A stretch of DNA of 64,000 nucleotides from Gammaproteobacteria bacterium (lineage in GTDB: Bacteria > Pseudomonadota > Gammaproteobacteria > Enterobacterales > Psychrobiaceae): NCBI GenBank assembly GCA_013214965.1, contig JABSRU010000009.1, positions 62,001 to 126,000 of the forward strand, read 5' to 3'. How positions within the stretch are numbered: the first letter of the stretch is position 1; the number at the start of each line of letters is the position of its first letter. A program made the position numbers and the translations under genes. Shown here one piece after another: positions 1 through 64,000 of the stretch. Under the pieces are notes generated by a model. It searched no databases, was not told the origin of the DNA, and was given only the letters and a program-made list of their open reading frames with translations.

Positions 1-2
1 TA

Positions 3-1028
3 GGTAAGGTTATTCAAAATGGCATTATTAGTAATTTGTTAAGCCATGAATTAGCCCCTGAATTAATTATCATTGACACCGAAAAGGGGGCTCAATCAGC
101 CTTTGAACAAGCTCAAGCTGCAGGTGCCCAATTTATTATTGGACCATTGCTGAAAAAAAATGTCGCCATTGTTAGTCAGATTCAATCAGAGACCCCAATT
201 TTATTTCTAAACCAAGCACCCGATTTAACCCTTGATAGCATGCCCCAGAATGGCCACTATTACTTTTCTTTAGACAAGGAAAGCGAAGCGATTCAAGGCA
301 GTGAATATATTTTTAATTCAGGGAAGAAAAGCCCAGCAATTATTGCCCCTAATAATGCCAACGGTCATAAAATTGCCAAACTTTTCAATCAACGATGGCA
401 GCAATTAAATCAAAACAACGAGCAGAAAACAACCGTTGAAACATTCTTTTTTAATAACGATAAAGAGCTAAAGTTAACAGTTGAACGATTATTTGAAACT
501 AACAAGTCACAAGTCAGAATCAATCAATTACGGTTAATGGTCGGCAGTAAAATGAAAAGTAAAACTCGCTCACGCCGTGACATTGATGCTATTTATTTAG
601 TCGCAAACCCTAGACAAACTAGTATGCTTAAGCCATCTATCGATGTCACGGTCAGTGAGTTTGCTGACCAAGTCGCGACCTATGTCGGTTCAACTGGTAA
701 CGAACATCTAAAAAGAAAACGCTCGACCAATGACCTTAATTTATTGCACGTTAGTGAGTTACCTTGGTTATTACAATTACGGGATAACAAATTGAATCCG
801 CAATCAATAAAGAAATTGTGGCCTAAATTAAAGCAAAATCAACTGCGATTATTCGCCATGGGCTATGATGCTTATCAACTGGTTAATTACTTAGCACAAA
901 TGGAGTATTTTCCGCAGTTTAAATTGGAAGGTTTTAGTGGCTTACTGAGTTTGGCACCCAACCATAAAATCATTCGCCAATTAAGCTGGGCACAATATCA
1001 ACGAGGGCGTTTAGTTCCTCAAGGGTAA
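3..1028 (+). CDS. lpoA: Penicillin-binding protein activator LpoA, C-terminal part
   Basis: Partial gene: the frame is open to the left edge (first full codon at 3), so the start and the N-terminal TPR-like domain lie outside. The visible 341 residues match the LpoA C-terminal domain, which has a periplasmic-binding-protein fold (for example IIGPLLKKN and LFAMGYDAY). In known members LpoA is an outer-membrane lipoprotein that reaches through the periplasm to stimulate PBP1a. The TTG at 36 is internal, not the real start. yraN follows 8 nt after the stop, the conserved lpoA-yraN-diaA-dolP order, so one transcript is likely. Identification rests on both sequence and synteny. Confidence 0.9.
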   Translation, partial: GKVIQNGIISNLLSHELAPELIIIDTEKGAQSAFEQAQAAGAQFIIGPLLKKNVAIVSQIQSETPILFLNQAPDLTLDSMPQNGHYYFSLDKESEAIQGSEYIFNSGKKSPAIIAPNNANGHKIAKLFNQRWQQLNQNNEQKTTVETFFFNNDKELKLTVERLFETNKSQVRINQLRLMVGSKMKSKTRSRRDIDAIYLVANPRQTSMLKPSIDVTVSEFADQVATYVGSTGNEHLKRKRSTNDLNLLHVSELPWLLQLRDNKLNPQSIKKLWPKLKQNQLRLFAMGYDAYQLVNYLAQMEYFPQFKLEGFSGLLSLAPNHKIIRQLSWAQYQRGRLVPQG

Positions 1029-1036
1029 TATCAATC

Positions 1037-1393
1037 ATGCGAGCACAGGGGCAAAAATTTGAACAAATGGCTAAAACTCACCTCCAAAAGCGTGGGTTAG
1101 TACCAGTTTGTGATAATTTTAATGCTAGAGTCGGTGAAATTGATCTCATAATGTCAGATAATGAGACTTTGGTTTTTGTCGAAGTAAAATACCGAGCCAG
1201 CACGAAGTTCGGTGGTGCCATCGCCAGTGTTAGTGCCACTAAACAGAAAAAAATTATAAAAACCGCGATGTATTATTGTTTGGTTAATGATTTGAATTTT
1301 GAACACGTTGCGAGCCGCTTTGATGTGGTCGCTATTACAGGTGCAATAGCCCCTTTTGAACTACAATGGGTCAAGAATGCTTTTCCCAATTAA
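1037..1393 (+). CDS. yraN: YraN family (UPF0102) nuclease-fold protein
   Basis: 118 residues, normal length for UPF0102. The restriction-endonuclease-like core is visible: GEIDLI near residue 34 and FVEVKYR near 48 supply the Glu/Asp/Glu-x-Lys pattern of the PD-(D/E)xK fold. Biochemical function is poorly defined in the family, so no substrate is claimed. The ATG lies 8 nt after the lpoA stop and diaA begins 22 nt downstream, consistent with co-transcription. Confidence 0.92.
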   Translation: MRAQGQKFEQMAKTHLQKRGLVPVCDNFNARVGEIDLIMSDNETLVFVEVKYRASTKFGGAIASVSATKQKKIIKTAMYYCLVNDLNFEHVASRFDVVAITGAIAPFELQWVKNAFPN

Positions 1394-1406
1394 AAATAAC
1401 CACTAA

Positions 1407-2596
<1,190 letters not shown>

Positions 2597-2620
2597 TCGG
2601 ATGTGATTACAGAGTTAGAT

Positions 2621-2658
2621 AAAAAAAGGCCGATGAAATAAATTCATCGGCCTTTTTT
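2621..2658. terminator. Bidirectional rho-independent terminator between dolP and sspB
   Basis: A 10-bp perfect stem (GGCCGATGAA at 2628-2637 with TTCATCGGCC at 2643-2652) and a 5-nt loop, flanked by seven A on the left and six T on the right, so it can act in both directions. It sits between the converging dolP and sspAB transcripts. Confidence 0.9.
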
Positions 2659-2673
2659 ATTCACTTTTAAAAA

Positions 2674-3111
2674 TCATTTAACGACTTTCAAAAATCCTCG
2701 ATCTTTTTTCGGTGTGGTTACCACTGGCTCTTCAACACTCTCAACACTGGTTAAGCCAGCGATTGAGGTATCTGACAAATTATCCAAATGATAGTGTTCT
2801 TCATCTTCAAACATCGTGCCCTCACCATTTTCACGGGCATAGATCGCGACAACAGCAGCCATTGGAATAACTAACTGAAAAGGCTTACCGCCAAAGCGAG
2901 CACTAAAGCTGACTTGCTCATTATTTAAGTCAAAATCACCCACTGAATAAGGTGCAATATTCAACACAATTTGACCGTCTTTAATATGTTCAACCGGCAC
3001 GATAACACCGGGAATCATCGCATTAACAACCAAATGAGGAGTACACTCATTATCGAGTAACCACTCATAGAAAGCTCGTAACAAATATGGACGATTTGGA
3101 CCCATTTCCAT
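2674..3111 (-). CDS. sspB: ClpXP protease specificity-enhancing factor SspB
   Basis: 145 residues. The N-terminal substrate-binding domain begins RPYLLRAFYEWLLDN, as in E. coli SspB; an acidic flexible linker follows (about 105-130), ending in the ClpX-docking tail LKVVK. SspB tethers ssrA-tagged proteins to ClpXP. The ATG at 3111 has an upstream AGGTG at suitable spacing. It lies 20 nt downstream of sspA, the standard sspA-sspB operon. Confidence 0.95.
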   Translation of the reverse strand: MEMGPNRPYLLRAFYEWLLDNECTPHLVVNAMIPGVIVPVEHIKDGQIVLNIAPYSVGDFDLNNEQVSFSARFGGKPFQLVIPMAAVVAIYARENGEGTMFEDEEHYHLDNLSDTSIAGLTSVESVEEPVVTTPKKDRGFLKVVK

Positions 3112-3131
3112 CAGTACAACACCTTTAAAAA

Positions 3132-3761
3132 CTAGTTTAAACGAATTTCACGTTCAGGATCGGTTAGTGATGCTTGAAATGACTCACGTTCAAATACACG
3201 CTGCATGTATAAACGTAACTCTTTACTACCATTACCGGTTAATTCAATTTTTAGCTCTGGTAAACGCCAAAATAATGGAGCTAAACAACAATCAACTAAG
3301 CTGAATTCTTCACTCATGAAATAAGGAGCTTCAGCAAAAATTGGCGCAATAGCGGTTAATTCTTCACTAAGTTGCTTTCGTGCAGCATCGCTCTTTGAAC
3401 CACCAAGCATAATGGTCTCAACGAGAGAGTACCAATCTTTTTTGATTCGGTGCATCATTAAACGGCTTTGAGCGCGAGCTACCGGGTAAACAGGCATTAA
3501 TGGCGGATGAGGAAAACGCTCATCTAAATATTCCATTACAATATCAGCTTTATATAACACTAAATCACGATCAACTAATGTTGGCACATTGTTATATGGA
3601 TTTATTTCAATCAGTGCTTCAGGCAAGTTATCAGGATCAACGGTCTTTATTTCAACATTAACGCCTTTTTCTGCAAGCACGATGCGAACCTGATGGCTCT
3701 CCATATCCATTGAACCAGAAAACAGCTGCATCACTGAACGTTTATTGGCAGTTACGGCCAT
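3132..3761 (-). CDS. sspA: Stringent starvation protein A (GST-fold RNAP-associated regulator)
   Basis: 209 residues with N-terminal thioredoxin-like and C-terminal helical GST domains. The surface motif PHPP (residues 84-87) that mediates SspA binding to RNA polymerase is intact, and GST catalytic residues are not expected. In E. coli SspA is induced in stationary phase and by starvation and affects H-NS levels and acid tolerance. First gene of sspAB, with an extended -10 promoter about 45 nt upstream. Confidence 0.95.
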   Translation of the reverse strand: MAVTANKRSVMQLFSGSMDMESHQVRIVLAEKGVNVEIKTVDPDNLPEALIEINPYNNVPTLVDRDLVLYKADIVMEYLDERFPHPPLMPVYPVARAQSRLMMHRIKKDWYSLVETIMLGGSKSDAARKQLSEELTAIAPIFAEAPYFMSEEFSLVDCCLAPLFWRLPELKIELTGNGSKELRLYMQRVFERESFQASLTDPEREIRLN

Positions 3762-3805
3762 CGGTATTCTCCAAAATTAATTAATACGCTAATCTACGAC
3801 CGCAT

Positions 3806-3814
3806 ATTATAACA
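3806..3814 (-). promoter_or_regulatory. Extended -10 promoter of sspAB
   Basis: On the minus strand TGTTATAAT (3814 to 3806) is a perfect TATAAT preceded by TGn. No good -35 was found at 16-18 bp, which is usual for extended -10 promoters. The predicted start is near 3799, giving a leader of about 38 nt. Confidence 0.55.
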
Positions 3815-3875
3815 GCTTATTGACCGTTAATGGGTAAACTGAATAAAAAGTGTCTAGGGTTAACGATAAAAAACA

Positions 3876-3903
3876 AAAATGGAGGCTTTCGCCTCCATTT
3901 TAT
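3876..3903 (-). terminator. Terminator downstream of petABC
   Basis: The stem GGAGGC / GCCTCC with flanking A/T pairs spans 3877-3902. Read on the minus strand it is followed by a U-rich tract, ending the petA-petB-petC transcript before the sspA promoter. Confidence 0.85.
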
Positions 3904-3925
3904 TTCACTAAATTAGTCGTTAGAC

Positions 3926-4648
3926 TTAGTGAACATCTCGCCAATATTCTTTCTTCAAGAAAATCGTTAAGATAAACAAGATGAATAAGAAGCCAATCAC
4001 CATCTTACCTGTGCTTTGACGCTCCAATTTACTTGGCTCACCAGCATAGTTTAAGAAGTTGGTAATGTCTCTGACAGCAATATCAAATTCATCATCGCTC
4101 ATTTCACCAGAACTATCGGTGACGGTACTACGAGTGACATGACCATGTTCATCAGTAGTTTCAACCAAGGTTGGTACACCTTGTAAGTCTTGAAGTACAT
4201 GCGGCATCCCAACATCTTTAAATAGAATGTTGTTCACCCCAAATGGACGTTCAGGATCGGCGTAGAAACTCTTGAGGTAAGTGTAAACCCAATCAGTCCC
4301 TTTATAACGTGCAACTAAGGTTAAATCTGGTGGCGCTTGACCAAACCATTTTCCGGCTTGAGCATCTTCCACTGAGTTATACATTAAGTTACCAACCTTA
4401 ACCCCAGTAAAGATTAAGTTCTCCATCATTAACTCTTTAGGGATCCCTAAATCTTTAGCAACGCGGTTATAACGTTGGTAACGCGTGTCATGACAACCAA
4501 AACAATAGTTCATGAACAACTTAGCACCGTTTTGCAATGATGCTTTATCCGTTGGATCGATTGGTGCGTGCATTAAATTAGCACCGCCGCCACTTGCAAA
4601 TGCTAACGCAGGAAGCAATGTTACTAGCGCAATTATTAGCTTTTTCAT
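3926..4648 (-). CDS. petC: Ubiquinol-cytochrome c reductase, cytochrome c1
   Basis: 240 residues. A Sec signal peptide ends near residue 19 (LAFASG). The haem c motif CFGCH is at 49-53 and a likely axial Met lies in GMPH near 148. A single C-terminal membrane anchor (about 216-232) is followed by KKEYWRDVH. It is the periplasmic haem subunit of the bc1 complex, passing electrons from the Rieske centre to soluble cytochrome c. The ATG overlaps the petB stop (TAATG), so translation is probably coupled. Confidence 0.96.
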   Translation of the reverse strand: MKKLIIALVTLLPALAFASGGGANLMHAPIDPTDKASLQNGAKLFMNYCFGCHDTRYQRYNRVAKDLGIPKELMMENLIFTGVKVGNLMYNSVEDAQAGKWFGQAPPDLTLVARYKGTDWVYTYLKSFYADPERPFGVNNILFKDVGMPHVLQDLQGVPTLVETTDEHGHVTRSTVTDSSGEMSDDEFDIAVRDITNFLNYAGEPSKLERQSTGKMVIGFLFILFILTIFLKKEYWRDVH

Positions 4649-5913
4649 TAGTGAGCAATCCTTTCGGGTAATGGTTTTGTTTTCTCGTTCTTAGAGTAGA
4701 ACCACAGAGCGATAAAGTAACCGAAGTAACCAATACTCGCAATGGTACCAATTAGGTTAGCCGTTGGCGAGGCTGCCATCGTCCCTAAAACACCTAACGC
4801 AAAGAAACAAATACAGAACTGAATAAGGTTAATCTTATGTAAAGTACTGCGATAACGCACAGACTTCACGGTGCCACGGTCAAACCAAGGCAATAAGAAT
4901 AACATCACGATTGCGCCAAACATTGCACCAGCACCAATTAACTTATCAGGAATAATTCGTAAAATGGTGTAGAACGGACCAAAATACCAAACTGGAGCGA
5001 TATGTTCAGGAGTTTTCAAGGCATTAGCAGGTTCAAAGTTAGGCTTCTCTAGGAAGTAACCGCCACCTTCAGGAGCAAAGAAAATCACATAACAGAAGAT
5101 AATTAAGAAGCCAACCACACCCATGATATCTTTGACTGAATAGTACGGATGGAACGGTACCGCATCAACGATGTCATATTTATCAGTGTATTGCTTATGG
5201 AACTTAAATTGAGCTTTTTCTTCTTCAGGAATACTACCTTTTTTCTTCTTAATTTCGATACCTTCAGGGTTGTTTGAACCAACCTCATGAAGCGCAACGA
5301 TATGCAAGAATACTAAGATAACTAACACCAATGGTAATGCAATAACGTGTAGCGCGAAGAAGCGATTTAGCGTTGCACCAGAGATAACATAGTCACCACG
5401 GATCCACAGTGTTAGGTCATCACCAATCACCGGAATTGCACCAAAGAGTGAAATAATTACCTGTGCGCCCCAGAATGACATATTACCCCAAGGTAATAGG
5501 TAACCCATGAAACCTTCAGCCATTAACACTAAGAAAATGAACATCCCAAATAACCACAGTAATTCACGTGGTTTTTGGTAAGAGCCATACATCATGCCAC
5601 GCAGCATATGAAGATATACCACGACAAAGAAGGCTGAGGCACCACTAGAATGCATATAACGCAATAACCAGCCATATTCAACATCACGCATGATGTATTC
5701 AACTGATGCAAAAGCTTCTTCGCCAGAAGGAGTGTAGTTCATGGTTAACCAGATACCCGTTAGGATTTGGTTGACTAAAACCAACATCGCCAGCGATCCA
5801 AAAAAGTACCAAAAGTTAAAGTTTACGGGAGCAGGATATTGAGCGACATGCTTATTCCATGCATCGGTCATTGGGATCCGTTTATCGATCCAATTGACTA
5901 AATTAGTCAGCAT
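4648..5913 (-). CDS. petB: Ubiquinol-cytochrome c reductase, cytochrome b
   Basis: 421 residues, a full-length cytochrome b with eight or so membrane helices. Paired haem ligands are visible: H in RYMHSSGAS and YLHMLRG in one helix, and FFALHVIALP and FLHIVALHEVG in another. The Qo-site motif appears as PVWYFGP near residue 310 (PEWY in canonical sequences, here with Val). It oxidises ubiquinol and carries both b haems. It overlaps petA and petC by one nucleotide each. Confidence 0.96.
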   Translation of the reverse strand: MLTNLVNWIDKRIPMTDAWNKHVAQYPAPVNFNFWYFFGSLAMLVLVNQILTGIWLTMNYTPSGEEAFASVEYIMRDVEYGWLLRYMHSSGASAFFVVVYLHMLRGMMYGSYQKPRELLWLFGMFIFLVLMAEGFMGYLLPWGNMSFWGAQVIISLFGAIPVIGDDLTLWIRGDYVISGATLNRFFALHVIALPLVLVILVFLHIVALHEVGSNNPEGIEIKKKKGSIPEEEKAQFKFHKQYTDKYDIVDAVPFHPYYSVKDIMGVVGFLIIFCYVIFFAPEGGGYFLEKPNFEPANALKTPEHIAPVWYFGPFYTILRIIPDKLIGAGAMFGAIVMLFLLPWFDRGTVKSVRYRSTLHKINLIQFCICFFALGVLGTMAASPTANLIGTIASIGYFGYFIALWFYSKNEKTKPLPERIAH

Positions 5914-6506
5914 TATGCATCTCCTTTATCAACACCAATTAACAGCATTGAATCGCCGTTAAACATGTGTGGTGGGATCACTAAATTCGTTGGCGCAGGA
6001 ACATTTTGGAAAACACGACCCGCCATATCAAATTTTGAGCCATGACAAGGACAGAAGAAACCATTCTTCACGCCTTCCACAACCTCATTGAAATCACCCG
6101 CACGATAAGTTGGAGCACAACCAAGGTGAGTACAAACACCTAATGCAACCAAAAATTCCGGGTTCAACGAACGATAACTATTTTTTGCATAATCAGGCTG
6201 TTGTGGAACTGAACAATCAGGATCTTTTAGTTGATCGTTATGACCATTTTCTAAATCGGCTAACACTTCTTTAGTTCGACGTACCACATATACCGGTTTA
6301 CCACGCCATTTAACCCTTACTAACTGTCCAGGCGCCATTTTGCTGACATCGTACTCTACGGGAGCACCGGCAGCTTTTGCCTTTTCACTTGGGTTCCATG
6401 ACTTAATAAACGGTACAGCGACACCGACAGCACCTACACCACCAACCACTGCCGTAGCAAGGGTTAAAAAGCGGCGACGGCCATTATTTTCTGGCGCACT
6501 ACTCAT
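5913..6506 (-). CDS. petA: Ubiquinol-cytochrome c reductase, Rieske iron-sulfur subunit
   Basis: Start chosen at the ATG at 6506 (197 residues), because AGGAG lies 8 nt upstream of it; an in-frame ATG at 6542 would add 12 residues and has no ribosome-binding site. The N-terminus is a twin-arginine signal anchor (GRRRFLT, residues 9-15, then a hydrophobic helix). The [2Fe-2S] ligand boxes CTHLGC (125-130) and CPCHG (152-156) are intact. First gene of petABC. Confidence 0.95.
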   Translation of the reverse strand: MSSAPENNGRRRFLTLATAVVGGVGAVGVAVPFIKSWNPSEKAKAAGAPVEYDVSKMAPGQLVRVKWRGKPVYVVRRTKEVLADLENGHNDQLKDPDCSVPQQPDYAKNSYRSLNPEFLVALGVCTHLGCAPTYRAGDFNEVVEGVKNGFFCPCHGSKFDMAGRVFQNVPAPTNLVIPPHMFNGDSMLLIGVDKGDA

Positions 6507-6658
6507 CCACATATCTCCTGTCAATATGTTCGTTAAGCGCACTAAGTTTCAAGTATTTTAATGACCATTAATCCTAACAAAATCAGATTAACAAACAATA
6601 AAACAAAGTGACTTAGTACACTTTTATTTACGGTTATTTTAATTTTCGACTATCGCTC

Positions 6659-6682
6659 TGTATCAAACTGAAGTGTGATACA
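6659..6682. promoter_or_regulatory. Operator-like dyad in the petABC leader
   Basis: TGTATCA (6659-6665) and TGATACA (6676-6682) form a perfect 7-bp inverted repeat with a 10-nt spacer. It lies just downstream of the predicted petA -10, roughly +6 to +29, where a repressor could block elongation; as RNA it could form a hairpin. The binding factor is unknown. Confidence 0.4.
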
Positions 6683-6694
6683 TAAAGTTACCAA

Positions 6695-6700
6695 ATTATA
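6695..6700 (-). promoter_or_regulatory. Candidate -10 element of petABC
   Basis: A perfect TATAAT on the minus strand. No clear -35 was found at 16-18 bp, so activation by an upstream-bound factor is possible (see the FNR-like box at 6765-6778). Confidence 0.4.
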
Positions 6701-6764
6701 AGCATTTTCAGACCAAAAATCATCGCTATTTAGTCGATATAATTGATTAATTTGCTAATCCTTG

Positions 6765-6778
6765 ACGATTTAGATCAA
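6765..6778. promoter_or_regulatory. Possible FNR/CRP-family box upstream of petABC
   Basis: ACGATTTAGATCAA matches TTGAT-N4-ATCAA except for the first two bases. Its centre lies about 83 nt upstream of the predicted petA start, a distance used by class I activators. An oxygen-responsive regulator on bc1 genes is biologically reasonable, but one imperfect half-site is weak evidence. Confidence 0.25.
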
Positions 6779-6841
6779 TTTGCCAAGCAGTTTGGGTAAA
6801 AAAAACAGAAATGTTCAATTATCAGCCAACAAAATGCAAGT

Positions 6842-6872
6842 AAAAAAAAACCCAGCATAAGCTGGGTTTTTT
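6842..6872. terminator. Terminator of rplM-rpsI
   Basis: CCCAGC (6851-6856), loop ATAA, GCTGGG (6861-6866), with nine A on the left and six T on the right. In minus-strand RNA the stem is followed by a long U-tract, ending the ribosomal-protein transcript 18 nt after the rpsI stop. Confidence 0.92.
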
Positions 6873-6889
6873 GAACATAAAATAAAATT

Positions 6890-7282
6890 TTAACGTTTTG
6901 AGAATTGTGGCTTCTTACGTGCTTTACGTAGACCAACTTTCTTACGTTCAACTTTACGTGCATCACGGGTAACAAAACCAGCTTTACGTAATTCAGAACG
7001 AAGAGTCTCGTCAAATTCCATTAGTGCACGAGTAATACCGTGACGGATTGCACCAGCTTGACCAGTAGTACCACCACCAGTAACTGTAACGTTGATATCA
7101 AACTTTTCAGTCATTTCAACTAGCTCTAATGGCTGACGAACAACCATACAAGAAGTTGGGCGACCAAAGAACGAGTCTAAAGGACGTTTGTTGATAGTAA
7201 TGTTACCGCTACCTGCTGTTAGGTAAACGCGAGCAACTGAGCTTTTGCGACGGCCTGTGCCGTAGTATTGATTATCTGCCAT
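6890..7282 (-). CDS. rpsI: 30S ribosomal protein S9
   Basis: 130 residues, the exact E. coli length. The N-terminal [14 protein letters not shown] and the basic C-terminal tail ending PQFSKR, which reaches the P-site tRNA, are both intact. It lies 16 nt downstream of rplM in the conserved L13-S9 operon and is followed at once by a strong terminator. Confidence 0.98.
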
Positions 7283-7298
7283 TTGCTTATCTTCCGGA

Positions 7299-7727
7299 TT
7301 AGATGTCTAAAACTTGAGGCTGTTGAGCAGCATGTTGATGCTCAGGACCCGCGTATACTTTCAATTTACGGAACATTGCGCGTCCTAAAGGACCTTTTGG
7401 CAACATACCCTTAACTGCTTTCTCGATAATTTGCTCAGGAGCTTTAACAAGAAGCTTATCGAAAGTGATAGACTTAATACCACCGATAAAACCAGTATGG
7501 TGATAGTAAACTTTATCAGTTCGCTTAGCACCAGTAACGGTAATCTTTTCACAGTTAATAACAACGATATAATCGCCAGTATCAACATGTGGAGTGTATT
7601 CAGGCTTGTGCTTGCCACGTAAACGTGAAGCAATTTCTGTAGCCAAACGACCTAACGTTTTACCGTCGGCATCTACAACGTACCAGTCGCGTTTTACGCT
7701 TTCTGGCTTTGCGCTAAAAGTTTTCAT
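7299..7727 (-). CDS. rplM: 50S ribosomal protein L13
   Basis: 142 residues, the exact E. coli length, beginning [20 protein letters not shown]. It is an early-assembly large-subunit protein. First gene of rplM-rpsI, with a leader of about 165 nt. In E. coli L13 represses its own translation; the leader here can form a small hairpin (AACCTA/TAGGTT around 7791-7816), but whether it is an L13 target cannot be judged. Confidence 0.98.
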
Positions 7728-7896
7728 TTATATAAAACCCAATATTTAATTCGTATTTATGTTTTTCTGCTCTTTAAATAAAAGAACCTAAAAACAATGT
7801 CTAGGTTGCTTGAATTTTACCCCTTCGAGTAACTTTCGAAAGCGAGTGTTGGAGCCTATGGGAAAATAGACAACAACTTACGTAGGCAGGGGCAGG

Positions 7897-7925
7897 ATTA
7901 TATAGGATGACGGGCAAAAAATCAC
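7897..7925 (-). promoter_or_regulatory. Promoter of rplM-rpsI
   Basis: Minus-strand TATAAT (7902-7897) with a weak -35 (GTGATT) 17 nt upstream. The bases after the -10 read CCTGCCCC, a GC-rich discriminator of the type seen at stringently controlled ribosomal promoters, suggesting ppGpp/DksA sensitivity. The following leader holds no ORF. Confidence 0.5.
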
Positions 7926-7968
7926 CCGTTAATTGATAATAAAACTAACTTTTTTATTGTGCTTAATA

Positions 7969-9084
7969 TTAGGGCTTATGCGGTTCGGCTAAATACTCGT
8001 GGGATTGCATTTCTTGGAGTCGGCTTAGGCAACGCCTGAATTCAAAGTTAAGCTGCCCCTGAGTGTACAGTTGCTCCATCGGTACTGCCGCCGAAATAAT
8101 CAATTTAACTCGACGCTCATAAAATTCATCGACCATTGCAATAAATCGACGCGCAATATCATCCGTGCCTTGCCCCATCTGTTCAACATTGCTGAGTAAG
8201 ATAGAGTGATAACAGCGAGCTATTTCCATATAATCGACTTGACTACGAGGTCCATCACATAATGCTCTAAAATCAACTAATAACACACCGTCGGCATCGA
8301 GGCGAACATCAATGGCACGTCCCTCAATCTCAATCGTTCCGACATCATGACCTGGTTCCGGGGCGAGTTGATTAAAATAGGTTAATAAATTTTGATCGGC
8401 ACTACTATCGAGCGGATGATGGTATATCTCAGCTTGCTCTAAGGCTCTCAGGCGATAATCAACGCCGGAATCAACATTGACAATAATCGTGTGCTGATTA
8501 ATTAACTCGATCGCAGGTACAAAGCGTGCCCGCTGTAAGCCATTACGATATAAATCATCAGGAATGATATTAGAGGTGGCGACTAAAATAACCCCACGAT
8601 CAAATAATGCCTCAAATAAGCCACCCAAAATCATTGCGTCAGTGATATCCGAAACAAAAAATTCATCAAAACAAATAATCTCTGCTTCTTGAGAAAATTT
8701 ATCAGCGATAACCAATAATGGATCGCTCACCCCTTGCAAACTTGATAACTCATGATGAACACGGTGCATAAATCGATGAAAATGAACCCGCATTTTCCGC
8801 TCGATCGGCAAACAATCAAAAAACGTATCGACGAGGTATGTTTTTCCACGTCCCACTCCCCCCCAAAAATATAAGCCTTGAATCTTTAAATCTTGCTCAC
8901 TCGCACTAGGTTTAAAGAAACGACTGATTTTTTGTACTAAGCTTGGTTGATGATTTGTTCTAACAACTAGTTGATCATAAAGACGCTGCAAATGTTGCAC
9001 TGCATTTTCTTGAGCACTATCATAACTAAAATCATCACGGGTCAGGTCTTGTTGATACTTCTGTAACGGGGTAAGCTCAGACAT
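7969..9084 (-). CDS. zapE: Cell division ATPase ZapE (AFG1 family)
   Basis: 371 residues (E. coli ZapE 375). Walker A GGVGRGKT at 75-82 and Walker B CFDEFFV near 138-144, followed by the sensor region VATSNI. ZapE is a divisome-associated ATPase that acts on FtsZ bundles; its eukaryotic relative is the mitochondrial Afg1/Lace1. It is monocistronic and divergent from zapG, the usual pairing in gammaproteobacteria. Confidence 0.94.
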   Translation of the reverse strand: MSELTPLQKYQQDLTRDDFSYDSAQENAVQHLQRLYDQLVVRTNHQPSLVQKISRFFKPSASEQDLKIQGLYFWGGVGRGKTYLVDTFFDCLPIERKMRVHFHRFMHRVHHELSSLQGVSDPLLVIADKFSQEAEIICFDEFFVSDITDAMILGGLFEALFDRGVILVATSNIIPDDLYRNGLQRARFVPAIELINQHTIIVNVDSGVDYRLRALEQAEIYHHPLDSSADQNLLTYFNQLAPEPGHDVGTIEIEGRAIDVRLDADGVLLVDFRALCDGPRSQVDYMEIARCYHSILLSNVEQMGQGTDDIARRFIAMVDEFYERRVKLIISAAVPMEQLYTQGQLNFEFRRCLSRLQEMQSHEYLAEPHKP

Positions 9085-9184
9085 GGCTATTAAAATTTTC
9101 CTTAACTAGGGCAGATAGTAATATCTACTACACTTAATAATTAGAATGTTAACACAGAGATTATTTTTTTAAATAGGGGACATC

Positions 9185-9709
9185 ATGGATTGGACTATCA
9201 TTAGTATTATTGTTTTTTTTGTCGGAACACTACTGGGTTATTTCGTTTGTTACTTCCAAATGAAAAATAAGGGTCCGAGTAAAATTCAAGCAGCAGAAAA
9301 TCAGCAATTGCAAGATGAACTAAAACAATATAAACAAGATGTTGAACAGCATTTTTCCAGTAGCGCCGATTTACTCAATAAAATGGCGACAGATTACAGC
9401 AAAATCTATCAACACATGGCCGCGTCTCAACAAACCCTGTTACCAGACAGTGAACCAACCATCGCCCCACTGTTCATTGAAAATCAAGAAACTGCTGAGC
9501 ATGAAATTAATATCAATGAGCAAAAAGAAAGCCCAGCGGTTGAAAGTACCACCGCCCCTTTAGAACCAGAGCAAGTCCCTGAACCTAAACCAGAGCCAGC
9601 CGCTGAAAAAGAACAGGAGCCAACCCCAGAACAACAACCCAGTGATTACGTAAAAGGGGCCAGTGGCATCATCAACCCACCGGATAAAAGCCAAGTTAAA
9701 GAAAATTAA
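9185..9709 (+). CDS. zapG: ZapG / YhcB (DUF1043) inner-membrane protein
   Basis: 174 residues. One N-terminal membrane helix (about 4-22), a coiled-coil DUF1043 core (about 30-85: LQDELKQYKQDVEQHFSSS and LNKMATDYSKIYQHM), then a long Pro/Glu-rich tail (about 105-155). E. coli YhcB is 132 residues, so the tail is an extension. Family members link cell division with peptidoglycan synthesis. AGGGGA lies 4 nt before the ATG. Confidence 0.88.
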   Translation: MDWTIISIIVFFVGTLLGYFVCYFQMKNKGPSKIQAAENQQLQDELKQYKQDVEQHFSSSADLLNKMATDYSKIYQHMAASQQTLLPDSEPTIAPLFIENQETAEHEININEQKESPAVESTTAPLEPEQVPEPKPEPAAEKEQEPTPEQQPSDYVKGASGIINPPDKSQVKEN

Positions 9710-9761
9710 CCAAGGTTAAGGGAACTTATAACTAAAGATAAAGTCTTTTTATATACTCGTG

Positions 9762-9902
9762 ACCAATGAAAATGCAGGAATTTAGGGTCTGGGTAAAGTT
9801 AGATGATCAAGGCGCGTGATTGAGCAATAGCTTGCTATTGGGATTGAGCGCAACGAAGAGCATATGATTTTAAACGGCGATAAAACCTGCAACTTCATTG
9901 GT
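9762..9902. repeat. Palindromic repeat-like element upstream of degQ
   Basis: The ends are inverted repeats: ACCAATGAAAATGCAGG (9762-9778) against CCTGCAACTTCATTGGT (9886-9902), 15 of 17 positions pairing. At the centre is a perfect hairpin CAATAGC-tt-GCTATTG (9825-9840). The 141-nt unit, with partial pairing extending several bases outside, has the form of a miniature inverted-repeat element or dispersed intergenic repeat. No ORF and no clear target-site duplication. A second copy was not seen in this window, so repetitiveness is inferred. Confidence 0.6.
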
Positions 9903-9974
9903 TATGGGTACAGCCCATCATTAACACGATGAGGACTTATTTTACACCCGTCACAAGATGGAGAATTACCGACG

Positions 9975-11321
9975 ATGAATTTAAAAATTTCCCTTATTAG
10001 CGCTTCTATATTAGCTTTATCTTTAGGATTTGCTCCTAGTTCACAGGCCGCTTTACCGCACAGTGTCAGTGGTCAGAGCATGCCAAGTTTGGCACCGATG
10101 CTTGAAAAAGTAATGCCAGCGGTCGTCTCAATTTCTGTTGCTGGTACTCAAAAATCAACCCGACGCATTCCTGAAGCTTTTAGGCCATTCTTTGGTTCTG
10201 GGGAGCAAGTACAGAGTAGACCATTTCGTGGACTCGGTTCAGGCGTTATCATTGATGCCAAAAAAGGCTATATTGCGACCAATCATCATGTTGTCAACAA
10301 TGCCGACGATATCAAAGTTTCCTTAAGCGACGGTCGTCAATTTGACGCTAAGCTAATCGGCTCAGATCCTGAGTCTGATGTCGCGTTATTGCAAATAGAC
10401 CCAGACAATCTTACCGCCATTAAACAAAGCGATTCAGATGTCCTACGAGTCGGAGATTTTACGGTCGCTATCGGTAATCCTTTTGGACTCGGTCAAACAG
10501 TGACATCAGGTATTGTCAGTGCCCTAGGACGCTCTGGTTTAAACATCGAAAATTTTGAGAATTTTATTCAAACTGATGCTGCCATTAACAGCGGTAATTC
10601 AGGTGGTGCACTGGTCAACCTTCGAGGTGAGCTGATTGGTATTAATACCGCCATTATTGCGCCCAGCGGTGGTAATGTCGGGATTGGCTTCGCTATTCCG
10701 GCTAACATGGTCGCTAACCTCACGGATCAAATCATTGAGTTTGGTGAGGTTCGCCGTGGCGTCCTCGGTATCGCAGGACAACCTCTAACATCTGAACTGG
10801 CTAAAAATTTCGGTTTAAAAACTAAACACGGGGCTTTTGTTAATCAAGTGATGCCAGAGTCAGCCGCCGAAGAAGCAGGACTTGAAGCCGGCGATATCAT
10901 TGTTAAAGTCAATGGTAAAAAGATCAAAAGCTTTTTAGAACTTCGGGCCAGAATAGCTACGTTAGGTGCGGGTTCAACAGTAAAATTAGAAGCAATTCGT
11001 GATGGCCAGCGTAAAAAATTCACGGTTAAACTCAAGAATGCTAAAAATTCCAATGTCCAAGCACGAGCGATTCACCCAGCGTTAGATGGTGCAACCCTCA
11101 GTGATAACGACGGTACTCCGTCAGGAGTCATTGTCAACAAACTGGAACGTAATTCTCCGGCTGCTAGAATTGGCCTGAAAGAAGACGATATAATTATTGG
11201 CATCGACCGCCGTAAAATAAAATCACTTAAGGCGCTGCGAAGCTACCTTAAAGAACGTGATGGTATCGCCGCATTACGAATTATACGAAATGAACGCAAT
11301 ATGTATCTAATCATTCGATAG
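9975..11321 (+). CDS. degQ: Periplasmic serine endoprotease DegQ (HtrA family)
   Basis: 448 residues. Sec signal peptide (cleavage near SSQA, residue 25), trypsin-like domain with the triad His105 (ATNHHVV), Asp135 (DPESDVALL) and Ser209 (GNSGGAL), then two PDZ domains (about 260-350 and 365-448). The two PDZ domains and signal peptide fit DegQ/DegP; position directly before degS indicates DegQ. It degrades misfolded periplasmic proteins. The hairpin terminator after it suggests degS has some independence. Confidence 0.94.
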   Translation: MNLKISLISASILALSLGFAPSSQAALPHSVSGQSMPSLAPMLEKVMPAVVSISVAGTQKSTRRIPEAFRPFFGSGEQVQSRPFRGLGSGVIIDAKKGYIATNHHVVNNADDIKVSLSDGRQFDAKLIGSDPESDVALLQIDPDNLTAIKQSDSDVLRVGDFTVAIGNPFGLGQTVTSGIVSALGRSGLNIENFENFIQTDAAINSGNSGGALVNLRGELIGINTAIIAPSGGNVGIGFAIPANMVANLTDQIIEFGEVRRGVLGIAGQPLTSELAKNFGLKTKHGAFVNQVMPESAAEEAGLEAGDIIVKVNGKKIKSFLELRARIATLGAGSTVKLEAIRDGQRKKFTVKLKNAKNSNVQARAIHPALDGATLSDNDGTPSGVIVNKLERNSPAARIGLKEDDIIIGIDRRKIKSLKALRSYLKERDGIAALRIIRNERNMYLIIR

Positions 11322-11343
11322 CTAGAAATAAGTCATTCAGGTT

Positions 11344-11370
11344 AAAAAGCAGACCAGTTCTGCTTTTTTT
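11344..11370 (+). terminator. Terminator between degQ and degS
   Basis: AAAAAGCAGA (11344-11353), loop CCAGT, TCTGCTTTTT and further T. A 10-bp stem with a U-tract, 22 nt after the degQ stop. Confidence 0.88.
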
Positions 11371-11419
11371 ATTCCTGTGGCAATGCTAATCTAGGTTTTT
11401 TCTTCCAGCAGGCTTTATA

Positions 11420-12490
11420 GTGGCAAAAATATTAATAACGACAATGAAATCAATCTTGTCAGGACTGATCATTGGCACATTGATCATTCTACTAATTCCC
11501 AGTTTACGCCCCGCTTTAAATCTTAATATCAAAGATTGGATATTTGTTCATGCCTCACAAATTTCTTTTTCTCAAGCCATTAAACGTTCCGCGCCTGCAG
11601 TGGTTAACATTTATTCAATCACCCAGCACCTAACACCACTCAATCAAATTGAACAACGTGCGAAAGGATTGGGATCTGGTGTCATTATCTCTGAAAATGG
11701 CTTCATTCTTACTAATTATCATGTCATTCGTGGCGCAGATATCATTAAAGTGGGGATTCAAAATGGCTTGATTAAAACCGCGTCAATCGTTGGGATAGAT
11801 CCGTTAACCGATTTAGCCGTTTTACATATTAATGCCCACGATTTACCCGTGATCCCAATCGATCTAGAATTGATCACCGAAGTCGGCGATTTAGTGTTAG
11901 CCATCGGTAATCCCTATAACCTCGGGCAAACCATTACTCAAGGTATCGTTAGTGCCACGGGTCGTAATGCGGGATTAAGTCGCTCAAACTTTTTGGATTT
12001 AATTCAAACTGACGCCGCAATTAATGACGGAAATTCCGGCGGAGCCTTAATTAATTCACGTGGCGAATTAGTCGGGATCAATGCCGCTAATTATAATTCC
12101 TTAACCGACGTTCAAACCAGTGGTATTAGTTTTGCCATTCCAATCAAACTGGCTTATAGCGTGATGACAAAAATCATCAATGAAGGACGGGTTGTCCGTG
12201 GGTTTATTGGTATCTCAGGTGGCGCAGTAGAGCCGATGATTGCGCAATCGCTTAATATATCAGGCATCGCTATTGTGATCTCAAGCGTGCAAACTGACGG
12301 CCCAGCAGATCAGGCAGGACTAGCGCCAGGAGATATCATTCTAGAAGTAAATGGGAAAGAGTTTAGCACCGTGCTCGCGACACTTCATTATATTGCCGAG
12401 AGTAAGCCCGGTACAGAAATAGATCTAACAGTGATACGAGATAATCAAATTATTCAGATCAAAGTGATCGTCGGGGAATTGGGACAGTAA
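11420..12490 (+). CDS. degS: Site-1 anti-sigma protease DegS
   Basis: 356 residues from the GTG at 11420, which has AGG 7 nt upstream; an ATG at 11444 is the alternative. N-terminal membrane anchor (about 11-27), protease domain with His101, Asp131 and Ser206 (GNSGGAL), and one PDZ domain (about 260-350). DegS cleaves RseA when its PDZ binds the C-termini of unassembled porins, releasing SigmaE. The single PDZ and uncleaved anchor separate it from DegQ. Confidence 0.94.
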   Translation: MAKILITTMKSILSGLIIGTLIILLIPSLRPALNLNIKDWIFVHASQISFSQAIKRSAPAVVNIYSITQHLTPLNQIEQRAKGLGSGVIISENGFILTNYHVIRGADIIKVGIQNGLIKTASIVGIDPLTDLAVLHINAHDLPVIPIDLELITEVGDLVLAIGNPYNLGQTITQGIVSATGRNAGLSRSNFLDLIQTDAAINDGNSGGALINSRGELVGINAANYNSLTDVQTSGISFAIPIKLAYSVMTKIINEGRVVRGFIGISGGAVEPMIAQSLNISGIAIVISSVQTDGPADQAGLAPGDIILEVNGKEFSTVLATLHYIAESKPGTEIDLTVIRDNQIIQIKVIVGELGQ

Positions 12491-12513
12491 CCTCCGAGTC
12501 AGACTCGGAGGTT
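12489..12513. terminator. Hairpin between converging degS and murA
   Basis: A perfect 11-bp stem, AACCTCCGAGT (12489-12499) with ACTCGGAGGTT (12503-12513), and a 3-nt loop; it overlaps the degS stop codon. No long T-run follows on either strand, so it may stabilise 3' ends rather than terminate strongly. Confidence 0.6.
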
Positions 12514-12523
12514 ATCAAATCAC

Positions 12524-14048
<1,525 letters not shown>

Positions 14049-14090
14049 ATCGCTCTCTACTTAATTTATTAGAATAGTCTGTAGCGTCAA

Positions 14091-14375
14091 TTAAATCATT
14101 TTCGCTAAGTTATATAATGATTTTAACTGATTGAGAGAATTTGTAGAACCGTCAAAGCTAATTTTTAATTGTTTAAGACCCGCTTGCTCTTTTATTTCCA
14201 GTAAAAAAGCCATACCAGCGGTATCAACTTGCTCAATTCCACTCAGTTCAATCGTCAATTGTGCTTGATGTGGTTTTAGCAATTTAGCAATAGGTAGCAA
14301 CTTAACCAATGATTTTTGATTAAGTTTGCCCTTAATTGACACCTGGCCGGTCTGATTAACTAACCATTGCACCAT
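14091..14375 (-). CDS. mlaB: STAS-domain protein MlaB
   Basis: 94 residues, a single STAS domain with the conserved loop VDTAGMAFL. MlaB binds the ATPase MlaF and stabilises the MlaFEDB lipid transporter. Its ATG overlaps the mlaC stop by one nucleotide. Confidence 0.9.
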   Translation of the reverse strand: MVQWLVNQTGQVSIKGKLNQKSLVKLLPIAKLLKPHQAQLTIELSGIEQVDTAGMAFLLEIKEQAGLKQLKISFDGSTNSLNQLKSLYNLAKMI

Positions 14376-15028
14376 TATTTTTTCACCTTTAACTCAACCG
14401 AGTCATTAGATTTTTTAGCGACATAATCGATCACATAATCAATGCCATGCTTACGAATTAACGCATTAAATTCAGCATGTTTACTTGCCACCATACTAAC
14501 GCCTTCAGCTGACATATCGTAAGCCTTCCAGTTGCCACTTTTAGCACCTTTTCTTAATTTAAACGCAATCGAAATAGGTGGTCGGTTAGTATCAATAATT
14601 TTAACTTTAACGCTAACCGTCTTTTTGTTCGCGAACTTTTTCGTTTTACCATAGGTCACTTGCTGTTGATCGTACAAGGTAAACATATTGGCATAATTGA
14701 CAATAAGGTAATCGTAAAACACCGCGGTGAATTTAGTTTTTTGTGCTTTAGATAACTTGCGGTAATTTTTACCTAACACTTTAGCCAAGGCATATTTGGT
14801 ATTGATATAAGGCATCAACTCTTGTTCAACCACCACCTTAAGATGATTCAAATCCTTATCAATCAGCGCTCGATCGGTTTTAAAGCGCGCAAAGGTTTGT
14901 TCGGCCACATTGTGGATCAATTGATAAGGATCTTTCATGTCTAATGTTGGGGCTGTTTTCGCCACACTAACATTGGCAAAAAATACCACCATCAAACTCA
15001 TTATTGTTTTGCTAAACCATTTCATCAT
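14375..15028 (-). CDS. mlaC: Periplasmic phospholipid-binding protein MlaC
   Basis: 217 residues. A Sec signal peptide ends near SVAKTA (residue 25), then a Tol-Tol-Ttg2 (MlaC) domain with DYLIVNYANMFTLYDQQ. MlaC carries phospholipids between the outer-membrane MlaA-porin complex and the inner-membrane MlaFEDB complex. Between mlaD and mlaB, as in the standard operon. Confidence 0.94.
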   Translation of the reverse strand: MMKWFSKTIMSLMVVFFANVSVAKTAPTLDMKDPYQLIHNVAEQTFARFKTDRALIDKDLNHLKVVVEQELMPYINTKYALAKVLGKNYRKLSKAQKTKFTAVFYDYLIVNYANMFTLYDQQQVTYGKTKKFANKKTVSVKVKIIDTNRPPISIAFKLRKGAKSGNWKAYDMSAEGVSMVASKHAEFNALIRKHGIDYVIDYVAKKSNDSVELKVKK

Positions 15029-15059
15029 AAATTCTCTTTGTTTTGCTTATTGTAAATAG

Positions 15060-15530
15060 TTATTCGTCGTTATTACCATAAAGGAACTGGCCAATTAAAT
15101 CTTCTAATACCATTGCACTGCGCGTGTCTTCGATATGATCGCCCGCCGCTAGGATGGTATTTTCTTCTTCATCAATAAAACCAGGGGTTAAACCAATAAA
15201 CTGCTCGCCCAACAAGCCAGAGGTTAAAATAGCCACCGAACTGGTCTCAGGAAACTGATTGAATTCACTTGAGATATCCATCGTAACAACCGGTGAGAAA
15301 TCCTCATTGTCTAAACTAATGTCGGTCACACGTCCAACAACAACGCCACCCACTTTAATCGCCGAACGAACCTTTAAACCACCGACGTTATCAAATTTTG
15401 CATATAAACGGTAACTGGTCTCACTACCGCCCATTTGGTGGTCTGCTACTTTTAACATCAACATTAAAATAGCGGCAATACCCAGTAATAAAAAACCACC
15501 AACCATCACTTCAATCTTTCTACTAATCAT
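15060..15530 (-). CDS. mlaD: MCE-domain lipid transport protein MlaD
   Basis: 156 residues from the ATG at 15530, preceded by GAGGG at 7 nt; a GTG at 15551 would add seven residues without a ribosome-binding site. One N-terminal membrane helix (about 8-25) followed by a single MCE domain (about 38-118, GGLKVRSAIKVGGVVVGRV). MlaD forms the hexameric periplasmic ring of the transporter. Confidence 0.94.
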   Translation of the reverse strand: MISRKIEVMVGGFLLLGIAAILMLMLKVADHQMGGSETSYRLYAKFDNVGGLKVRSAIKVGGVVVGRVTDISLDNEDFSPVVTMDISSEFNQFPETSSVAILTSGLLGEQFIGLTPGFIDEEENTILAAGDHIEDTRSAMVLEDLIGQFLYGNNDE

Positions 15531-15593
15531 TTTTTGTCCCTCACGTATCACGTGAAATGTTAATTTATCTTATACAACTTAATTCTGACTGAA

Positions 15594-16373
15594 TTAGCCA
15601 AACATTAATGCCGTCATCACAAAATCTAGTCCTAAAATCGCCAACGATGATTGCACTACCGTCGCCGTTGTTGCTTTACTGATACCTTCCGACGTTGGTT
15701 GGGCATCGTAACCTTTGTGTAGCGCAATCCAAGTAATGACCACCGCAAACACTAAGCTTTTAATCGCGCCATTAACAATGTCTTCACTCCATTCAACCGA
15801 TGATTGCATAATGGCCCAGAAAGCACCGGTATCAACACCAAGCCAATCGACACCCACCAAATGACCACCTAATATACCCACCGCTGAAAATATCGCGGCC
15901 AATAACGGTAAACTAATAATGCCCGCCCAAAAACGCGGCGCAATAATCTGGTGTAATGGATCTATTGCCATCATTTCAAGTGAACTAAGCTGCTCCGTTG
16001 CTTTCATCAAACCTATTTCAGCAGTTAATGCTGAGCCGGCTCGTCCAGCAAATAATAACGCCGACACCACTGGGCCCAATTCACGAAGTAAGGATAGTGC
16101 AACCATTTGCCCTAAGCTTTGCTCTGCGCCATACCCCACTAAAATGGTATAGCCCTGTAATGACAACACCATGCCAATAAATAAACCTGACACCACAATA
16201 ATAACTAAAGATTGCACCCCAACAACATAAAGTTGCTTGATGATCAGTGGTAATAATTTAGTGCCTCGACCAGCCGGTTTTAAGGCACCTAATAATAATA
16301 AACCAGCCCGACCAGCCCCGGCCATATAAGCTAAACCTTGCTGGCCTAATGCCACTATCGAGTTACTTAACAT
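15594..16373 (-). CDS. mlaE: Phospholipid ABC transporter permease MlaE
   Basis: 259 residues, full length, with five or six hydrophobic segments and the MlaE family core ([20 protein letters not shown] and [20 protein letters not shown]). It is the inner-membrane permease of MlaFEDB. The start overlaps the end of mlaF by 11 nt, so translation is probably coupled. Confidence 0.95.
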
Positions 16374-17172
16374 TGTTTAACAGTTCCTCTTGATAATCTT
16401 GAGCAGGAAAGTGGAATGGCACAGGGCCATCGGGATTACCTTCCATAAATTGCACCACTTGTTGCGATTTTTCCTGTCTCAATTGTGCAGGAGTGCCTTG
16501 AGCAATGACCTTTTTATTGGCAATAATATAAACATAATCGGCAATACTGAGTACTTCCTCAACGTCATGAGAGACCACCACCGATGTAATATCAAGCGCA
16601 TCATTAAGATCACGGATTAATCTGACGATCACTCCCATCGAAATAGGATCTTGTCCCGCAAACGGTTCATCGAACATAATCAATTCGGGATCTAGGGCAA
16701 TCGAACGGGCTAGTGCCGCTCTTCGCGCCATGCCCCCAGATAGTTCAGTCGGAAACAACTGAGCAGCACCTCGTAAACCAACCGCTTCAAGTTTCATTAA
16801 TACAATTTTTCGAATAATCGATTCTGGTAATTCGGTGTGTTCACGGATTGGAAAAGCAATATTGTCAAACACCGTCATCTCGGTGAACAAAGCGCCCGAC
16901 TGAAATAACATCCCCATTTTACGTCGAGCAATATACAACTCTTTACGTGATAACTTGGTGATATCTTGATTATCAAACACCACTGCGCCGGTCTCAGGCT
17001 TTAATTGCCCGCCCATTAAGCGTAGTAATGTTGTTTTCCCGATGCCACTAGGGCCCATAATCGCGGTGATTTTACCCCGGGGAACTTGTAATGAAATGTC
17101 ATCATAAATCACTCGGTCATTTCGACTAAAGCTCATGTTTGATATTTCAATAATATTGTTTGATTGGCTCAA
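16363..17172 (-). CDS. mlaF: Phospholipid ABC transporter ATPase MlaF
   Basis: 269 residues. Walker [10 protein letters not shown] (40-48), signature [14 protein letters not shown] (about 144-157) and Walker B ELIMFDEP (163-170). It powers phospholipid transfer through MlaE and MlaD. First gene of the mlaFEDCB-ibaG-murA operon, divergent from yrbG. Confidence 0.95.
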
Positions 17173-17309
17173 CGATTTGTTTTCCTCATAGACTGCACTC
17201 CCTTTAGCAGAGATTTTAACGAGCTAATCACTTATATACAACGGTAAAAATTGTAATAAAGTGTAATAATTAATATGCTAATCACCGATTCTACTTCCTT
17301 TTTATAGGG

Positions 17310-17334
17310 ATAATAGAGACAATCACCCTATTAT
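17310..17334. promoter_or_regulatory. Inverted repeat between mlaF and yrbG
   Basis: ATAATAG (17310-17316) and CTATTAT (17328-17334) form a perfect 7-bp inverted repeat with an 11-nt spacer, 25 nt before the yrbG ATG. It could be an operator or a leader hairpin; the 184-nt divergent gap otherwise holds only AT-rich promoter-like sequence. Confidence 0.3.
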
Positions 17335-17359
17335 TTTCACCTGATCACGAGTCCTATTG

Positions 17360-18319
17360 ATGTTTTTAAGTATTGCCATGCTAATTGTTGGCATGATTGG
17401 TTTAATTTGGAGCGCCGACAAATTTGTTTATGGCGCAGCTGCTATTGCCAGAAATTTTGGTTTACCGCCGCTCATTATCGGATTAACCATTGTCGCCATG
17501 GGCTCTTCAGCACCAGAGATTATGGTCGCGGTCAGCGCATCATTAGAAGGTAACGCCAATACCGCCATCGGCAATGCATTAGGTTCAAACATTACTAATA
17601 TCGCATTAGTATTAGGGATAACGGCTTTAATCAAGCCATTGATGGTCAGTTCATCCTTATTAAACCGTGAACTGCCACTATTACTATTTATCTCAGCTTT
17701 CGCTGGCTACATGCTACTAGACCAACAACTCACCATCATTGAAGGCACCATTTTGTTGAGTTTATTCTTTATCGTGATTGGCGGTTTGTGTTGGTTGACC
17801 CTTAAAGATAAAAAATCACAAGACCCATTCTTAAAAGAAGCACAAGATGATGTCCCTGAAGGTGTTAGTAATAAAAGCGCCGTACTGTGGTTAGTGGTTG
17901 GTATGATATTATTACCTTTATCATCAACAATATTAGTCGATGGTGCCACCGATATTGCCCGTTATTTTGGTATATCAGAACTAGTGATTGGCTTAACTAT
18001 CATCGCCATTGGTACCAGCTTGCCTGAATTGGCCGCGTGTATCGCCAGTATTAAAAACAATGAGCATGATTTAGCCTTGGGTAATATTATCGGCTCTAAT
18101 ATCTTTAATATTCTTGCGGTACTAGCAATGCCAGCTTTAATCGCTCCTGGCACTTTTGATCCTAACGCTGCCGGCCGCGATTTATACATTATGCTTGGGT
18201 TAACCTTAGCGTTATTCTTCATGTGTTGGCAGTTTAGAGGTAAGCGTACCATTAGCCGGATTGAAGGCGGGCTATTATTATCCTGTTTCATTGTTTATCA
18301 AGTGATCTTGTTTACGTAG
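17360..18319 (+). CDS. yrbG: Calcium/sodium antiporter YrbG (CaCA family)
   Basis: 319 residues from the ATG at 17360 (a TTG directly before it is the alternative). Two homologous halves, each with the CaCA alpha-repeat signature: MGSSAPEIMVA near residue 48 and IGTSLPELAA near 220. About ten membrane helices. Family members exchange Na+ or H+ for Ca2+ across the inner membrane. It stands between mla and kdsD as in E. coli; kdsD follows 9 nt later. Confidence 0.93.
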   Translation: MFLSIAMLIVGMIGLIWSADKFVYGAAAIARNFGLPPLIIGLTIVAMGSSAPEIMVAVSASLEGNANTAIGNALGSNITNIALVLGITALIKPLMVSSSLLNRELPLLLFISAFAGYMLLDQQLTIIEGTILLSLFFIVIGGLCWLTLKDKKSQDPFLKEAQDDVPEGVSNKSAVLWLVVGMILLPLSSTILVDGATDIARYFGISELVIGLTIIAIGTSLPELAACIASIKNNEHDLALGNIIGSNIFNILAVLAMPALIAPGTFDPNAAGRDLYIMLGLTLALFFMCWQFRGKRTISRIEGGLLLSCFIVYQVILFT

Positions 18320-18328
18320 AGAAAATTT

Positions 18329-19306
18329 ATGTCAACCAAACAAACAGATTTTTGCCGGTGGGGGCTAGAGGTCTTAGCCACTGAAATTTCGGCGCTAACT
18401 GAAATTAAGCAATATATTAACGACGACTTCGCTCAGACCTGCCGCATGATTTTAGCCTGTCGCGGCAAAATTATTGTGATGGGTATGGGTAAATCAGGTC
18501 ATATTGCAAAAAAAATTGCCGCCACTTTAGCCAGTACCGGTACGCCAGCATTCTTTGTTCACCCCGGTGAAGCCAGCCATGGTGATTTAGGGATGATTAG
18601 CAGTAATGATATCGTACTAACGATCTCAAACTCGGGAACCTCGGCTGAAATTTTGACCCTCTACCCAGTGATGGAACGAGTCGGTATTCCCATTATTGCG
18701 ATGACAGGCAATCCACAATCCGCGATGGCGACTCTGGCCAAAATACATATTTGTATTGCCGTCTCTAAAGAAGCCTGTCCATTAGGGCTAGCACCGACCT
18801 CTAGTACTACCGCGACATTAGCGATGGGCGATGCTTTAGCGGTTGCGCTATTGCAAGCGAGAGACTTTACCGCAGACGATTTCGCCCTATCGCACCCTGG
18901 TGGAGCCTTAGGACGAAAACTGTTACTTAAGGTATTGGATGTGGCTCATCAAGGCCAAGAAATACCATTAGTGACCAAAGACGTTACTATTAGTGTTGCC
19001 CTGCTAGAAGTGTCACAAAAAGGACTAGGGATGACTGGCATCGTTAACGAACAAGGACAGCTAATTGGCTTATTTACCGATGGCGACTTACGTCGAACCC
19101 TCGACCAGAAACTTGATTTTCACCATACCGCGATCGAAGATGTGATGACTAAAACACCAATCACCTTACAAGAAAATATTTTGGCGACTGGCGCATTAAA
19201 ATTAATGGAAGACAAAAATATTAATGGCTTATTTATCGTTGACCAAAACCAGCAGCCGATCGGTGCATTAAATATGCTTGATATGCTCAAATCAGGAGTT
19301 GTCTAA
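18329..19306 (+). CDS. kdsD: Arabinose-5-phosphate isomerase KdsD
   Basis: 325 residues: SIS domain (about 40-175; MGMGKSGHIAKKIAATLAST and HGDLGMI) and two CBS domains (about 205-325). It converts ribulose 5-phosphate to arabinose 5-phosphate, the first step to KDO for lipid A-core. Its TAA overlaps the kdsC ATG (TAATG), joining two KDO pathway enzymes. Confidence 0.95.
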   Translation: MSTKQTDFCRWGLEVLATEISALTEIKQYINDDFAQTCRMILACRGKIIVMGMGKSGHIAKKIAATLASTGTPAFFVHPGEASHGDLGMISSNDIVLTISNSGTSAEILTLYPVMERVGIPIIAMTGNPQSAMATLAKIHICIAVSKEACPLGLAPTSSTTATLAMGDALAVALLQARDFTADDFALSHPGGALGRKLLLKVLDVAHQGQEIPLVTKDVTISVALLEVSQKGLGMTGIVNEQGQLIGLFTDGDLRRTLDQKLDFHHTAIEDVMTKTPITLQENILATGALKLMEDKNINGLFIVDQNQQPIGALNMLDMLKSGVV

Positions 19307-19860
19307 TGGCTAAAGTTCATACCCTTTATGGTGAGATACCAGAGTCAGTTTGGGTTAAGGCTCAACAAGTCAAACTATTGATTTGCGACGTCGATGGCGT
19401 ATTTTCCGATGGTCGGATCTACCTTGGCAACGATGGTGAAGAACTCAAAGCATTTCACACCAAAGATGGCTTTGGGATTAAATCAATCATTAACGCTGGC
19501 ATTGAAGTCGCGATTATTACTGGACGACAGTCCACTATTGTTCAGAAACGCATGGCAGGATTAGGGATTAAACATATTTTTCAAGGCCAAGGTGATAAGT
19601 TTAGCGTTTATCAAAAGTTATTAACTTTAATGAACCTTAACCCTAATCAAGTTGCCTATATTGGCGATGATATGGTTGATAAAGCAGTGATGGATCACTG
19701 TGGTTTAGGCATTGCCGTTCAAGATGCCCACCCTGCGCTGCTGATTGATTGTGATTATCAAACATTTACCGCCGGAGGCTTTGGCGCCGTCAGAGAAAGT
19801 TGCGATTTAATTTTAGCAAGCCAAGATATGTTACACAATGCGCAAGGAATGAGTGTATGA
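19306..19860 (+). CDS. kdsC: 3-deoxy-D-manno-octulosonate 8-phosphate phosphatase KdsC
   Basis: 184 residues, HAD superfamily class C0 without a cap. Nucleophile motif ICDVDGVFSDG with Asp28 and Asp30; later motifs AIITGRQS and IGDDMVD. It hydrolyses KDO 8-phosphate to KDO. The TGA overlaps the lptC ATG by 4 nt. Confidence 0.95.
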   Translation: MAKVHTLYGEIPESVWVKAQQVKLLICDVDGVFSDGRIYLGNDGEELKAFHTKDGFGIKSIINAGIEVAIITGRQSTIVQKRMAGLGIKHIFQGQGDKFSVYQKLLTLMNLNPNQVAYIGDDMVDKAVMDHCGLGIAVQDAHPALLIDCDYQTFTAGGFGAVRESCDLILASQDMLHNAQGMSV

Positions 19861-20420
19861 GTCGAGTTGGCATTTTAATTAGCCTATTTTTTATTTCAGG
19901 GATCTTATTATTCTGGAATCCTTTTTGGTCGATCACTGAATCAAAAAAAAATAACGTTAGCCAGATCGAACAACCAGACTTTATTGCGCAAGGCATGACA
20001 TTACGACAATATAATGACCAAGGTCATATCTCGTCACAAGTTTATGCCCAGCACATGGCTCATTATGAGCTGCAAGACATCACAAAATTTACCAAACCTA
20101 GCTATATAATATATCTAGGTGATGGTGCACCGAAATGGAAAGTGACGGCCGACACCGGAGTCTTCGACCAAAGGGATCAAGTGATCCTTGAAAATAATGT
20201 TATTATCAGTGCCATCGATCCAAACGAAAATATAAAATCTATTTCAACATCACAGTTGACCCTTGATTTAACGACAATGATCTTAACCAGTGATCAAAAA
20301 ATAGAAATTATAGGTACTCAATACCATATTACAGGTGTTGGACTAAAAGCAGACTTAAACAAACAACACATTGAATTAATCAAAGAAATACAGGCTGTAT
20401 ATGACAATAATCAAAGCTAG
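19857..20420 (+). CDS. lptC: LPS export protein LptC
   Basis: Start set at the ATG at 19857 (187 residues), in a 4-nt overlap with kdsC; the open frame extends further upstream but only within kdsC. One N-terminal membrane helix (about 4-22) and a periplasmic beta-jellyroll domain. LptC couples the LptB2FG transporter to the LptA bridge. The 3' end overlaps lptA by 20 nt. Confidence 0.93.
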   Translation: MSRVGILISLFFISGILLFWNPFWSITESKKNNVSQIEQPDFIAQGMTLRQYNDQGHISSQVYAQHMAHYELQDITKFTKPSYIIYLGDGAPKWKVTADTGVFDQRDQVILENNVIISAIDPNENIKSISTSQLTLDLTTMILTSDQKIEIIGTQYHITGVGLKADLNKQHIELIKEIQAVYDNNQS

Positions 20421-20904
20421 CATTCTACTTGCTATTGCACTATTTACCACTAATGCAACGGCCCTTGAAAGTGATATAAAACAACAGGCGATTATTGATG
20501 CCGATCATCAAGAAATCGATTTAGCTAAGAATTTTGCGGTGTTTTCGGGCAATGTCACGATCAAACAAGGCTCAATTTTAATTTCTGCCACTCGCTTAGA
20601 AATTTTCAATCATGGTGTTAGCGGTAAAGAAGTGATGATTTTAACCGGTGACCCTGCACGATTTAGCCAACAACTAGCGCTCGGTGATAAAGTTATTGCT
20701 CAAGCCAATGAGATTCGCTTCGAACGAAGCAATAATATGATTAAACTCACTAATAACGCCCAGCTTCAGCAAAATGAAAGTTTGGTTAAAGGTCAGTTTA
20801 TTAGCTATGACATGGCGAATAAACTACTGAGCGCTAATGGCAGCACCGATAATAAAAAACGTGTCACCACTATCTTACAACCGACTAAAGACAAAAAAAG
20901 TTAA
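20401..20904 (+). CDS. lptA: LPS transport periplasmic bridge protein LptA
   Basis: 167 residues. Signal peptide ends near NATA (residue 21); the OstA-type domain begins [20 protein letters not shown]. LptA oligomers bridge inner and outer membranes for LPS. It begins inside lptC (20-nt overlap) with AGG 6 nt before the ATG, and lptB starts 2 nt after its stop. Confidence 0.94.
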
Positions 20905-20906
20905 GC

Positions 20907-21632
20907 ATGAGTAAATTAATCGCCCAAAACTTAGCGAAAAGTTATTCAGGTCGCCAAGTTGTCAAAGACGTTTCTTTAGAAGTTTCACAAGGTCAAATTG
21001 TTGGCTTACTCGGTCCTAATGGCGCAGGAAAAACGACAACATTCTATATGGTGGTTGGTCTAGTGCCAACGGATCATGGCCACATTAGCATCAGTGAGCA
21101 AGATATTACCTTAATGCCCATGCATTTACGTGCTCGCCAAGGCATTGGTTATTTACCTCAAGAATCATCAATTTTTAGAAAATTATCCGTGGTCGATAAC
21201 ATCATGGCCATTCTTCAGACAAGAAAAACCTTAACAAAACAACAGCGAAACGATAAACTTGAAAGCTTACTACAAGAATTTCATATTGAGCATATCCGTG
21301 ATAGCTTAGGTATGTCATTATCAGGAGGCGAACGACGCCGCGTGGAAATAGCCCGTGCATTAGCCGCCGATCCTGATTTTATTTTACTTGATGAGCCTTT
21401 TGCTGGTGTCGATCCAATATCGGTCATTGATATCAAAAAAATTATTCAACAATTAAAAACTCGCGGTTTAGGAGTCTTGATAACCGATCACAACGTCCGT
21501 GAAACGTTAGATGTTTGTGAGTATGCATATATTATGAGTCATGGTGAAATGATTGCTCAGGGTAAACCCGCTGAAGTATTAGCGAACCAAACCGTGAAAG
21601 ATGTTTATTTAGGTGAACAATTTAAACTTTAA
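20907..21632 (+). CDS. lptB: LPS export ABC transporter ATPase LptB
   Basis: 241 residues (E. coli 241). Walker [10 protein letters not shown] (36-44), signature [15 protein letters not shown] near 138 and Walker [14 protein letters not shown] near 157. It forms LptB2FG, which extracts LPS from the inner membrane. Between lptA and rpoN, the canonical place. Confidence 0.97.
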
Positions 21633-21684
21633 TCTATAATAAGAATAGGACAATCTGTTCATAAACTACAGATAATGGAATTAA

Positions 21685-23160
21685 ATGAAAGCTTCTTTGC
21701 AGTTAAAACTTGGTCAATCTCTGACCATGACGCCTCAGCTTCAACAGGCGATTAGATTACTCCAACTATCGACTCTGGATTTACAATCAGAGATCCAAGA
21801 AGCGCTTGACGCCAATCCTTTACTCGAACTTTCAGAAACAATCGACAACGACATTTCTGCCAACGAAACACCGACTTCAAACGAACCTGTCGCCGAAACG
21901 CCTGAGCACGTAGAAGTGATAGATAGTTCTGCGATTGAAACCCATGAAGCCTTAGAAAAGCAAACCATTAATGATGAGTTACCCATTGATAGTACTTGGG
22001 ATGACTACACATCAGCCGCGCCGGCAGCTTCAAGCGGGCCGCTCAGCGAAGATTATACTTATCAGGGTGAAACCACCGAAAATTTACAAGATCACCTGAC
22101 TTGGCAAATGAACCTGACGCCATTCACAGATACCGACCGAGCCATTGCCGTGGCGATTATCGATGCTGTTGAAGAGTCTGGCTATTTAACCCAAACTCCT
22201 GAAGATATTTTAGAGGCAATGGCCGATCCAGAACTAGACCTTGACGAAGTGAAGGTGGTATTAAAACGGATTCAGCATTTTGACCCAGTAGGTGTTGCCG
22301 CGCAAAGTCCAGGAGAATGCCTAGCGATTCAACTGAGACATTTACCAAGCGATACGCCTTTACGTGATGAGGCAATCAACCTAGTGTCTAATTATATGGA
22401 ATTGTTAGCACTGCGTGATTACCGGACCTTAATTAGAAAAACCAAATTAAAAGAAGCGGCCTTGGCCGAAGCTATCGTACTGATCCAGACCTTAAATCCT
22501 CATCCAGGTAATACGGTCATTCGTGCTAAAGACGAATACGTTATTCCAGATGTCTCTGTTAAAAAAGTCAAAGGACGTTGGGTGGTCGAGCTAAATCCAG
22601 ATTCTTTGCCTAAAATAAGAGTTAACGAGCAATATGCGGCATTAAGTCGAACCAGTAAAAGCAGCAGCGATACTCAATTTATCCGGAGCCACCTGCAAGA
22701 AGCAAAGTGGTTTATCAAAAGCATCGATAGCCGCAACGAAACGCTACTCAAAGTGTCTAATTGTATTGTGATGCAGCAACGAGGATTCTTTGAGTATGGC
22801 GATGAAGCCATGAAGCCACTGGTATTAAATGATGTTGCTGAAGCTATTGAAATGCACGAATCAACAATTTCACGGGTGACTACTCAAAAATATATGCATA
22901 CCCCCCGTGGTATATTTGAATTGAAATACTTTTTTTCGAGCCATGTAAGTACTGAAAATGGTGGCGAATGCTCATCGACGGCTATTCGCGCTATCATTAA
23001 AAAGCTGATTGCGGCAGAAAATACCAAGAAGCCTTTAAGTGATAGTAAAATTGTCGATTTATTAGCGGAACAAGGAATTAAAGTAGCACGCAGAACGATT
23101 GCAAAGTATCGTGACGCATTATCAATTCCGCCTTCCAATCAAAGAAAGAGCTTAATATAA
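21685..23160 (+). CDS. rpoN: RNA polymerase sigma-54 factor RpoN
   Basis: 491 residues. Region I is Gln/Leu-rich ([20 protein letters not shown]), an acidic region II follows (about 50-115), then the core-binding domain and the C-terminal DNA-binding part with the RpoN box [10 protein letters not shown] near residue 470. It directs RNA polymerase to GG-N10-GC promoters and needs an AAA+ activator. One such promoter is visible in this window (28175-28192). Confidence 0.97.
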
Positions 23161-23187
23161 GTTGAAACGTACTGGAGGAAGTTTTAT

Positions 23188-23475
23188 ATGCAAATAAATT
23201 TAACCGGTCATCATGTTGATATTACCGAATCACTTCACGAATATGTCTATAGTAAATTTGAAAAGCTAGAACGACATTTTGAGCACATCAACAACGTTCA
23301 TGTCGTACTCAATGTTGAGAAGTTAGAACAAATTGCCGAAGCGACTCTTCACCTCAACGGTGGCGAGGTCTTTGCTAACTCGAAAAATGCAGATATGTAT
23401 GCGGCTATTGATTCTCTCATTCATAAATTAGATCGCCAAATTATTAAGCACAAAGAAAAAATAACCAGGCGATAG
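23188..23475 (+). CDS. hpf: Ribosome hibernation promoting factor HPF (short form)
   Basis: 95 residues, beginning MQINLTGHHVDITESLHEYV; one S30AE domain and no long-form C-terminal extension. It binds the 30S decoding region to promote 100S dimers in stationary phase. GGAGG lies 8 nt before the ATG. A terminator follows immediately, where ptsN would stand in related genomes. Confidence 0.95.
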   Translation: MQINLTGHHVDITESLHEYVYSKFEKLERHFEHINNVHVVLNVEKLEQIAEATLHLNGGEVFANSKNADMYAAIDSLIHKLDRQIIKHKEKITRR

Positions 23476-23497
23476 ACTGACTCTCTTCGCAGAAAAA

Positions 23498-23523
23498 ATA
23501 AACCCGTGTTAATGCGGGTTTTT
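23498..23523 (+). terminator. Terminator after hpf
   Basis: AAACCCG (23500-23506) pairs with CGGGTTT (23515-23521), 8-nt loop, then more T. It separates rpoN-hpf from rapZ. Confidence 0.85.
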
Positions 23524-23543
23524 ATATTTTAATAGGAAATGTA

Positions 23544-24404
23544 ATGAAACTCACGATCGTCAGTGGCAGCTCAGGTTCAGGAAAAAGTGTCGCGCTGCGG
23601 GTTTTTGAAGATCTCGGATATTACTGCGTCGATAACCTGCCGATGAATTTACTGCCGGCCTTTGTCGACAGCATGAGCGATATAAAACAAGAAATAGCTG
23701 TTAGTCTCGACGTCAGAAACATTCCAAAAACCAAAGAAGAGTTTAGCTCGCTGCTTAATCAGCTCAAATCACAAGTGACTATCGAACTGTTTTTTCTTGA
23801 TGCTCCCAGTGCCGTGCTGATTAAGCGGTATAGTGAAACAAGGCGTCTCCACCCTTTAACTCAAGAATGCTTGACCCTGTCCGAAGCGGTTAAAGCTGAA
23901 AAATCACTATTAAGGCAGCTAGCGGAAGTCGCCGACATTCGTTTTGACACTGGCGATTTAACTATTTACCAACTTAGTGACCTCATTAAACAACGAGTGC
24001 TTGGTAAAACCAACAATGAATTAGTGTTAGTTTTTGAATCATTTGGTTTTAAATATGGCTTACCTCGCGATGTTGATTTTGTATTCGATGTTCGATTCTT
24101 ACCAAATCCGCATTGGTATCCAGAATTAAAACCCTTTAGTGGTCTTGACCGCCCAGTGATTGAGTTTTTTGAGCAACAACCGTTAGTGGTCAAATTTCAG
24201 CAACACATCGAGAATTTTATTGCGACATGGCTACCTGAAATTGAAAAAAATAACCGCAGCTACCTTACAATTGCTATTGGTTGTACCGGTGGTCAACATC
24301 GTTCGGTCTATATAGCACAGCAATTAGCGAAAAAATTCACTTCAGAAAAGCATAATATTCAAATTCATCATAGAGAACTGACCAGAAAATCTCAAAAACT
24401 CTAA
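23544..24404 (+). CDS. rapZ: RNase adapter protein RapZ
   Basis: 286 residues (E. coli 284). Walker A GSSGSGKS (8-15), and the C-terminal sensor domain with DVRFLPNPHW and GCTGGQHRSVY. In Enterobacteriaceae RapZ delivers the sRNA GlmZ to RNase E, controlling glucosamine-6-phosphate synthase; elsewhere its partners are less clear. It usually lies between ptsN and npr; here both flanks lack them. Confidence 0.95.
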   Translation: MKLTIVSGSSGSGKSVALRVFEDLGYYCVDNLPMNLLPAFVDSMSDIKQEIAVSLDVRNIPKTKEEFSSLLNQLKSQVTIELFFLDAPSAVLIKRYSETRRLHPLTQECLTLSEAVKAEKSLLRQLAEVADIRFDTGDLTIYQLSDLIKQRVLGKTNNELVLVFESFGFKYGLPRDVDFVFDVRFLPNPHWYPELKPFSGLDRPVIEFFEQQPLVVKFQQHIENFIATWLPEIEKNNRSYLTIAIGCTGGQHRSVYIAQQLAKKFTSEKHNIQIHHRELTRKSQKL

Positions 24405-24487
24405 CCAGGCGGCTGAAAATTTTTTAATGATCGGGTAGAATCAAGCTCTTATACCAATTTTTGTGATTACTAATAAGCGAATACGCG

Positions 24488-25852
24488 ATGCCAGAAACAG
24501 TTGTTGACCAAGAACTTTCCAACCAACGCTTTGAGCAGCTCCAACAAGCCCTCAATAGTGGAATGTTCGTGCACGTTCGACAAATGTTAATGGATATGCC
24601 AGCCTGTGATGCTGCACTGCTATTAGAGTCGACTCCCCATAAAAGCCGCCAAATTATATGGCAGCTAGTAGACCCTGATGATCAAGGGGAAATCCTCGAA
24701 GAATTATCAGATGATGTTCAAAAAAGCATTTTAAAACAGATGCAAGCACATCAGTTAGCGGCAGCAACGGAAGGTATGGACACCGATGATTTAACCGATG
24801 TCTTAAGAAGTTTACCCGACAGTATTTATCAGAAAGTACTAGCAGCAATGGACGCCCAAGATCGTCATCGCGTTGAAGCTGCAATGGCCTACAGCGAAGA
24901 TACTGCTGGCAGTATCATGAATACCGATACTGTCACCCTTCGCCCAGATGTTAATCTCGACGTAGTATTACGCTACCTCCGTTTAAAAGGCGAATTACCT
25001 GAAGCAACGGATATGCTTTATGTGGTTAATAAAGACGACAAACTATTAGGCGGCGTACCACTAGCGACGCTAATCACCACCAACCCAAGCATGACGGTGT
25101 CACAGGTGATGGACCGTACTATCGAAGCAATCCCTGCGACCATGGAAGATACCGCGGTTGCTCAATTGTTTGAACGTCACGATTGGCTTTCAGCACCAGT
25201 AATCGACGATTCGGGTAAATTACTGGGTCGAATAACCATTGATGATGTCGTTGATATCATTCGTGAGGAAGCAGAACACTCAATGATGAGTATGGCGGGC
25301 CTCGATGATGAAGAGGACACCTTTGCTCCTGTTATTCAAAGTACTTACAAACGCTCTCTGTGGCTTGGGATTAATTTATTAACAGCATTGGCGGCAGTAT
25401 CAGTCAGCGCGCTGTTTGAACCGATATTGGCTCAAATGGCGATTTTAGCGATTTTAAATTCCATTGTCCCAAGTATGGGTGGCATTGCTGGTAATCAAAC
25501 TCTGACCCTAATTATTCGAGGCATGGCCTTAGGCCATATTGGCGATCGTAATCGACGTTGGTTGATCGGTAAGGAGCTTGCGATTGGGGTACTCAATGGT
25601 TTAATTTGGGCACTAATTTTATCGGTAGTGGTTGGGTTATGGCAGCAGGATCTCAAGCTGGGTCTGGTCATCGCCTTTGCAATGATAGCTAACATGACCG
25701 CCGCAGGTTTAGCCGGTGCGCTAATTCCTTTAACGATGAAGAAGTTAAAGATCGACCCTGCACTGGCCGGTGGAGTGGTCTTAACCACCATCACCGACGT
25801 CGTCGGGATCTTTGCCTTCTTAGGTACAGCGACCTTAGCGTACGCTACTTGA
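24488..25852 (+). CDS. mgtE: Magnesium transporter MgtE
   Basis: 454 residues in the MgtE order: N-terminal helical domain (about 20-130), two CBS domains (about 135-260) that sense Mg2+, and a C-terminal five-helix membrane channel (about 285-454) with the conserved NSIVPSMGGIAGNQT pore segment. The stop lies 2 nt from the converging pmbA stop, with no obvious terminator between. Confidence 0.95.
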   Translation: MPETVVDQELSNQRFEQLQQALNSGMFVHVRQMLMDMPACDAALLLESTPHKSRQIIWQLVDPDDQGEILEELSDDVQKSILKQMQAHQLAAATEGMDTDDLTDVLRSLPDSIYQKVLAAMDAQDRHRVEAAMAYSEDTAGSIMNTDTVTLRPDVNLDVVLRYLRLKGELPEATDMLYVVNKDDKLLGGVPLATLITTNPSMTVSQVMDRTIEAIPATMEDTAVAQLFERHDWLSAPVIDDSGKLLGRITIDDVVDIIREEAEHSMMSMAGLDDEEDTFAPVIQSTYKRSLWLGINLLTALAAVSVSALFEPILAQMAILAILNSIVPSMGGIAGNQTLTLIIRGMALGHIGDRNRRWLIGKELAIGVLNGLIWALILSVVVGLWQQDLKLGLVIAFAMIANMTAAGLAGALIPLTMKKLKIDPALAGGVVLTTITDVVGIFAFLGTATLAYAT

Positions 25853-25854
25853 TG

Positions 25855-27198
25855 TTAGTTACCCGCGACTTTCATATTATCGAGTAAGATAGAGCCACAT
25901 AAGGTGCTCTTGCGTAAATCAACATCGCCAGCTATGGCGACTATATTGCGATACATATCTTTAAGATTACCGGCAATGGTAATTTCATGCACCGGGTATT
26001 GAATCACGCCATTCTCCACCCAAAAACCAGCAGCGCCACGGGAATAATCACCACTAATGATATTCACCGAAGAGCCCATCAAGTCAGTGACCAACAAACC
26101 TGTACCCATCTGTTTTAGCAGAGCGGCCTGATCAGGTACCGTATGATCAATTAACCAGGTATGTGTGCCGCCAGCATGACCAGTTGGGGTCAGATCTAAT
26201 TTACGACCGGCATAACTTGTGATCAAGTAGCTTTTCAAGATCCCAGACTCAATGATATCAAGATCCTTGGTGCTCACGCCTTCATGATCAAAGGGTGTTG
26301 ATGCCAGTTGCCCCAATAAATGAGGGCGCTCAGCAATGTTTAGCCATGATGGGAAAATCTGAGTCTCTAAGCCATCAAGTAACCAAGTCGCCTTACGGTA
26401 TAAACTACCACCACTGATAGCAGCAACTAAATGGCCAAAGAAGCCCGATGATAAATCTGCACTAATTACCACGGGTACCGTCATGGTTTTTAATTTTTGT
26501 GCGCCTAAACGAATTAATGTTTTGTCGGCAGCCTGCTTACCTACCCATTCAGGAGTTTCTAAGCGATCAGGGAAGCGCGAAACCGTATATTCATAATCAC
26601 GTTCCATTTCACCGTCTTGTTCACCAATCGTCACACAAGATAAACTGTGGCGAGAGCTTAAGTAGCCCTCCAGTAAGCCATGGCTGTTACCATAAACACG
26701 AGCACCGATATGTGAACTATAACTTGCGCCATCGGAGTTAGTAATCCGCTTATCGACCGATAATGCGGCATCTTCAGCGGCAATGGCTAAATCAATCCCG
26801 TATTGAGGCTCTAACGAGCCAGGATGAAACAAGTCCAGATCCGGCGGATTTTTTACCATTAATTCGCGATCGGCCAAGCCATTAAACAAGTCTTCTTCGG
26901 TATGTTTAGCAATACTAATCGCAGCGGAAACAGCACTCGCTATTGCTTCATCACTTAAATCAGATGTTGAACTACTGCCCTTGCGATGACCACAATAAAC
27001 ACTAATCCCGAGTGCACCGTCATGGTTAAACTCAACGGTTTCAATTTCACGTAATCGAGTCGAAACACTTAATCCTGTTTGTTTACTCATTGACACTTCA
27101 GCGCTAGTCGCCCCCTTTTGCTGTGCGAGTTCTAGTGCTTTAGCGACTGAGTCTTTTAAGCGTGACAATTCATTTGTCATGTCGTTGTGTTGTGCCAC
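25855..27198 (-). CDS. pmbA: Metalloprotease PmbA (TldE)
   Basis: 447 residues (E. coli 450) from the GTG at 27198, with GGGAA 7 nt upstream; an ATG at 27180 is possible. Peptidase U62 family, beginning KDSVAKALELAQQKGATSAE. PmbA/TldE pairs with TldD in a heterodimeric protease that matures microcins and degrades CcdA-like peptides in E. coli; TldD carries the metal site, and this subunit lacks the HExxxH motif, as expected. The tldD gene is 3 kb away. Confidence 0.95.
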   Translation of the reverse strand: MAQHNDMTNELSRLKDSVAKALELAQQKGATSAEVSMSKQTGLSVSTRLREIETVEFNHDGALGISVYCGHRKGSSSTSDLSDEAIASAVSAAISIAKHTEEDLFNGLADRELMVKNPPDLDLFHPGSLEPQYGIDLAIAAEDAALSVDKRITNSDGASYSSHIGARVYGNSHGLLEGYLSSRHSLSCVTIGEQDGEMERDYEYTVSRFPDRLETPEWVGKQAADKTLIRLGAQKLKTMTVPVVISADLSSGFFGHLVAAISGGSLYRKATWLLDGLETQIFPSWLNIAERPHLLGQLASTPFDHEGVSTKDLDIIESGILKSYLITSYAGRKLDLTPTGHAGGTHTWLIDHTVPDQAALLKQMGTGLLVTDLMGSSVNIISGDYSRGAAGFWVENGVIQYPVHEITIAGNLKDMYRNIVAIAGDVDLRKSTLCGSILLDNMKVAGN

Positions 27199-27263
27199 AG
27201 AAGTGTTCCCATCAATTGAATTATCACTATCTTATCATGGCTACCCCGCTAAATTGAAAATAA

Positions 27264-27272
27264 TGGTATAAT
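27264..27272 (+). promoter_or_regulatory. Extended -10 promoter of darP
   Basis: TGGTATAAT: a perfect TATAAT with TGn extension, 30 nt before the darP ATG; predicted start near 27279. Confidence 0.5.
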
Positions 27273-27302
27273 GAGTTTTTACCCTATCGACAACGAGTAA
27301 CC

Positions 27303-27845
27303 ATGAGCAAAAAATCAGTTAGTACCACCGAATTAGAACAAGATGACTGGGTCAGTAAAAGCGAGCGAAAACGCCAAGCTGAGGACATGCAAGTGATCGC
27401 TCGTTCATTAATGAAATTGTCTGATAATCAGCGTAAAAAGCTCCCAATGAGTGAACAGCTAAAAGATGCAATTGTATTAGCAATCAAAATAAAAAATACC
27501 AAAGAAGGCTTTCGTCGCCAAATGCAATTGGTGGCTAAAATTCTTCGTACCAATAATACCGAAGACATCAAAACAGCAATCCAAGAGTTTGACTTACGCC
27601 ACAAGCGCTCCGACGTCATAGCAATGAAACTAGAAGTGTTACGTGATGGTATGTTGAAAAAAGGCGATGAAGCGATTAATGCTTTTATTGAACAGCATCC
27701 AAGTGCCGACCGCCAACGACTGCGTCAACTGATTCGCCAAGCGAATAAAGAGATTAAAGCAGAAAAACCGCTAAAAACTTCGAAAGAGCTGTACCAATAC
27801 ATTAAAAGTATCAGCACTGCGAGTATTGCGGATAGTAATACTTAA
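27303..27845 (+). CDS. darP: Ribosome-associated protein DarP (YjgA, DUF615)
   Basis: 180 residues, highly charged and helical, with the family signatures DDWVSKSERKRQAEDMQVI and RQRLRQLIRQANKE. DarP assists late 50S assembly. It is divergent from pmbA, a widespread pairing. A 12-bp hairpin follows the stop. Confidence 0.94.
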   Translation: MSKKSVSTTELEQDDWVSKSERKRQAEDMQVIARSLMKLSDNQRKKLPMSEQLKDAIVLAIKIKNTKEGFRRQMQLVAKILRTNNTEDIKTAIQEFDLRHKRSDVIAMKLEVLRDGMLKKGDEAINAFIEQHPSADRQRLRQLIRQANKEIKAEKPLKTSKELYQYIKSISTASIADSNT

Positions 27846-27858
27846 GTATTTTCAGTTA

Positions 27859-27902
27859 ATTAACGTTACTATTTTTCAGTAACGTTAATGTCATGTTTTT
27901 TT
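27859..27902 (+). terminator. Hairpin terminator after darP
   Basis: ATTAACGTTACT (27859-27870) pairs perfectly over 12 bp with AGTAACGTTAAT (27878-27889). The T-run begins 5 nt after the stem, so efficiency is uncertain. Confidence 0.65.
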
Positions 27903-28069
27903 ACACCACAAACCACTTAAAATCATAATTTAGTCTTAGTTTAAAATATAAACCATTCCTTTTGCTAATAGTTCAGCTGCCCCCATCACCATACACCAAC
28001 TAACATTTTACCAATTAAACTATTGTTTTAAATATTAAATAAGACTTAATATCGATTAATTTAATTAGA

Positions 28070-28096
28070 TTAGAAGTGTCTAATTATTTTACACTT
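28070..28096. promoter_or_regulatory. Possible enhancer site for a sigma-54 activator
   Basis: Two overlapping inverted repeats: TTAGA-N4-TCTAA (28070-28083) and AAGTGT-N11-ACACTT (28074-28096). They lie about 105-130 nt upstream of the predicted sigma-54 start, the usual distance for a bound AAA+ activator. The identity of the activator is unknown. Confidence 0.35.
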
Positions 28097-28174
28097 ACAT
28101 ATAAGACTAAATAATCAAACACCCCAGCAAACACTAATACCAACGATTTGCATCAAGTTTTATTTTTTTTAAGC

Positions 28175-28192
28175 TTGGCACTATTCATGCTT
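28175..28192 (+). promoter_or_regulatory. Sigma-54 (-24/-12) promoter of the PEP-CTERM-like gene
   Basis: TTGGCACTATTCATGCTT: the -24 element TGGCAC and the -12 element ATGC have GG (28177-28178) and GC (28189-28190) exactly 10 nt apart. A T-rich tract precedes it, common at such promoters. Predicted start near 28201, 55 nt before the ATG. The only deviation of note is A for T at the start of the -12 TTGC. Confidence 0.72.
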
Positions 28193-28255
28193 AGTATCCT
28201 CCATCAACCATTAAGGAGTAGGTTGATAACACTATAAATAATAAGGGATTATATA

Positions 28256-28981
28256 ATGAACACCAAATTTTTACAGGGTATTGGATTGGGCTGTGGACTG
28301 CTATGTATGGTCGGTTCTACCAACGCGAATTTGTTATCTTCATCCTACGATGCTAATAATTTTTCCTATGGTAGTATGTTTGATATCACTGCTCAGGATA
28401 AAAATCTATTAATCACCGGTTTAGACTTAAACTTAGGCAATAATTCTCAGACGCGCACAGAAGAAATTTATACACGAGGCTCAGGTGCTGGGGATAAATT
28501 TTTCCAAATTCAAGTGTGGAAAAAAATGGGCACATGGGATATTCATGGCGACCATACAGCAGGCGATGACTCTACCAATGACGTTCGAAATATCAGTTAC
28601 AATGGTTGGAAACTAGTGGCTGAATCAGGTGTAACTTCTGCAGGTAGCAACAACTCAACCTTTTTTGATATCAATGATTTTACGGTAGCAAGTGGTGAAA
28701 CCAATGGTTTATGGGTAACAAGTACCGTTGGAACTCAACAAATTAATTATCTCGGGACTGACGAAGGTTTCAGTGTTGGTGATGTCTTTTCACAGGATGA
28801 ATTCTTAAGTGTTCATACGGGTGCTGGCTTGCACTACGCAACGAACACCTCTCTGTTTCAGGCAAGACGCTTCAGTGGTGGTATTCATTACCAAGTCATT
28901 ACTGAACCAAAAACTATCGCCACCTTAGCATTAGGACTGATGCTGATTAGTTTTCGAAGAAAAAGTTACAGTAATTTTTAA
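28256..28981 (+). CDS. Secreted protein with PEP-CTERM-like C-terminus
   Basis: 241 residues. Sec signal peptide (about 1-24, cleavage near TNA). The middle is a beta-rich, Asn/Ser/Gly-rich domain I cannot assign. The last 25 residues have the three-part PEP-CTERM form: TEPKT in place of the usual PEPST, a hydrophobic helix (IATLALGLMLISF) and a basic cluster RRK. Such tails are recognised by exosortase, which is not in this window. AAGGGA lies 7 nt before the ATG. Transcription appears to depend on sigma-54. It is a single-gene insertion between darP and tldD. Function unknown; an extracellular or biofilm-matrix role is only inference. Confidence 0.75.
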   Translation: MNTKFLQGIGLGCGLLCMVGSTNANLLSSSYDANNFSYGSMFDITAQDKNLLITGLDLNLGNNSQTRTEEIYTRGSGAGDKFFQIQVWKKMGTWDIHGDHTAGDDSTNDVRNISYNGWKLVAESGVTSAGSNNSTFFDINDFTVASGETNGLWVTSTVGTQQINYLGTDEGFSVGDVFSQDEFLSVHTGAGLHYATNTSLFQARRFSGGIHYQVITEPKTIATLALGLMLISFRRKSYSNF

Positions 28982-28994
28982 GGCTCAACCGGTA

Positions 28995-29050
28995 AATGTA
29001 GACAAAGTAAGCTTGAGTTACACCAAGCTTACTTTGTCTACATTGCTTTT
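28995..29050. terminator. Long perfect hairpin between the PEP-CTERM-like gene and tldD
   Basis: A perfect 21-bp stem (28995-29015 with 29024-29044) and an 8-nt loop, followed by GCTTTTTATT on the plus strand. It serves the converging PEP-CTERM-like and tldD transcripts. The stem is about twice the usual length. Confidence 0.85.
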
Positions 29051-30537
29051 TATTCAGTACCACCAACAGTGATTTGATCAATCTTTAAGGTTGGTTGTCC
29101 AACCCCAACTGGCACGCTTTGGCCATCTTTACCACAAACCCCTACTCCTGGGTCTAACTTCATGTCATTACCCAGCATCGAAATTTGTTGCATCGCTTCG
29201 ATACCATTACCAATTAACGTTGCGCCTTTAACCGCTTGGGTAATTTCACCATTTTTAATCAAGTAAGCTTCCGACGCCGAAAATACGAATTTACCCGAGG
29301 TGATATCAACTTGACCACCACCAAAGTTAGGGGCATATAAGCCATCTTCAATGCTGGCAATAATATCTTTTGGATCTGACTCACCACCCAACATAAAAGT
29401 ATTAGTCATCCGTGGAATAGGTAATGAGGCATAAGACTCACGGCGACCATTACCCGTACTAACAGTATCCATTAAACGGGCATTATGCTTATCAAACATA
29501 TAGCCTTTTAAAATACCATCTTCAATTAAGACGTTACGCTGGGCAGTAACCCCTTCATCATCAATGTTAAGTGAACCACGACAACCACTCAACGTACCAT
29601 CATCAACAATAGTACAAAGCGGTGACGTCACTAACTCGCCAATTTTGCCACTAAACACCGAGGAACCTTTACGGTTAAAGTCCCCTTCTAGCCCATGACC
29701 AACCGCTTCATGCAATAGTACTCCAGGCCAACCAGGTCCTAAAACAACAGGCATTGAGCCCGCAGGTGCATCAATCGCTGTCAAATTAACTAGCGCTTGG
29801 CGCACCGCCTCTTCGGCATAGGTTTCGAGGCGTACTTTACCGTCGACAACCTCCAAGAAAAAGTCATAACCCGTTCTAGCTCCACCGCCAGCACTGCCAC
29901 GCTCTCGCTTACCATTGTCATCGACAATCACACTACAATTTAAGCGCACTAACGGTCGAATATCAGCGGCCAGAGTGCCATCGGTCGCGGCAATCAAAAT
30001 TTCTTCATAAACACCCGACAAGCTAGCAACCACTTGAGTCACTCGTTTGTCCTGTGCCCGAGCATGTTGATCCAGACGACGCAGTAAATCTAGTTTTTCT
30101 ACTTCACCCATTAATGCCAGAGGATCAAGCTCTTGATAAACGCTAACTCCAGCATTCTTATGCCAGGCTTTTACTTGACCGCTACAACCCGCAGTCGCAA
30201 TACCTCGAGCCGAAGTAACACTTAAATCAATCGAGCGATTATTAATTTCGTCAGCATAGGCAAAGCCCGTTTTATCATCGACAATGGCACGAACCCCAAC
30301 GCCACGTTCAATATTAAAACTACCATCCTTAATAATGCCATCTTCCAGCATCCAAGACTCATGACGGGATGATTGGAAATACAAATCACCAAAATCAATT
30401 TTGTGTTGATACAGATTGTTTAAATGTTGTTGTAACTGATCAACTGTTAGGCCAGAAGGGCCTAACAGTGATTCGCTGACCTGATCAAAAGTCTGTTGAA
30501 ATGATTTTGGACTGATTTTCATAGCATTCATTGGCAT
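29050..30537 (-). CDS. tldD: Metalloprotease TldD
   Basis: 495 residues (E. coli 481). The metal-binding motif HEAVGH is at about 275-280 ([13 protein letters not shown]), with the later GSRRE-like and metal-ligand Cys region near VGVCGKDG. It forms the TldD/TldE peptidase with PmbA. The ATG at 30537 has GAG 6 nt upstream. Last gene of the mreBCD-maf-rng-yhdP-nit-tldD run, 7 nt after the amidase gene. Confidence 0.95.
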
Positions 30538-30544
30538 AATTTTC

Positions 30545-31378
30545 TCATTGTTCTAATTGCGCAAGCGTAAAACGTTCTTGCGAAATCATTGGCATTTTTT
30601 GCCTGATAGACTGTAATAATTGACGATCAAGGGTACTTGAGATCGCGGCTTCACCAAAAGTGAGTTGCTGTTCGATTTCGCCCCAAGGACTAATAATCAT
30701 TGAATGGCCCCAGGTTTCACGACCGTTAGCATGAGTGCCACCTTGATTTGAGGCGAGTACATAACATTGATTCTCAACGGCTCGAGCTCGTAACAGTAAT
30801 TCCCAATGTGCTTGCCCAGTCAATTTGGTAAAAGCACTTGGCACCACGATAATGTCGGCCCCTGCTTGACGCATCGCACGAAACAGCGCACTAAAGCGTA
30901 AATCATAACACACCGCCATGCCAATACGGCCAAAAGGTGTATCAACGACGGTAATATGCTGACCGGGGTGAGTGTTGTCAGACTCGCGGTAACTACCAAT
31001 GCCATCGGCAACATCAACATCAAACAAATGGATTTTATTATATTGCGCCATCACTTCACCCTGCGGATTAAACAACAAGCTAGCGGCAAAGTTTCTCTTA
31101 TCTGGCGCATACAGAGCAATGGTTCCAGCGACCAAATACACTTGATACACCTGTGCTAACCGAGACAAACCCTGCTGCATTATGCCATCACCAATAGGTT
31201 CGGAAAAAGGCTTAATATCAGCTTCATTGAGTCCAAACATTAAACAACACTCAGGTAAAACAACCAGCATCGGAGCTAATGGATGCTCGCTCCTTAGCGC
31301 CTGAAGTTGACGCTCGATAGCCTCAAGGTTTTGTGCGATATCAGGGCTTGATATCAGTTGAATCACCGCTAGTTTCAC
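30545..31378 (-). CDS. Nitrilase-superfamily carbon-nitrogen hydrolase (Nit-like amidase)
   Basis: 277 residues with the complete catalytic triad: Glu43 (LPECC), Lys115 (YNKIHLFD) and Cys157 (VCYDLRF). The closest branch is Nit1/NitB; characterised members hydrolyse deaminated glutathione, a metabolite-repair role, but substrate cannot be read from sequence. It starts with GTG at 31378 inside the 3' end of yhdP (38-nt overlap), with GGAG 7 nt upstream. The yhdP-nit-tldD order is conserved in related genomes. Confidence 0.9.
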
Positions 31379-34300
31379 TGGCTTTCTCCGGGTTAATATC
31401 TGGTTTGGTTAACATATGGCTAGGTACAATGTATTTTTTAAGCTTACGATTAATTTCGATAAATTGCGGCTTAGTAATATCGCCAGTCAGTTTAAAATTG
31501 ACTTGTGAAACCACATCAATAATCGGTTCTAACACCTTAGTCAACGCGAAGGCTAAAATAAACACCTGCGGGGCGCTTGTTACCACACCCGCCACCACCG
31601 GAATATTTGAAAATAAACGTGGAGTAAAGGTTAAATAATAATCCAGTTCTGTGGTTGCTAAATTAATCGACCCCAACACTTCAAGATCACCGGCAATACC
31701 ATCCATATGAGTGTCATGAGTTACAGCGACCCCTTGATCAATCGCAAAGGATCCCTCAAAGCTATTAAAGAAAACCCCTTTAACAAAAACATCTCTAAAA
31801 TCTAATACCAGCTTGCGTCGTAATGAATCGAGGCTAAACAATGAAAAAATACGCGCCCCTTGATCACTCACTTCACTAATATGTCCTTCACCGAAATGCC
31901 AGTTTAACACACCAGCAATGGTTGATAATTGCGGTGCAAAAATAGCGCCGCGCCAATTAACATCAAAATCAACCTTACCATCGCTATCTTTAATACTGGA
32001 ACCTAAATTAAGGATGTTTAAGGTATCGGCAATGTTATCACTAATCATGTGACCATTAATTTTAGCAAACTCACCGTTATCATCAGCACTCCAAAGGCCC
32101 GACATTAACAGTGAGGTACTCAAAGCTTGTAACGATAAATTCTCAATTACCATACCTAGCTCAGTTTTAGCGGTGGTAAAGCTTACCTCGCCCAACTCAT
32201 AGTCACCCACTTGGCACACCAAACAACTAAATTGTAGCTTCGGGATCTCAAGTATTTGCGTTTTAGTGAATGCTTGACGATCCCCCTGACTATCAATCGC
32301 CAGTTTAAAATAATCAAACTCAGCAATAATCCCTTGCTCTTCAAGGTTATGATGGAGCTTAATCACACCTTTCGCTTGATCAGATAGTAGACCCACTTGC
32401 CAAAATTGTTCATTTTTAAAACCAGCCAACGACACATTAGTCAGTGTTTGACCATAAACCTGTAATTGCTCAACCGCAATATTAATACTGCGCAGCGGTG
32501 GTAAAAATTGACTATCGGATCGTCCTTGCTCTAAATTATTAATAAAGGTCTGCCACTCATCAATTTGCAGCGTTTTTAAATCGACGGTCAAACTCATATC
32601 ATTGGACACCACTGGATCTTGAGCATTAAAACGACGCCCAACTAATAGCGCCATATTAGCAATTTCCAATCCGCCATCGCCTAAATCATACTGAGCCAGT
32701 GTCTCCGCTCTTGAACCCAGCGCTAAATTAAATTGACCATGCTCAGTATTTCCCGAAACAGACAAGGTTAAAAATTCTTGTTGATCAACATACTTATCCA
32801 GTGGTTTAGGTAGTTTTAGCTCAAGCCCAGTCATCGGCGACTTGAAATTAGCTTGATATAACACATCATCATCCATGATTTTTAAGGTGATTTTCCCTTG
32901 CCAATCTAAGCTGCCGCCTAAATAGTCATCAAGATATTGATGCCATAACGCCGGCATTTTTTTGCTATACCATTTGGCAGCTAAATCAATTTCAACGCCA
33001 TAGTCATGACCAATCGGCTTGGTATTAATGGTTAACTTAATCGGTTGATTATATATTTGGGCCCGTAGCTTATCGCTGGAGATCACACCATCAACAAAGT
33101 TAAGCTGACCACTCACTTTGGACATCGCGATATCTAGCGCTAAAATATCAATTCGATTATTGTGAAGAGTAATCTGTCCGGAAATAATAGATTTACCATG
33201 GGCTAAAGGAATATTAATATCGATGTTTGCTCTAACCTGACCGGATACATTAAGCTGTTTTAATGCCGCGCCAACACTGTCTTTCAGCGGTGAGTTGGCA
33301 ATCAGATCATTAATCGGTGTTATCTTGTTGGCAATATCAAGCGTAACTTCAACCACAGGTTTATTGGTTAAATCAGCAATAACAACGTTTAAATCTTGAT
33401 AATTTAGTCCTTTAACCCGACCTTGTTGACTAGTGAGTGTCATCGCTTCATTTTCAAAATTTAGCTGTAGTGTTGCATTTTCAACTGGTAACCAGTTAGG
33501 GTCAAACACAAATTTTGCATTATTTATTTTGGCGTCAACTTGAAAAATCCCACTGTGATCTTGATAAGGAAAACCAGATAACTTCCCTTGCCACATTAAT
33601 TCAGCATCTTCAATAACGCCGTTCTTAATACCATCGCCTAAATAATCAATCAGTCCTTTACTCAAAACCCCTTGAGGTAAATAATATTTAGTCTTATTAA
33701 GCTGTAACATATTTACCTGGCCATAGAGCGATAACACCGGTGACTCTTCTGAATCGAACGCCAACTGCCATGCTAACCGACTCGTTATGTCTGGTGTTGC
33801 AATCCTAAAGTCATCACTAAATAACCACCATCGATCATCGCCAAATTGCCATTTTATCGTGGCGTTAAACTCCTTGATCGTGAGCGGTTTTAATAAATAT
33901 TGCTTAAAGTCTAATGGCTGGTTCTCTAAACTAATCTGCGCTTGTCCCTGCTGCTGATCACCCGAGAAAAACCAAGTTAAGCCAGACAATTTAGGCAGAC
34001 CGTCGACAAATTGCTGTCGATAATTATGAACCTGTCCGCGGTAATGCCATTGCTGATCTTGCTGCCACAACATCACATCACGAATATCAGCTTGTGGTGA
34101 TAGCTGCTCAAGTAACCGTTCGAGTTCAACAGAAATATTAGGCACTAGACCACGCAATTTAAGTAACGCTCCTAAAGATAACTGAGTCGCTTGAGCATTT
34201 AATTGTCCCTGTTGCTGACTCAGTGACAAATCAATAAGCGGCCAATGCGCGTGATTAAATAAGACTTTAATTGCCTGCGCCTCCATTAACCAGCCAGCGG

Positions 34301-35180
34301 CATGTGGTAGCCACTGCCATTGCGTTTGCCCCAAAGAGAGCGAATTTTGCTGATTTTTATCTTGCCAATCAAGATGATTATCACCAACCTGTAGCACCAC
34401 AGAGTCCAGTGCACCATTTGAGATATCGGCCCACAACTCAAAACTAGCCTGTGCCTGCGCCGACAGATTTAATGGCGGTAACAAGGGTTTTAATTGTTCC
34501 AGCCAACGCCAGTCTTGCGCTTTAACGTAAACTCGTCCCTTAATGTCATTTTTTGATTGACCATAAAAATCAGCCACTAATGACAATGGCAAGTGATTAT
34601 CCACGCCAGAAAGCATCAATTGTAACTGATGACGTTTAGTTGAATTTAACCAATGAAGGCTGGCAATATGAGTACGAGGAAGTTCGCCATAAATCTCAGG
34701 TAATAAGATAATCTCAGCATCATTGACCACGATATCCTGGACAAGATTAAACAGCCCAGGAATAGGATCTGAGCCAGGAACATGGGTTGCTTTTAATTGA
34801 CCAACCGTTAATTTAACGTGTTCCAGTTGAACCAAAGGCAATCGGGGAGAAAAAGCGAGTAACGAGCGGCGTAAATCAAGTTGCAAAGTAAGAGTTTCAG
34901 TCTCAAATCTCAGCCCTTGTCGCTCAAGATCATCAAACACCAATTGTGAAATGGTCAGTTCAGGACCACCATCAACCCAACGACCAGAGATCGATGATAT
35001 CGTCAAATTAACATCATAATGCTGTTGGATATAATGGCTAAATTCAACGTGATACCGGTTTAAATACGGTAAACTGGCCCTTAATCCGCTCACTAATAGA
35101 GCCGCCAGCACCAGCAGCGTAACACCTAAAAACCACAGTTTTGATAAACAATAACTAAATAAGCGGGCCCAGCCTTGCAC
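31341..35180 (-). CDS. yhdP: AsmA-like inner/outer membrane lipid transport protein YhdP
   Basis: 1279 residues, one N-terminal membrane helix (about 14-32), then a very long beta-rich periplasmic chain of the DUF3971/AsmA type. E. coli YhdP (1266 residues) spans the periplasm with TamB and YdbH and moves phospholipid to the outer membrane. The GTG start overlaps the rng stop (TAGTG). Length and ends match the family. Confidence 0.93.
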   Translation of the reverse strand: MQGWARLFSYCLSKLWFLGVTLLVLAALLVSGLRASLPYLNRYHVEFSHYIQQHYDVNLTISSISGRWVDGGPELTISQLVFDDLERQGLRFETETLTLQLDLRRSLLAFSPRLPLVQLEHVKLTVGQLKATHVPGSDPIPGLFNLVQDIVVNDAEIILLPEIYGELPRTHIASLHWLNSTKRHQLQLMLSGVDNHLPLSLVADFYGQSKNDIKGRVYVKAQDWRWLEQLKPLLPPLNLSAQAQASFELWADISNGALDSVVLQVGDNHLDWQDKNQQNSLSLGQTQWQWLPHAAGWLMEAQAIKVLFNHAHWPLIDLSLSQQQGQLNAQATQLSLGALLKLRGLVPNISVELERLLEQLSPQADIRDVMLWQQDQQWHYRGQVHNYRQQFVDGLPKLSGLTWFFSGDQQQGQAQISLENQPLDFKQYLLKPLTIKEFNATIKWQFGDDRWWLFSDDFRIATPDITSRLAWQLAFDSEESPVLSLYGQVNMLQLNKTKYYLPQGVLSKGLIDYLGDGIKNGVIEDAELMWQGKLSGFPYQDHSGIFQVDAKINNAKFVFDPNWLPVENATLQLNFENEAMTLTSQQGRVKGLNYQDLNVVIADLTNKPVVEVTLDIANKITPINDLIANSPLKDSVGAALKQLNVSGQVRANIDINIPLAHGKSIISGQITLHNNRIDILALDIAMSKVSGQLNFVDGVISSDKLRAQIYNQPIKLTINTKPIGHDYGVEIDLAAKWYSKKMPALWHQYLDDYLGGSLDWQGKITLKIMDDDVLYQANFKSPMTGLELKLPKPLDKYVDQQEFLTLSVSGNTEHGQFNLALGSRAETLAQYDLGDGGLEIANMALLVGRRFNAQDPVVSNDMSLTVDLKTLQIDEWQTFINNLEQGRSDSQFLPPLRSINIAVEQLQVYGQTLTNVSLAGFKNEQFWQVGLLSDQAKGVIKLHHNLEEQGIIAEFDYFKLAIDSQGDRQAFTKTQILEIPKLQFSCLVCQVGDYELGEVSFTTAKTELGMVIENLSLQALSTSLLMSGLWSADDNGEFAKINGHMISDNIADTLNILNLGSSIKDSDGKVDFDVNWRGAIFAPQLSTIAGVLNWHFGEGHISEVSDQGARIFSLFSLDSLRRKLVLDFRDVFVKGVFFNSFEGSFAIDQGVAVTHDTHMDGIAGDLEVLGSINLATTELDYYLTFTPRLFSNIPVVAGVVTSAPQVFILAFALTKVLEPIIDVVSQVNFKLTGDITKPQFIEINRKLKKYIVPSHMLTKPDINPEKASETSGDSTDIKP

Positions 35181-36658
35181 TACATCATTACCACATCATA
35201 TTTTTCATGGGGATATTGCGGTTCTTGCTCAATCGTCACCACCTTATCAATAAACAATTCTAGATCGGCTAAATAGTGAGTTTCTTTATTCAACAACGCA
35301 TCACAAACTTCAACCGAGGCATAAACGACAAAGCGTTCTGGTGAAAAAGCTCGATCGACGCGAATCACTTCTCTAAAAATCTCATAACATAAGCTTTCAG
35401 TGGTCTTTAAAGAGCCTCGGCCTTTACAGCTCGGGCATTCACGACATAACACATGCTCTAAACTTTCCCGCGTGCGCTTGCGCGTCATTTCAACTAAACC
35501 AAGTTGAGAAAAATTACTGATATTAGTGCGAACTCGATCTCGCTCAAATGCACTTTCTAATGCGCTGAGTACACGACGTCGATGTTCCTCTAAAGCCATG
35601 TCAATAAAATCAATAATGATAATGCCGCCAAGATTTCGCAACCGAACTTGACGAGCGATCGCCTTGGTCGCCTCTAAATTGGTACTAAAAATAGTGTCTT
35701 CAAGATTTCGATGACCAACGAAAGCACCGGTATTAATATCAATAGTGGTCATTGCTTCGGTTTGGTCAATAATTAAATAGCCACCAGATTTGAGCTCAAC
35801 CTTACGCTCCAAGGCGCGTTTAATTTCATTTTCGACTCCGTGGAGATCGAAAATTGGTCGCTCGCCGGGATAATATTCCAATTTTTGATTAATTTCAGGA
35901 ACAAACTCTTGGGTAAATTGATTCAACATCTCATAGGTCAACTTTGAGTCGACTCGAATTGACGCCAATTGAGTACCAACAAAATCTCGCAATAAACGCA
36001 AAGGCAAGCTTAGATCTTCATACAATAATGCACTGGATTTACTGCGCTGACGACGTTGAACAATTTTCTCCCATAATCGCTTTAGAAAAGCGGCATCTTG
36101 TGATAATTCCTCTTCACCTATGCCTTCAGCAGCGGTGCGGATAATATAACTTCCTTGATCATCTGCATATTGACCAACCAATGCCTTTAATCGATTACGA
36201 TCTTGAGTGTTTTCGATCCGTTGCGATATACCGACATGCTTAGAGCCAGGCATAAAGACCAAATAGCGAGAAGGCAAGGTAATATCGGTGGTTAAGCGAG
36301 CCCCCTTAGTGCCGAGAGGATCCTTGATCACTTGCACCGTTAAGTATTGGCCTTGTTTAGCTAATTCAGTAATGTCCGGCACTTTTGTCGACTTACTATC
36401 GTCATCACCACGAACTAGAATGTCTGACGCATGTAAAAAAGCTGCCTTATCAAGCCCGATATCAACAAAAGCCGCTTGCATGCCAGGTAACACCCGACTG
36501 ATTTTTCCTTTGTAGAGATTGCCGACAATCCCCTTTTTATCGAGGCGCTCAATATGCACCTCTTGTAATATGCCATTCTCAACTAAGGCCACCCGCGTTT
36601 CACTCGGAGTGACATTAATTAATAGTTCTGCAGCTAAGCCGTTAATATCCGTTGGCAT
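35180..36658 (-). CDS. rng: Ribonuclease G
   Basis: 492 residues (E. coli 489), N-terminus AAELLINVTPSETRVAL. An S1 domain (about 40-125), the catalytic DNase-I-like region with TIDINTGAFVG and IIIIDFIDM, and the zinc-link CRECPSCKGRG near residue 405. RNase G matures the 5' end of 16S rRNA and degrades some mRNAs. No C-terminal scaffold, so it is RNase G rather than RNase E. Confidence 0.96.
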   Translation of the reverse strand: MPTDINGLAAELLINVTPSETRVALVENGILQEVHIERLDKKGIVGNLYKGKISRVLPGMQAAFVDIGLDKAAFLHASDILVRGDDDSKSTKVPDITELAKQGQYLTVQVIKDPLGTKGARLTTDITLPSRYLVFMPGSKHVGISQRIENTQDRNRLKALVGQYADDQGSYIIRTAAEGIGEEELSQDAAFLKRLWEKIVQRRQRSKSSALLYEDLSLPLRLLRDFVGTQLASIRVDSKLTYEMLNQFTQEFVPEINQKLEYYPGERPIFDLHGVENEIKRALERKVELKSGGYLIIDQTEAMTTIDINTGAFVGHRNLEDTIFSTNLEATKAIARQVRLRNLGGIIIIDFIDMALEEHRRRVLSALESAFERDRVRTNISNFSQLGLVEMTRKRTRESLEHVLCRECPSCKGRGSLKTTESLCYEIFREVIRVDRAFSPERFVVYASVEVCDALLNKETHYLADLELFIDKVVTIEQEPQYPHEKYDVVMM

Positions 36659-36683
36659 GAAATACTCGCTTTTATATCTAAGA

Positions 36684-37253
36684 TTATTTAAGGTTAGCTA
36701 ACAATTGCTCAGTTTCCATTAATGGTAAACCAACGACCGCATAATAACTGCCGTTAATCCGTTCAATAAATTTACCACCAATCCCCTGAATACCATAGCC
36801 ACCGGCTTTATCACAGGGCTCTCCCGTGTGCCAATAAGCTGCTTTCTCATCATCACTAATAGTTCTAAATACCACATCGGTGGTGATCAAATCGCTGACT
36901 GTCTGCTGCTCGGTTGCAATCGCAATACTCGTCATCACTTGATGACTCCGCCCCGACAATACAGTTAACATGGCGGCGGCATCTGGCTGATTTTTAGGTT
37001 TCCCTAACACTTTACCATCAATAACCACGATGGTATCGGCGCCTAACACAGGTCGAGTATAGTTAGCTTGTTGAGCTCCAGCTTGTGCTTTTTCCCGAGC
37101 CAGCCGCAACACATAATCCGCAGCGGCTTCGTTTGGCATTATTGTTTCGTCAACATCAATCGCAATAAGTTCAAATGTAACCTCTAATTGGGTTAATAGC
37201 TCTTGGCGTCGTGGCGATTTTGAAGCCAACAAGATGGCAGGAAGGTGATTCAT
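36684..37253 (-). CDS. maf: Maf-family nucleotide pyrophosphatase (YhdE type)
   Basis: 189 residues from the ATG at 37253, with AGGA 5 nt upstream; the frame continues upstream only through mreD. Family motif SKSPRRQELL near residue 11, VLGADTIV near 67, and a KAGGYGIQG loop. YhdE-type Maf hydrolyses dTTP/UTP and modified nucleotides. Between mreD and rng as in E. coli. It begins 7 nt after mreD. Confidence 0.94.
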   Translation of the reverse strand: MNHLPAILLASKSPRRQELLTQLEVTFELIAIDVDETIMPNEAAADYVLRLAREKAQAGAQQANYTRPVLGADTIVVIDGKVLGKPKNQPDAAAMLTVLSGRSHQVMTSIAIATEQQTVSDLITTDVVFRTISDDEKAAYWHTGEPCDKAGGYGIQGIGGKFIERINGSYYAVVGLPLMETEQLLANLK

Positions 37254-37260
37254 GAAATTC

Positions 37261-37740
37261 CTAGGTAAGATAAAAGTGAAGTCGTACTTTTCGTAATAAG
37301 AAAAATAGCCAAGGCCAAAAAACAATCGAGCTAAATACCGAAAAGTAATAGCCATCAATTAAACTAACATCATAAAAAAATCGCTGAAACAGATAACTAA
37401 TCAACTGATAAATGAACGACAACATCCCCACTAATAGCGCTTGATGCCACACCGAGTAGCTGCGTAAACGTTGATAGTTTTTAAGCACCAAGCCACAAAC
37501 CACGATAAAAAACAATGCGTTTGCACCTAAATTGGTACCCCAAATAGCATCAAGTAATAGGCCACAACACCACACACTAGCAATATTAAACCGGTGTGGC
37601 AGTGCCATACACCAGTATATTGTCGTCATTAATAACCAATTAGGGCGGAACGAATCAGCAAATAATGGCATTGGCATAATCTGCAACACCAACGCGCAAC
37701 CAATGGTCAACCAAATAATGAACGATATTGGCATTCTCAT
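37261..37740 (-). CDS. mreD: Rod shape-determining membrane protein MreD
   Basis: 159 residues (E. coli 162), about five membrane helices, with RPNWLLMTTIYWCMALPHR as in the family. Part of the elongasome with MreB, MreC, RodA and PBP2. The ATG overlaps the mreC stop by one nucleotide. Confidence 0.93.
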   Translation of the reverse strand: MRMPISFIIWLTIGCALVLQIMPMPLFADSFRPNWLLMTTIYWCMALPHRFNIASVWCCGLLLDAIWGTNLGANALFFIVVCGLVLKNYQRLRSYSVWHQALLVGMLSFIYQLISYLFQRFFYDVSLIDGYYFSVFSSIVFWPWLFFLLRKVRLHFYLT

Positions 37741-38579
37741 TAGTTGTCTCCGATACTCGTCTCAGGGGATTTAGTCGGCCAAATTAACAACAAATAACGA
37801 ATGCGATCGAGTTTAGCCACCGGCTTGACCCTGATTTTTGAATATATTTCGTTGCCTAGATTTTCGATAGCAACCACGTTAGCCACCGGGTAGCCCTCTG
37901 GGAAATGTCCGCCCAACCCAGAAGTTACTAACAAATCTCCGACTTTAACATCGGTATTTTTAGTCACAAACTGCAGTTCTAACTGATGAAGGTCACCTTT
38001 ACCTAAGGCTATTAAACGCACATCATTACGATTATTACGGAGCGGAATAACATGGCTATTATCGGCAATTAATAACACTGTACTACTAAACTGGCTCACT
38101 TGAGTGATTTGTCCAACTACCCCGTGCTCGTCAATCACCGGTTGACCAACAAACACCCCATGCTGGGTCCCTTTATCAATATTAACCTGCAACTTAAAAG
38201 GGTCGGAGTCGACTATTTTGACCCGGGCAATGAGTTTTTTGCTGTTGGCGTTAACCTGAGAACCGAGTAAGGCGTTAAGCCGTTGGTTTTCTTTTTCCAA
38301 ATGTTCAAGCTTCAACAAGCGATTGCTAAGTACTAATTGCTGTAACTTAAGATTGGCATTATCTTCAAGTAAGGTTGCCCGAAATTTAAAATACTCTGAA
38401 CTATTATCAAGTAACGTCAACGGCCCGCTTGCTATAAACTGCAATGGACTAACTAACGTCATCAAATAAACGCGCACAGGCGCCATTTTGTCAGTGCTTA
38501 GCAATAAAACAACGGACAAAATAGCAAACATAAAAATGCGAATTCTAGTTCGATAGCGTCGAACAAATGGTTCTTTCAT
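37740..38579 (-). CDS. mreC: Rod shape-determining protein MreC
   Basis: 279 residues from the ATG at 38579 (a TTG directly upstream is less likely). Short cytoplasmic tail, one membrane helix (about 13-33), a coiled coil (about 60-100, LKLQQLVLSNRLLKLEHLEK) and the periplasmic beta domain. It dimerises and links MreB to PBP2. Starts 14 nt after mreB. Confidence 0.95.
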   Translation of the reverse strand: MKEPFVRRYRTRIRIFMFAILSVVLLLSTDKMAPVRVYLMTLVSPLQFIASGPLTLLDNSSEYFKFRATLLEDNANLKLQQLVLSNRLLKLEHLEKENQRLNALLGSQVNANSKKLIARVKIVDSDPFKLQVNIDKGTQHGVFVGQPVIDEHGVVGQITQVSQFSSTVLLIADNSHVIPLRNNRNDVRLIALGKGDLHQLELQFVTKNTDVKVGDLLVTSGLGGHFPEGYPVANVVAIENLGNEIYSKIRVKPVAKLDRIRYLLLIWPTKSPETSIGDN

Positions 38580-38593
38580 CAATAATTCAACAA

Positions 38594-39637
<1,044 letters not shown>

Positions 39638-39711
39638 CTATCCATGCCTATTGAAAAAAAGTTAGAAGAAAACCCGTCAACTTTACCAATGCCATCGGCT
39701 TTAAACAAGTG

Positions 39712-39725
39712 AATAAGCGCTTATT
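39712..39725. promoter_or_regulatory. Palindrome at the mshQ stop codon
   Basis: AATAAGCGCTTATT is a perfect 14-nt palindrome spanning the mshQ stop and the start of the mshQ-mreB gap. It has no loop or U-tract, so it is not a terminator; it might be an operator for mreB or chance. Confidence 0.2.
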
Positions 39726-42700
39726 TAACTTCTCGCCAATATATTAGCCGATCATTACCACGATATCGGCCAAAGGTCGCTGTGGCGAAAGGATTTTGCA
39801 ACCCAGTGGCAGCATTACCATCCCAGTCAAATTTTAACCATGACGGCGTTGGCATTGTGATCACCCGTGACCCAGTTTGGCCAACACCGGGAGCTTTAAG
39901 TACAAAGCTGCCTAAACCATTAACGACTGATCGGTTAGTGCTATTGAGCGCAGTTGGTGTCAATGCCCCTAAGGGTGAGAAAAGTAAATCAATCGCGCGG
40001 TATTTATAGTTATTATCGAAGTTATTATTATCGTCATCATTAATCTTAAATAAACCATCCTTAAAATATTGCACAGCCAACGGCATATTTAATTGGGAGG
40101 TTTCAGGGCCATAGGTATTACTGAGCATGGTACGACCATAACGAATCTTGATCCCTTGTGGTTTAATCAGTGGCGGCACATCAACTTTAACGCCATCAGT
40201 ATCAACAATTGAATTAATCGCTATATTAATTTTACTGTCAAAGGGATTAATCATGCTGTTACTGTCGCGATCATAATAAAAATGGTCGTTAGCTGCCAAC
40301 TGATAAATTAAAGGGACTGGCATCGTTTTCGCGGATAAATCACCGACACTTAAATTAGCAGTCAATACCATTTTAGTCAGGTTATCACGGCCATTTTTCA
40401 ATGCGTCAGCGGCAGGGGTCGCGAGATTAATGCCACTAACCAGCAGTTTATTATAATCACCAATGTAGTTTTGGGTGGTAACCCCCTGCTTATTAACCGG
40501 TAAAATTGAGATAGATGGTCGAACACCATAGCTCAAGGCTCCGATGTTATTGGTTAATGAGGTCTTTTCACCAACATAGGCAAAGGGTTTGTTATTGTGA
40601 CCTTGCAAACGACCATTACTAACCGTTAATTCGAACCGATCAGGAATAAAGCGAGCGGTATCTTGCCTCAGTCCTGTTACTACGAGGTTTTGATTCCCAT
40701 AATTAACATCTTGAATTCCTAGGGTTAAACGTCCGACTTCCGAATATTGACTTTGATGGTAAGTTGAAGCACCACCAACAAAACTGGTTAGGTTAACATT
40801 ACTAAAGTTAGTCGCTATTGCACTTTTTTTCGTTAACCCCGCCGCGTATTCAAATTGTCCATCTCCAGTACCAGCAATTAAAGGCGCCGAACGAACAACA
40901 CTTAATTGCAACTGACCAGGACGATAGTTAGGAGTTAAATTATTCTTTTTATTCAGTGCAGATACTTTAAAACCAAAATCATATCCTGCCTTAAAAATGT
41001 CAGTGACTTGCTGATTCACTTGAGGAAACAAGATAAAAGGCTTAACCCAAAATTGATTGCTACTGCCCGTTAATACCACCCCGTTCAAATTATATTTCGC
41101 ATGCAGTCCAATTAGTCCAGCATCTTGATAGAGCGGGTTAGGAATAACAGCCTGACTTTGAGCATCAAAATTAAGTGTCACGTTTTGATAGGCATTAACA
41201 GCACTGGCATTTTTTGCAATATTTTGTAATCCAACCTTAAATTCCAAGGTTGATATATTACTCGGGGACACCCCTTGCTGTGCTAATCCGACGGTTACCG
41301 GGCCATTAAATAAACCACGACAAACGCCATTAACATCTTTAACCGCTTGTATCTTCAGTGGCTGGGGGAATATTTCACCAGCACGCTGAGCAGTAATATT
41401 ATTGGAGTTTCCGTAGCTAAATTTAAAACCAGCCTCTTTAAAACGAGTTGTACACGCCGCGCCACTGACTAAAGAAGAACCGACATAACATCGAAATGGC
41501 GCATCAGGGAACCCTAATGACATGTTATAAACAACATTACCTATTGAGGTTTTTTTATAGGTTAAACTCGTGGTTTTATTGGTAAAATTAATGGTATTAC
41601 TTTGCGGCCAGCCACTACTTGGCGTCATCACCACACTCGCCAATTTATTGTACGTTGTGCTGCAACTATCATTAGTACAGGCTTTGATAGTCATCGGCTC
41701 AGCTTCACAGGTTAAACCATCATTATCATTTAAGATTAAGCGGTAATGATTCACTAATGGCTGGCAGCCTGATTTTTTAGTACCGTCCCAATTGAGTTTA
41801 TTGAGATTATTACGATATATTTGCTTAATAAATTTAGCTGATTTCGCCTCTGAGAACACCACTAGCTCATCGAACAGGCCCTTCATACCTCTATAGACAA
41901 AAGATTTACCAATAACTATAGGGCCTGAATTAGCAATGCTGTCTGATGGTAAATTACTTAGCGATTTTTGCTCCTCACCATTGACGAAAAGACTAAAACG
42001 ACGAGCCTTTTTCAACAAAGTAATATGGTTCCATCTCTCAGGGAGAAGAGTATCACTATTCATATAGTTATTGAAGTTAGCCTTGGTTGAGAAAGAAGCA
42101 TGCAGTTGCGTCGTATTCTCCCGTAGCCAAGATGAAAATGTGCGTTCACTATCAAAATTTCCCTTATGAATGATCGATGGGTAGTAACCGATTTGATTAA
42201 CATCGGCCTTAATCCAGTAACTCACCGTAAAATCTTGATTATTTTTCCCCACCTCTAACTTTGAACTATTGGCAAAATCCAAATGATTATAACCATCGAG
42301 TCTTGGGGCATAACACATATCACCAACCCCAGGCGCAGCTAAAACATTGGATGCTGTGCCATGATGATTATATTGGCTGCTGTCGATAACCGCGCCAGTC
42401 GAGTCCCAACCTGACTGATCAAATCGAACATCTAATACCGCTTCGCAATGCCGAGGGTCGCCATCCCAGGTTAACTGCTGCGATTGATTCTCGTAAACTT
42501 CCTTAATATGTTCGTTTGTTAGGGTTCGATCAAAGATGACTATTTCATCAAATTGACCGTTAGCCGTGTTGAGGTCGTTTGACCGGAGAATATAGCTACT
42601 ACGTGTGTCGCCAAAGTATAAACTCCACAGGTTACCTAACATTCCACTATTAATGGCAATATCTTTGTTACCTGCTATCAATGGCACTGGTTCACCGTTA

Positions 42701-44628
42701 ATATGCAAAGCAATGCTGCCCATGGCTAAATCCCAGCTAGCAACAACATGCACCCAAGTGTTATCAGCAATGGTTAATGGCCGACTATAATATTGAAAAT
42801 CGGTGTCATTACTGTCTTCAATCCAAAAGTCAATCCCACCATCCATACGTTTTCTTAAGAAAAAATAAGGATCAGGAGAATTATTAATAGCTGATGAAGC
42901 ATCAAACAAAGTATGTTGATTCCCTGTCAACCAACGATCATTGGATCGATACCAAAAACTAATAGCCCCTTTATTGCTCGGCGCTACCCTGGTATCAAGG
43001 GCATAGGTATTAACAGTACTTCCATCATTAACCACAGTACCGGCGCGACAAATTTGGCCATCAGTCACATTAGTGACATGTCCTGTCGATAATGATTGTT
43101 CAAACCAATCAACCACTTCACCATGGTTAAGATTACCGGATTGGTCAATAATTTCACCGTTCGTATTCTCTTGCCAGCTCAGTTCATCTAAATGCCACTC
43201 TAAGATCGCTTCAGGCTCAGCGCAGTTTTCATTGATGTCGGCGTTAATCTGGCTTTGAGTGATTTCGCCGTTATAGATTTTCAGGTTATCAATCGAGCCA
43301 CTAAAGCGATAACCAGTACCGCCAGAGTAACCACTGATGTTCATGGTCGAGCCAGCGTATGCAATATGTTCATTGGACCTTCGATTATAGGCTGACGATA
43401 ACTGTTTTTTATTGCCATTGATGTATAACGTTGGCGCATAAAAATAGCCATTCACGAACACCGCAGCGACATGGTGCCAACCTTGAAGAAAGCTTGATGA
43501 ATTAGTGCCATAATTATCATTACTCCAAGTATTGAAACCAAATTTATATTTACCGAACCACAAGTCATGCTTATTCCAAGAAATAACCACATCGTCATTG
43601 CTACCATCCCAATAAACCCAAAAACTTAACGATGTTTTATCACCAAACTTGGTGGCAGGAGTCATGTTGTTAAACTCTATAGTGCCGCCCCTAAAATCGG
43701 CTGCGTAACAAGTATCCCCCTTAAAATCACCTGATGCGGGTGAAGCGATTCTACTGACATTTCCTGATACAGTACCACTTCGAGGATTAGGCCCAAGGTC
43801 TTTTAATAATTTTGTGGTGGCCCAGTCATCATCAAAAGTATAATGATGTAACAAGGTAGCAGGTATTTTTGATACTTGGCACATGCCATTAAAATCAATC
43901 GATTTGATCGTGTCAGCGCGATAACTATAATTAGCTCCCCAAACTGTCGGAATAGCGCCTAACGCTGCCACAGCGCCCGTAATCCCACCGCGTAGGTCCG
44001 AAGTACCTCTGACGAACAACACACCACTGAAAGAAGTATTAAACTCAAAATATGCGCTTTTAGTCACTACGATTAGATTTTTTAAACCAGTAACTAAAGC
44101 ATTAGGCATCATTCTAAACTCACCACTGGTCTGCTGGTTATATGGGTCATATGGGTCATATGGAACACGGCCAGCATCAATATAAAGTCGTGTTGTTTTC
44201 AACTGGGTACCAATGACGACTTGAGGAACTCTTAACTTTGCATCGGAGCCTAAATAAACCGAACCAATTCGATAATCTCCGGAGTTAAATCTGACGACAG
44301 CCCCATTTTCTAACCATAAACTGCGAATATAATACAGAGCATCCGGCGATGAAAACTCTAAAATTTTACCACTAGGCACTTGAATGTCACCATAATGACC
44401 AGCTGTCAACGACAGTGTTTCTTGGTCATTCCAATCATAATAAGCGATATCCGTTCCGGTCTTAAAATTGATTGGCTCAAAGGGCAAATCTAAACTAGCA
44501 CTATAAGGATGTCTTGCTTGGGGAAAAATATCTAGGCAAGCATTTTTAGCGATAACATCGCTAGTGACCATCAATAAACTACCTAAGACCGTCAATAGCA
44601 ATGGAATTTTTTTAAGCCAAGTCATCAT
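39721..44628 (-). CDS. mshQ: MSHA biogenesis protein MshQ with three LamG-like modules
   Basis: 1635 residues. Signal peptide (about 1-27). After an N-terminal region come three concanavalin/LamG-like modules: about 258-470 (begins LLHHYTFDDD), 479-720 (AILEWHLDELSW) and 729-945 (AVLDVRFDQSGWD). Each closes with an IYRNNLNKLNWDG-like segment. The C-terminal third (about 955-1635) is the DUF6701 domain typical of MshQ, starting GLTCEAEPMTIKACTNDSC. The role is not proven; a large surface or pilus-tip adhesin is the natural inference, as in PilY1-type proteins. Last gene of the pilin operon, 1 nt after mshP. Confidence 0.88.
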   Translation of the reverse strand: MMTWLKKIPLLLTVLGSLLMVTSDVIAKNACLDIFPQARHPYSASLDLPFEPINFKTGTDIAYYDWNDQETLSLTAGHYGDIQVPSGKILEFSSPDALYYIRSLWLENGAVVRFNSGDYRIGSVYLGSDAKLRVPQVVIGTQLKTTRLYIDAGRVPYDPYDPYNQQTSGEFRMMPNALVTGLKNLIVVTKSAYFEFNTSFSGVLFVRGTSDLRGGITGAVAALGAIPTVWGANYSYRADTIKSIDFNGMCQVSKIPATLLHHYTFDDDWATTKLLKDLGPNPRSGTVSGNVSRIASPASGDFKGDTCYAADFRGGTIEFNNMTPATKFGDKTSLSFWVYWDGSNDDVVISWNKHDLWFGKYKFGFNTWSNDNYGTNSSSFLQGWHHVAAVFVNGYFYAPTLYINGNKKQLSSAYNRRSNEHIAYAGSTMNISGYSGGTGYRFSGSIDNLKIYNGEITQSQINADINENCAEPEAILEWHLDELSWQENTNGEIIDQSGNLNHGEVVDWFEQSLSTGHVTNVTDGQICRAGTVVNDGSTVNTYALDTRVAPSNKGAISFWYRSNDRWLTGNQHTLFDASSAINNSPDPYFFLRKRMDGGIDFWIEDSNDTDFQYYSRPLTIADNTWVHVVASWDLAMGSIALHINGEPVPLIAGNKDIAINSGMLGNLWSLYFGDTRSSYILRSNDLNTANGQFDEIVIFDRTLTNEHIKEVYENQSQQLTWDGDPRHCEAVLDVRFDQSGWDSTGAVIDSSQYNHHGTASNVLAAPGVGDMCYAPRLDGYNHLDFANSSKLEVGKNNQDFTVSYWIKADVNQIGYYPSIIHKGNFDSERTFSSWLRENTTQLHASFSTKANFNNYMNSDTLLPERWNHITLLKKARRFSLFVNGEEQKSLSNLPSDSIANSGPIVIGKSFVYRGMKGLFDELVVFSEAKSAKFIKQIYRNNLNKLNWDGTKKSGCQPLVNHYRLILNDNDGLTCEAEPMTIKACTNDSCSTTYNKLASVVMTPSSGWPQSNTINFTNKTTSLTYKKTSIGNVVYNMSLGFPDAPFRCYVGSSLVSGAACTTRFKEAGFKFSYGNSNNITAQRAGEIFPQPLKIQAVKDVNGVCRGLFNGPVTVGLAQQGVSPSNISTLEFKVGLQNIAKNASAVNAYQNVTLNFDAQSQAVIPNPLYQDAGLIGLHAKYNLNGVVLTGSSNQFWVKPFILFPQVNQQVTDIFKAGYDFGFKVSALNKKNNLTPNYRPGQLQLSVVRSAPLIAGTGDGQFEYAAGLTKKSAIATNFSNVNLTSFVGGASTYHQSQYSEVGRLTLGIQDVNYGNQNLVVTGLRQDTARFIPDRFELTVSNGRLQGHNNKPFAYVGEKTSLTNNIGALSYGVRPSISILPVNKQGVTTQNYIGDYNKLLVSGINLATPAADALKNGRDNLTKMVLTANLSVGDLSAKTMPVPLIYQLAANDHFYYDRDSNSMINPFDSKINIAINSIVDTDGVKVDVPPLIKPQGIKIRYGRTMLSNTYGPETSQLNMPLAVQYFKDGLFKINDDDNNNFDNNYKYRAIDLLFSPLGALTPTALNSTNRSVVNGLGSFVLKAPGVGQTGSRVITMPTPSWLKFDWDGNAATGLQNPFATATFGRYRGNDRLIYWREVK

Positions 44629-44629
44629 C

Positions 44630-45058
44630 TTAAATTCTCTCTCGCGCCTCTAATGAAATTTCTCGCTCAGTAATAACCTCACCAACAGTACAAGTTGCCG
44701 TGCTATTGATTCGAAAATGTTTAAAGTTATAATCACCTTGATGAACTTCAAAAGTTTCGCATGTCACTTCCACTTCGCAACCATGAAAGGCGCTAATATC
44801 AGGCAAAGAATACACTGTGTTGCTGCAGTTTTTAGTAGGGCCAAACACTTTTTCTAACTGAAACTGAGCACCACTGTTAGCGGTATTTAACGCCCGAGAA
44901 CCATACACTTCCACCACCATTGAACGATTACTAGTGGACAATATTTGTATCACCGCTAATCCTAATAGCGACATCACAATAATCACAAACAATGCCATCA
45001 CCAACATGCTACCCCGTTGATAAGAATGTTTACTTTTAACTGACGACTTAAGGAACAT
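44630..45058 (-). CDS. mshP: MSHA minor pilin-like protein MshP
   Basis: 142 residues from the ATG at 45058, chosen for GAGGTG 10 nt upstream; an ATG at 45076 adds six residues. Class III-type signal QRGSMLVMALFVIIVM: Gly before the cleavage site, but no Glu at +5, as in PilX/GspK-type minor pilins. Four or more Cys in the C-terminal half. Likely part of the minor pilin complex that primes assembly. Overlaps mshO by 11 nt. Confidence 0.85.
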   Translation of the reverse strand: MFLKSSVKSKHSYQRGSMLVMALFVIIVMSLLGLAVIQILSTSNRSMVVEVYGSRALNTANSGAQFQLEKVFGPTKNCSNTVYSLPDISAFHGCEVEVTCETFEVHQGDYNFKHFRINSTATCTVGEVITEREISLEARERI

Positions 45059-45824
45059 TGACAATGTGCACCTCATGATAAAGCGCTAATGATTCATCAT
45101 TATAATTAAACTTAAAATCAATTTGCACTACCGCATTACGAACTAAGTTATCTTGGTGGTATACAAAAGGGTTAGGGTTGGCTTGATATTGCGCCATCAA
45201 AATACCATTAGCCAATGGCGTGGGCGCTTGTTGTGCGCCCTGTGGCCAGTAGCCAGCATAGCGTTTAATTTTATCGCCATCGGCGCAATAACTGACGGCA
45301 TTCTCAATCAAGAAATAACGTTGAGAAGGTGCTTGTTGAGTAAATGACACGGTGTTGGTTAACGTTAATTCAACGATGTTAGTTCCACCGCTAACCTTGC
45401 TATCAACGTTAAATACTTTACCGATCGTCCCCGTTGGATCTCGATAAATATCGTCAGGGCTTAGAGGATAAATGACCAACTTGTTCAGCACCATATTGTT
45501 TGTTGCCACCACCATTACTTTATTGGACTGTTGTGGCACTATCGGTGCAACAATATAGCTAGAACTGGCAGCAATTGGCACAAACTCGATGCAACTGTCT
45601 TTCACTCTAATGCTATTGGGCAGTGCAGATCGAAGTTCACGGGATAATCGCTCAATCACAAACCTACTCTCATTAATTTGTCGATCGCGACCGATCGCAT
45701 CGCGATATATATCAACCCCAAAAGTAATGTAAGAGCCAACGCCAACACTGACTATCGCCAACACTAATATAACCGTGACTAATTCAATTAAGGTAAACCC
45801 CGACGATAAACGGCTTGTTCTCAT
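45048..45824 (-). CDS. mshO: MSHA minor pilin MshO
   Basis: 258 residues. Prepilin leader MRTSRLSSG then FTLIELVTVILVLAIVS with Glu5 present. A PilW/GspJ-like larger minor pilin. Its ATG overlaps the mshD stop (TAATG). Confidence 0.88.
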   Translation of the reverse strand: MRTSRLSSGFTLIELVTVILVLAIVSVGVGSYITFGVDIYRDAIGRDRQINESRFVIERLSRELRSALPNSIRVKDSCIEFVPIAASSSYIVAPIVPQQSNKVMVVATNNMVLNKLVIYPLSPDDIYRDPTGTIGKVFNVDSKVSGGTNIVELTLTNTVSFTQQAPSQRYFLIENAVSYCADGDKIKRYAGYWPQGAQQAPTPLANGILMAQYQANPNPFVYHQDNLVRNAVVQIDFKFNYNDESLALYHEVHIVNVP

Positions 45825-46330
45825 TAAAAATTACTCCGATAGCTGGCAAAATCAAGCGCCTCGCCATTAGGTGTCGTTACAGTCACTAAAATTAACTTAG
45901 CTCCCCAGTTATCGACCGGATCGGGTAAACCATTAAGATCGGTGTCATAAAAAACCTTAACCGACAATGAAAAATTAAGATAGAGCTCTTGATAGCTTGA
46001 GCTCGAATTTAAATGGACTTGGGCAATGGTTAAACCATCATAATCATCAACATCATCAAATAAATTACGGACCTCACCATTATCAGGACCTAAATTATGG
46101 CTATCACACACGGCAAGCCATGGTGTCGCATTTTCACAATATGCCTTGCCTTGAATTTCATTAATTAAGCTATTCGCTAATTCAGTGGCGCGCCACTGAA
46201 AAATAGGATCAACACTGCGTTTAGCTTGCGGTAATAACAGCGAAGACAACAACGCCATCGCAATGGCAAACACCACAATGCCAATAATTAATTCTATTAA
46301 GGTAAATCCACTCGCACGTTTAAAGGGCAT
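45824..46330 (-). CDS. mshD: MSHA minor pilin MshD
   Basis: 168 residues from the ATG at 46330, which has GGAGGG 8 nt upstream; the upstream ATG at 46351 lies deeper in mshC. Leader MPFKRASG then FTLIELIIGIVV. PilV/GspI-like minor pilin. Overlaps the mshC 3' end by 11 nt. Confidence 0.88.
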   Translation of the reverse strand: MPFKRASGFTLIELIIGIVVFAIAMALLSSLLLPQAKRSVDPIFQWRATELANSLINEIQGKAYCENATPWLAVCDSHNLGPDNGEVRNLFDDVDDYDGLTIAQVHLNSSSSYQELYLNFSLSVKVFYDTDLNGLPDPVDNWGAKLILVTVTTPNGEALDFASYRSNF

Positions 46331-46787
46331 GAATATAGCCCTCCGACTCAATCACAATAAAGAGTACTTCACTGCCAGTAAGTTTAATGGTTAAACAATC
46401 TAGGCACCCAGCATCCGTTGTTAAATTGGTGACTCGGCCATCGGGATCAAATTGAAAATCTCGAACGGAATTATTAAGCACATCAATATTGATGTCAGCA
46501 TAATCAATTCGGTCTCCCGTGTTAACAGCAGTACCACAAGTAACACCGCTATTGCGAACAAGCCCAAAGTAATCATCGGTAATCAGTAAATTATGACAAA
46601 CGCCACGTTGATTTAACGCCTGTAGTTGCGCCGCTTTAAGCTGACTGATTAATTGATCTCTAACGGTATAAACTGAAAAATCTGAACTGCCAAAGAATTT
46701 GGGTAGCACTGTCACAGCCAAAATTGAAATAATGATCATGGTCACGACTAATTCAATAAGAGAAAAGGCACGTTGATTTATCATCAT
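46320..46787 (-). CDS. mshC: MSHA minor pilin MshC
   Basis: 155 residues from the ATG at 46787 (AGGA 6 nt upstream); an adjacent ATG at 46784 is equally possible. Leader MMINQRA then FSLIELVVTMII: the residue before the predicted cleavage is Ala rather than Gly, which prepilin peptidases tolerate less well. GspH/FimT-like. It lies beyond the terminator that follows mshA. Confidence 0.87.
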   Translation of the reverse strand: MMINQRAFSLIELVVTMIIISILAVTVLPKFFGSSDFSVYTVRDQLISQLKAAQLQALNQRGVCHNLLITDDYFGLVRNSGVTCGTAVNTGDRIDYADINIDVLNNSVRDFQFDPDGRVTNLTTDAGCLDCLTIKLTGSEVLFIVIESEGYIHAL

Positions 46788-46804
46788 CCTCAATCCTGTT
46801 TAAC

Positions 46805-46831
46805 AAAAAAAGGAACCTAAGTTCCTTTTTT
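46805..46831 (-). terminator. Intra-operon terminator between mshA and mshC
   Basis: AAAAAAGGAAC (46806-46816), loop CTAA, GTTCCTTTTTT (46821-46831). Read on the minus strand it is a classic stem with a U-tract. It would keep the major pilin transcript abundant and let only part of transcription pass into mshCDOPQ. Confidence 0.88.
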
Positions 46832-46850
46832 CAAAAATAACAATCAATAA

Positions 46851-47336
46851 TTAACAACCATCAGTCTTAGTTGTTACTTTAGCAGCAGTGAATATTTTAC
46901 CAGTACTATCCACTGTAGCCTCTTCATATTTCACATAACAAGTGCCAGGGTTTGTTCCCTCTGTTGGTGATCTTACTCCTTCAGGAAAAATATAGGCAAG
47001 TTTTGTTCCATCTTCAATCGTAAAATCAACCTCTGAAATCTCAAGAATATTCAAGAAATCCGCTTTAGCAGCTTTAGGGTAACCATAAACAATATTGATG
47101 TCGGTACCATTAACCGATACCGTTGTCGCATCTTTTCTCTCTGATCCATTCACTGCAGCTTTAGCATAAATCAGCGTTTTGGCCCCCTCTAACGAGGCTT
47201 TCACACCTTGCAGAGTTGCCGCTTTAGCATCGCTCGAAATATCAATAAATTTTGGCGCTGCGGTCACAGCCAAAATACCCAGAATAATTATCACGATAAC
47301 TAATTCTATTAATGTAAAACCTTGTGCTTTTTTCAT
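46851..47336 (-). CDS. mshA: MSHA major pilin MshA
   Basis: 161 residues. Leader MKKAQG, then FTLIELVIVIIILGILAVTA, a standard type IVa pilin with Glu5. Two Cys (TCYVKY and the final DGC) probably form the C-terminal D-loop disulfide. Mannose-sensitive haemagglutinin pili mediate attachment to chitin, algae and surfaces. It lies between mshB and mshC as in Vibrio and Shewanella, with a terminator right after it. Confidence 0.93.
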   Translation of the reverse strand: MKKAQGFTLIELVIVIIILGILAVTAAPKFIDISSDAKAATLQGVKASLEGAKTLIYAKAAVNGSERKDATTVSVNGTDINIVYGYPKAAKADFLNILEISEVDFTIEDGTKLAYIFPEGVRSPTEGTNPGTCYVKYEEATVDSTGKIFTAAKVTTKTDGC

Positions 47337-47390
47337 TTTAAATTCCTTACTCTTTTAACTAAAAAACAACATTAATCAACAATATTAAAA

Positions 47391-47987
47391 TCACTGATTA
47401 TTACTAAATACTTGAACCTGTCCAGTGGCGGAGTTATAGGTAAAATTATTACCATCATTAATAGTGTTAGCGGCTGGAATACCAGTAACTTTATCAATAT
47501 TTAAGGTCGCCACCAAATGATAGAGACATAAATTATAAGGTGTGTTGCTATCGGTAACACCCGCATTTGTTTGTACGCTGATGTAATAGCGAACATTACT
47601 TGCATCTTGTCCATCCACAACACTACGTACAGGACTTTGCATTACCCGGTCAAAAACAATTTTACAGGCTTCGCCAGTCATCGCGCTTGGAATCAAATTA
47701 GGCCCTGAGTTATTACTTTGAGCCGTTGGAAAACCAAAAGCGTTCACTTGCACACGGGTTGAAGTCATTGTCACATAAGCATCATCGGTTGATGGCCTGC
47801 CTTCAATTTCCCATTCAGCACGGACTAAACCAACCGCCGCAGCAAAGCCGCCTGCAACCCCTTCAACAGCTGCATCTTCAGCTTGTTCTGTAATGTTCAA
47901 AAATCTTGGCAGGGCCGTTACAGCTAACAAGCTTAAAATAACCACTACAATAATTAATTCAATTAACGAGAAGCCTCGTTGTTTCAT
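47391..47987 (-). CDS. mshB: MSHA pilin-like protein MshB
   Basis: 198 residues from the ATG at 47987, with GGAG 6 nt upstream; an ATG at 47999 adds four residues. Leader MKQRG then FSLIELIIVVVILSLLAVTA. The segment VRAEWEIEGRPS recurs in MshF. Minor or accessory pilin, 54 nt upstream of mshA. Confidence 0.9.
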   Translation of the reverse strand: MKQRGFSLIELIIVVVILSLLAVTALPRFLNITEQAEDAAVEGVAGGFAAAVGLVRAEWEIEGRPSTDDAYVTMTSTRVQVNAFGFPTAQSNNSGPNLIPSAMTGEACKIVFDRVMQSPVRSVVDGQDASNVRYYISVQTNAGVTDSNTPYNLCLYHLVATLNIDKVTGIPAANTINDGNNFTYNSATGQVQVFSNNQ

Positions 47988-48023
47988 AATATGCTCCATT
48001 TCTACTTTTATGTATCTTTTCGA

Positions 48024-48518
48024 CTAAGGATATTGAATCCCAAATTTAGCTGAATAATCAAAACATGTAACATGTTCATTAGCATCACAAATTTGACAGA
48101 CAATGTCATCACTTTTTTTACTCTGAATTGCAACAATAGTGACATTTTTCACATTTTCCGGCTCTAGGTTAATAATCGTTCTCCATAGCACATCACAATA
48201 ATCCTTATTGGTTGATAATCCAACCGACGGCCATCCCGATTTTGATACCAAAAAATTAGTTGTTTTAACCACATTTCCTTGATTATTATAAAATGAATAA
48301 TCAACACTGCTTGGCCTTCCTTCGAGTAACCACTGCCCTCGAATTAACGACACCGTTTGCGAAAAATTATGTTGGCGCATCGAAAATTCGACCGCATCGA
48401 CCGCCGGTTTATTCGATAAATATGCTCGGGTAATAAACAGGATCATTAATAACACCAAGGATATTATCACCACGAATCGAAACAGCTCATTATTTTGACT
48501 ATTAATTTTAACCATCAT
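48024..48518 (-). CDS. mshF: MSHA biogenesis protein MshF
   Basis: 164 residues. One N-terminal membrane helix (about 13-33) but no prepilin cleavage motif. From about residue 58 it reads LIRGQWLLEGRPSSVD, closely like MshB, followed by a V-N-F/G-P pattern, so it looks like a pilin without a processable leader. Four Cys, three in CQICDANEHVTC. Starts 1 nt after mshG. Confidence 0.83.
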   Translation of the reverse strand: MMVKINSQNNELFRFVVIISLVLLMILFITRAYLSNKPAVDAVEFSMRQHNFSQTVSLIRGQWLLEGRPSSVDYSFYNNQGNVVKTTNFLVSKSGWPSVGLSTNKDYCDVLWRTIINLEPENVKNVTIVAIQSKKSDDIVCQICDANEHVTCFDYSAKFGIQYP

Positions 48519-48519
48519 A

Positions 48520-49737
48520 TTATTTCTTCATCGCTGACATCATGTCCCACATTGGGGTAAAGATGCCAAGTGCTAAAATTAAGACCATACCAGCGACAAT
48601 CATAATTAATATCGGCTCAATTTTCGCGGTTAAACTTTTTAAATCGAAGTCCACTTCCCGCTCATAATATTGCGCCATGTTAGTCATCATTTGATCGAGC
48701 TGCCCTGTTTCTTCACCTACGGAAATCATCTGTAATACCAAGGCATTAAACATTCCTGAATTGGTACCTACTCGCAACAAGCTTTCACCGGCGCGAATTC
48801 CATTACCCATTTCACCAATACGTGATTTCATGAAAGCATTATCTACCGCATCACCAACCAAGTGTAACCCTTGCAACAGGGGCACTCCTGCCACCAACAT
48901 CATCGAAAAGCTTCGACCAAAGCGTGCAAGCAATGCTCGCTCAATGATACTCCCAACAATCGGAATTTTTAACTTTTTTCGATCCCAAATTAGTCGTCCT
49001 GCCGTAGACACCATCCAACGCTTCACTCCAAAGAGTGCCCCAGCAGAGCCCACGAGTAATAATAACCAATAATTAACAAAAAATGACGAGGTGGCTAACA
49101 AGACTTGAGTAGTCCATGGCAGCTCAACACCAAATTTAGTGAACATTGTTGCAAATACCGGAATCACGAAAATATTTAAAATAACCATCGCACCCACTAA
49201 GGCGAACATCACAAAAATGGGGTAGCGCATCGCCGATTTTATTTGTTTACGGGTTTCCTGCTCTCGTTCTAAATATTTTGCTAATTGATCGAAGGCTAAA
49301 TCAAGTTGCCCGGTATTTTCACCGACATGAACCAAGCTAACAACGATTTGACTAAACACTTTCGGTCGATTTGCGAGGGCAGTTGACAAAGTTCGGCCCG
49401 ACTCTAAATCAACGAGCACGGCCATCAGAGCCTTTTTCATTAATGGATTACTCGAACTATCCCGTAGCCCCGCAATCGCCCTCATCACAGGAATACCTGC
49501 TTGCATCAACGAATACATTTGACGCGAAAATATCACTAACTCATCAAGCGTTACCGGTTTTTCAAACAGCTGAGACAGTTCAAATGTATTATCATTGATA
49601 CTGATTTCTGTCACTTCAATCGGTGTTAAACCACGACCCAATAAAATACCAGCCACATGGCTGCTATCGTTACCTTCTAGCTGACCCGACACTAAATTAC
49701 CTTGTCGGTCTCGTGATTTATAACCAAAATTAGCCAT
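48520..49737 (-). CDS. mshG: MSHA platform protein MshG (GspF/PilC family)
   Basis: 405 residues with two T2SF domains (about 70-195 and 270-395) and three membrane helices near 170, 220 and 380. It is the inner-membrane platform on which the ATPase acts. ATG overlaps the mshE stop (TAATG). Confidence 0.95.
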   Translation of the reverse strand: MANFGYKSRDRQGNLVSGQLEGNDSSHVAGILLGRGLTPIEVTEISINDNTFELSQLFEKPVTLDELVIFSRQMYSLMQAGIPVMRAIAGLRDSSSNPLMKKALMAVLVDLESGRTLSTALANRPKVFSQIVVSLVHVGENTGQLDLAFDQLAKYLEREQETRKQIKSAMRYPIFVMFALVGAMVILNIFVIPVFATMFTKFGVELPWTTQVLLATSSFFVNYWLLLLVGSAGALFGVKRWMVSTAGRLIWDRKKLKIPIVGSIIERALLARFGRSFSMMLVAGVPLLQGLHLVGDAVDNAFMKSRIGEMGNGIRAGESLLRVGTNSGMFNALVLQMISVGEETGQLDQMMTNMAQYYEREVDFDLKSLTAKIEPILIMIVAGMVLILALGIFTPMWDMMSAMKK

Positions 49738-51470
49738 TAGTTACCTCGGCTATACTGATGAGTGTTAATAGTTGATTGCTCAGCTAAACGTAACACTTCG
49801 CTTATGGGAATAACCCCCGCCAATGCAAAATCTAATGCGGCGTTCGCTAACGGCACAAAGTTTTCATTGTTGAGTGCCGCTTGCGTAAACGCATCGGGGT
49901 CATCTTTTCGTAATGCTTGAGCCATCGCAGAATCTATCTCTAAAAACTCGAACACCCCGACTCGTCCCGTACATCCGGTGTGATTACAACGTTGGCAGCC
50001 TTGCCCCTGATAAAAAGTTTGCTGGCTCAAGTCAATATCTGTTAAATGAGCTATCCAATTAATTTCGTTGGTTGCTATCTGATGAGTCGTTTTACAGTTT
50101 TCACAAATTTTACGCACTAATCGTTGAGCTATAATCGCCCGCAAAGAACTGGCCACTAAATAACCAGCCGCCCCCATATCCGTTAAACGCAAAGCACTAG
50201 ACACCGCGTCATTAGTGTGAAGCGTCGACAAAACTAAGTGACCGGTTAATGCACCACGTAAGCCGATTTCGACGGTTTCATGATCACGCATTTCACCGAT
50301 CATTAAAATATCAGGATCTTGACGTAACGCAGCTCTTAATACATTGGAAAAATTGAGTCCGATTTTACTATTAACTTGTACCTGATTAACTCTAGGTAAG
50401 CGATATTCCACCGGATCTTCGACCGTGATGATCTTTTTACCCGCTTCGTTTAACTCGCTTAGCACCCCATATAGGGTGGTTGTTTTACCACTACCCGTCG
50501 GTCCAGTCACCAAAATCATGCCATGGGGACGGGTCATTTGATAGCGTAATTTATCCATCATTGCCAGCGGCATTCCGGTATTTTCCATCCCCAATATGCC
50601 GGCAGATTGATCGAGCAAACGCATCACCACAGATTCGCCAAATTGCACCGGCATGGTCGATAAACGAATATCAATACTATGACCATTTATTTTGATATTA
50701 AAACGGCCATCTTGGGGTAAGCGTTTTTCAGAAATATCGAGACTAGCCATTAGCTTAAGTCTTAACACTAAAGCATTAGCAATATTTGCTTCATTTAATA
50801 CGCTTTCTTGCAATAAACCATCAACTCGCTGCCGAATCCTAACTAAACCCGGCTCAGGTTCAATATGAATATCCGATGCTTTGACTTGCACCGCATCTTC
50901 AAAAATCGATTGCAACAATTTAACTACCGTTGCATCCTCATCGGTACCAGAAAGACCCACTAACTCAAATTCAGCACTTTCGCCGTGCTCTTCACTGAGT
51001 TTTTCAGCAAAAGAGGCAATATCTTGAGTTCGGCGATACAGTTGATCAAAGGCTTCTAATAATTGTTCTTCAGTAATAACCGCCAAACGTACTTGCTTAG
51101 GCGATAAAAAGAGCTCAACCGCATCAAGAGCATTAAGATCGGCCGGATCACTCATCGCTAACGTGACAACGATACCGTCATCTTCAATCACCAGCGCCCG
51201 ATGACGCCGAGCATGCACTTCGGGTAATTGCTGCGCCACTTCAGGATCGATTCGGCGGTGACTAATATCAACAAACTCAACCCGTAATTGCTGTGCCAAG
51301 AAAGTAAGTAATTGCACTTCGGTCAAATGGCCTAAATCAATCAATGAGCGGCCTAACTTTTTACCTGACTGTTTCTGAGCGCCTAATGATTCCATTAACT
51401 GCGCTTCAGTAATGATATTTTCATGAACGAGCAAATCGCCCAATCGCATCCGTAATTTTGTTTTAGCCAT
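49737..51470 (-). CDS. mshE: MSHA assembly ATPase MshE
   Basis: 577 residues. N-terminal MshEN/T2SE-N domain (about 1-150), Walker A GPTGSGKT at 323-330, Asp and His boxes (MIGEMRDHETVEIG, STLHTNDAVS), and a tetracysteine zinc motif (CENC ... CQRC, about 453-495). In Vibrio the MshE N-domain binds cyclic-di-GMP to drive pilus extension, and the N-terminal RLGDLLVHENIITEAQLMES fits that fold. Overlaps mshN by 8 nt. Confidence 0.95.
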   Translation of the reverse strand: MAKTKLRMRLGDLLVHENIITEAQLMESLGAQKQSGKKLGRSLIDLGHLTEVQLLTFLAQQLRVEFVDISHRRIDPEVAQQLPEVHARRHRALVIEDDGIVVTLAMSDPADLNALDAVELFLSPKQVRLAVITEEQLLEAFDQLYRRTQDIASFAEKLSEEHGESAEFELVGLSGTDEDATVVKLLQSIFEDAVQVKASDIHIEPEPGLVRIRQRVDGLLQESVLNEANIANALVLRLKLMASLDISEKRLPQDGRFNIKINGHSIDIRLSTMPVQFGESVVMRLLDQSAGILGMENTGMPLAMMDKLRYQMTRPHGMILVTGPTGSGKTTTLYGVLSELNEAGKKIITVEDPVEYRLPRVNQVQVNSKIGLNFSNVLRAALRQDPDILMIGEMRDHETVEIGLRGALTGHLVLSTLHTNDAVSSALRLTDMGAAGYLVASSLRAIIAQRLVRKICENCKTTHQIATNEINWIAHLTDIDLSQQTFYQGQGCQRCNHTGCTGRVGVFEFLEIDSAMAQALRKDDPDAFTQAALNNENFVPLANAALDFALAGVIPISEVLRLAEQSTINTHQYSRGN

Positions 51471-52521
51471 TATTATCTCGTGATTGAGGATTCGTTGATG
51501 AAGGCGTCAAAATAGCTATCCGTTGTTGAGCATAGTTACTTAATAACTGGCTAACGCCAGGAAACCCGATTAGTTGGGTATAACGAACGATTGCTTGACT
51601 GGATTTCCCCTGTCCATCTAACGAAATAGCTAATCCCATTAGCCATTTGTGATTACCTGGTTGACGCTTCACTAGCGCCGAATAATTTAACTGTGCTTGT
51701 GGCCAAACTTGCAACTGCTGAGCTATAGCACCTGCTAATTCAATCATTTCATCACTAGCACTCTCCAAACGATAAGGTCTATTCAAGGTCGCTAGTGCTT
51801 GCTTATCTTGATTGACTTGGAGCTGTATTTTCGCTTTTAAAAAAGATAAACCATGGGCCAACGGATATTGATTGATCCCTTGTTGTAGCACCTCAAAGAC
51901 CGATTTCATTCGGTTATCCTCAAAATAACTTAAGGCTAATCTCTCGCGAGCTTGATGGTTATCAGGTTGTAATTGTAACCCCTGTTGCCACAAAGATTGT
52001 GCCTGTGTCACAAGCCCTTGTGCCATCAGTTCCAATCCTTGATTAAACTTTAATTGCGCTAACTGCACTGCGGTTAATTGCACCGATTTAATCTCTAACT
52101 TCGCTTTCACGGGGATATTGGCCGATGGTTTATCAACGATTTTAGGTTGGGTATGTTTCACGACTACTGGCTGTGGCGCAACAGGGACTAACTTAGGTTT
52201 AGACTTCGATGGTGGTGCTAATGGCTTAATAACCTCAATCGCTTGCGGTGTCATAACTGGCGCAGTAATTACCGCAAAAGGCACTACTGAAATTGGTGAA
52301 GGCGTCGCGGCTAATGATTCAGGTTCGGCTAATACCACATCTTGCGACTGGGTAAACCAAACATAACCCAACACACATAAACCACAGAACAATCCAAAGC
52401 CAAGTAAAGCATAGGAGCGAGGTTCATTCACTTCAAGGGCCGTATAATTATCAACATTTTGAGCAGATTCCATTCTTTTACGCTGCTCAATATCATTCAA
52501 TACTTGATTAATGACGCTCAT
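51463..52521 (-). CDS. mshN: MSHA biogenesis TPR protein MshN
   Basis: 352 residues from the ATG at 52521 (AAGGGG 7 nt upstream), in an ATGA overlap with mshM. Short cytoplasmic start MSVINQVLNDIEQR, one membrane helix (about 40-58), a Pro/Lys-rich linker (about 70-140) and TPR-like repeats (about 155-345). Confidence 0.9.
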   Translation of the reverse strand: MSVINQVLNDIEQRKRMESAQNVDNYTALEVNEPRSYALLGFGLFCGLCVLGYVWFTQSQDVVLAEPESLAATPSPISVVPFAVITAPVMTPQAIEVIKPLAPPSKSKPKLVPVAPQPVVVKHTQPKIVDKPSANIPVKAKLEIKSVQLTAVQLAQLKFNQGLELMAQGLVTQAQSLWQQGLQLQPDNHQARERLALSYFEDNRMKSVFEVLQQGINQYPLAHGLSFLKAKIQLQVNQDKQALATLNRPYRLESASDEMIELAGAIAQQLQVWPQAQLNYSALVKRQPGNHKWLMGLAISLDGQGKSSQAIVRYTQLIGFPGVSQLLSNYAQQRIAILTPSSTNPQSRDNNG

Positions 52522-53420
52522 AATAAAACCCCTTGCCAATACATCAGCGCTAGTGCAATCAATGTCACTACACTAAACACCACCGAATACAGTGGCCAAA
52601 AAATGGGTTTTTTAGCATCAATGGTATCAGCAATAGCCAGTCTCACTTGTTGGTCGACAATTTGAAATTGACCATGACCAAAACATAACAATAATGCCTT
52701 ATGAGACAACACATTGACCAAACGAGGGACCCCTAAACTCGCCTTGGCGATCATTTTAGTTTGGGCCGAGCTAAAAACAGTGCCGCCTTTATGTCCTGCA
52801 ACTCTCATGCGATGTTCGATATAATAACCAACTTCACTGACTGTCATGCTACGTAGCTGATAAGAAAAACTAATCCGTTGCCGCAGCTGCCTAAATTGTT
52901 TACTGGCTAATCGCTCGTCTAATTCTGGCTGACCAAACAGCACCACCTGCAACAACTTTCGTCGCTCGGTTTCTAAGTTAGTGAACAAACGCAACGCTTC
53001 GAGGCTTTCATCAGGTAATGCTTGTGCTTCATCTAAAATCACCACCACCGATTTTCCTTGGGCTGCAAGTGCCAACAAATGCTGCTGCAACATTTGGGTT
53101 AATTGCTGCTGATCAACAGTAACTTCATAGGTTAGCCCCAATTCAATGGCCACCGCCCAACGTAACTCACTGGGGGTTAAAAAAGGATTTGGGACATAAG
53201 CAACCGCAAAGTTATCTGGTAATTCATTAAGTAACTTACGACAAATTAAGGTTTTCCCGGTACCCACTTCACCGGTCACCTTAATAAATCCTTCCCCTTG
53301 TTGTAATGCAGTCATTAAGACCTGCATCGCCTCAATATGTGGCTTTAAATTCAAGAAAAAATCAGTATTTGGCGTTAATGTGAATGGAAATTCGCACAAA
53401 CCAAAATGAGATAAATACAT
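52518..53420 (-). CDS. mshM: MSHA biogenesis AAA ATPase MshM (ExeA family)
   Basis: 300 residues. Walker A GEVGTGKT (50-57), Walker B VVILDEAQ (126-133) and a C-terminal membrane helix (about 278-296). Resembles ExeA, which helps secretins pass the peptidoglycan, but without a peptidoglycan-binding domain. Starts 2 nt after mshL. Confidence 0.92.
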   Translation of the reverse strand: MYLSHFGLCEFPFTLTPNTDFFLNLKPHIEAMQVLMTALQQGEGFIKVTGEVGTGKTLICRKLLNELPDNFAVAYVPNPFLTPSELRWAVAIELGLTYEVTVDQQQLTQMLQQHLLALAAQGKSVVVILDEAQALPDESLEALRLFTNLETERRKLLQVVLFGQPELDERLASKQFRQLRQRISFSYQLRSMTVSEVGYYIEHRMRVAGHKGGTVFSSAQTKMIAKASLGVPRLVNVLSHKALLLCFGHGQFQIVDQQVRLAIADTIDAKKPIFWPLYSVVFSVVTLIALALMYWQGVLL

Positions 53421-53422
53421 GA

Positions 53423-55087
53423 TTAGTGCTCTTCATCCGGATACCAAGTCTCAATCAGATCTTTTGAACGTTGCAGCTCATTTTCCCAAGTACCTTGTTC
53501 CACTACAATCGGACGGATTAATATAATCAACTCGGTCTTTTGAATCGTTTCTTTACGGTTAGTAAATAACTGGCCTAACAGCGGAATGTCGCCTAGCAAC
53601 GGGACTTTCGATTCGTCATCACTGGTGCGTGAGCTCATTAAGCCCCCTAACACCACAACATCACCACTGGCGGCACGGATAATGGTATCGGTTTCTCGAA
53701 TCGAACTATTCGCCAACGGCAACACATAGGTGCCACTTTGTAATTCAATAATTTTCTGTTGTTCTTTAACATTAATCACCGACGGGTGAACATGAAGTAA
53801 TACCTGGCCATTTTCATCAATTTGCGGCGTAACATCCAATGCGATACCAGAGAAAAATGGCGTTAATTCAACAGTGGGATTACTAACCACATTATCACCG
53901 ACCGAACTCGATGTCGAAGAGATACCCGTCACAAAATATTCATCGGTTCCGACTTTAATCACCGCTTTTTGGTTATTTAATGCCGTGATACGAGGACTTG
54001 ATAACACGTTAACATCGCCTTGGGTTTTAAGCAGATTGACCACGCCAGCAAAATTCATATTTGAAAAGGTTAACGACGCCACCCCACCTAAGGTCGAGCT
54101 AATAACATCGGACACGCGACCTTTCGAGGTCGCATAATTGAGCGTCGTAATATTATTATTGCCCGTGGTAGCCAATATTTTGCTCCACTCGATACCTTGC
54201 TGGTAACCATCACTAAGCGTTACCTCAATAATCCGAGCCTCTAAAATAACCTGACGCTGAATATTCTGTTCCGACTGCTTTAAATATTTCCTTACGGTAT
54301 TAATTTCACTAGGGAAACCACGTACTGTCACAATCCCAGCTTGCGGACTAATTGACACATAGCGACCCTCACCAGTAATCAATTGACTTAAGGTTTGCTC
54401 TAACTCTTGCCAAAAATCCGTTTCGGTTCGTGACTCAATAAAAGTCCCATTCGTGCCAACAGCACTACTAGCACTTGAACCACTATTGTTATTGCCATTA
54501 CCGGAACTGTTATCGTTATTTGAGTTATTACCACCCGTACTATTCGAAGTAATACCGCCAGAAGTAATGCTGGTTTTTGACACTCCATTACGCTTGACTA
54601 ACAGGTAGTTAAAATTAAAGCTTTCGGTAGTAATAGCCGCAGGTAACACTTGAAGAATACGACCTTGTTTTTTAATTTGGTAACCATACAAATCACCGAC
54701 CGCATCAATCACCTCAGTCATGGTCACTTGCTTTAACTGTAATGAAACATGACCGGACAAGTCAGGATGAAATGCCACACTATAGGGCGTTTTATCAACT
54801 AAATTCGCAAAAAATTGCTGAATGCTGACATCGTTTGCCGCGATATCAAACCGCTTTTGGTTATACTTTGGCTTTGGGATCGACCGATTAATAGTTGATG
54901 GCATTAATGCTTGGGTAATAGCCGTGGGTACTTTAAATGCACTATCAGCCTGCGCTGATTTTTTGGCTGGCATATCTAACGATTGCTGAATCGTTGCCCT
55001 TTCCTGTTGCACAGGTGTCATCTGGCAACTTGCTAGCAGACCCATAGAGATTAATAAAAATGTTTTTCTATACCTGATTGTTGACAT
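53423..55087 (-). CDS. mshL: MSHA outer-membrane secretin MshL
   Basis: 554 residues. Lipoprotein signal with lipobox LLASC (Cys near 21), a STN/N0-type domain (about 80-145), an Asn/Ser/Gly-rich linker (about 180-210), an N1-type domain (about 240-280) and the C-terminal secretin beta domain ending VVVLGGLMSSR ... VPLLGDIPLLGQLF. It is the outer-membrane channel of the pilus. Confidence 0.95.
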   Translation of the reverse strand: MSTIRYRKTFLLISMGLLASCQMTPVQQERATIQQSLDMPAKKSAQADSAFKVPTAITQALMPSTINRSIPKPKYNQKRFDIAANDVSIQQFFANLVDKTPYSVAFHPDLSGHVSLQLKQVTMTEVIDAVGDLYGYQIKKQGRILQVLPAAITTESFNFNYLLVKRNGVSKTSITSGGITSNSTGGNNSNNDNSSGNGNNNSGSSASSAVGTNGTFIESRTETDFWQELEQTLSQLITGEGRYVSISPQAGIVTVRGFPSEINTVRKYLKQSEQNIQRQVILEARIIEVTLSDGYQQGIEWSKILATTGNNNITTLNYATSKGRVSDVISSTLGGVASLTFSNMNFAGVVNLLKTQGDVNVLSSPRITALNNQKAVIKVGTDEYFVTGISSTSSSVGDNVVSNPTVELTPFFSGIALDVTPQIDENGQVLLHVHPSVINVKEQQKIIELQSGTYVLPLANSSIRETDTIIRAASGDVVVLGGLMSSRTSDDESKVPLLGDIPLLGQLFTNRKETIQKTELIILIRPIVVEQGTWENELQRSKDLIETWYPDEEH

Positions 55088-55096
55088 GTTAGCCCT

Positions 55097-55426
55097 TTAC
55101 TTTGAAATTCTTACTACTGAACGCCCAAACAAATATAATGTTATGCCAGAACTTAGCACTACCTTATCCGACATGATTTTCTTAATCCGATCTTGAGCAA
55201 TCATTTGCCCCTCGCGATAACTCATTTGATTAATAATTGCTATTTTATGTTTACCGTCCAACTTAATCGCATTTAAATTTAATTGTTCACTAACAAGCAC
55301 TTGCTCTGTTGTTGATGATTTATGAGCAATCGCAAGACTAGGTTTAGTTGGATCCTGTCGCTCAGCCGCATTAAGTAACAAAGAGTTACAGCAAACTAGT
55401 AATAATAATACTTTAACGAACCACAC
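55097..55426 (-). CDS. mshK: MSHA biogenesis protein MshK
   Basis: 109 residues from a GTG with AAGGA 8 nt upstream. Signal peptide (about 1-20), then RQDPTKPS and a short PilP/GspC-like domain (AIINQMSYREGQMI). A likely periplasmic link between inner-membrane complex and secretin. It overlaps mshJ by 14 nt and lies 9 nt before mshL. Confidence 0.85.
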   Translation of the reverse strand: MWFVKVLLLLVCCNSLLLNAAERQDPTKPSLAIAHKSSTTEQVLVSEQLNLNAIKLDGKHKIAIINQMSYREGQMIAQDRIKKIMSDKVVLSSGITLYLFGRSVVRISK

Positions 55427-56084
55427 TAATAAATTCCTTATCCGTACTTAAGGTATAAACCTCAAGACTTACCGTCGCTAACGGATGCTCAGTCACTGAA
55501 TAATGAACGCTTTGCCACAATATTTTGTCGCTAGCTTGTTCAATTTGTTCTAAAAATTCTAAAATAGAAAAATAACGGCCTTCAACTTCTATCGCTAAGC
55601 CATGCTGATATAAAGCACGTTGCACCGCGGTTGTGTCATCTTGTTCTTGTGCATCACTCTCTAACGATATCGGCTGTACCGGCAAAGACTTAAATGATAT
55701 TAATTTTAATTCGTTATTTTCGTTCAATAAAGTTTGCAATAATTGTGCCATTTCAGATTTTGACACCATCGCCAATGACCGCGCTTTTAGTTGCTTAATC
55801 AGTGTTTGGTTTTTCTGATTAAACGCTGCTATTTCACGCTTAATCGAACCGTTAATTTCTTGATTCAGTTGCTCTTCGAGTGCTAATACCTGCTCATCGG
55901 TTTGCTTAATTTGATCCTTTTTAAACTCGCTCGAAGTCACAGCAGCTTGCCAACGATCATATTGAGGTTCAACCAACACAGTAAAACCAACAAACAACAC
56001 GAGTACTAACCCTGAGATTAAAATGAGTCCTTTTTCGCGATTCGACAGCGCTTGATGCTTTTTCGTTAATTCTTGCCAAGTCAT
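55413..56084 (-). CDS. mshJ: MSHA biogenesis protein MshJ (PilO-like)
   Basis: 223 residues: cytoplasmic start SNREKGLILISG, a membrane helix (about 20-38), a coiled coil (about 50-100) and a ferredoxin-like periplasmic domain. Corresponds to PilO/GspM in the alignment complex. ATG overlaps the upstream PilN-like gene by 4 nt. Confidence 0.88.
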   Translation of the reverse strand: MTWQELTKKHQALSNREKGLILISGLVLVLFVGFTVLVEPQYDRWQAAVTSSEFKKDQIKQTDEQVLALEEQLNQEINGSIKREIAAFNQKNQTLIKQLKARSLAMVSKSEMAQLLQTLLNENNELKLISFKSLPVQPISLESDAQEQDDTTAVQRALYQHGLAIEVEGRYFSILEFLEQIEQASDKILWQSVHYSVTEHPLATVSLEVYTLSTDKEFISVVR

Positions 56085-56680
56085 TGTGCGCTCTCTAAAT
56101 CTGTCACTTGCTCATTTAAAGTAAAGGTCAAATAATCCTCATAGCGCGTAATTTCTAGCGCCGAAAAGTCTTTGCCAACTAGGACCGAAGCATCCTTCAA
56201 CCCACCGATCCACTGCGGGATATCCTGAGACCGAATAGCGCCACCATCAATTGTGATCGAGTCATGATCAACATTAACACCGGTCAGCCACACATCCTGC
56301 GACTTTAACGAGGACAGCGCCGAGAATATTGGGGAGAAGCCTTGTTTATGTTGCTGATATAATTTATTAATTTGAGTAAATATCGCCTTATTCTGCGATA
56401 TTTCCTTAAGTAATTTACTTTTTTCAAGTAACAATTGGTCAATATTATTGAGCTGGGCATACTCTTTTATATTACTGTCAAGCTGCGCCATTGATCGCTG
56501 AAGTTGTGCATCAAATTGAGTTTGTTGTTCAGCTTGCAAATGATTTAAGCCATAAAAAGTCCCTGTTAATCCAAGCACCACTAAACAGGCCATCGCAATC
56601 ATAGCCACCGACATCGACAAGGGTAAAACTTCTTTTACCGGTTTTAATTGCTCTAAATATAAATTAATCCGATTCTTCAT
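56081..56680 (-). CDS. mshI2: PilN-like MSHA biogenesis protein (MshI2)
   Basis: 199 residues: cytoplasmic start RINLYLEQLKPVKE, the PilN-type peptide that binds PilM, one membrane helix (about 22-42), a coiled coil (45-105) and a small periplasmic domain. Usually annotated MshI2 or PilN-domain protein. Overlaps both neighbours by 4 nt. Confidence 0.85.
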   Translation of the reverse strand: MKNRINLYLEQLKPVKEVLPLSMSVAMIAMACLVVLGLTGTFYGLNHLQAEQQTQFDAQLQRSMAQLDSNIKEYAQLNNIDQLLLEKSKLLKEISQNKAIFTQINKLYQQHKQGFSPIFSALSSLKSQDVWLTGVNVDHDSITIDGGAIRSQDIPQWIGGLKDASVLVGKDFSALEITRYEDYLTFTLNEQVTDLESAQ

Positions 56681-57570
56681 GATTGATTCTCCGTCATTGC
56701 TAGCTCAGCAACTGCCGCAACGTTTATGGGGAAACGAATAAAATCGTCATCACCTTCAATCTTCAAACTTTTAACCGGCAAATCAAAATACTCTTGCATC
56801 CCGGTTAACAAATGTTCCAAATCAAAGTTTTGAATCAGGACATAAATACTCTCGATGCTATCAATTCTTAATTGTCCGAGGGCATAATCGATCGAACGCT
56901 GCACTTCCAAACCTAAATTGGTCAACATGCCCAGGCCAAAATCAGCTTCACTCATTTGATGCAAATTGTCGTAACCATGAATATGACGACTAAAGCAAAG
57001 CTTGCCATCTTCAACCACTGCAATTAACACCTGCGAACCTGGTAAATGAAAAATAAGTACATTGGCAGATGTTGGTTTTAATAACTGCGTAATCACCACA
57101 TCTTCAATAGAGATACCTGAAATGTTTACTTTCTGTTGATGTAAAAACTCAACAATCGGCCCAATAACAGCACGATTAGCGGCCACGACATTAAGTTTAT
57201 TAAGGCTTGGGTTATTACTATGGTTTTGGTAATAATCGAGTATTTGATCTTCTGGTTTAATCGTAAAAAGGTCTTTGGCGCTCCAGGCTAATGCTTGAGC
57301 GACTTCCGATGTTGGGACATTAGGTTGTTCCACTTGAACCACTTGATAATTGCCATGGGTTAATACAATTTGGCAATGACTATTATTGATTGCAATTTCT
57401 TGAGTTAATGATGTAATTGCTCCTAAGAAATCGCCTTGCTGCACAGGAAGTTGTTTAATAAAGCTCTGATCACCATCAATCAACCCAACCGTGACACTAT
57501 TCGATTGGATCACAATACTCAGTTGGCGATTAGACAGTGCTTTATTTTTCTTTAACAAATTTTTTAGCAC
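56677..57570 (-). CDS. mshI: PilM-like MSHA biogenesis protein MshI
   Basis: 297 residues from the GTG at 57570 (GGAAG about 9 nt upstream); the open frame extends 28 codons further with an unlikely hydrophobic, AT-rich start. An actin-like PilM-type fold is suggested by SIVIQSNSVTVGLIDGD and by VLIFHLPGSQVLIAVVEDGK. First gene of the msh cluster; the customary mshH upstream is absent. Confidence 0.85.
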   Translation of the reverse strand: MLKNLLKKNKALSNRQLSIVIQSNSVTVGLIDGDQSFIKQLPVQQGDFLGAITSLTQEIAINNSHCQIVLTHGNYQVVQVEQPNVPTSEVAQALAWSAKDLFTIKPEDQILDYYQNHSNNPSLNKLNVVAANRAVIGPIVEFLHQQKVNISGISIEDVVITQLLKPTSANVLIFHLPGSQVLIAVVEDGKLCFSRHIHGYDNLHQMSEADFGLGMLTNLGLEVQRSIDYALGQLRIDSIESIYVLIQNFDLEHLLTGMQEYFDLPVKSLKIEGDDDFIRFPINVAAVAELAMTENQS

Positions 57571-57677
57571 GATACAAGGCTTCCAAATAATAAACAGTAA
57601 ACAATATATATTCTCATTATCCCAAAAAATATACGGTTGCAATATAAAAATCATTAATCACTAAGGCGTTAGTTAAC

Positions 57678-58607
57678 TTGTTGACTCAAAAACCTAATTC
57701 ACCACTACAACTGATTACCACCACAGAGACTCAGCGTCATGGTGTTCGCTTATATATAAAACGCGACGATTTAATTCACCCACTGATTTCCGGTAACAAA
57801 TGGCGAAAATTAAAATATAATTTAATCAGCGCAAAAAACAATAATATCAAAAACTTAATTAGTTTTGGTGGTGCCTATTCTAATCATATTCACGCGTTAG
57901 CTGCCGCTGGCAACCTCTATAACTTCAACACAATGGCGATTATTCGAGGCGAAGAAGATCTTAATAACCCAACCTTAAATCAAATAAAAAAAATGGGCAT
58001 GCAATTAAAGTTTGTTACCAGGCTTGAGTATAAACAACGTCACAATCGCCTATATTTACAAAATTTACAACAACAAAATCCACAAGCCCTCATTATTCCG
58101 GAAGGTGGTACTAACGGCGTAGCCCTAAAAGGTGTTGCGGAGATTATCACAGAATTGTCACAACAACTTGATAATTCTCACTTCATTTGTACACCTTGTG
58201 GTAGCGGCGGCACAACTGCAGGGCTAATTATCGGCACCCAAAATAATACAAAAGTTTTAAGTTTTTCGGTGCTAAAAAATGCCAACTACTTAATTGATGA
58301 AATAAATCAACTGGTCCTGCACTGCGGTAAGCCGAAAACTAACTGGCTGTTTATCGACGATTATCATTGTGGTGGTTATGGAAAAATCACCCCTGAGTTA
58401 ATTGCCTTTATCGAACAGTTTTATCGACAAACACGCATAAAACTTGAGCCTATTTATAGCGGTAAAATGTTTTTTGGCCTGTTCGATTTAATAAAACAAG
58501 GTTATTTCCCCGCTGGCAGTAATATTGTCGCCATTCACACCGGAGGACTACAAGGTATTAATGGCTTTAAACAACGAGGATTACTGCCCACCGATTGGCT
58601 CGACTAA
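57678..58607 (+). CDS. PLP-dependent ACC deaminase/D-cysteine desulfhydrase family protein
   Basis: 309 residues from TTG at 57678 (AAGGCG 9 nt upstream; no ATG is available). Fold-type II PLP enzyme: the Schiff-base Lys is probably Lys41 in SGNKWRK, with SFGGAYSNHIHALA near 62 and phosphate-binding CGSGGTTAG near 175. Family members cleave D-cysteine or 1-aminocyclopropane-1-carboxylate; substrate is not decidable here. The 3' end overlaps the converging patatin gene by 27 nt. Confidence 0.85.
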   Translation: MLTQKPNSPLQLITTTETQRHGVRLYIKRDDLIHPLISGNKWRKLKYNLISAKNNNIKNLISFGGAYSNHIHALAAAGNLYNFNTMAIIRGEEDLNNPTLNQIKKMGMQLKFVTRLEYKQRHNRLYLQNLQQQNPQALIIPEGGTNGVALKGVAEIITELSQQLDNSHFICTPCGSGGTTAGLIIGTQNNTKVLSFSVLKNANYLIDEINQLVLHCGKPKTNWLFIDDYHCGGYGKITPELIAFIEQFYRQTRIKLEPIYSGKMFFGLFDLIKQGYFPAGSNIVAIHTGGLQGINGFKQRGLLPTDWLD

Positions 58608-59471
58608 TGCCTTAGATGCAATAGGATCGATAGGTGACACAGGTTTATAGTGTTTTAACTTAATCGGTAACACTTCTTTAGTGGTTTGATAGCCAATTTG
58701 ATATAGCTGCTCTTTTTCCTCTTCGGTCAAATTAAATTGAACTGGCGAGCAAGTGCCCGTGTTAATTACCACGGTAGTATGCCAGTAATTATCATTAATA
58801 TATTCACGGGAAATAGTGGTTAAAAAGGTTCTAATTAATAACGTAACATAGTCAGCAATCGGGAAAAAACCGTGCGGCTCAATATCGTCACACTCATATT
58901 CACCGCGTAATCTAAAACACAGCACTGGGGTGTTGTCGCCACGCCAATCACGATGCAAAGCTTCTTCAGACAAAATGCTGCCATCAACCATTAAATTATT
59001 GCCATAGCGCTTGAAACTAAAAATAAATGGAATGGACATCGAATAACGTACGGCGGTCGACACTTTAAGGTCGGGTGTACGCTCGAGATCAAAAATCACT
59101 GGCTGACTGCGCCGTACATCGGTCGCAATCACATGTAGATCCATTGCTAAATCGCGAAAAGTTTTACCTTCGAGGATATCATCAAGCCACTCTTCAAATC
59201 GATTACCATTACATAATCCACCATGACGAATTAACGACAATAACGAAAAGCCCTTAAACTGAGTAAAATCAGTTTCAACGGTTATTGTCTTAATTTGATC
59301 AAGCGACAAACCACTAGCATACATACTCGAAATAATGCTGCCGCCAGACACCCCAACTAAATGATCAAAGGTAATATCAGCCTCATTAAGTGCAGCTAAT
59401 ATTCCAATATGTGCTGCTAACCGGGTGCCGCCACCAGCAAGTATCGGCACTAACGCTATTTTCTGTGTCAT
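58581..59471 (-). CDS. Patatin-like phospholipase
   Basis: 296 residues. Oxyanion loop AGGGTR (12-17), nucleophile elbow GVSGG with Ser42, and the dyad Asp163 in VDGSI. No signal peptide, so probably cytoplasmic or peripheral; no RssA-type N-terminal extension. Family members are lipid acyl hydrolases; substrate unknown. A 112-nt or longer AT-rich gap separates it from the divergent Tim44-like gene. Confidence 0.88.
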   Translation of the reverse strand: MTQKIALVPILAGGGTRLAAHIGILAALNEADITFDHLVGVSGGSIISSMYASGLSLDQIKTITVETDFTQFKGFSLLSLIRHGGLCNGNRFEEWLDDILEGKTFRDLAMDLHVIATDVRRSQPVIFDLERTPDLKVSTAVRYSMSIPFIFSFKRYGNNLMVDGSILSEEALHRDWRGDNTPVLCFRLRGEYECDDIEPHGFFPIADYVTLLIRTFLTTISREYINDNYWHTTVVINTGTCSPVQFNLTEEEKEQLYQIGYQTTKEVLPIKLKHYKPVSPIDPIASKALVEPIGGQ

Positions 59472-59631
59472 AGATAAACTCCTTTCTAATATCTATAAAC
59501 TAAATCAATCATATAATCAACGAATATAAAACCGCCACAACGCTCACTAAATCGGCATTAAGCGCTTGAAAATTTGACATAATATGTCTCATTGTTATGA
59601 TTGCCTCCTATTTTTTTATAAGAGCACAATC

Positions 59632-60483
59632 ATGAAACCATTTATTGCTATGTTAGCGATTATCTTCGCTATTTTTACCACCATGCCAGATGCCGAAGCT
59701 CGAAAATTTGGCGGCAAACGTTCATTTGGTAAAAGCCAGCCAACTCAAACTCAACAAAAACAGACTACCACTGATCAAAAGAAACAATCGGCGACTCAAA
59801 AATCAAGTAAAAAAGGCTTATTAGGCGGTATGCTAGGTGGTTTGTTAGTGGGTGGATTAATCGCCTCAATGATGGGAGGCGCTTTTGAAGGTTTCCAAAT
59901 GATGGACTTTGTGATTATGGCCGGACTAGCATTCGTGCTATTTAAGCTATTCAAAATGTTTAATCAAAGCAAAGCCCGTGCTCAACAACCCGCCTATGCT
60001 GCCAATCAAAGCCAAAATCAATTCAAACAACAGGTCGATACGCCAATAAACCCAGCGCCAGGTAATAGCGGTGGCTTTGCCACAAGTACCGAACAAGTAC
60101 CTTTCAACTTGCCCGCCGATTTCGACTTAAATGGTTTTTTAGAAGGGTCTCGTAGTCATTACAAAACCCTGCAACAAGCATGGAACGACAACGATCTCGA
60201 AAAAATTCAAGAGTACGTTTCTAATGAGATGTTTAATGAATTAAACCAACAGCGCCGCGAATTAGAAAACACCCCAAACACCGAAGTAATGTTCCTCGAT
60301 GCCGAGCTAGTACGTGCAGAGCACACCGAAAAACTTGCTGAGGTCAGTGTTAAGTTTAGCGGTCGCTACCGTGATACCAACGAAAACCTCGAAGAAGACA
60401 TCTGCGAAGTATGGCATTTAGAGCGCCAGCTAGAACAAACTGATGCGCCATGGTTAATCGTAGGGATTGAAAACAAAGATTAA
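59632..60483 (+). CDS. Tim44-like domain protein
   Basis: 283 residues from the ATG at 59632, followed by a clear signal peptide (MKPFIAMLAIIFAIF, cleavage near AEA); the frame also has an ATG at 59584, but that would bury the signal. Then a Gln/Thr/Lys-rich linker, a Gly-rich hydrophobic stretch (about 64-90) and second helix (about 95-112), and a C-terminal Tim44-like domain (about 160-283, SRSHYKTLQQAWNDNDLEKI). Function in bacteria is unclear. It overlaps the converging merR stop by 4 nt. Confidence 0.82.
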   Translation: MKPFIAMLAIIFAIFTTMPDAEARKFGGKRSFGKSQPTQTQQKQTTTDQKKQSATQKSSKKGLLGGMLGGLLVGGLIASMMGGAFEGFQMMDFVIMAGLAFVLFKLFKMFNQSKARAQQPAYAANQSQNQFKQQVDTPINPAPGNSGGFATSTEQVPFNLPADFDLNGFLEGSRSHYKTLQQAWNDNDLEKIQEYVSNEMFNELNQQRRELENTPNTEVMFLDAELVRAEHTEKLAEVSVKFSGRYRDTNENLEEDICEVWHLERQLEQTDAPWLIVGIENKD

Positions 60484-60872
60484 CTCAAAGAATCCAACAC
60501 TTGGCAAGTGTAGGGATCACCAGCATGGCAAGAATTAACTATCGCTGTTAATTCTTGCTCTAATGCTTGCAGCTGTTTAATTTTTTGCTGCACATCCAAC
60601 AAATGGGTCGCCGCAATTTTATGGGCCTCATGCTTCGAATGCTTGGCGCAGGTTTGTAAATGAATCAGCTGCCGCACCTCTTCCAAATTAAAACCCAACG
60701 CACGACTATGGCGCACAAAACGTAAGCGAGTTAAATGATCGTCGTTATAACGGCGCTGATTACCAATGCTGCGTGTTGCCGGGGGTAAAATTTCAATTTG
60801 TTCATAATATCTGATAGTTGGCACTTTACAGTCTACCAACTTCGACAACTGACCAATGGAATAAATTTTCAT
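60480..60872 (-). CDS. MerR-family metal-responsive regulator (ZntR/CadR-like)
   Basis: 130 residues. N-terminal winged helix (MKIYSIGQLSKLVDCKVPTI), a dimerisation coiled coil, and three Cys where ZntR/CadR place metal ligands: Cys75 (LQTCAKH), Cys115 and Cys123 (CHAGDPYTC). This pattern is typical of Zn/Cd/Pb sensors rather than of CueR. It is divergent from a CDF-like transporter, with the MerR-type operator between them. Confidence 0.88.
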   Translation of the reverse strand: MKIYSIGQLSKLVDCKVPTIRYYEQIEILPPATRSIGNQRRYNDDHLTRLRFVRHSRALGFNLEEVRQLIHLQTCAKHSKHEAHKIAATHLLDVQQKIKQLQALEQELTAIVNSCHAGDPYTCQVLDSLS

Positions 60873-60880
60873 AAAAAACC

Positions 60881-60911
60881 TTGAACCTCTAGTAACTAGA
60901 GATTTTATAGT
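60881..60911 (+). promoter_or_regulatory. MerR-type promoter/operator of the transporter gene
   Basis: -35 TTGAAC (60881-60886) and -10 TATAGT (60906-60911) with a 19-bp spacer, the lengthened spacing that MerR proteins correct by twisting DNA. The spacer holds the perfect dyad CTCTAGT-A-ACTAGAG (60887-60901). Together with the divergent merR gene this predicts metal-induced transcription. Confidence 0.88.
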
Positions 60912-60942
60912 AGTCTTAATTCACCCAATTAGGAATACCAAC

Positions 60943-61560
60943 ATGGCAGGCTGCTGCGGGCACAACAAAAACTTTGATGGCATGAGTAAACAATACATCC
61001 GTATTTTATGGATTATTATTGCGATTAATGCAGTGATGTTTCTAGTGGAAATGAGCGCCGGTATTGGAGCACAGTCACAGGCACTGCAAGCCGATGCTCT
61101 CGATTTTTTAGGCGACACTCTCACTTACGGGTTAAGTTTATGGGTGATTGGTAAAGCGGCGTCGATACGCAGTAATGCGGCAATGGCTAAGGGCTATAGC
61201 TTATTGGTGATGGCACTGATTGTGTTTGGCTCAACCATCTACCGAGTTTTTGTCTTAAATTCGCCCGACGCCTTTACCATGGGTGCCATTGCCATTGCCG
61301 CCTTTACCGCTAACGTGGTGAGTGTGTTATTGCTGATGAAATACAAAGACGGTGACGCTAATGTTCGGTCAGTTTGGCTCTGTAGCCGCAATGATGCCAT
61401 CGGTAATCTAGTGGTGTTAGCTGCTGCTTCGGGAGTTTGGGTCACGGGTAGCGCATGGATTGATCTTGGCGTTGCATTCTTCCTGGCGACATTATTTTTA
61501 AGCTCAGCGTGGCAAATATTGCAACAAGCCAGCAGCGAAAAAAAGCAGGTCCATGTCTAA
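60943..61560 (+). CDS. Short cation diffusion facilitator-like transporter
   Basis: 205 residues, about six membrane helices and no C-terminal cytoplasmic domain, so shorter than YiiP/CzcD (about 300). The helix 2 site is D54-x3-D58 (ALDFLGDTL), as in CDF proteins, but the helix 5 site is C147-x3-D151 (CSRNDAIG), with Cys for the usual His. The N-terminus has MAGCCGH. Likely exports a soft divalent metal, judged from the regulator and the Cys; substrate unproven. ATG lies 32 nt after the MerR-type -10. Confidence 0.85.
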   Translation: MAGCCGHNKNFDGMSKQYIRILWIIIAINAVMFLVEMSAGIGAQSQALQADALDFLGDTLTYGLSLWVIGKAASIRSNAAMAKGYSLLVMALIVFGSTIYRVFVLNSPDAFTMGAIAIAAFTANVVSVLLLMKYKDGDANVRSVWLCSRNDAIGNLVVLAAASGVWVTGSAWIDLGVAFFLATLFLSSAWQILQQASSEKKQVHV

Positions 61561-61561
61561 T

Positions 61562-61586
61562 AATAAGGCCGCCAAAGCGGCTATTT
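61562..61586 (+). terminator. Weak terminator after the CDF-like gene
   Basis: GCCGC (61568-61572), loop CAAA, GCGGC (61577-61581), then TATTT. Short but GC-rich stem starting 8 nt after the stop. Confidence 0.45.
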
Positions 61587-61590
61587 AAAC

Positions 61591-61596
61591 TATAAT
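61591..61596 (+). promoter_or_regulatory. Candidate -10 of the SEC-C protein gene
   Basis: TATAAT, 52 nt before the next ATG; no convincing -35 was found. Confidence 0.3.
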
Positions 61597-61647
61597 GATG
61601 TAGAATGCGCGCTAATTCATTCCATTAGCAATAAATAAGGCCCCAGC

Positions 61648-61980
61648 ATGCACGACTTGTATTATAAAGGACGCATTCACACCAGAAAAAACTTCGTTAA
61701 ATCTGGCTACGACAGCAAACGCATCAGTAAGCTGGGCACTGAAGAGTCACCATTAACCTTAGTGGTCGCAAGTCAAACACGGTTTGACGAAATTGATGAG
61801 CTAGTGAAAGCCAATCAATTATTTGCTAACATCACCATTGAAGCCGATGGTCAAGAAAACATCGTTGAGCTAGACACTATACTTAACAAACCAACCACCA
61901 CGACGTTTGACAAGAAGCAGAATCGTAATGATCCTTGCTCATGTGGCAGTGGTAAAAAATTCAAAAAGTGTTGCGGCTAA
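61648..61980 (+). CDS. SEC-C metal-binding motif protein (PBPRA1643-like)
   Basis: 110 residues. The C-terminal SEC-C motif DPCSCGSGKKFKKCCG (about 95-110) matches the zinc-binding tail of SecA, while the rest (YYKGRIHTRKNF, DEIDELVKANQ) resembles the small PBPRA1643 family of marine gammaproteobacteria. The family has no assigned function; a possible role near SecA or the ribosome is inference. It stands directly before argR (15 nt). Confidence 0.8.
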   Translation: MHDLYYKGRIHTRKNFVKSGYDSKRISKLGTEESPLTLVVASQTRFDEIDELVKANQLFANITIEADGQENIVELDTILNKPTTTTFDKKQNRNDPCSCGSGKKFKKCCG

Positions 61981-61995
61981 CAAAAGGGTTGATTG

Positions 61996-62478
61996 ATGGC
62001 ATTATATGATAATAAAACCGAAGCTGAACTGATTGTCGCATTTAAATCAGTGTTACGGGAACATTGCCACAGCTCGCAAGGCCAACTGGCCGCCGCATTA
62101 GCAAAGCAAGGTTTCGATAACATTTCGCAGTCAAAAATCTCGCGGATGTTATCAAAACTGGGCGCGGTAAAAACCCGGAATAGTAACAGTGAAGTGGTTT
62201 ATTATTTGTCTGACGAATTAACCATTCCGCGCTCTAAGCAACCGATTCAATCGATTGTGCTCAGTGTTAAACACAATAAGGTCCAAATTGTCTTAAAAAC
62301 AGGGATTGGCGGCGCACCATTAATTGCCAGAATTCTGGACATTATGGGCGAGTCAGCAGGTATTTTAGGAACATTGGCCGGTGACGACACCATTATTATT
62401 GTGCCGACTGACATAGAACGAATCGACGAAATTACTCAAGCTATCATTGTCTCGCTCGATTTAGAAGGCATGACATAA
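61996..62478 (+). CDS. argR: Arginine repressor ArgR
   Basis: 160 residues from the ATG at 61996 (AAGGG 7 nt upstream). N-terminal winged helix (SQSKISRMLSKLGAVKTRN) and the C-terminal oligomerisation/arginine domain with GTLAGDDTIIIV. Hexameric regulator of arginine biosynthesis. Its usual divergent neighbour mdh is not adjacent here. Confidence 0.95.
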   Translation: MALYDNKTEAELIVAFKSVLREHCHSSQGQLAAALAKQGFDNISQSKISRMLSKLGAVKTRNSNSEVVYYLSDELTIPRSKQPIQSIVLSVKHNKVQIVLKTGIGGAPLIARILDIMGESAGILGTLAGDDTIIIVPTDIERIDEITQAIIVSLDLEGMT

Positions 62479-62487
62479 GCTTAAGAT

Positions 62488-62513
62488 TAACGGCGAACTA
62501 AGGTTCGCCGTTA
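62488..62513. terminator. Terminator between argR and the M28 peptidase gene
   Basis: A perfect 11-bp stem TAACGGCGAAC (62488-62498) with GTTCGCCGTTA (62503-62513), 4-nt loop. T-run only short on the plus strand; it lies between converging genes. Confidence 0.7.
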
Positions 62514-62532
62514 TCATTTAAAACCTGAACTC

Positions 62533-64000
62533 TTAGCGTTTAAATTCCGATTGCTTACTCCACTGTGGCCACACATTGTCACTCGACAACTCATAGCCCA
62601 CTTCAAAGAACAATTGTAAATCTTCAACCGCACCTGACATATCCCAGTCGGTACTGTATTCATCACATAGGTTGTGATAACAACTGGCCAAGCTTTTCGC
62701 TAACTTCGCCCGTAACACTTTAGTTTGCTCATCGGCGGCAACTTCACCACCTTTGGCATAAAGCGCCGGAATCCCAACACTAGCAAAAGCAAAATGATCT
62801 GAACGATAATAAATACCAGCGGCCGGACGTGGATCACCAGAAATCACTCGACCCTGCTTTGCGGCTGCACGGGTTAAATACTCATCAAGCTGAGACTGTC
62901 CCAAACCATACACGGCAACATCGCTACTGCGACCATTAACGTTTAACGCATCCATATTGATATTAGCCACGGTTTTAGCCGGTGCAATAATCGGATTAGC
63001 CGCATAAAACTTAGAGCCTAACAACCCCTGCTCTTCAGCGGTTAACGCAATAATGGTGATAGAGCGATCTAACCGCTGTGGTAACTTAGCGAACGCCTCG
63101 GCTACCTCAATTAATGCCGCCGTACCCGTCGCGTTATCACGCGCACCGTTATACACTTGATCGCCGGTTAAACTGTCGTCTTTACCTAAATGATCCCAAT
63201 GGGCACTGTAAATAATATGCTCATCGGCAGACGATGCCCCAGGCAAGGTCGCGATAAAATTATAAGAGACTGATTTTTTAACCGTGTTATGCACGGCTAT
63301 CGATGCGGTTAAATCGCCCATGTCGACATGGAAACTACCCTGCGCCGCTTTGGTTTTCATCGCCTTAAAGTCTAATCCCGCCTTGGCAAAAATCTCATTG
63401 GCAACGTCGCTATTAATCCAACCTTCAACGGCCACGCGGTTCATGTTTAAATCATCACGGACAAAACCAAATTGCGGCCCCGACCAAGAATGCTCAACCA
63501 CCGACCAATTGTACGATGCCGGCTTAGTTTCATGGACAATAATCGCTCCAGCAGCACCTTGACGACTCGCTTCTTCATACTTATAAGTCCAACGACCGTA
63601 ATAGGTCATGGCATTGCCGGTAAACAGATCAGGATCTTGCGTCGCAAAGCCCGGATCATTAACCAAAATAACCACGGTTTTACCCTTAACATTGATGTTT
63701 TGGTAATCATTCCACTGATATTCTGGTGCGTTGATGCCATAACCGACAAACACTAACTCAGAATTTTTAAGCTCAGCGAAATCCACAATGCGACTTGAAC
63801 CCATTACCATGTCGTGACCATATTGATAGTCTTTACCACCAATAGACAGTGTCATGTCTGACGATGCTTCAATTGACACCATCGGTACAGCCTGTAAAAA
63901 GCTGTCACCGTTGCCTGGCTTAAAACCAATAGCAGTTAATTGCTTGGTTAAATAATCAAGGGTTAACTGCTCACCTTTGCTCGATGGCGCGCGCCCTTCA
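62533..64000 (-). CDS. M28-family metallopeptidase with PA insert, C-terminal part
   Basis: Partial: the frame is open to the right edge and visible upstream residues (EGRAPSSKGEQ, then GFKPGNGD) show the normal N-terminal M28 fold, so the ATG at 63882 is internal. A PA domain lies in the N-terminal half. Zinc ligands of the peptidase domain are visible: HWDHLG, NARDNATG, TAEEQGLLGS and YRSDHFAFA. Family members are secreted aminopeptidases; the signal peptide would lie beyond the window. About 489 residues are visible. Confidence 0.92.
   Translation of the reverse strand, partial: EGRAPSSKGEQLTLDYLTKQLTAIGFKPGNGDSFLQAVPMVSIEASSDMTLSIGGKDYQYGHDMVMGSSRIVDFAELKNSELVFVGYGINAPEYQWNDYQNINVKGKTVVILVNDPGFATQDPDLFTGNAMTYYGRWTYKYEEASRQGAAGAIIVHETKPASYNWSVVEHSWSGPQFGFVRDDLNMNRVAVEGWINSDVANEIFAKAGLDFKAMKTKAAQGSFHVDMGDLTASIAVHNTVKKSVSYNFIATLPGASSADEHIIYSAHWDHLGKDDSLTGDQVYNGARDNATGTAALIEVAEAFAKLPQRLDRSITIIALTAEEQGLLGSKFYAANPIIAPAKTVANINMDALNVNGRSSDVAVYGLGQSQLDEYLTRAAAKQGRVISGDPRPAAGIYYRSDHFAFASVGIPALYAKGGEVAADEQTKVLRAKLAKSLASCYHNLCDEYSTDWDMSGAVEDLQLFFEVGYELSSDNVWPQWSKQSEFKR

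Follow-up and report, generated by a model that had tools for sequence, protein, structure and literature searches.

The 64,000-nt stretch of DNA analysed here, referred to as the window, contains on its plus strand at 28256..28981 an open reading frame for an exported, PEP-CTERM-like protein of 241 aa, and the locus raises the question whether this gene belongs to a sigma-54-controlled set of exosortase substrates or encodes an ordinary secreted protein. An earlier interpretation made without database searches (the sequence-only reading) had placed the gene at the margin of such a regulon. According to the present analysis, the gene very likely belongs, as a single-gene unit, to the PrsK/PrsR-sigma-54 regulon, and its product would be an exported, exosortase-A-processed protein of the extracellular matrix.

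The gene is located between a yjgA-like gene ending at 27845 and a convergent tldD-like gene on the minus strand (29050-30537). It is followed at 28995..29044 on the plus strand by a predicted terminator composed of a 21-bp perfect hairpin with an 8-nt loop and then GCTTTTTATT (folding energy -33.3 kcal/mol, z -8.5). This hairpin is repeated nowhere else in the window and, since it closes the gene, points to a single-gene unit. Within 27840-29060 no Rfam match was found. The protein is homologous over all three of its parts to two PEP-CTERM proteins. Its signal peptide MNTKFLQGIGLGCGLLCMVGSTNA (residues 1-24, 28256..28327, plus strand) was assigned from hydropathy and sequence, aligns to the signal peptides of relatives, is devoid of a lipobox and is probably cut after TNA. 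The central domain (residues 25-215, 28328..28900, plus strand), a predicted beta-sandwich of about 190 residues, is Cys-free and consists to 29% of Ser, Thr and Asn. The C-terminal tail (28901..28978, plus strand) comprises a TEP box, a hydrophobic helix and an RRK cluster. Elsewhere in the window, MSHA pilus biogenesis genes (mshL, mshK, mshJ and mshI-like, named from sequence only) are located on the minus strand at 53423-57654.

The sigma-54 promoter that had been proposed upstream of the open reading frame was confirmed at 28176..28191 on the plus strand. The -24/-12 element TGGCACTATTCATGCT consists of GG at 28177-28178, ten intervening nucleotides and GC at 28189-28190, and its end is separated from the ATG at 28256 by 64 nt. 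Placed from the -12 GC, transcription is expected to start near 28201, about 55 nt before the ATG, which would result in a 5' leader at 28201..28255 (plus strand) with an AAGG ribosome-binding site. Taken alone, this site is weak evidence. When the intergenic region was shuffled 5000 times, 47 of the shuffles reached its score, and the site ranks third among the plus-strand sigma-54 sites of the window. Lone GG-N10-GC sites are common, and the two plus-strand sites with higher scores could be cited in favour of the view that both the promoter-like sequence and the C-terminal hydrophobic segment of an otherwise ordinary secreted protein arose by chance.

This view is opposed by two upstream elements that the sequence-only reading had missed. 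The main PrsR-type enhancer motif, TGTCTAATTATTTTACA, is located at 28077..28093 on the plus strand with a spacer of 82 bp to the promoter, and a second copy, TGTCATGTTTTTTTACA, is present at 27889..27905 on the same strand, about 270-287 bp upstream of the promoter; the latter lies just past the yjgA-like gene. With a position weight matrix (PWM) derived from eight sibling genes, the motif at 28077 was the best match on both strands of the window. The combined enhancer-plus-promoter score was 30.3, followed by 19.9 for the next pair in the 128 kb of both strands, in which the pair is thus unique, and both scores together were reached in none of 5000 shuffles. It is the pairing with the enhancer and not the promoter by itself that settles that the pattern exceeds chance. 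The strongest minus-strand sigma-54-like site (55750) was discarded as a candidate, as it is located inside the mshJ-like coding frame and outside the best enhancer-promoter pairs.

The enhancer sites used for the PWM were first chosen by eye. Because the shared element had been spotted in this way, the motif was searched again de novo by expectation maximization (EM) in the upstream regions of 13 readable sibling PEP-CTERM genes, with the target gene excluded. The best motif recovered was TGTCaGTTTTTTTTAC, and the sigma-54 motif TTGGCATA..TTGC was obtained as a further optimum. For the 16-bp motif, the two top plus-strand matches in the window were the sites at 27889 and 28077, both before the target gene; a poly-T site on the minus strand (6811) outscored both and was not among the best enhancer-promoter pairs of the window. 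With wider motifs of 20 and 24 bp, the site at 14587 competes with 27889 and 28077. Several of the offsets between enhancer and promoter fall into clusters at 79-80, 90 and 99-101 bp, approximately one helical turn apart, with those of two siblings (50 and 129) falling outside these clusters. This clustering fits an activator working from one face of the DNA.

The same arrangement recurs in the genome. A search with the PEP-CTERM model revealed 13 proteins above the cut-off and two below, and the target was the weakest of these matches. A TGTC-N6-TTTTACA element followed by a -24/-12 site precedes eight of the twelve genes above the cut-off for which the upstream region could be read (L008, for which this region ends at the contig end, was left out), so that the promoter anticipated before other PEP-CTERM genes is indeed carried by them. 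The pattern TGTC-N6-TTWTAC-N60-90-TGG-N9-TGC was matched eight times in the genome and never in the reversed control. Seven of these matches, the target among them, precede PEP-CTERM-type genes, which further argues against chance; the eighth is located inside a moeB-like coding frame. When 59 genomes including the own one were searched, the enhancer-spacer-promoter pattern was found in 22, with about 55 matches compared to 6 in the control, and among the non-coding sites read in relatives, the majority precede proteins with PEP-CTERM tails. In one relative (G018, L065) the pattern is located about 134 nt before a long open reading frame that is not obviously a PEP-CTERM protein. Judged from these sequence patterns, the assignment of the gene as a canonical PrsK/PrsR regulon target is supported. 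The description as a distant target does not hold, since both motifs are present at the spacing given by Haft et al. (PMC1569441).

The genes expected for such a regulon were searched in the genome, and the exosortase and the prsK/prsR pair, for which the sequence-only reading had suggested to look, are both encoded. Exosortase A (XrtA) scored 316.9 bits (cut-off 208), PrsR, which carries the GAFTGA loop, 688 bits (cut-off 502.6) and PrsK 575.8 (cut-off 300). The XrtA gene is part of an exopolysaccharide cluster, and prsK and prsR are located on the same contig at the edge of this cluster. PrsT is encoded elsewhere in the genome (478.6, cut-off 312.2), and a gene named from its sequence as RpoN is present within the window (21685-23160). 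As judged by these model matches, the exosortase A system of the genome is complete.

The C-terminus had been described as TEP, hydrophobic helix and RRK, and this segment, VITEPKTIATLALGLMLISFRRKSYSNF, is present in the tail ITEPKTIATLALGLMLISFRRKSYSNF. Against a profile built from 28 sibling tails, with the target excluded, the tail scored 21.5 bits (E 1.3e-5), while the best of 2000 shuffled tails reached 8.2 and the next open reading frame of the window 4.6. This score, together with the canonical PEP-CTERM tails (VPEP) of relatives, is difficult to reconcile with a fortuitous hydrophobic segment, and the chance reading as a whole is considered highly improbable. The curated models responded less clearly. 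The whole protein scored 10.5 with TIGR02595 (cut-off 16) and 12.7 with PF07589 (cut-off 20.7), and the isolated tail reached 15.7 (cut-off 16) with TEP and 21.7 when PEP was substituted; one residue accounts for the shortfall. The near-invariant first P is replaced by T, and the box is not a literal Pro-Glu-Pro, while the tripartite layout of box, hydrophobic helix and basic cluster as well as the N-terminal signal peptide are all present. Because the tail is just under the curated cut-offs yet clear in the sibling-tail profile, it is termed PEP-CTERM-like here, and agreement with the curated definition is not claimed. The box is therefore non-standard as had been noted, but it is not exotic: the VTEP tails of two relatives (L045 and L064) with the same promoter pass the PEP-CTERM model with 22.8 and 21.6, and thus T at the first box position is tolerated in accepted PEP-CTERM tails.

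The sub-threshold scores and the replacement of the first P by T could also mean that the gene is a PrsR/sigma-54 target with a tail that has drifted, in which case the product would not be cut by exosortase A and would stay in the periplasm anchored to the inner membrane. The VTEP relatives behind the same promoter speak against this possibility, as do the SEP and PVP boxes found in sibling proteins of the same genome and the retention of the entire tripartite layout, and a drifted tail is regarded as rather improbable. Processing of the product by exosortase A is the preferred reading. Against the proposed role of the gene as a whole stands that a search of nine further genomes from the genus revealed no orthologue, and hence no direct sign that the gene is conserved.

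No covering model for the central domain was found in Pfam or NCBIfam, and matches to SAPIS-gp6, FxDxF, CofB repeat, strictosidine synthase and choice-of-anchor R were all far under the cut-off. A scan of genome contigs with the single protein revealed no relative, and searches of the genus (nine other genomes), of the order (395 genomes) and of viral contigs, plasmids and phages were likewise negative. When 398 genomes of the phylum were searched with a profile, the target gene alone was returned, which indicates that the domain is rare there. A gammaproteobacterial MAG encodes two related PEP-CTERM proteins in tandem (E 8.9e-12 and 1.1e-9). Further relatives are a secreted, unanchored protein without the tail (L073; weak at E 0.003, yet alignable across the domain) and one module of a surface protein from Bacteroidetes (27% identity; E 3e-14 by BLASTP in a single comparison). 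The latter protein has more than 1500 residues and is open at both ends of its stretch (module at L079:203-679); the surroundings of the module are repeat-rich and adhesin-like. Matches in G010, G408 and G608 were rejected as relatives on inspection, as they reflected repeats or low similarity.

The structure of the central domain was predicted with AlphaFold2 from four sequences as a beta-sandwich of moderate confidence (mean pLDDT 62, pTM 0.62), compared to a pLDDT of 36 without alignment. The closest folds to the pLDDT 62 model were PHR domains (Z 9.4, rmsd 3.3, 124 aligned; Z 9.2), followed by CBM6 (Z 7.2, 102 aligned) and other jelly rolls (Z 6-7), and the model suggests a binding module. 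Within the preferred reading of the gene, the domain may be a carbohydrate- or ligand-binding beta-sandwich of PHR or CBM6 type that directly binds exopolysaccharide. With PHR and CBM6 as the top structural matches and one relative forming part of a large surface protein of Bacteroidetes as a module, this is a tentative but serious candidate, rated somewhat below an even chance, as the model built from four sequences is of moderate confidence only, jelly-roll matches at such Z values may reflect a common arrangement, and no PHR or CBM model was listed among the sequence matches. The further-reaching view that the domain founds an undescribed family of PHR-like extracellular beta-sandwiches which bind matrix polysaccharide and occur both in matrix proteins sorted by exosortase and in large surface proteins of Bacteroidetes is possible but more doubtful.

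In the proposed mechanism, phosphorylated PrsR would bind motif 1 at 28077 and probably also the copy at 27889, and the bound activator would contact the sigma-54 polymerase at 28176-28191 by looping, driving transcription from about 28201. The signal peptide would export the product, and its C-terminal helix would retain it in the inner membrane, where exosortase A would process it at the TEP box. The beta-sandwich domain would then reach the cell surface or the exopolysaccharide matrix, where, by analogy, it probably binds or cross-links polymer. The mechanism as such is already known, and it is the gene that is newly added to the regulon. The expectation of undescribed biology is borne out only for the central domain with its few relatives, while the regulatory switch has been known since 2006. 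By this addition, a well-defined regulon gains a protein whose tail falls just below the annotation cut-offs; in the PEP-CTERM models it remained sub-threshold, and only the sibling-trained profile recognised it clearly. Hence, the enhancer-promoter pair can reveal exosortase substrates that are missed by tail models. Moreover, the central domain, which occurs in Gammaproteobacteria and Bacteroidetes and is covered by neither Pfam nor NCBIfam, is a candidate matrix-binding module.

The PrsK/PrsR/sigma-54 PEP-CTERM regulon was described by Haft et al. in 2006 (PMC1569441). Its motif of 17 nt ends with TTTACA, is sometimes repeated and is followed after a spacer of 32-92 nt by the sigma-54 motif, which is on average 71 nt from the start codon; it was carried by 99 of 167 proteobacterial PEP-CTERM genes and matched PrsR, PrsK and PrsT in phylogenetic profile (PMC1569441). 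The locus studied here resembles this regulon in its 17-nt motif ending with TTTACA, the repeated copy and the -24/-12 site (spacer 82, start distance 64), in the lone gene preceded by a large intergenic region, in the exported Ser/Thr/Asn-rich protein with a box-helix-basic tail and in a genome that encodes XrtA, PrsK, PrsR and PrsT. It differs from the PEP-CTERM proteins of Haft et al. in the TEP in place of PEP, with a tail just under the curated models, and in a central domain without a model. For pepA of Aquincola tertiaricarbonis, RpoN-dependence and the transcription start have been demonstrated, and PepA shifts exopolysaccharide out of the soluble and into the bound fraction (PMC9850573). 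The target, as a predicted sigma-54-dependent gene, resembles pepA, which likewise has a TGGCAC -24 element and a predicted upstream enhancer (PMC9850573), whereas the target protein, scanned in full length against NCBIfam, did not match floc_PepA. Further close counterparts are the tandem proteins of the Gammaproteobacteria SZUA-467 MAG (L078 4001-4705 and 4803-5462), which share the signal peptide, the same domain (29-32% identity) and a PEP-CTERM tail with the target, but have a canonical VPEP box and are without three insertions (about 6-17 residues) that the target protein has.
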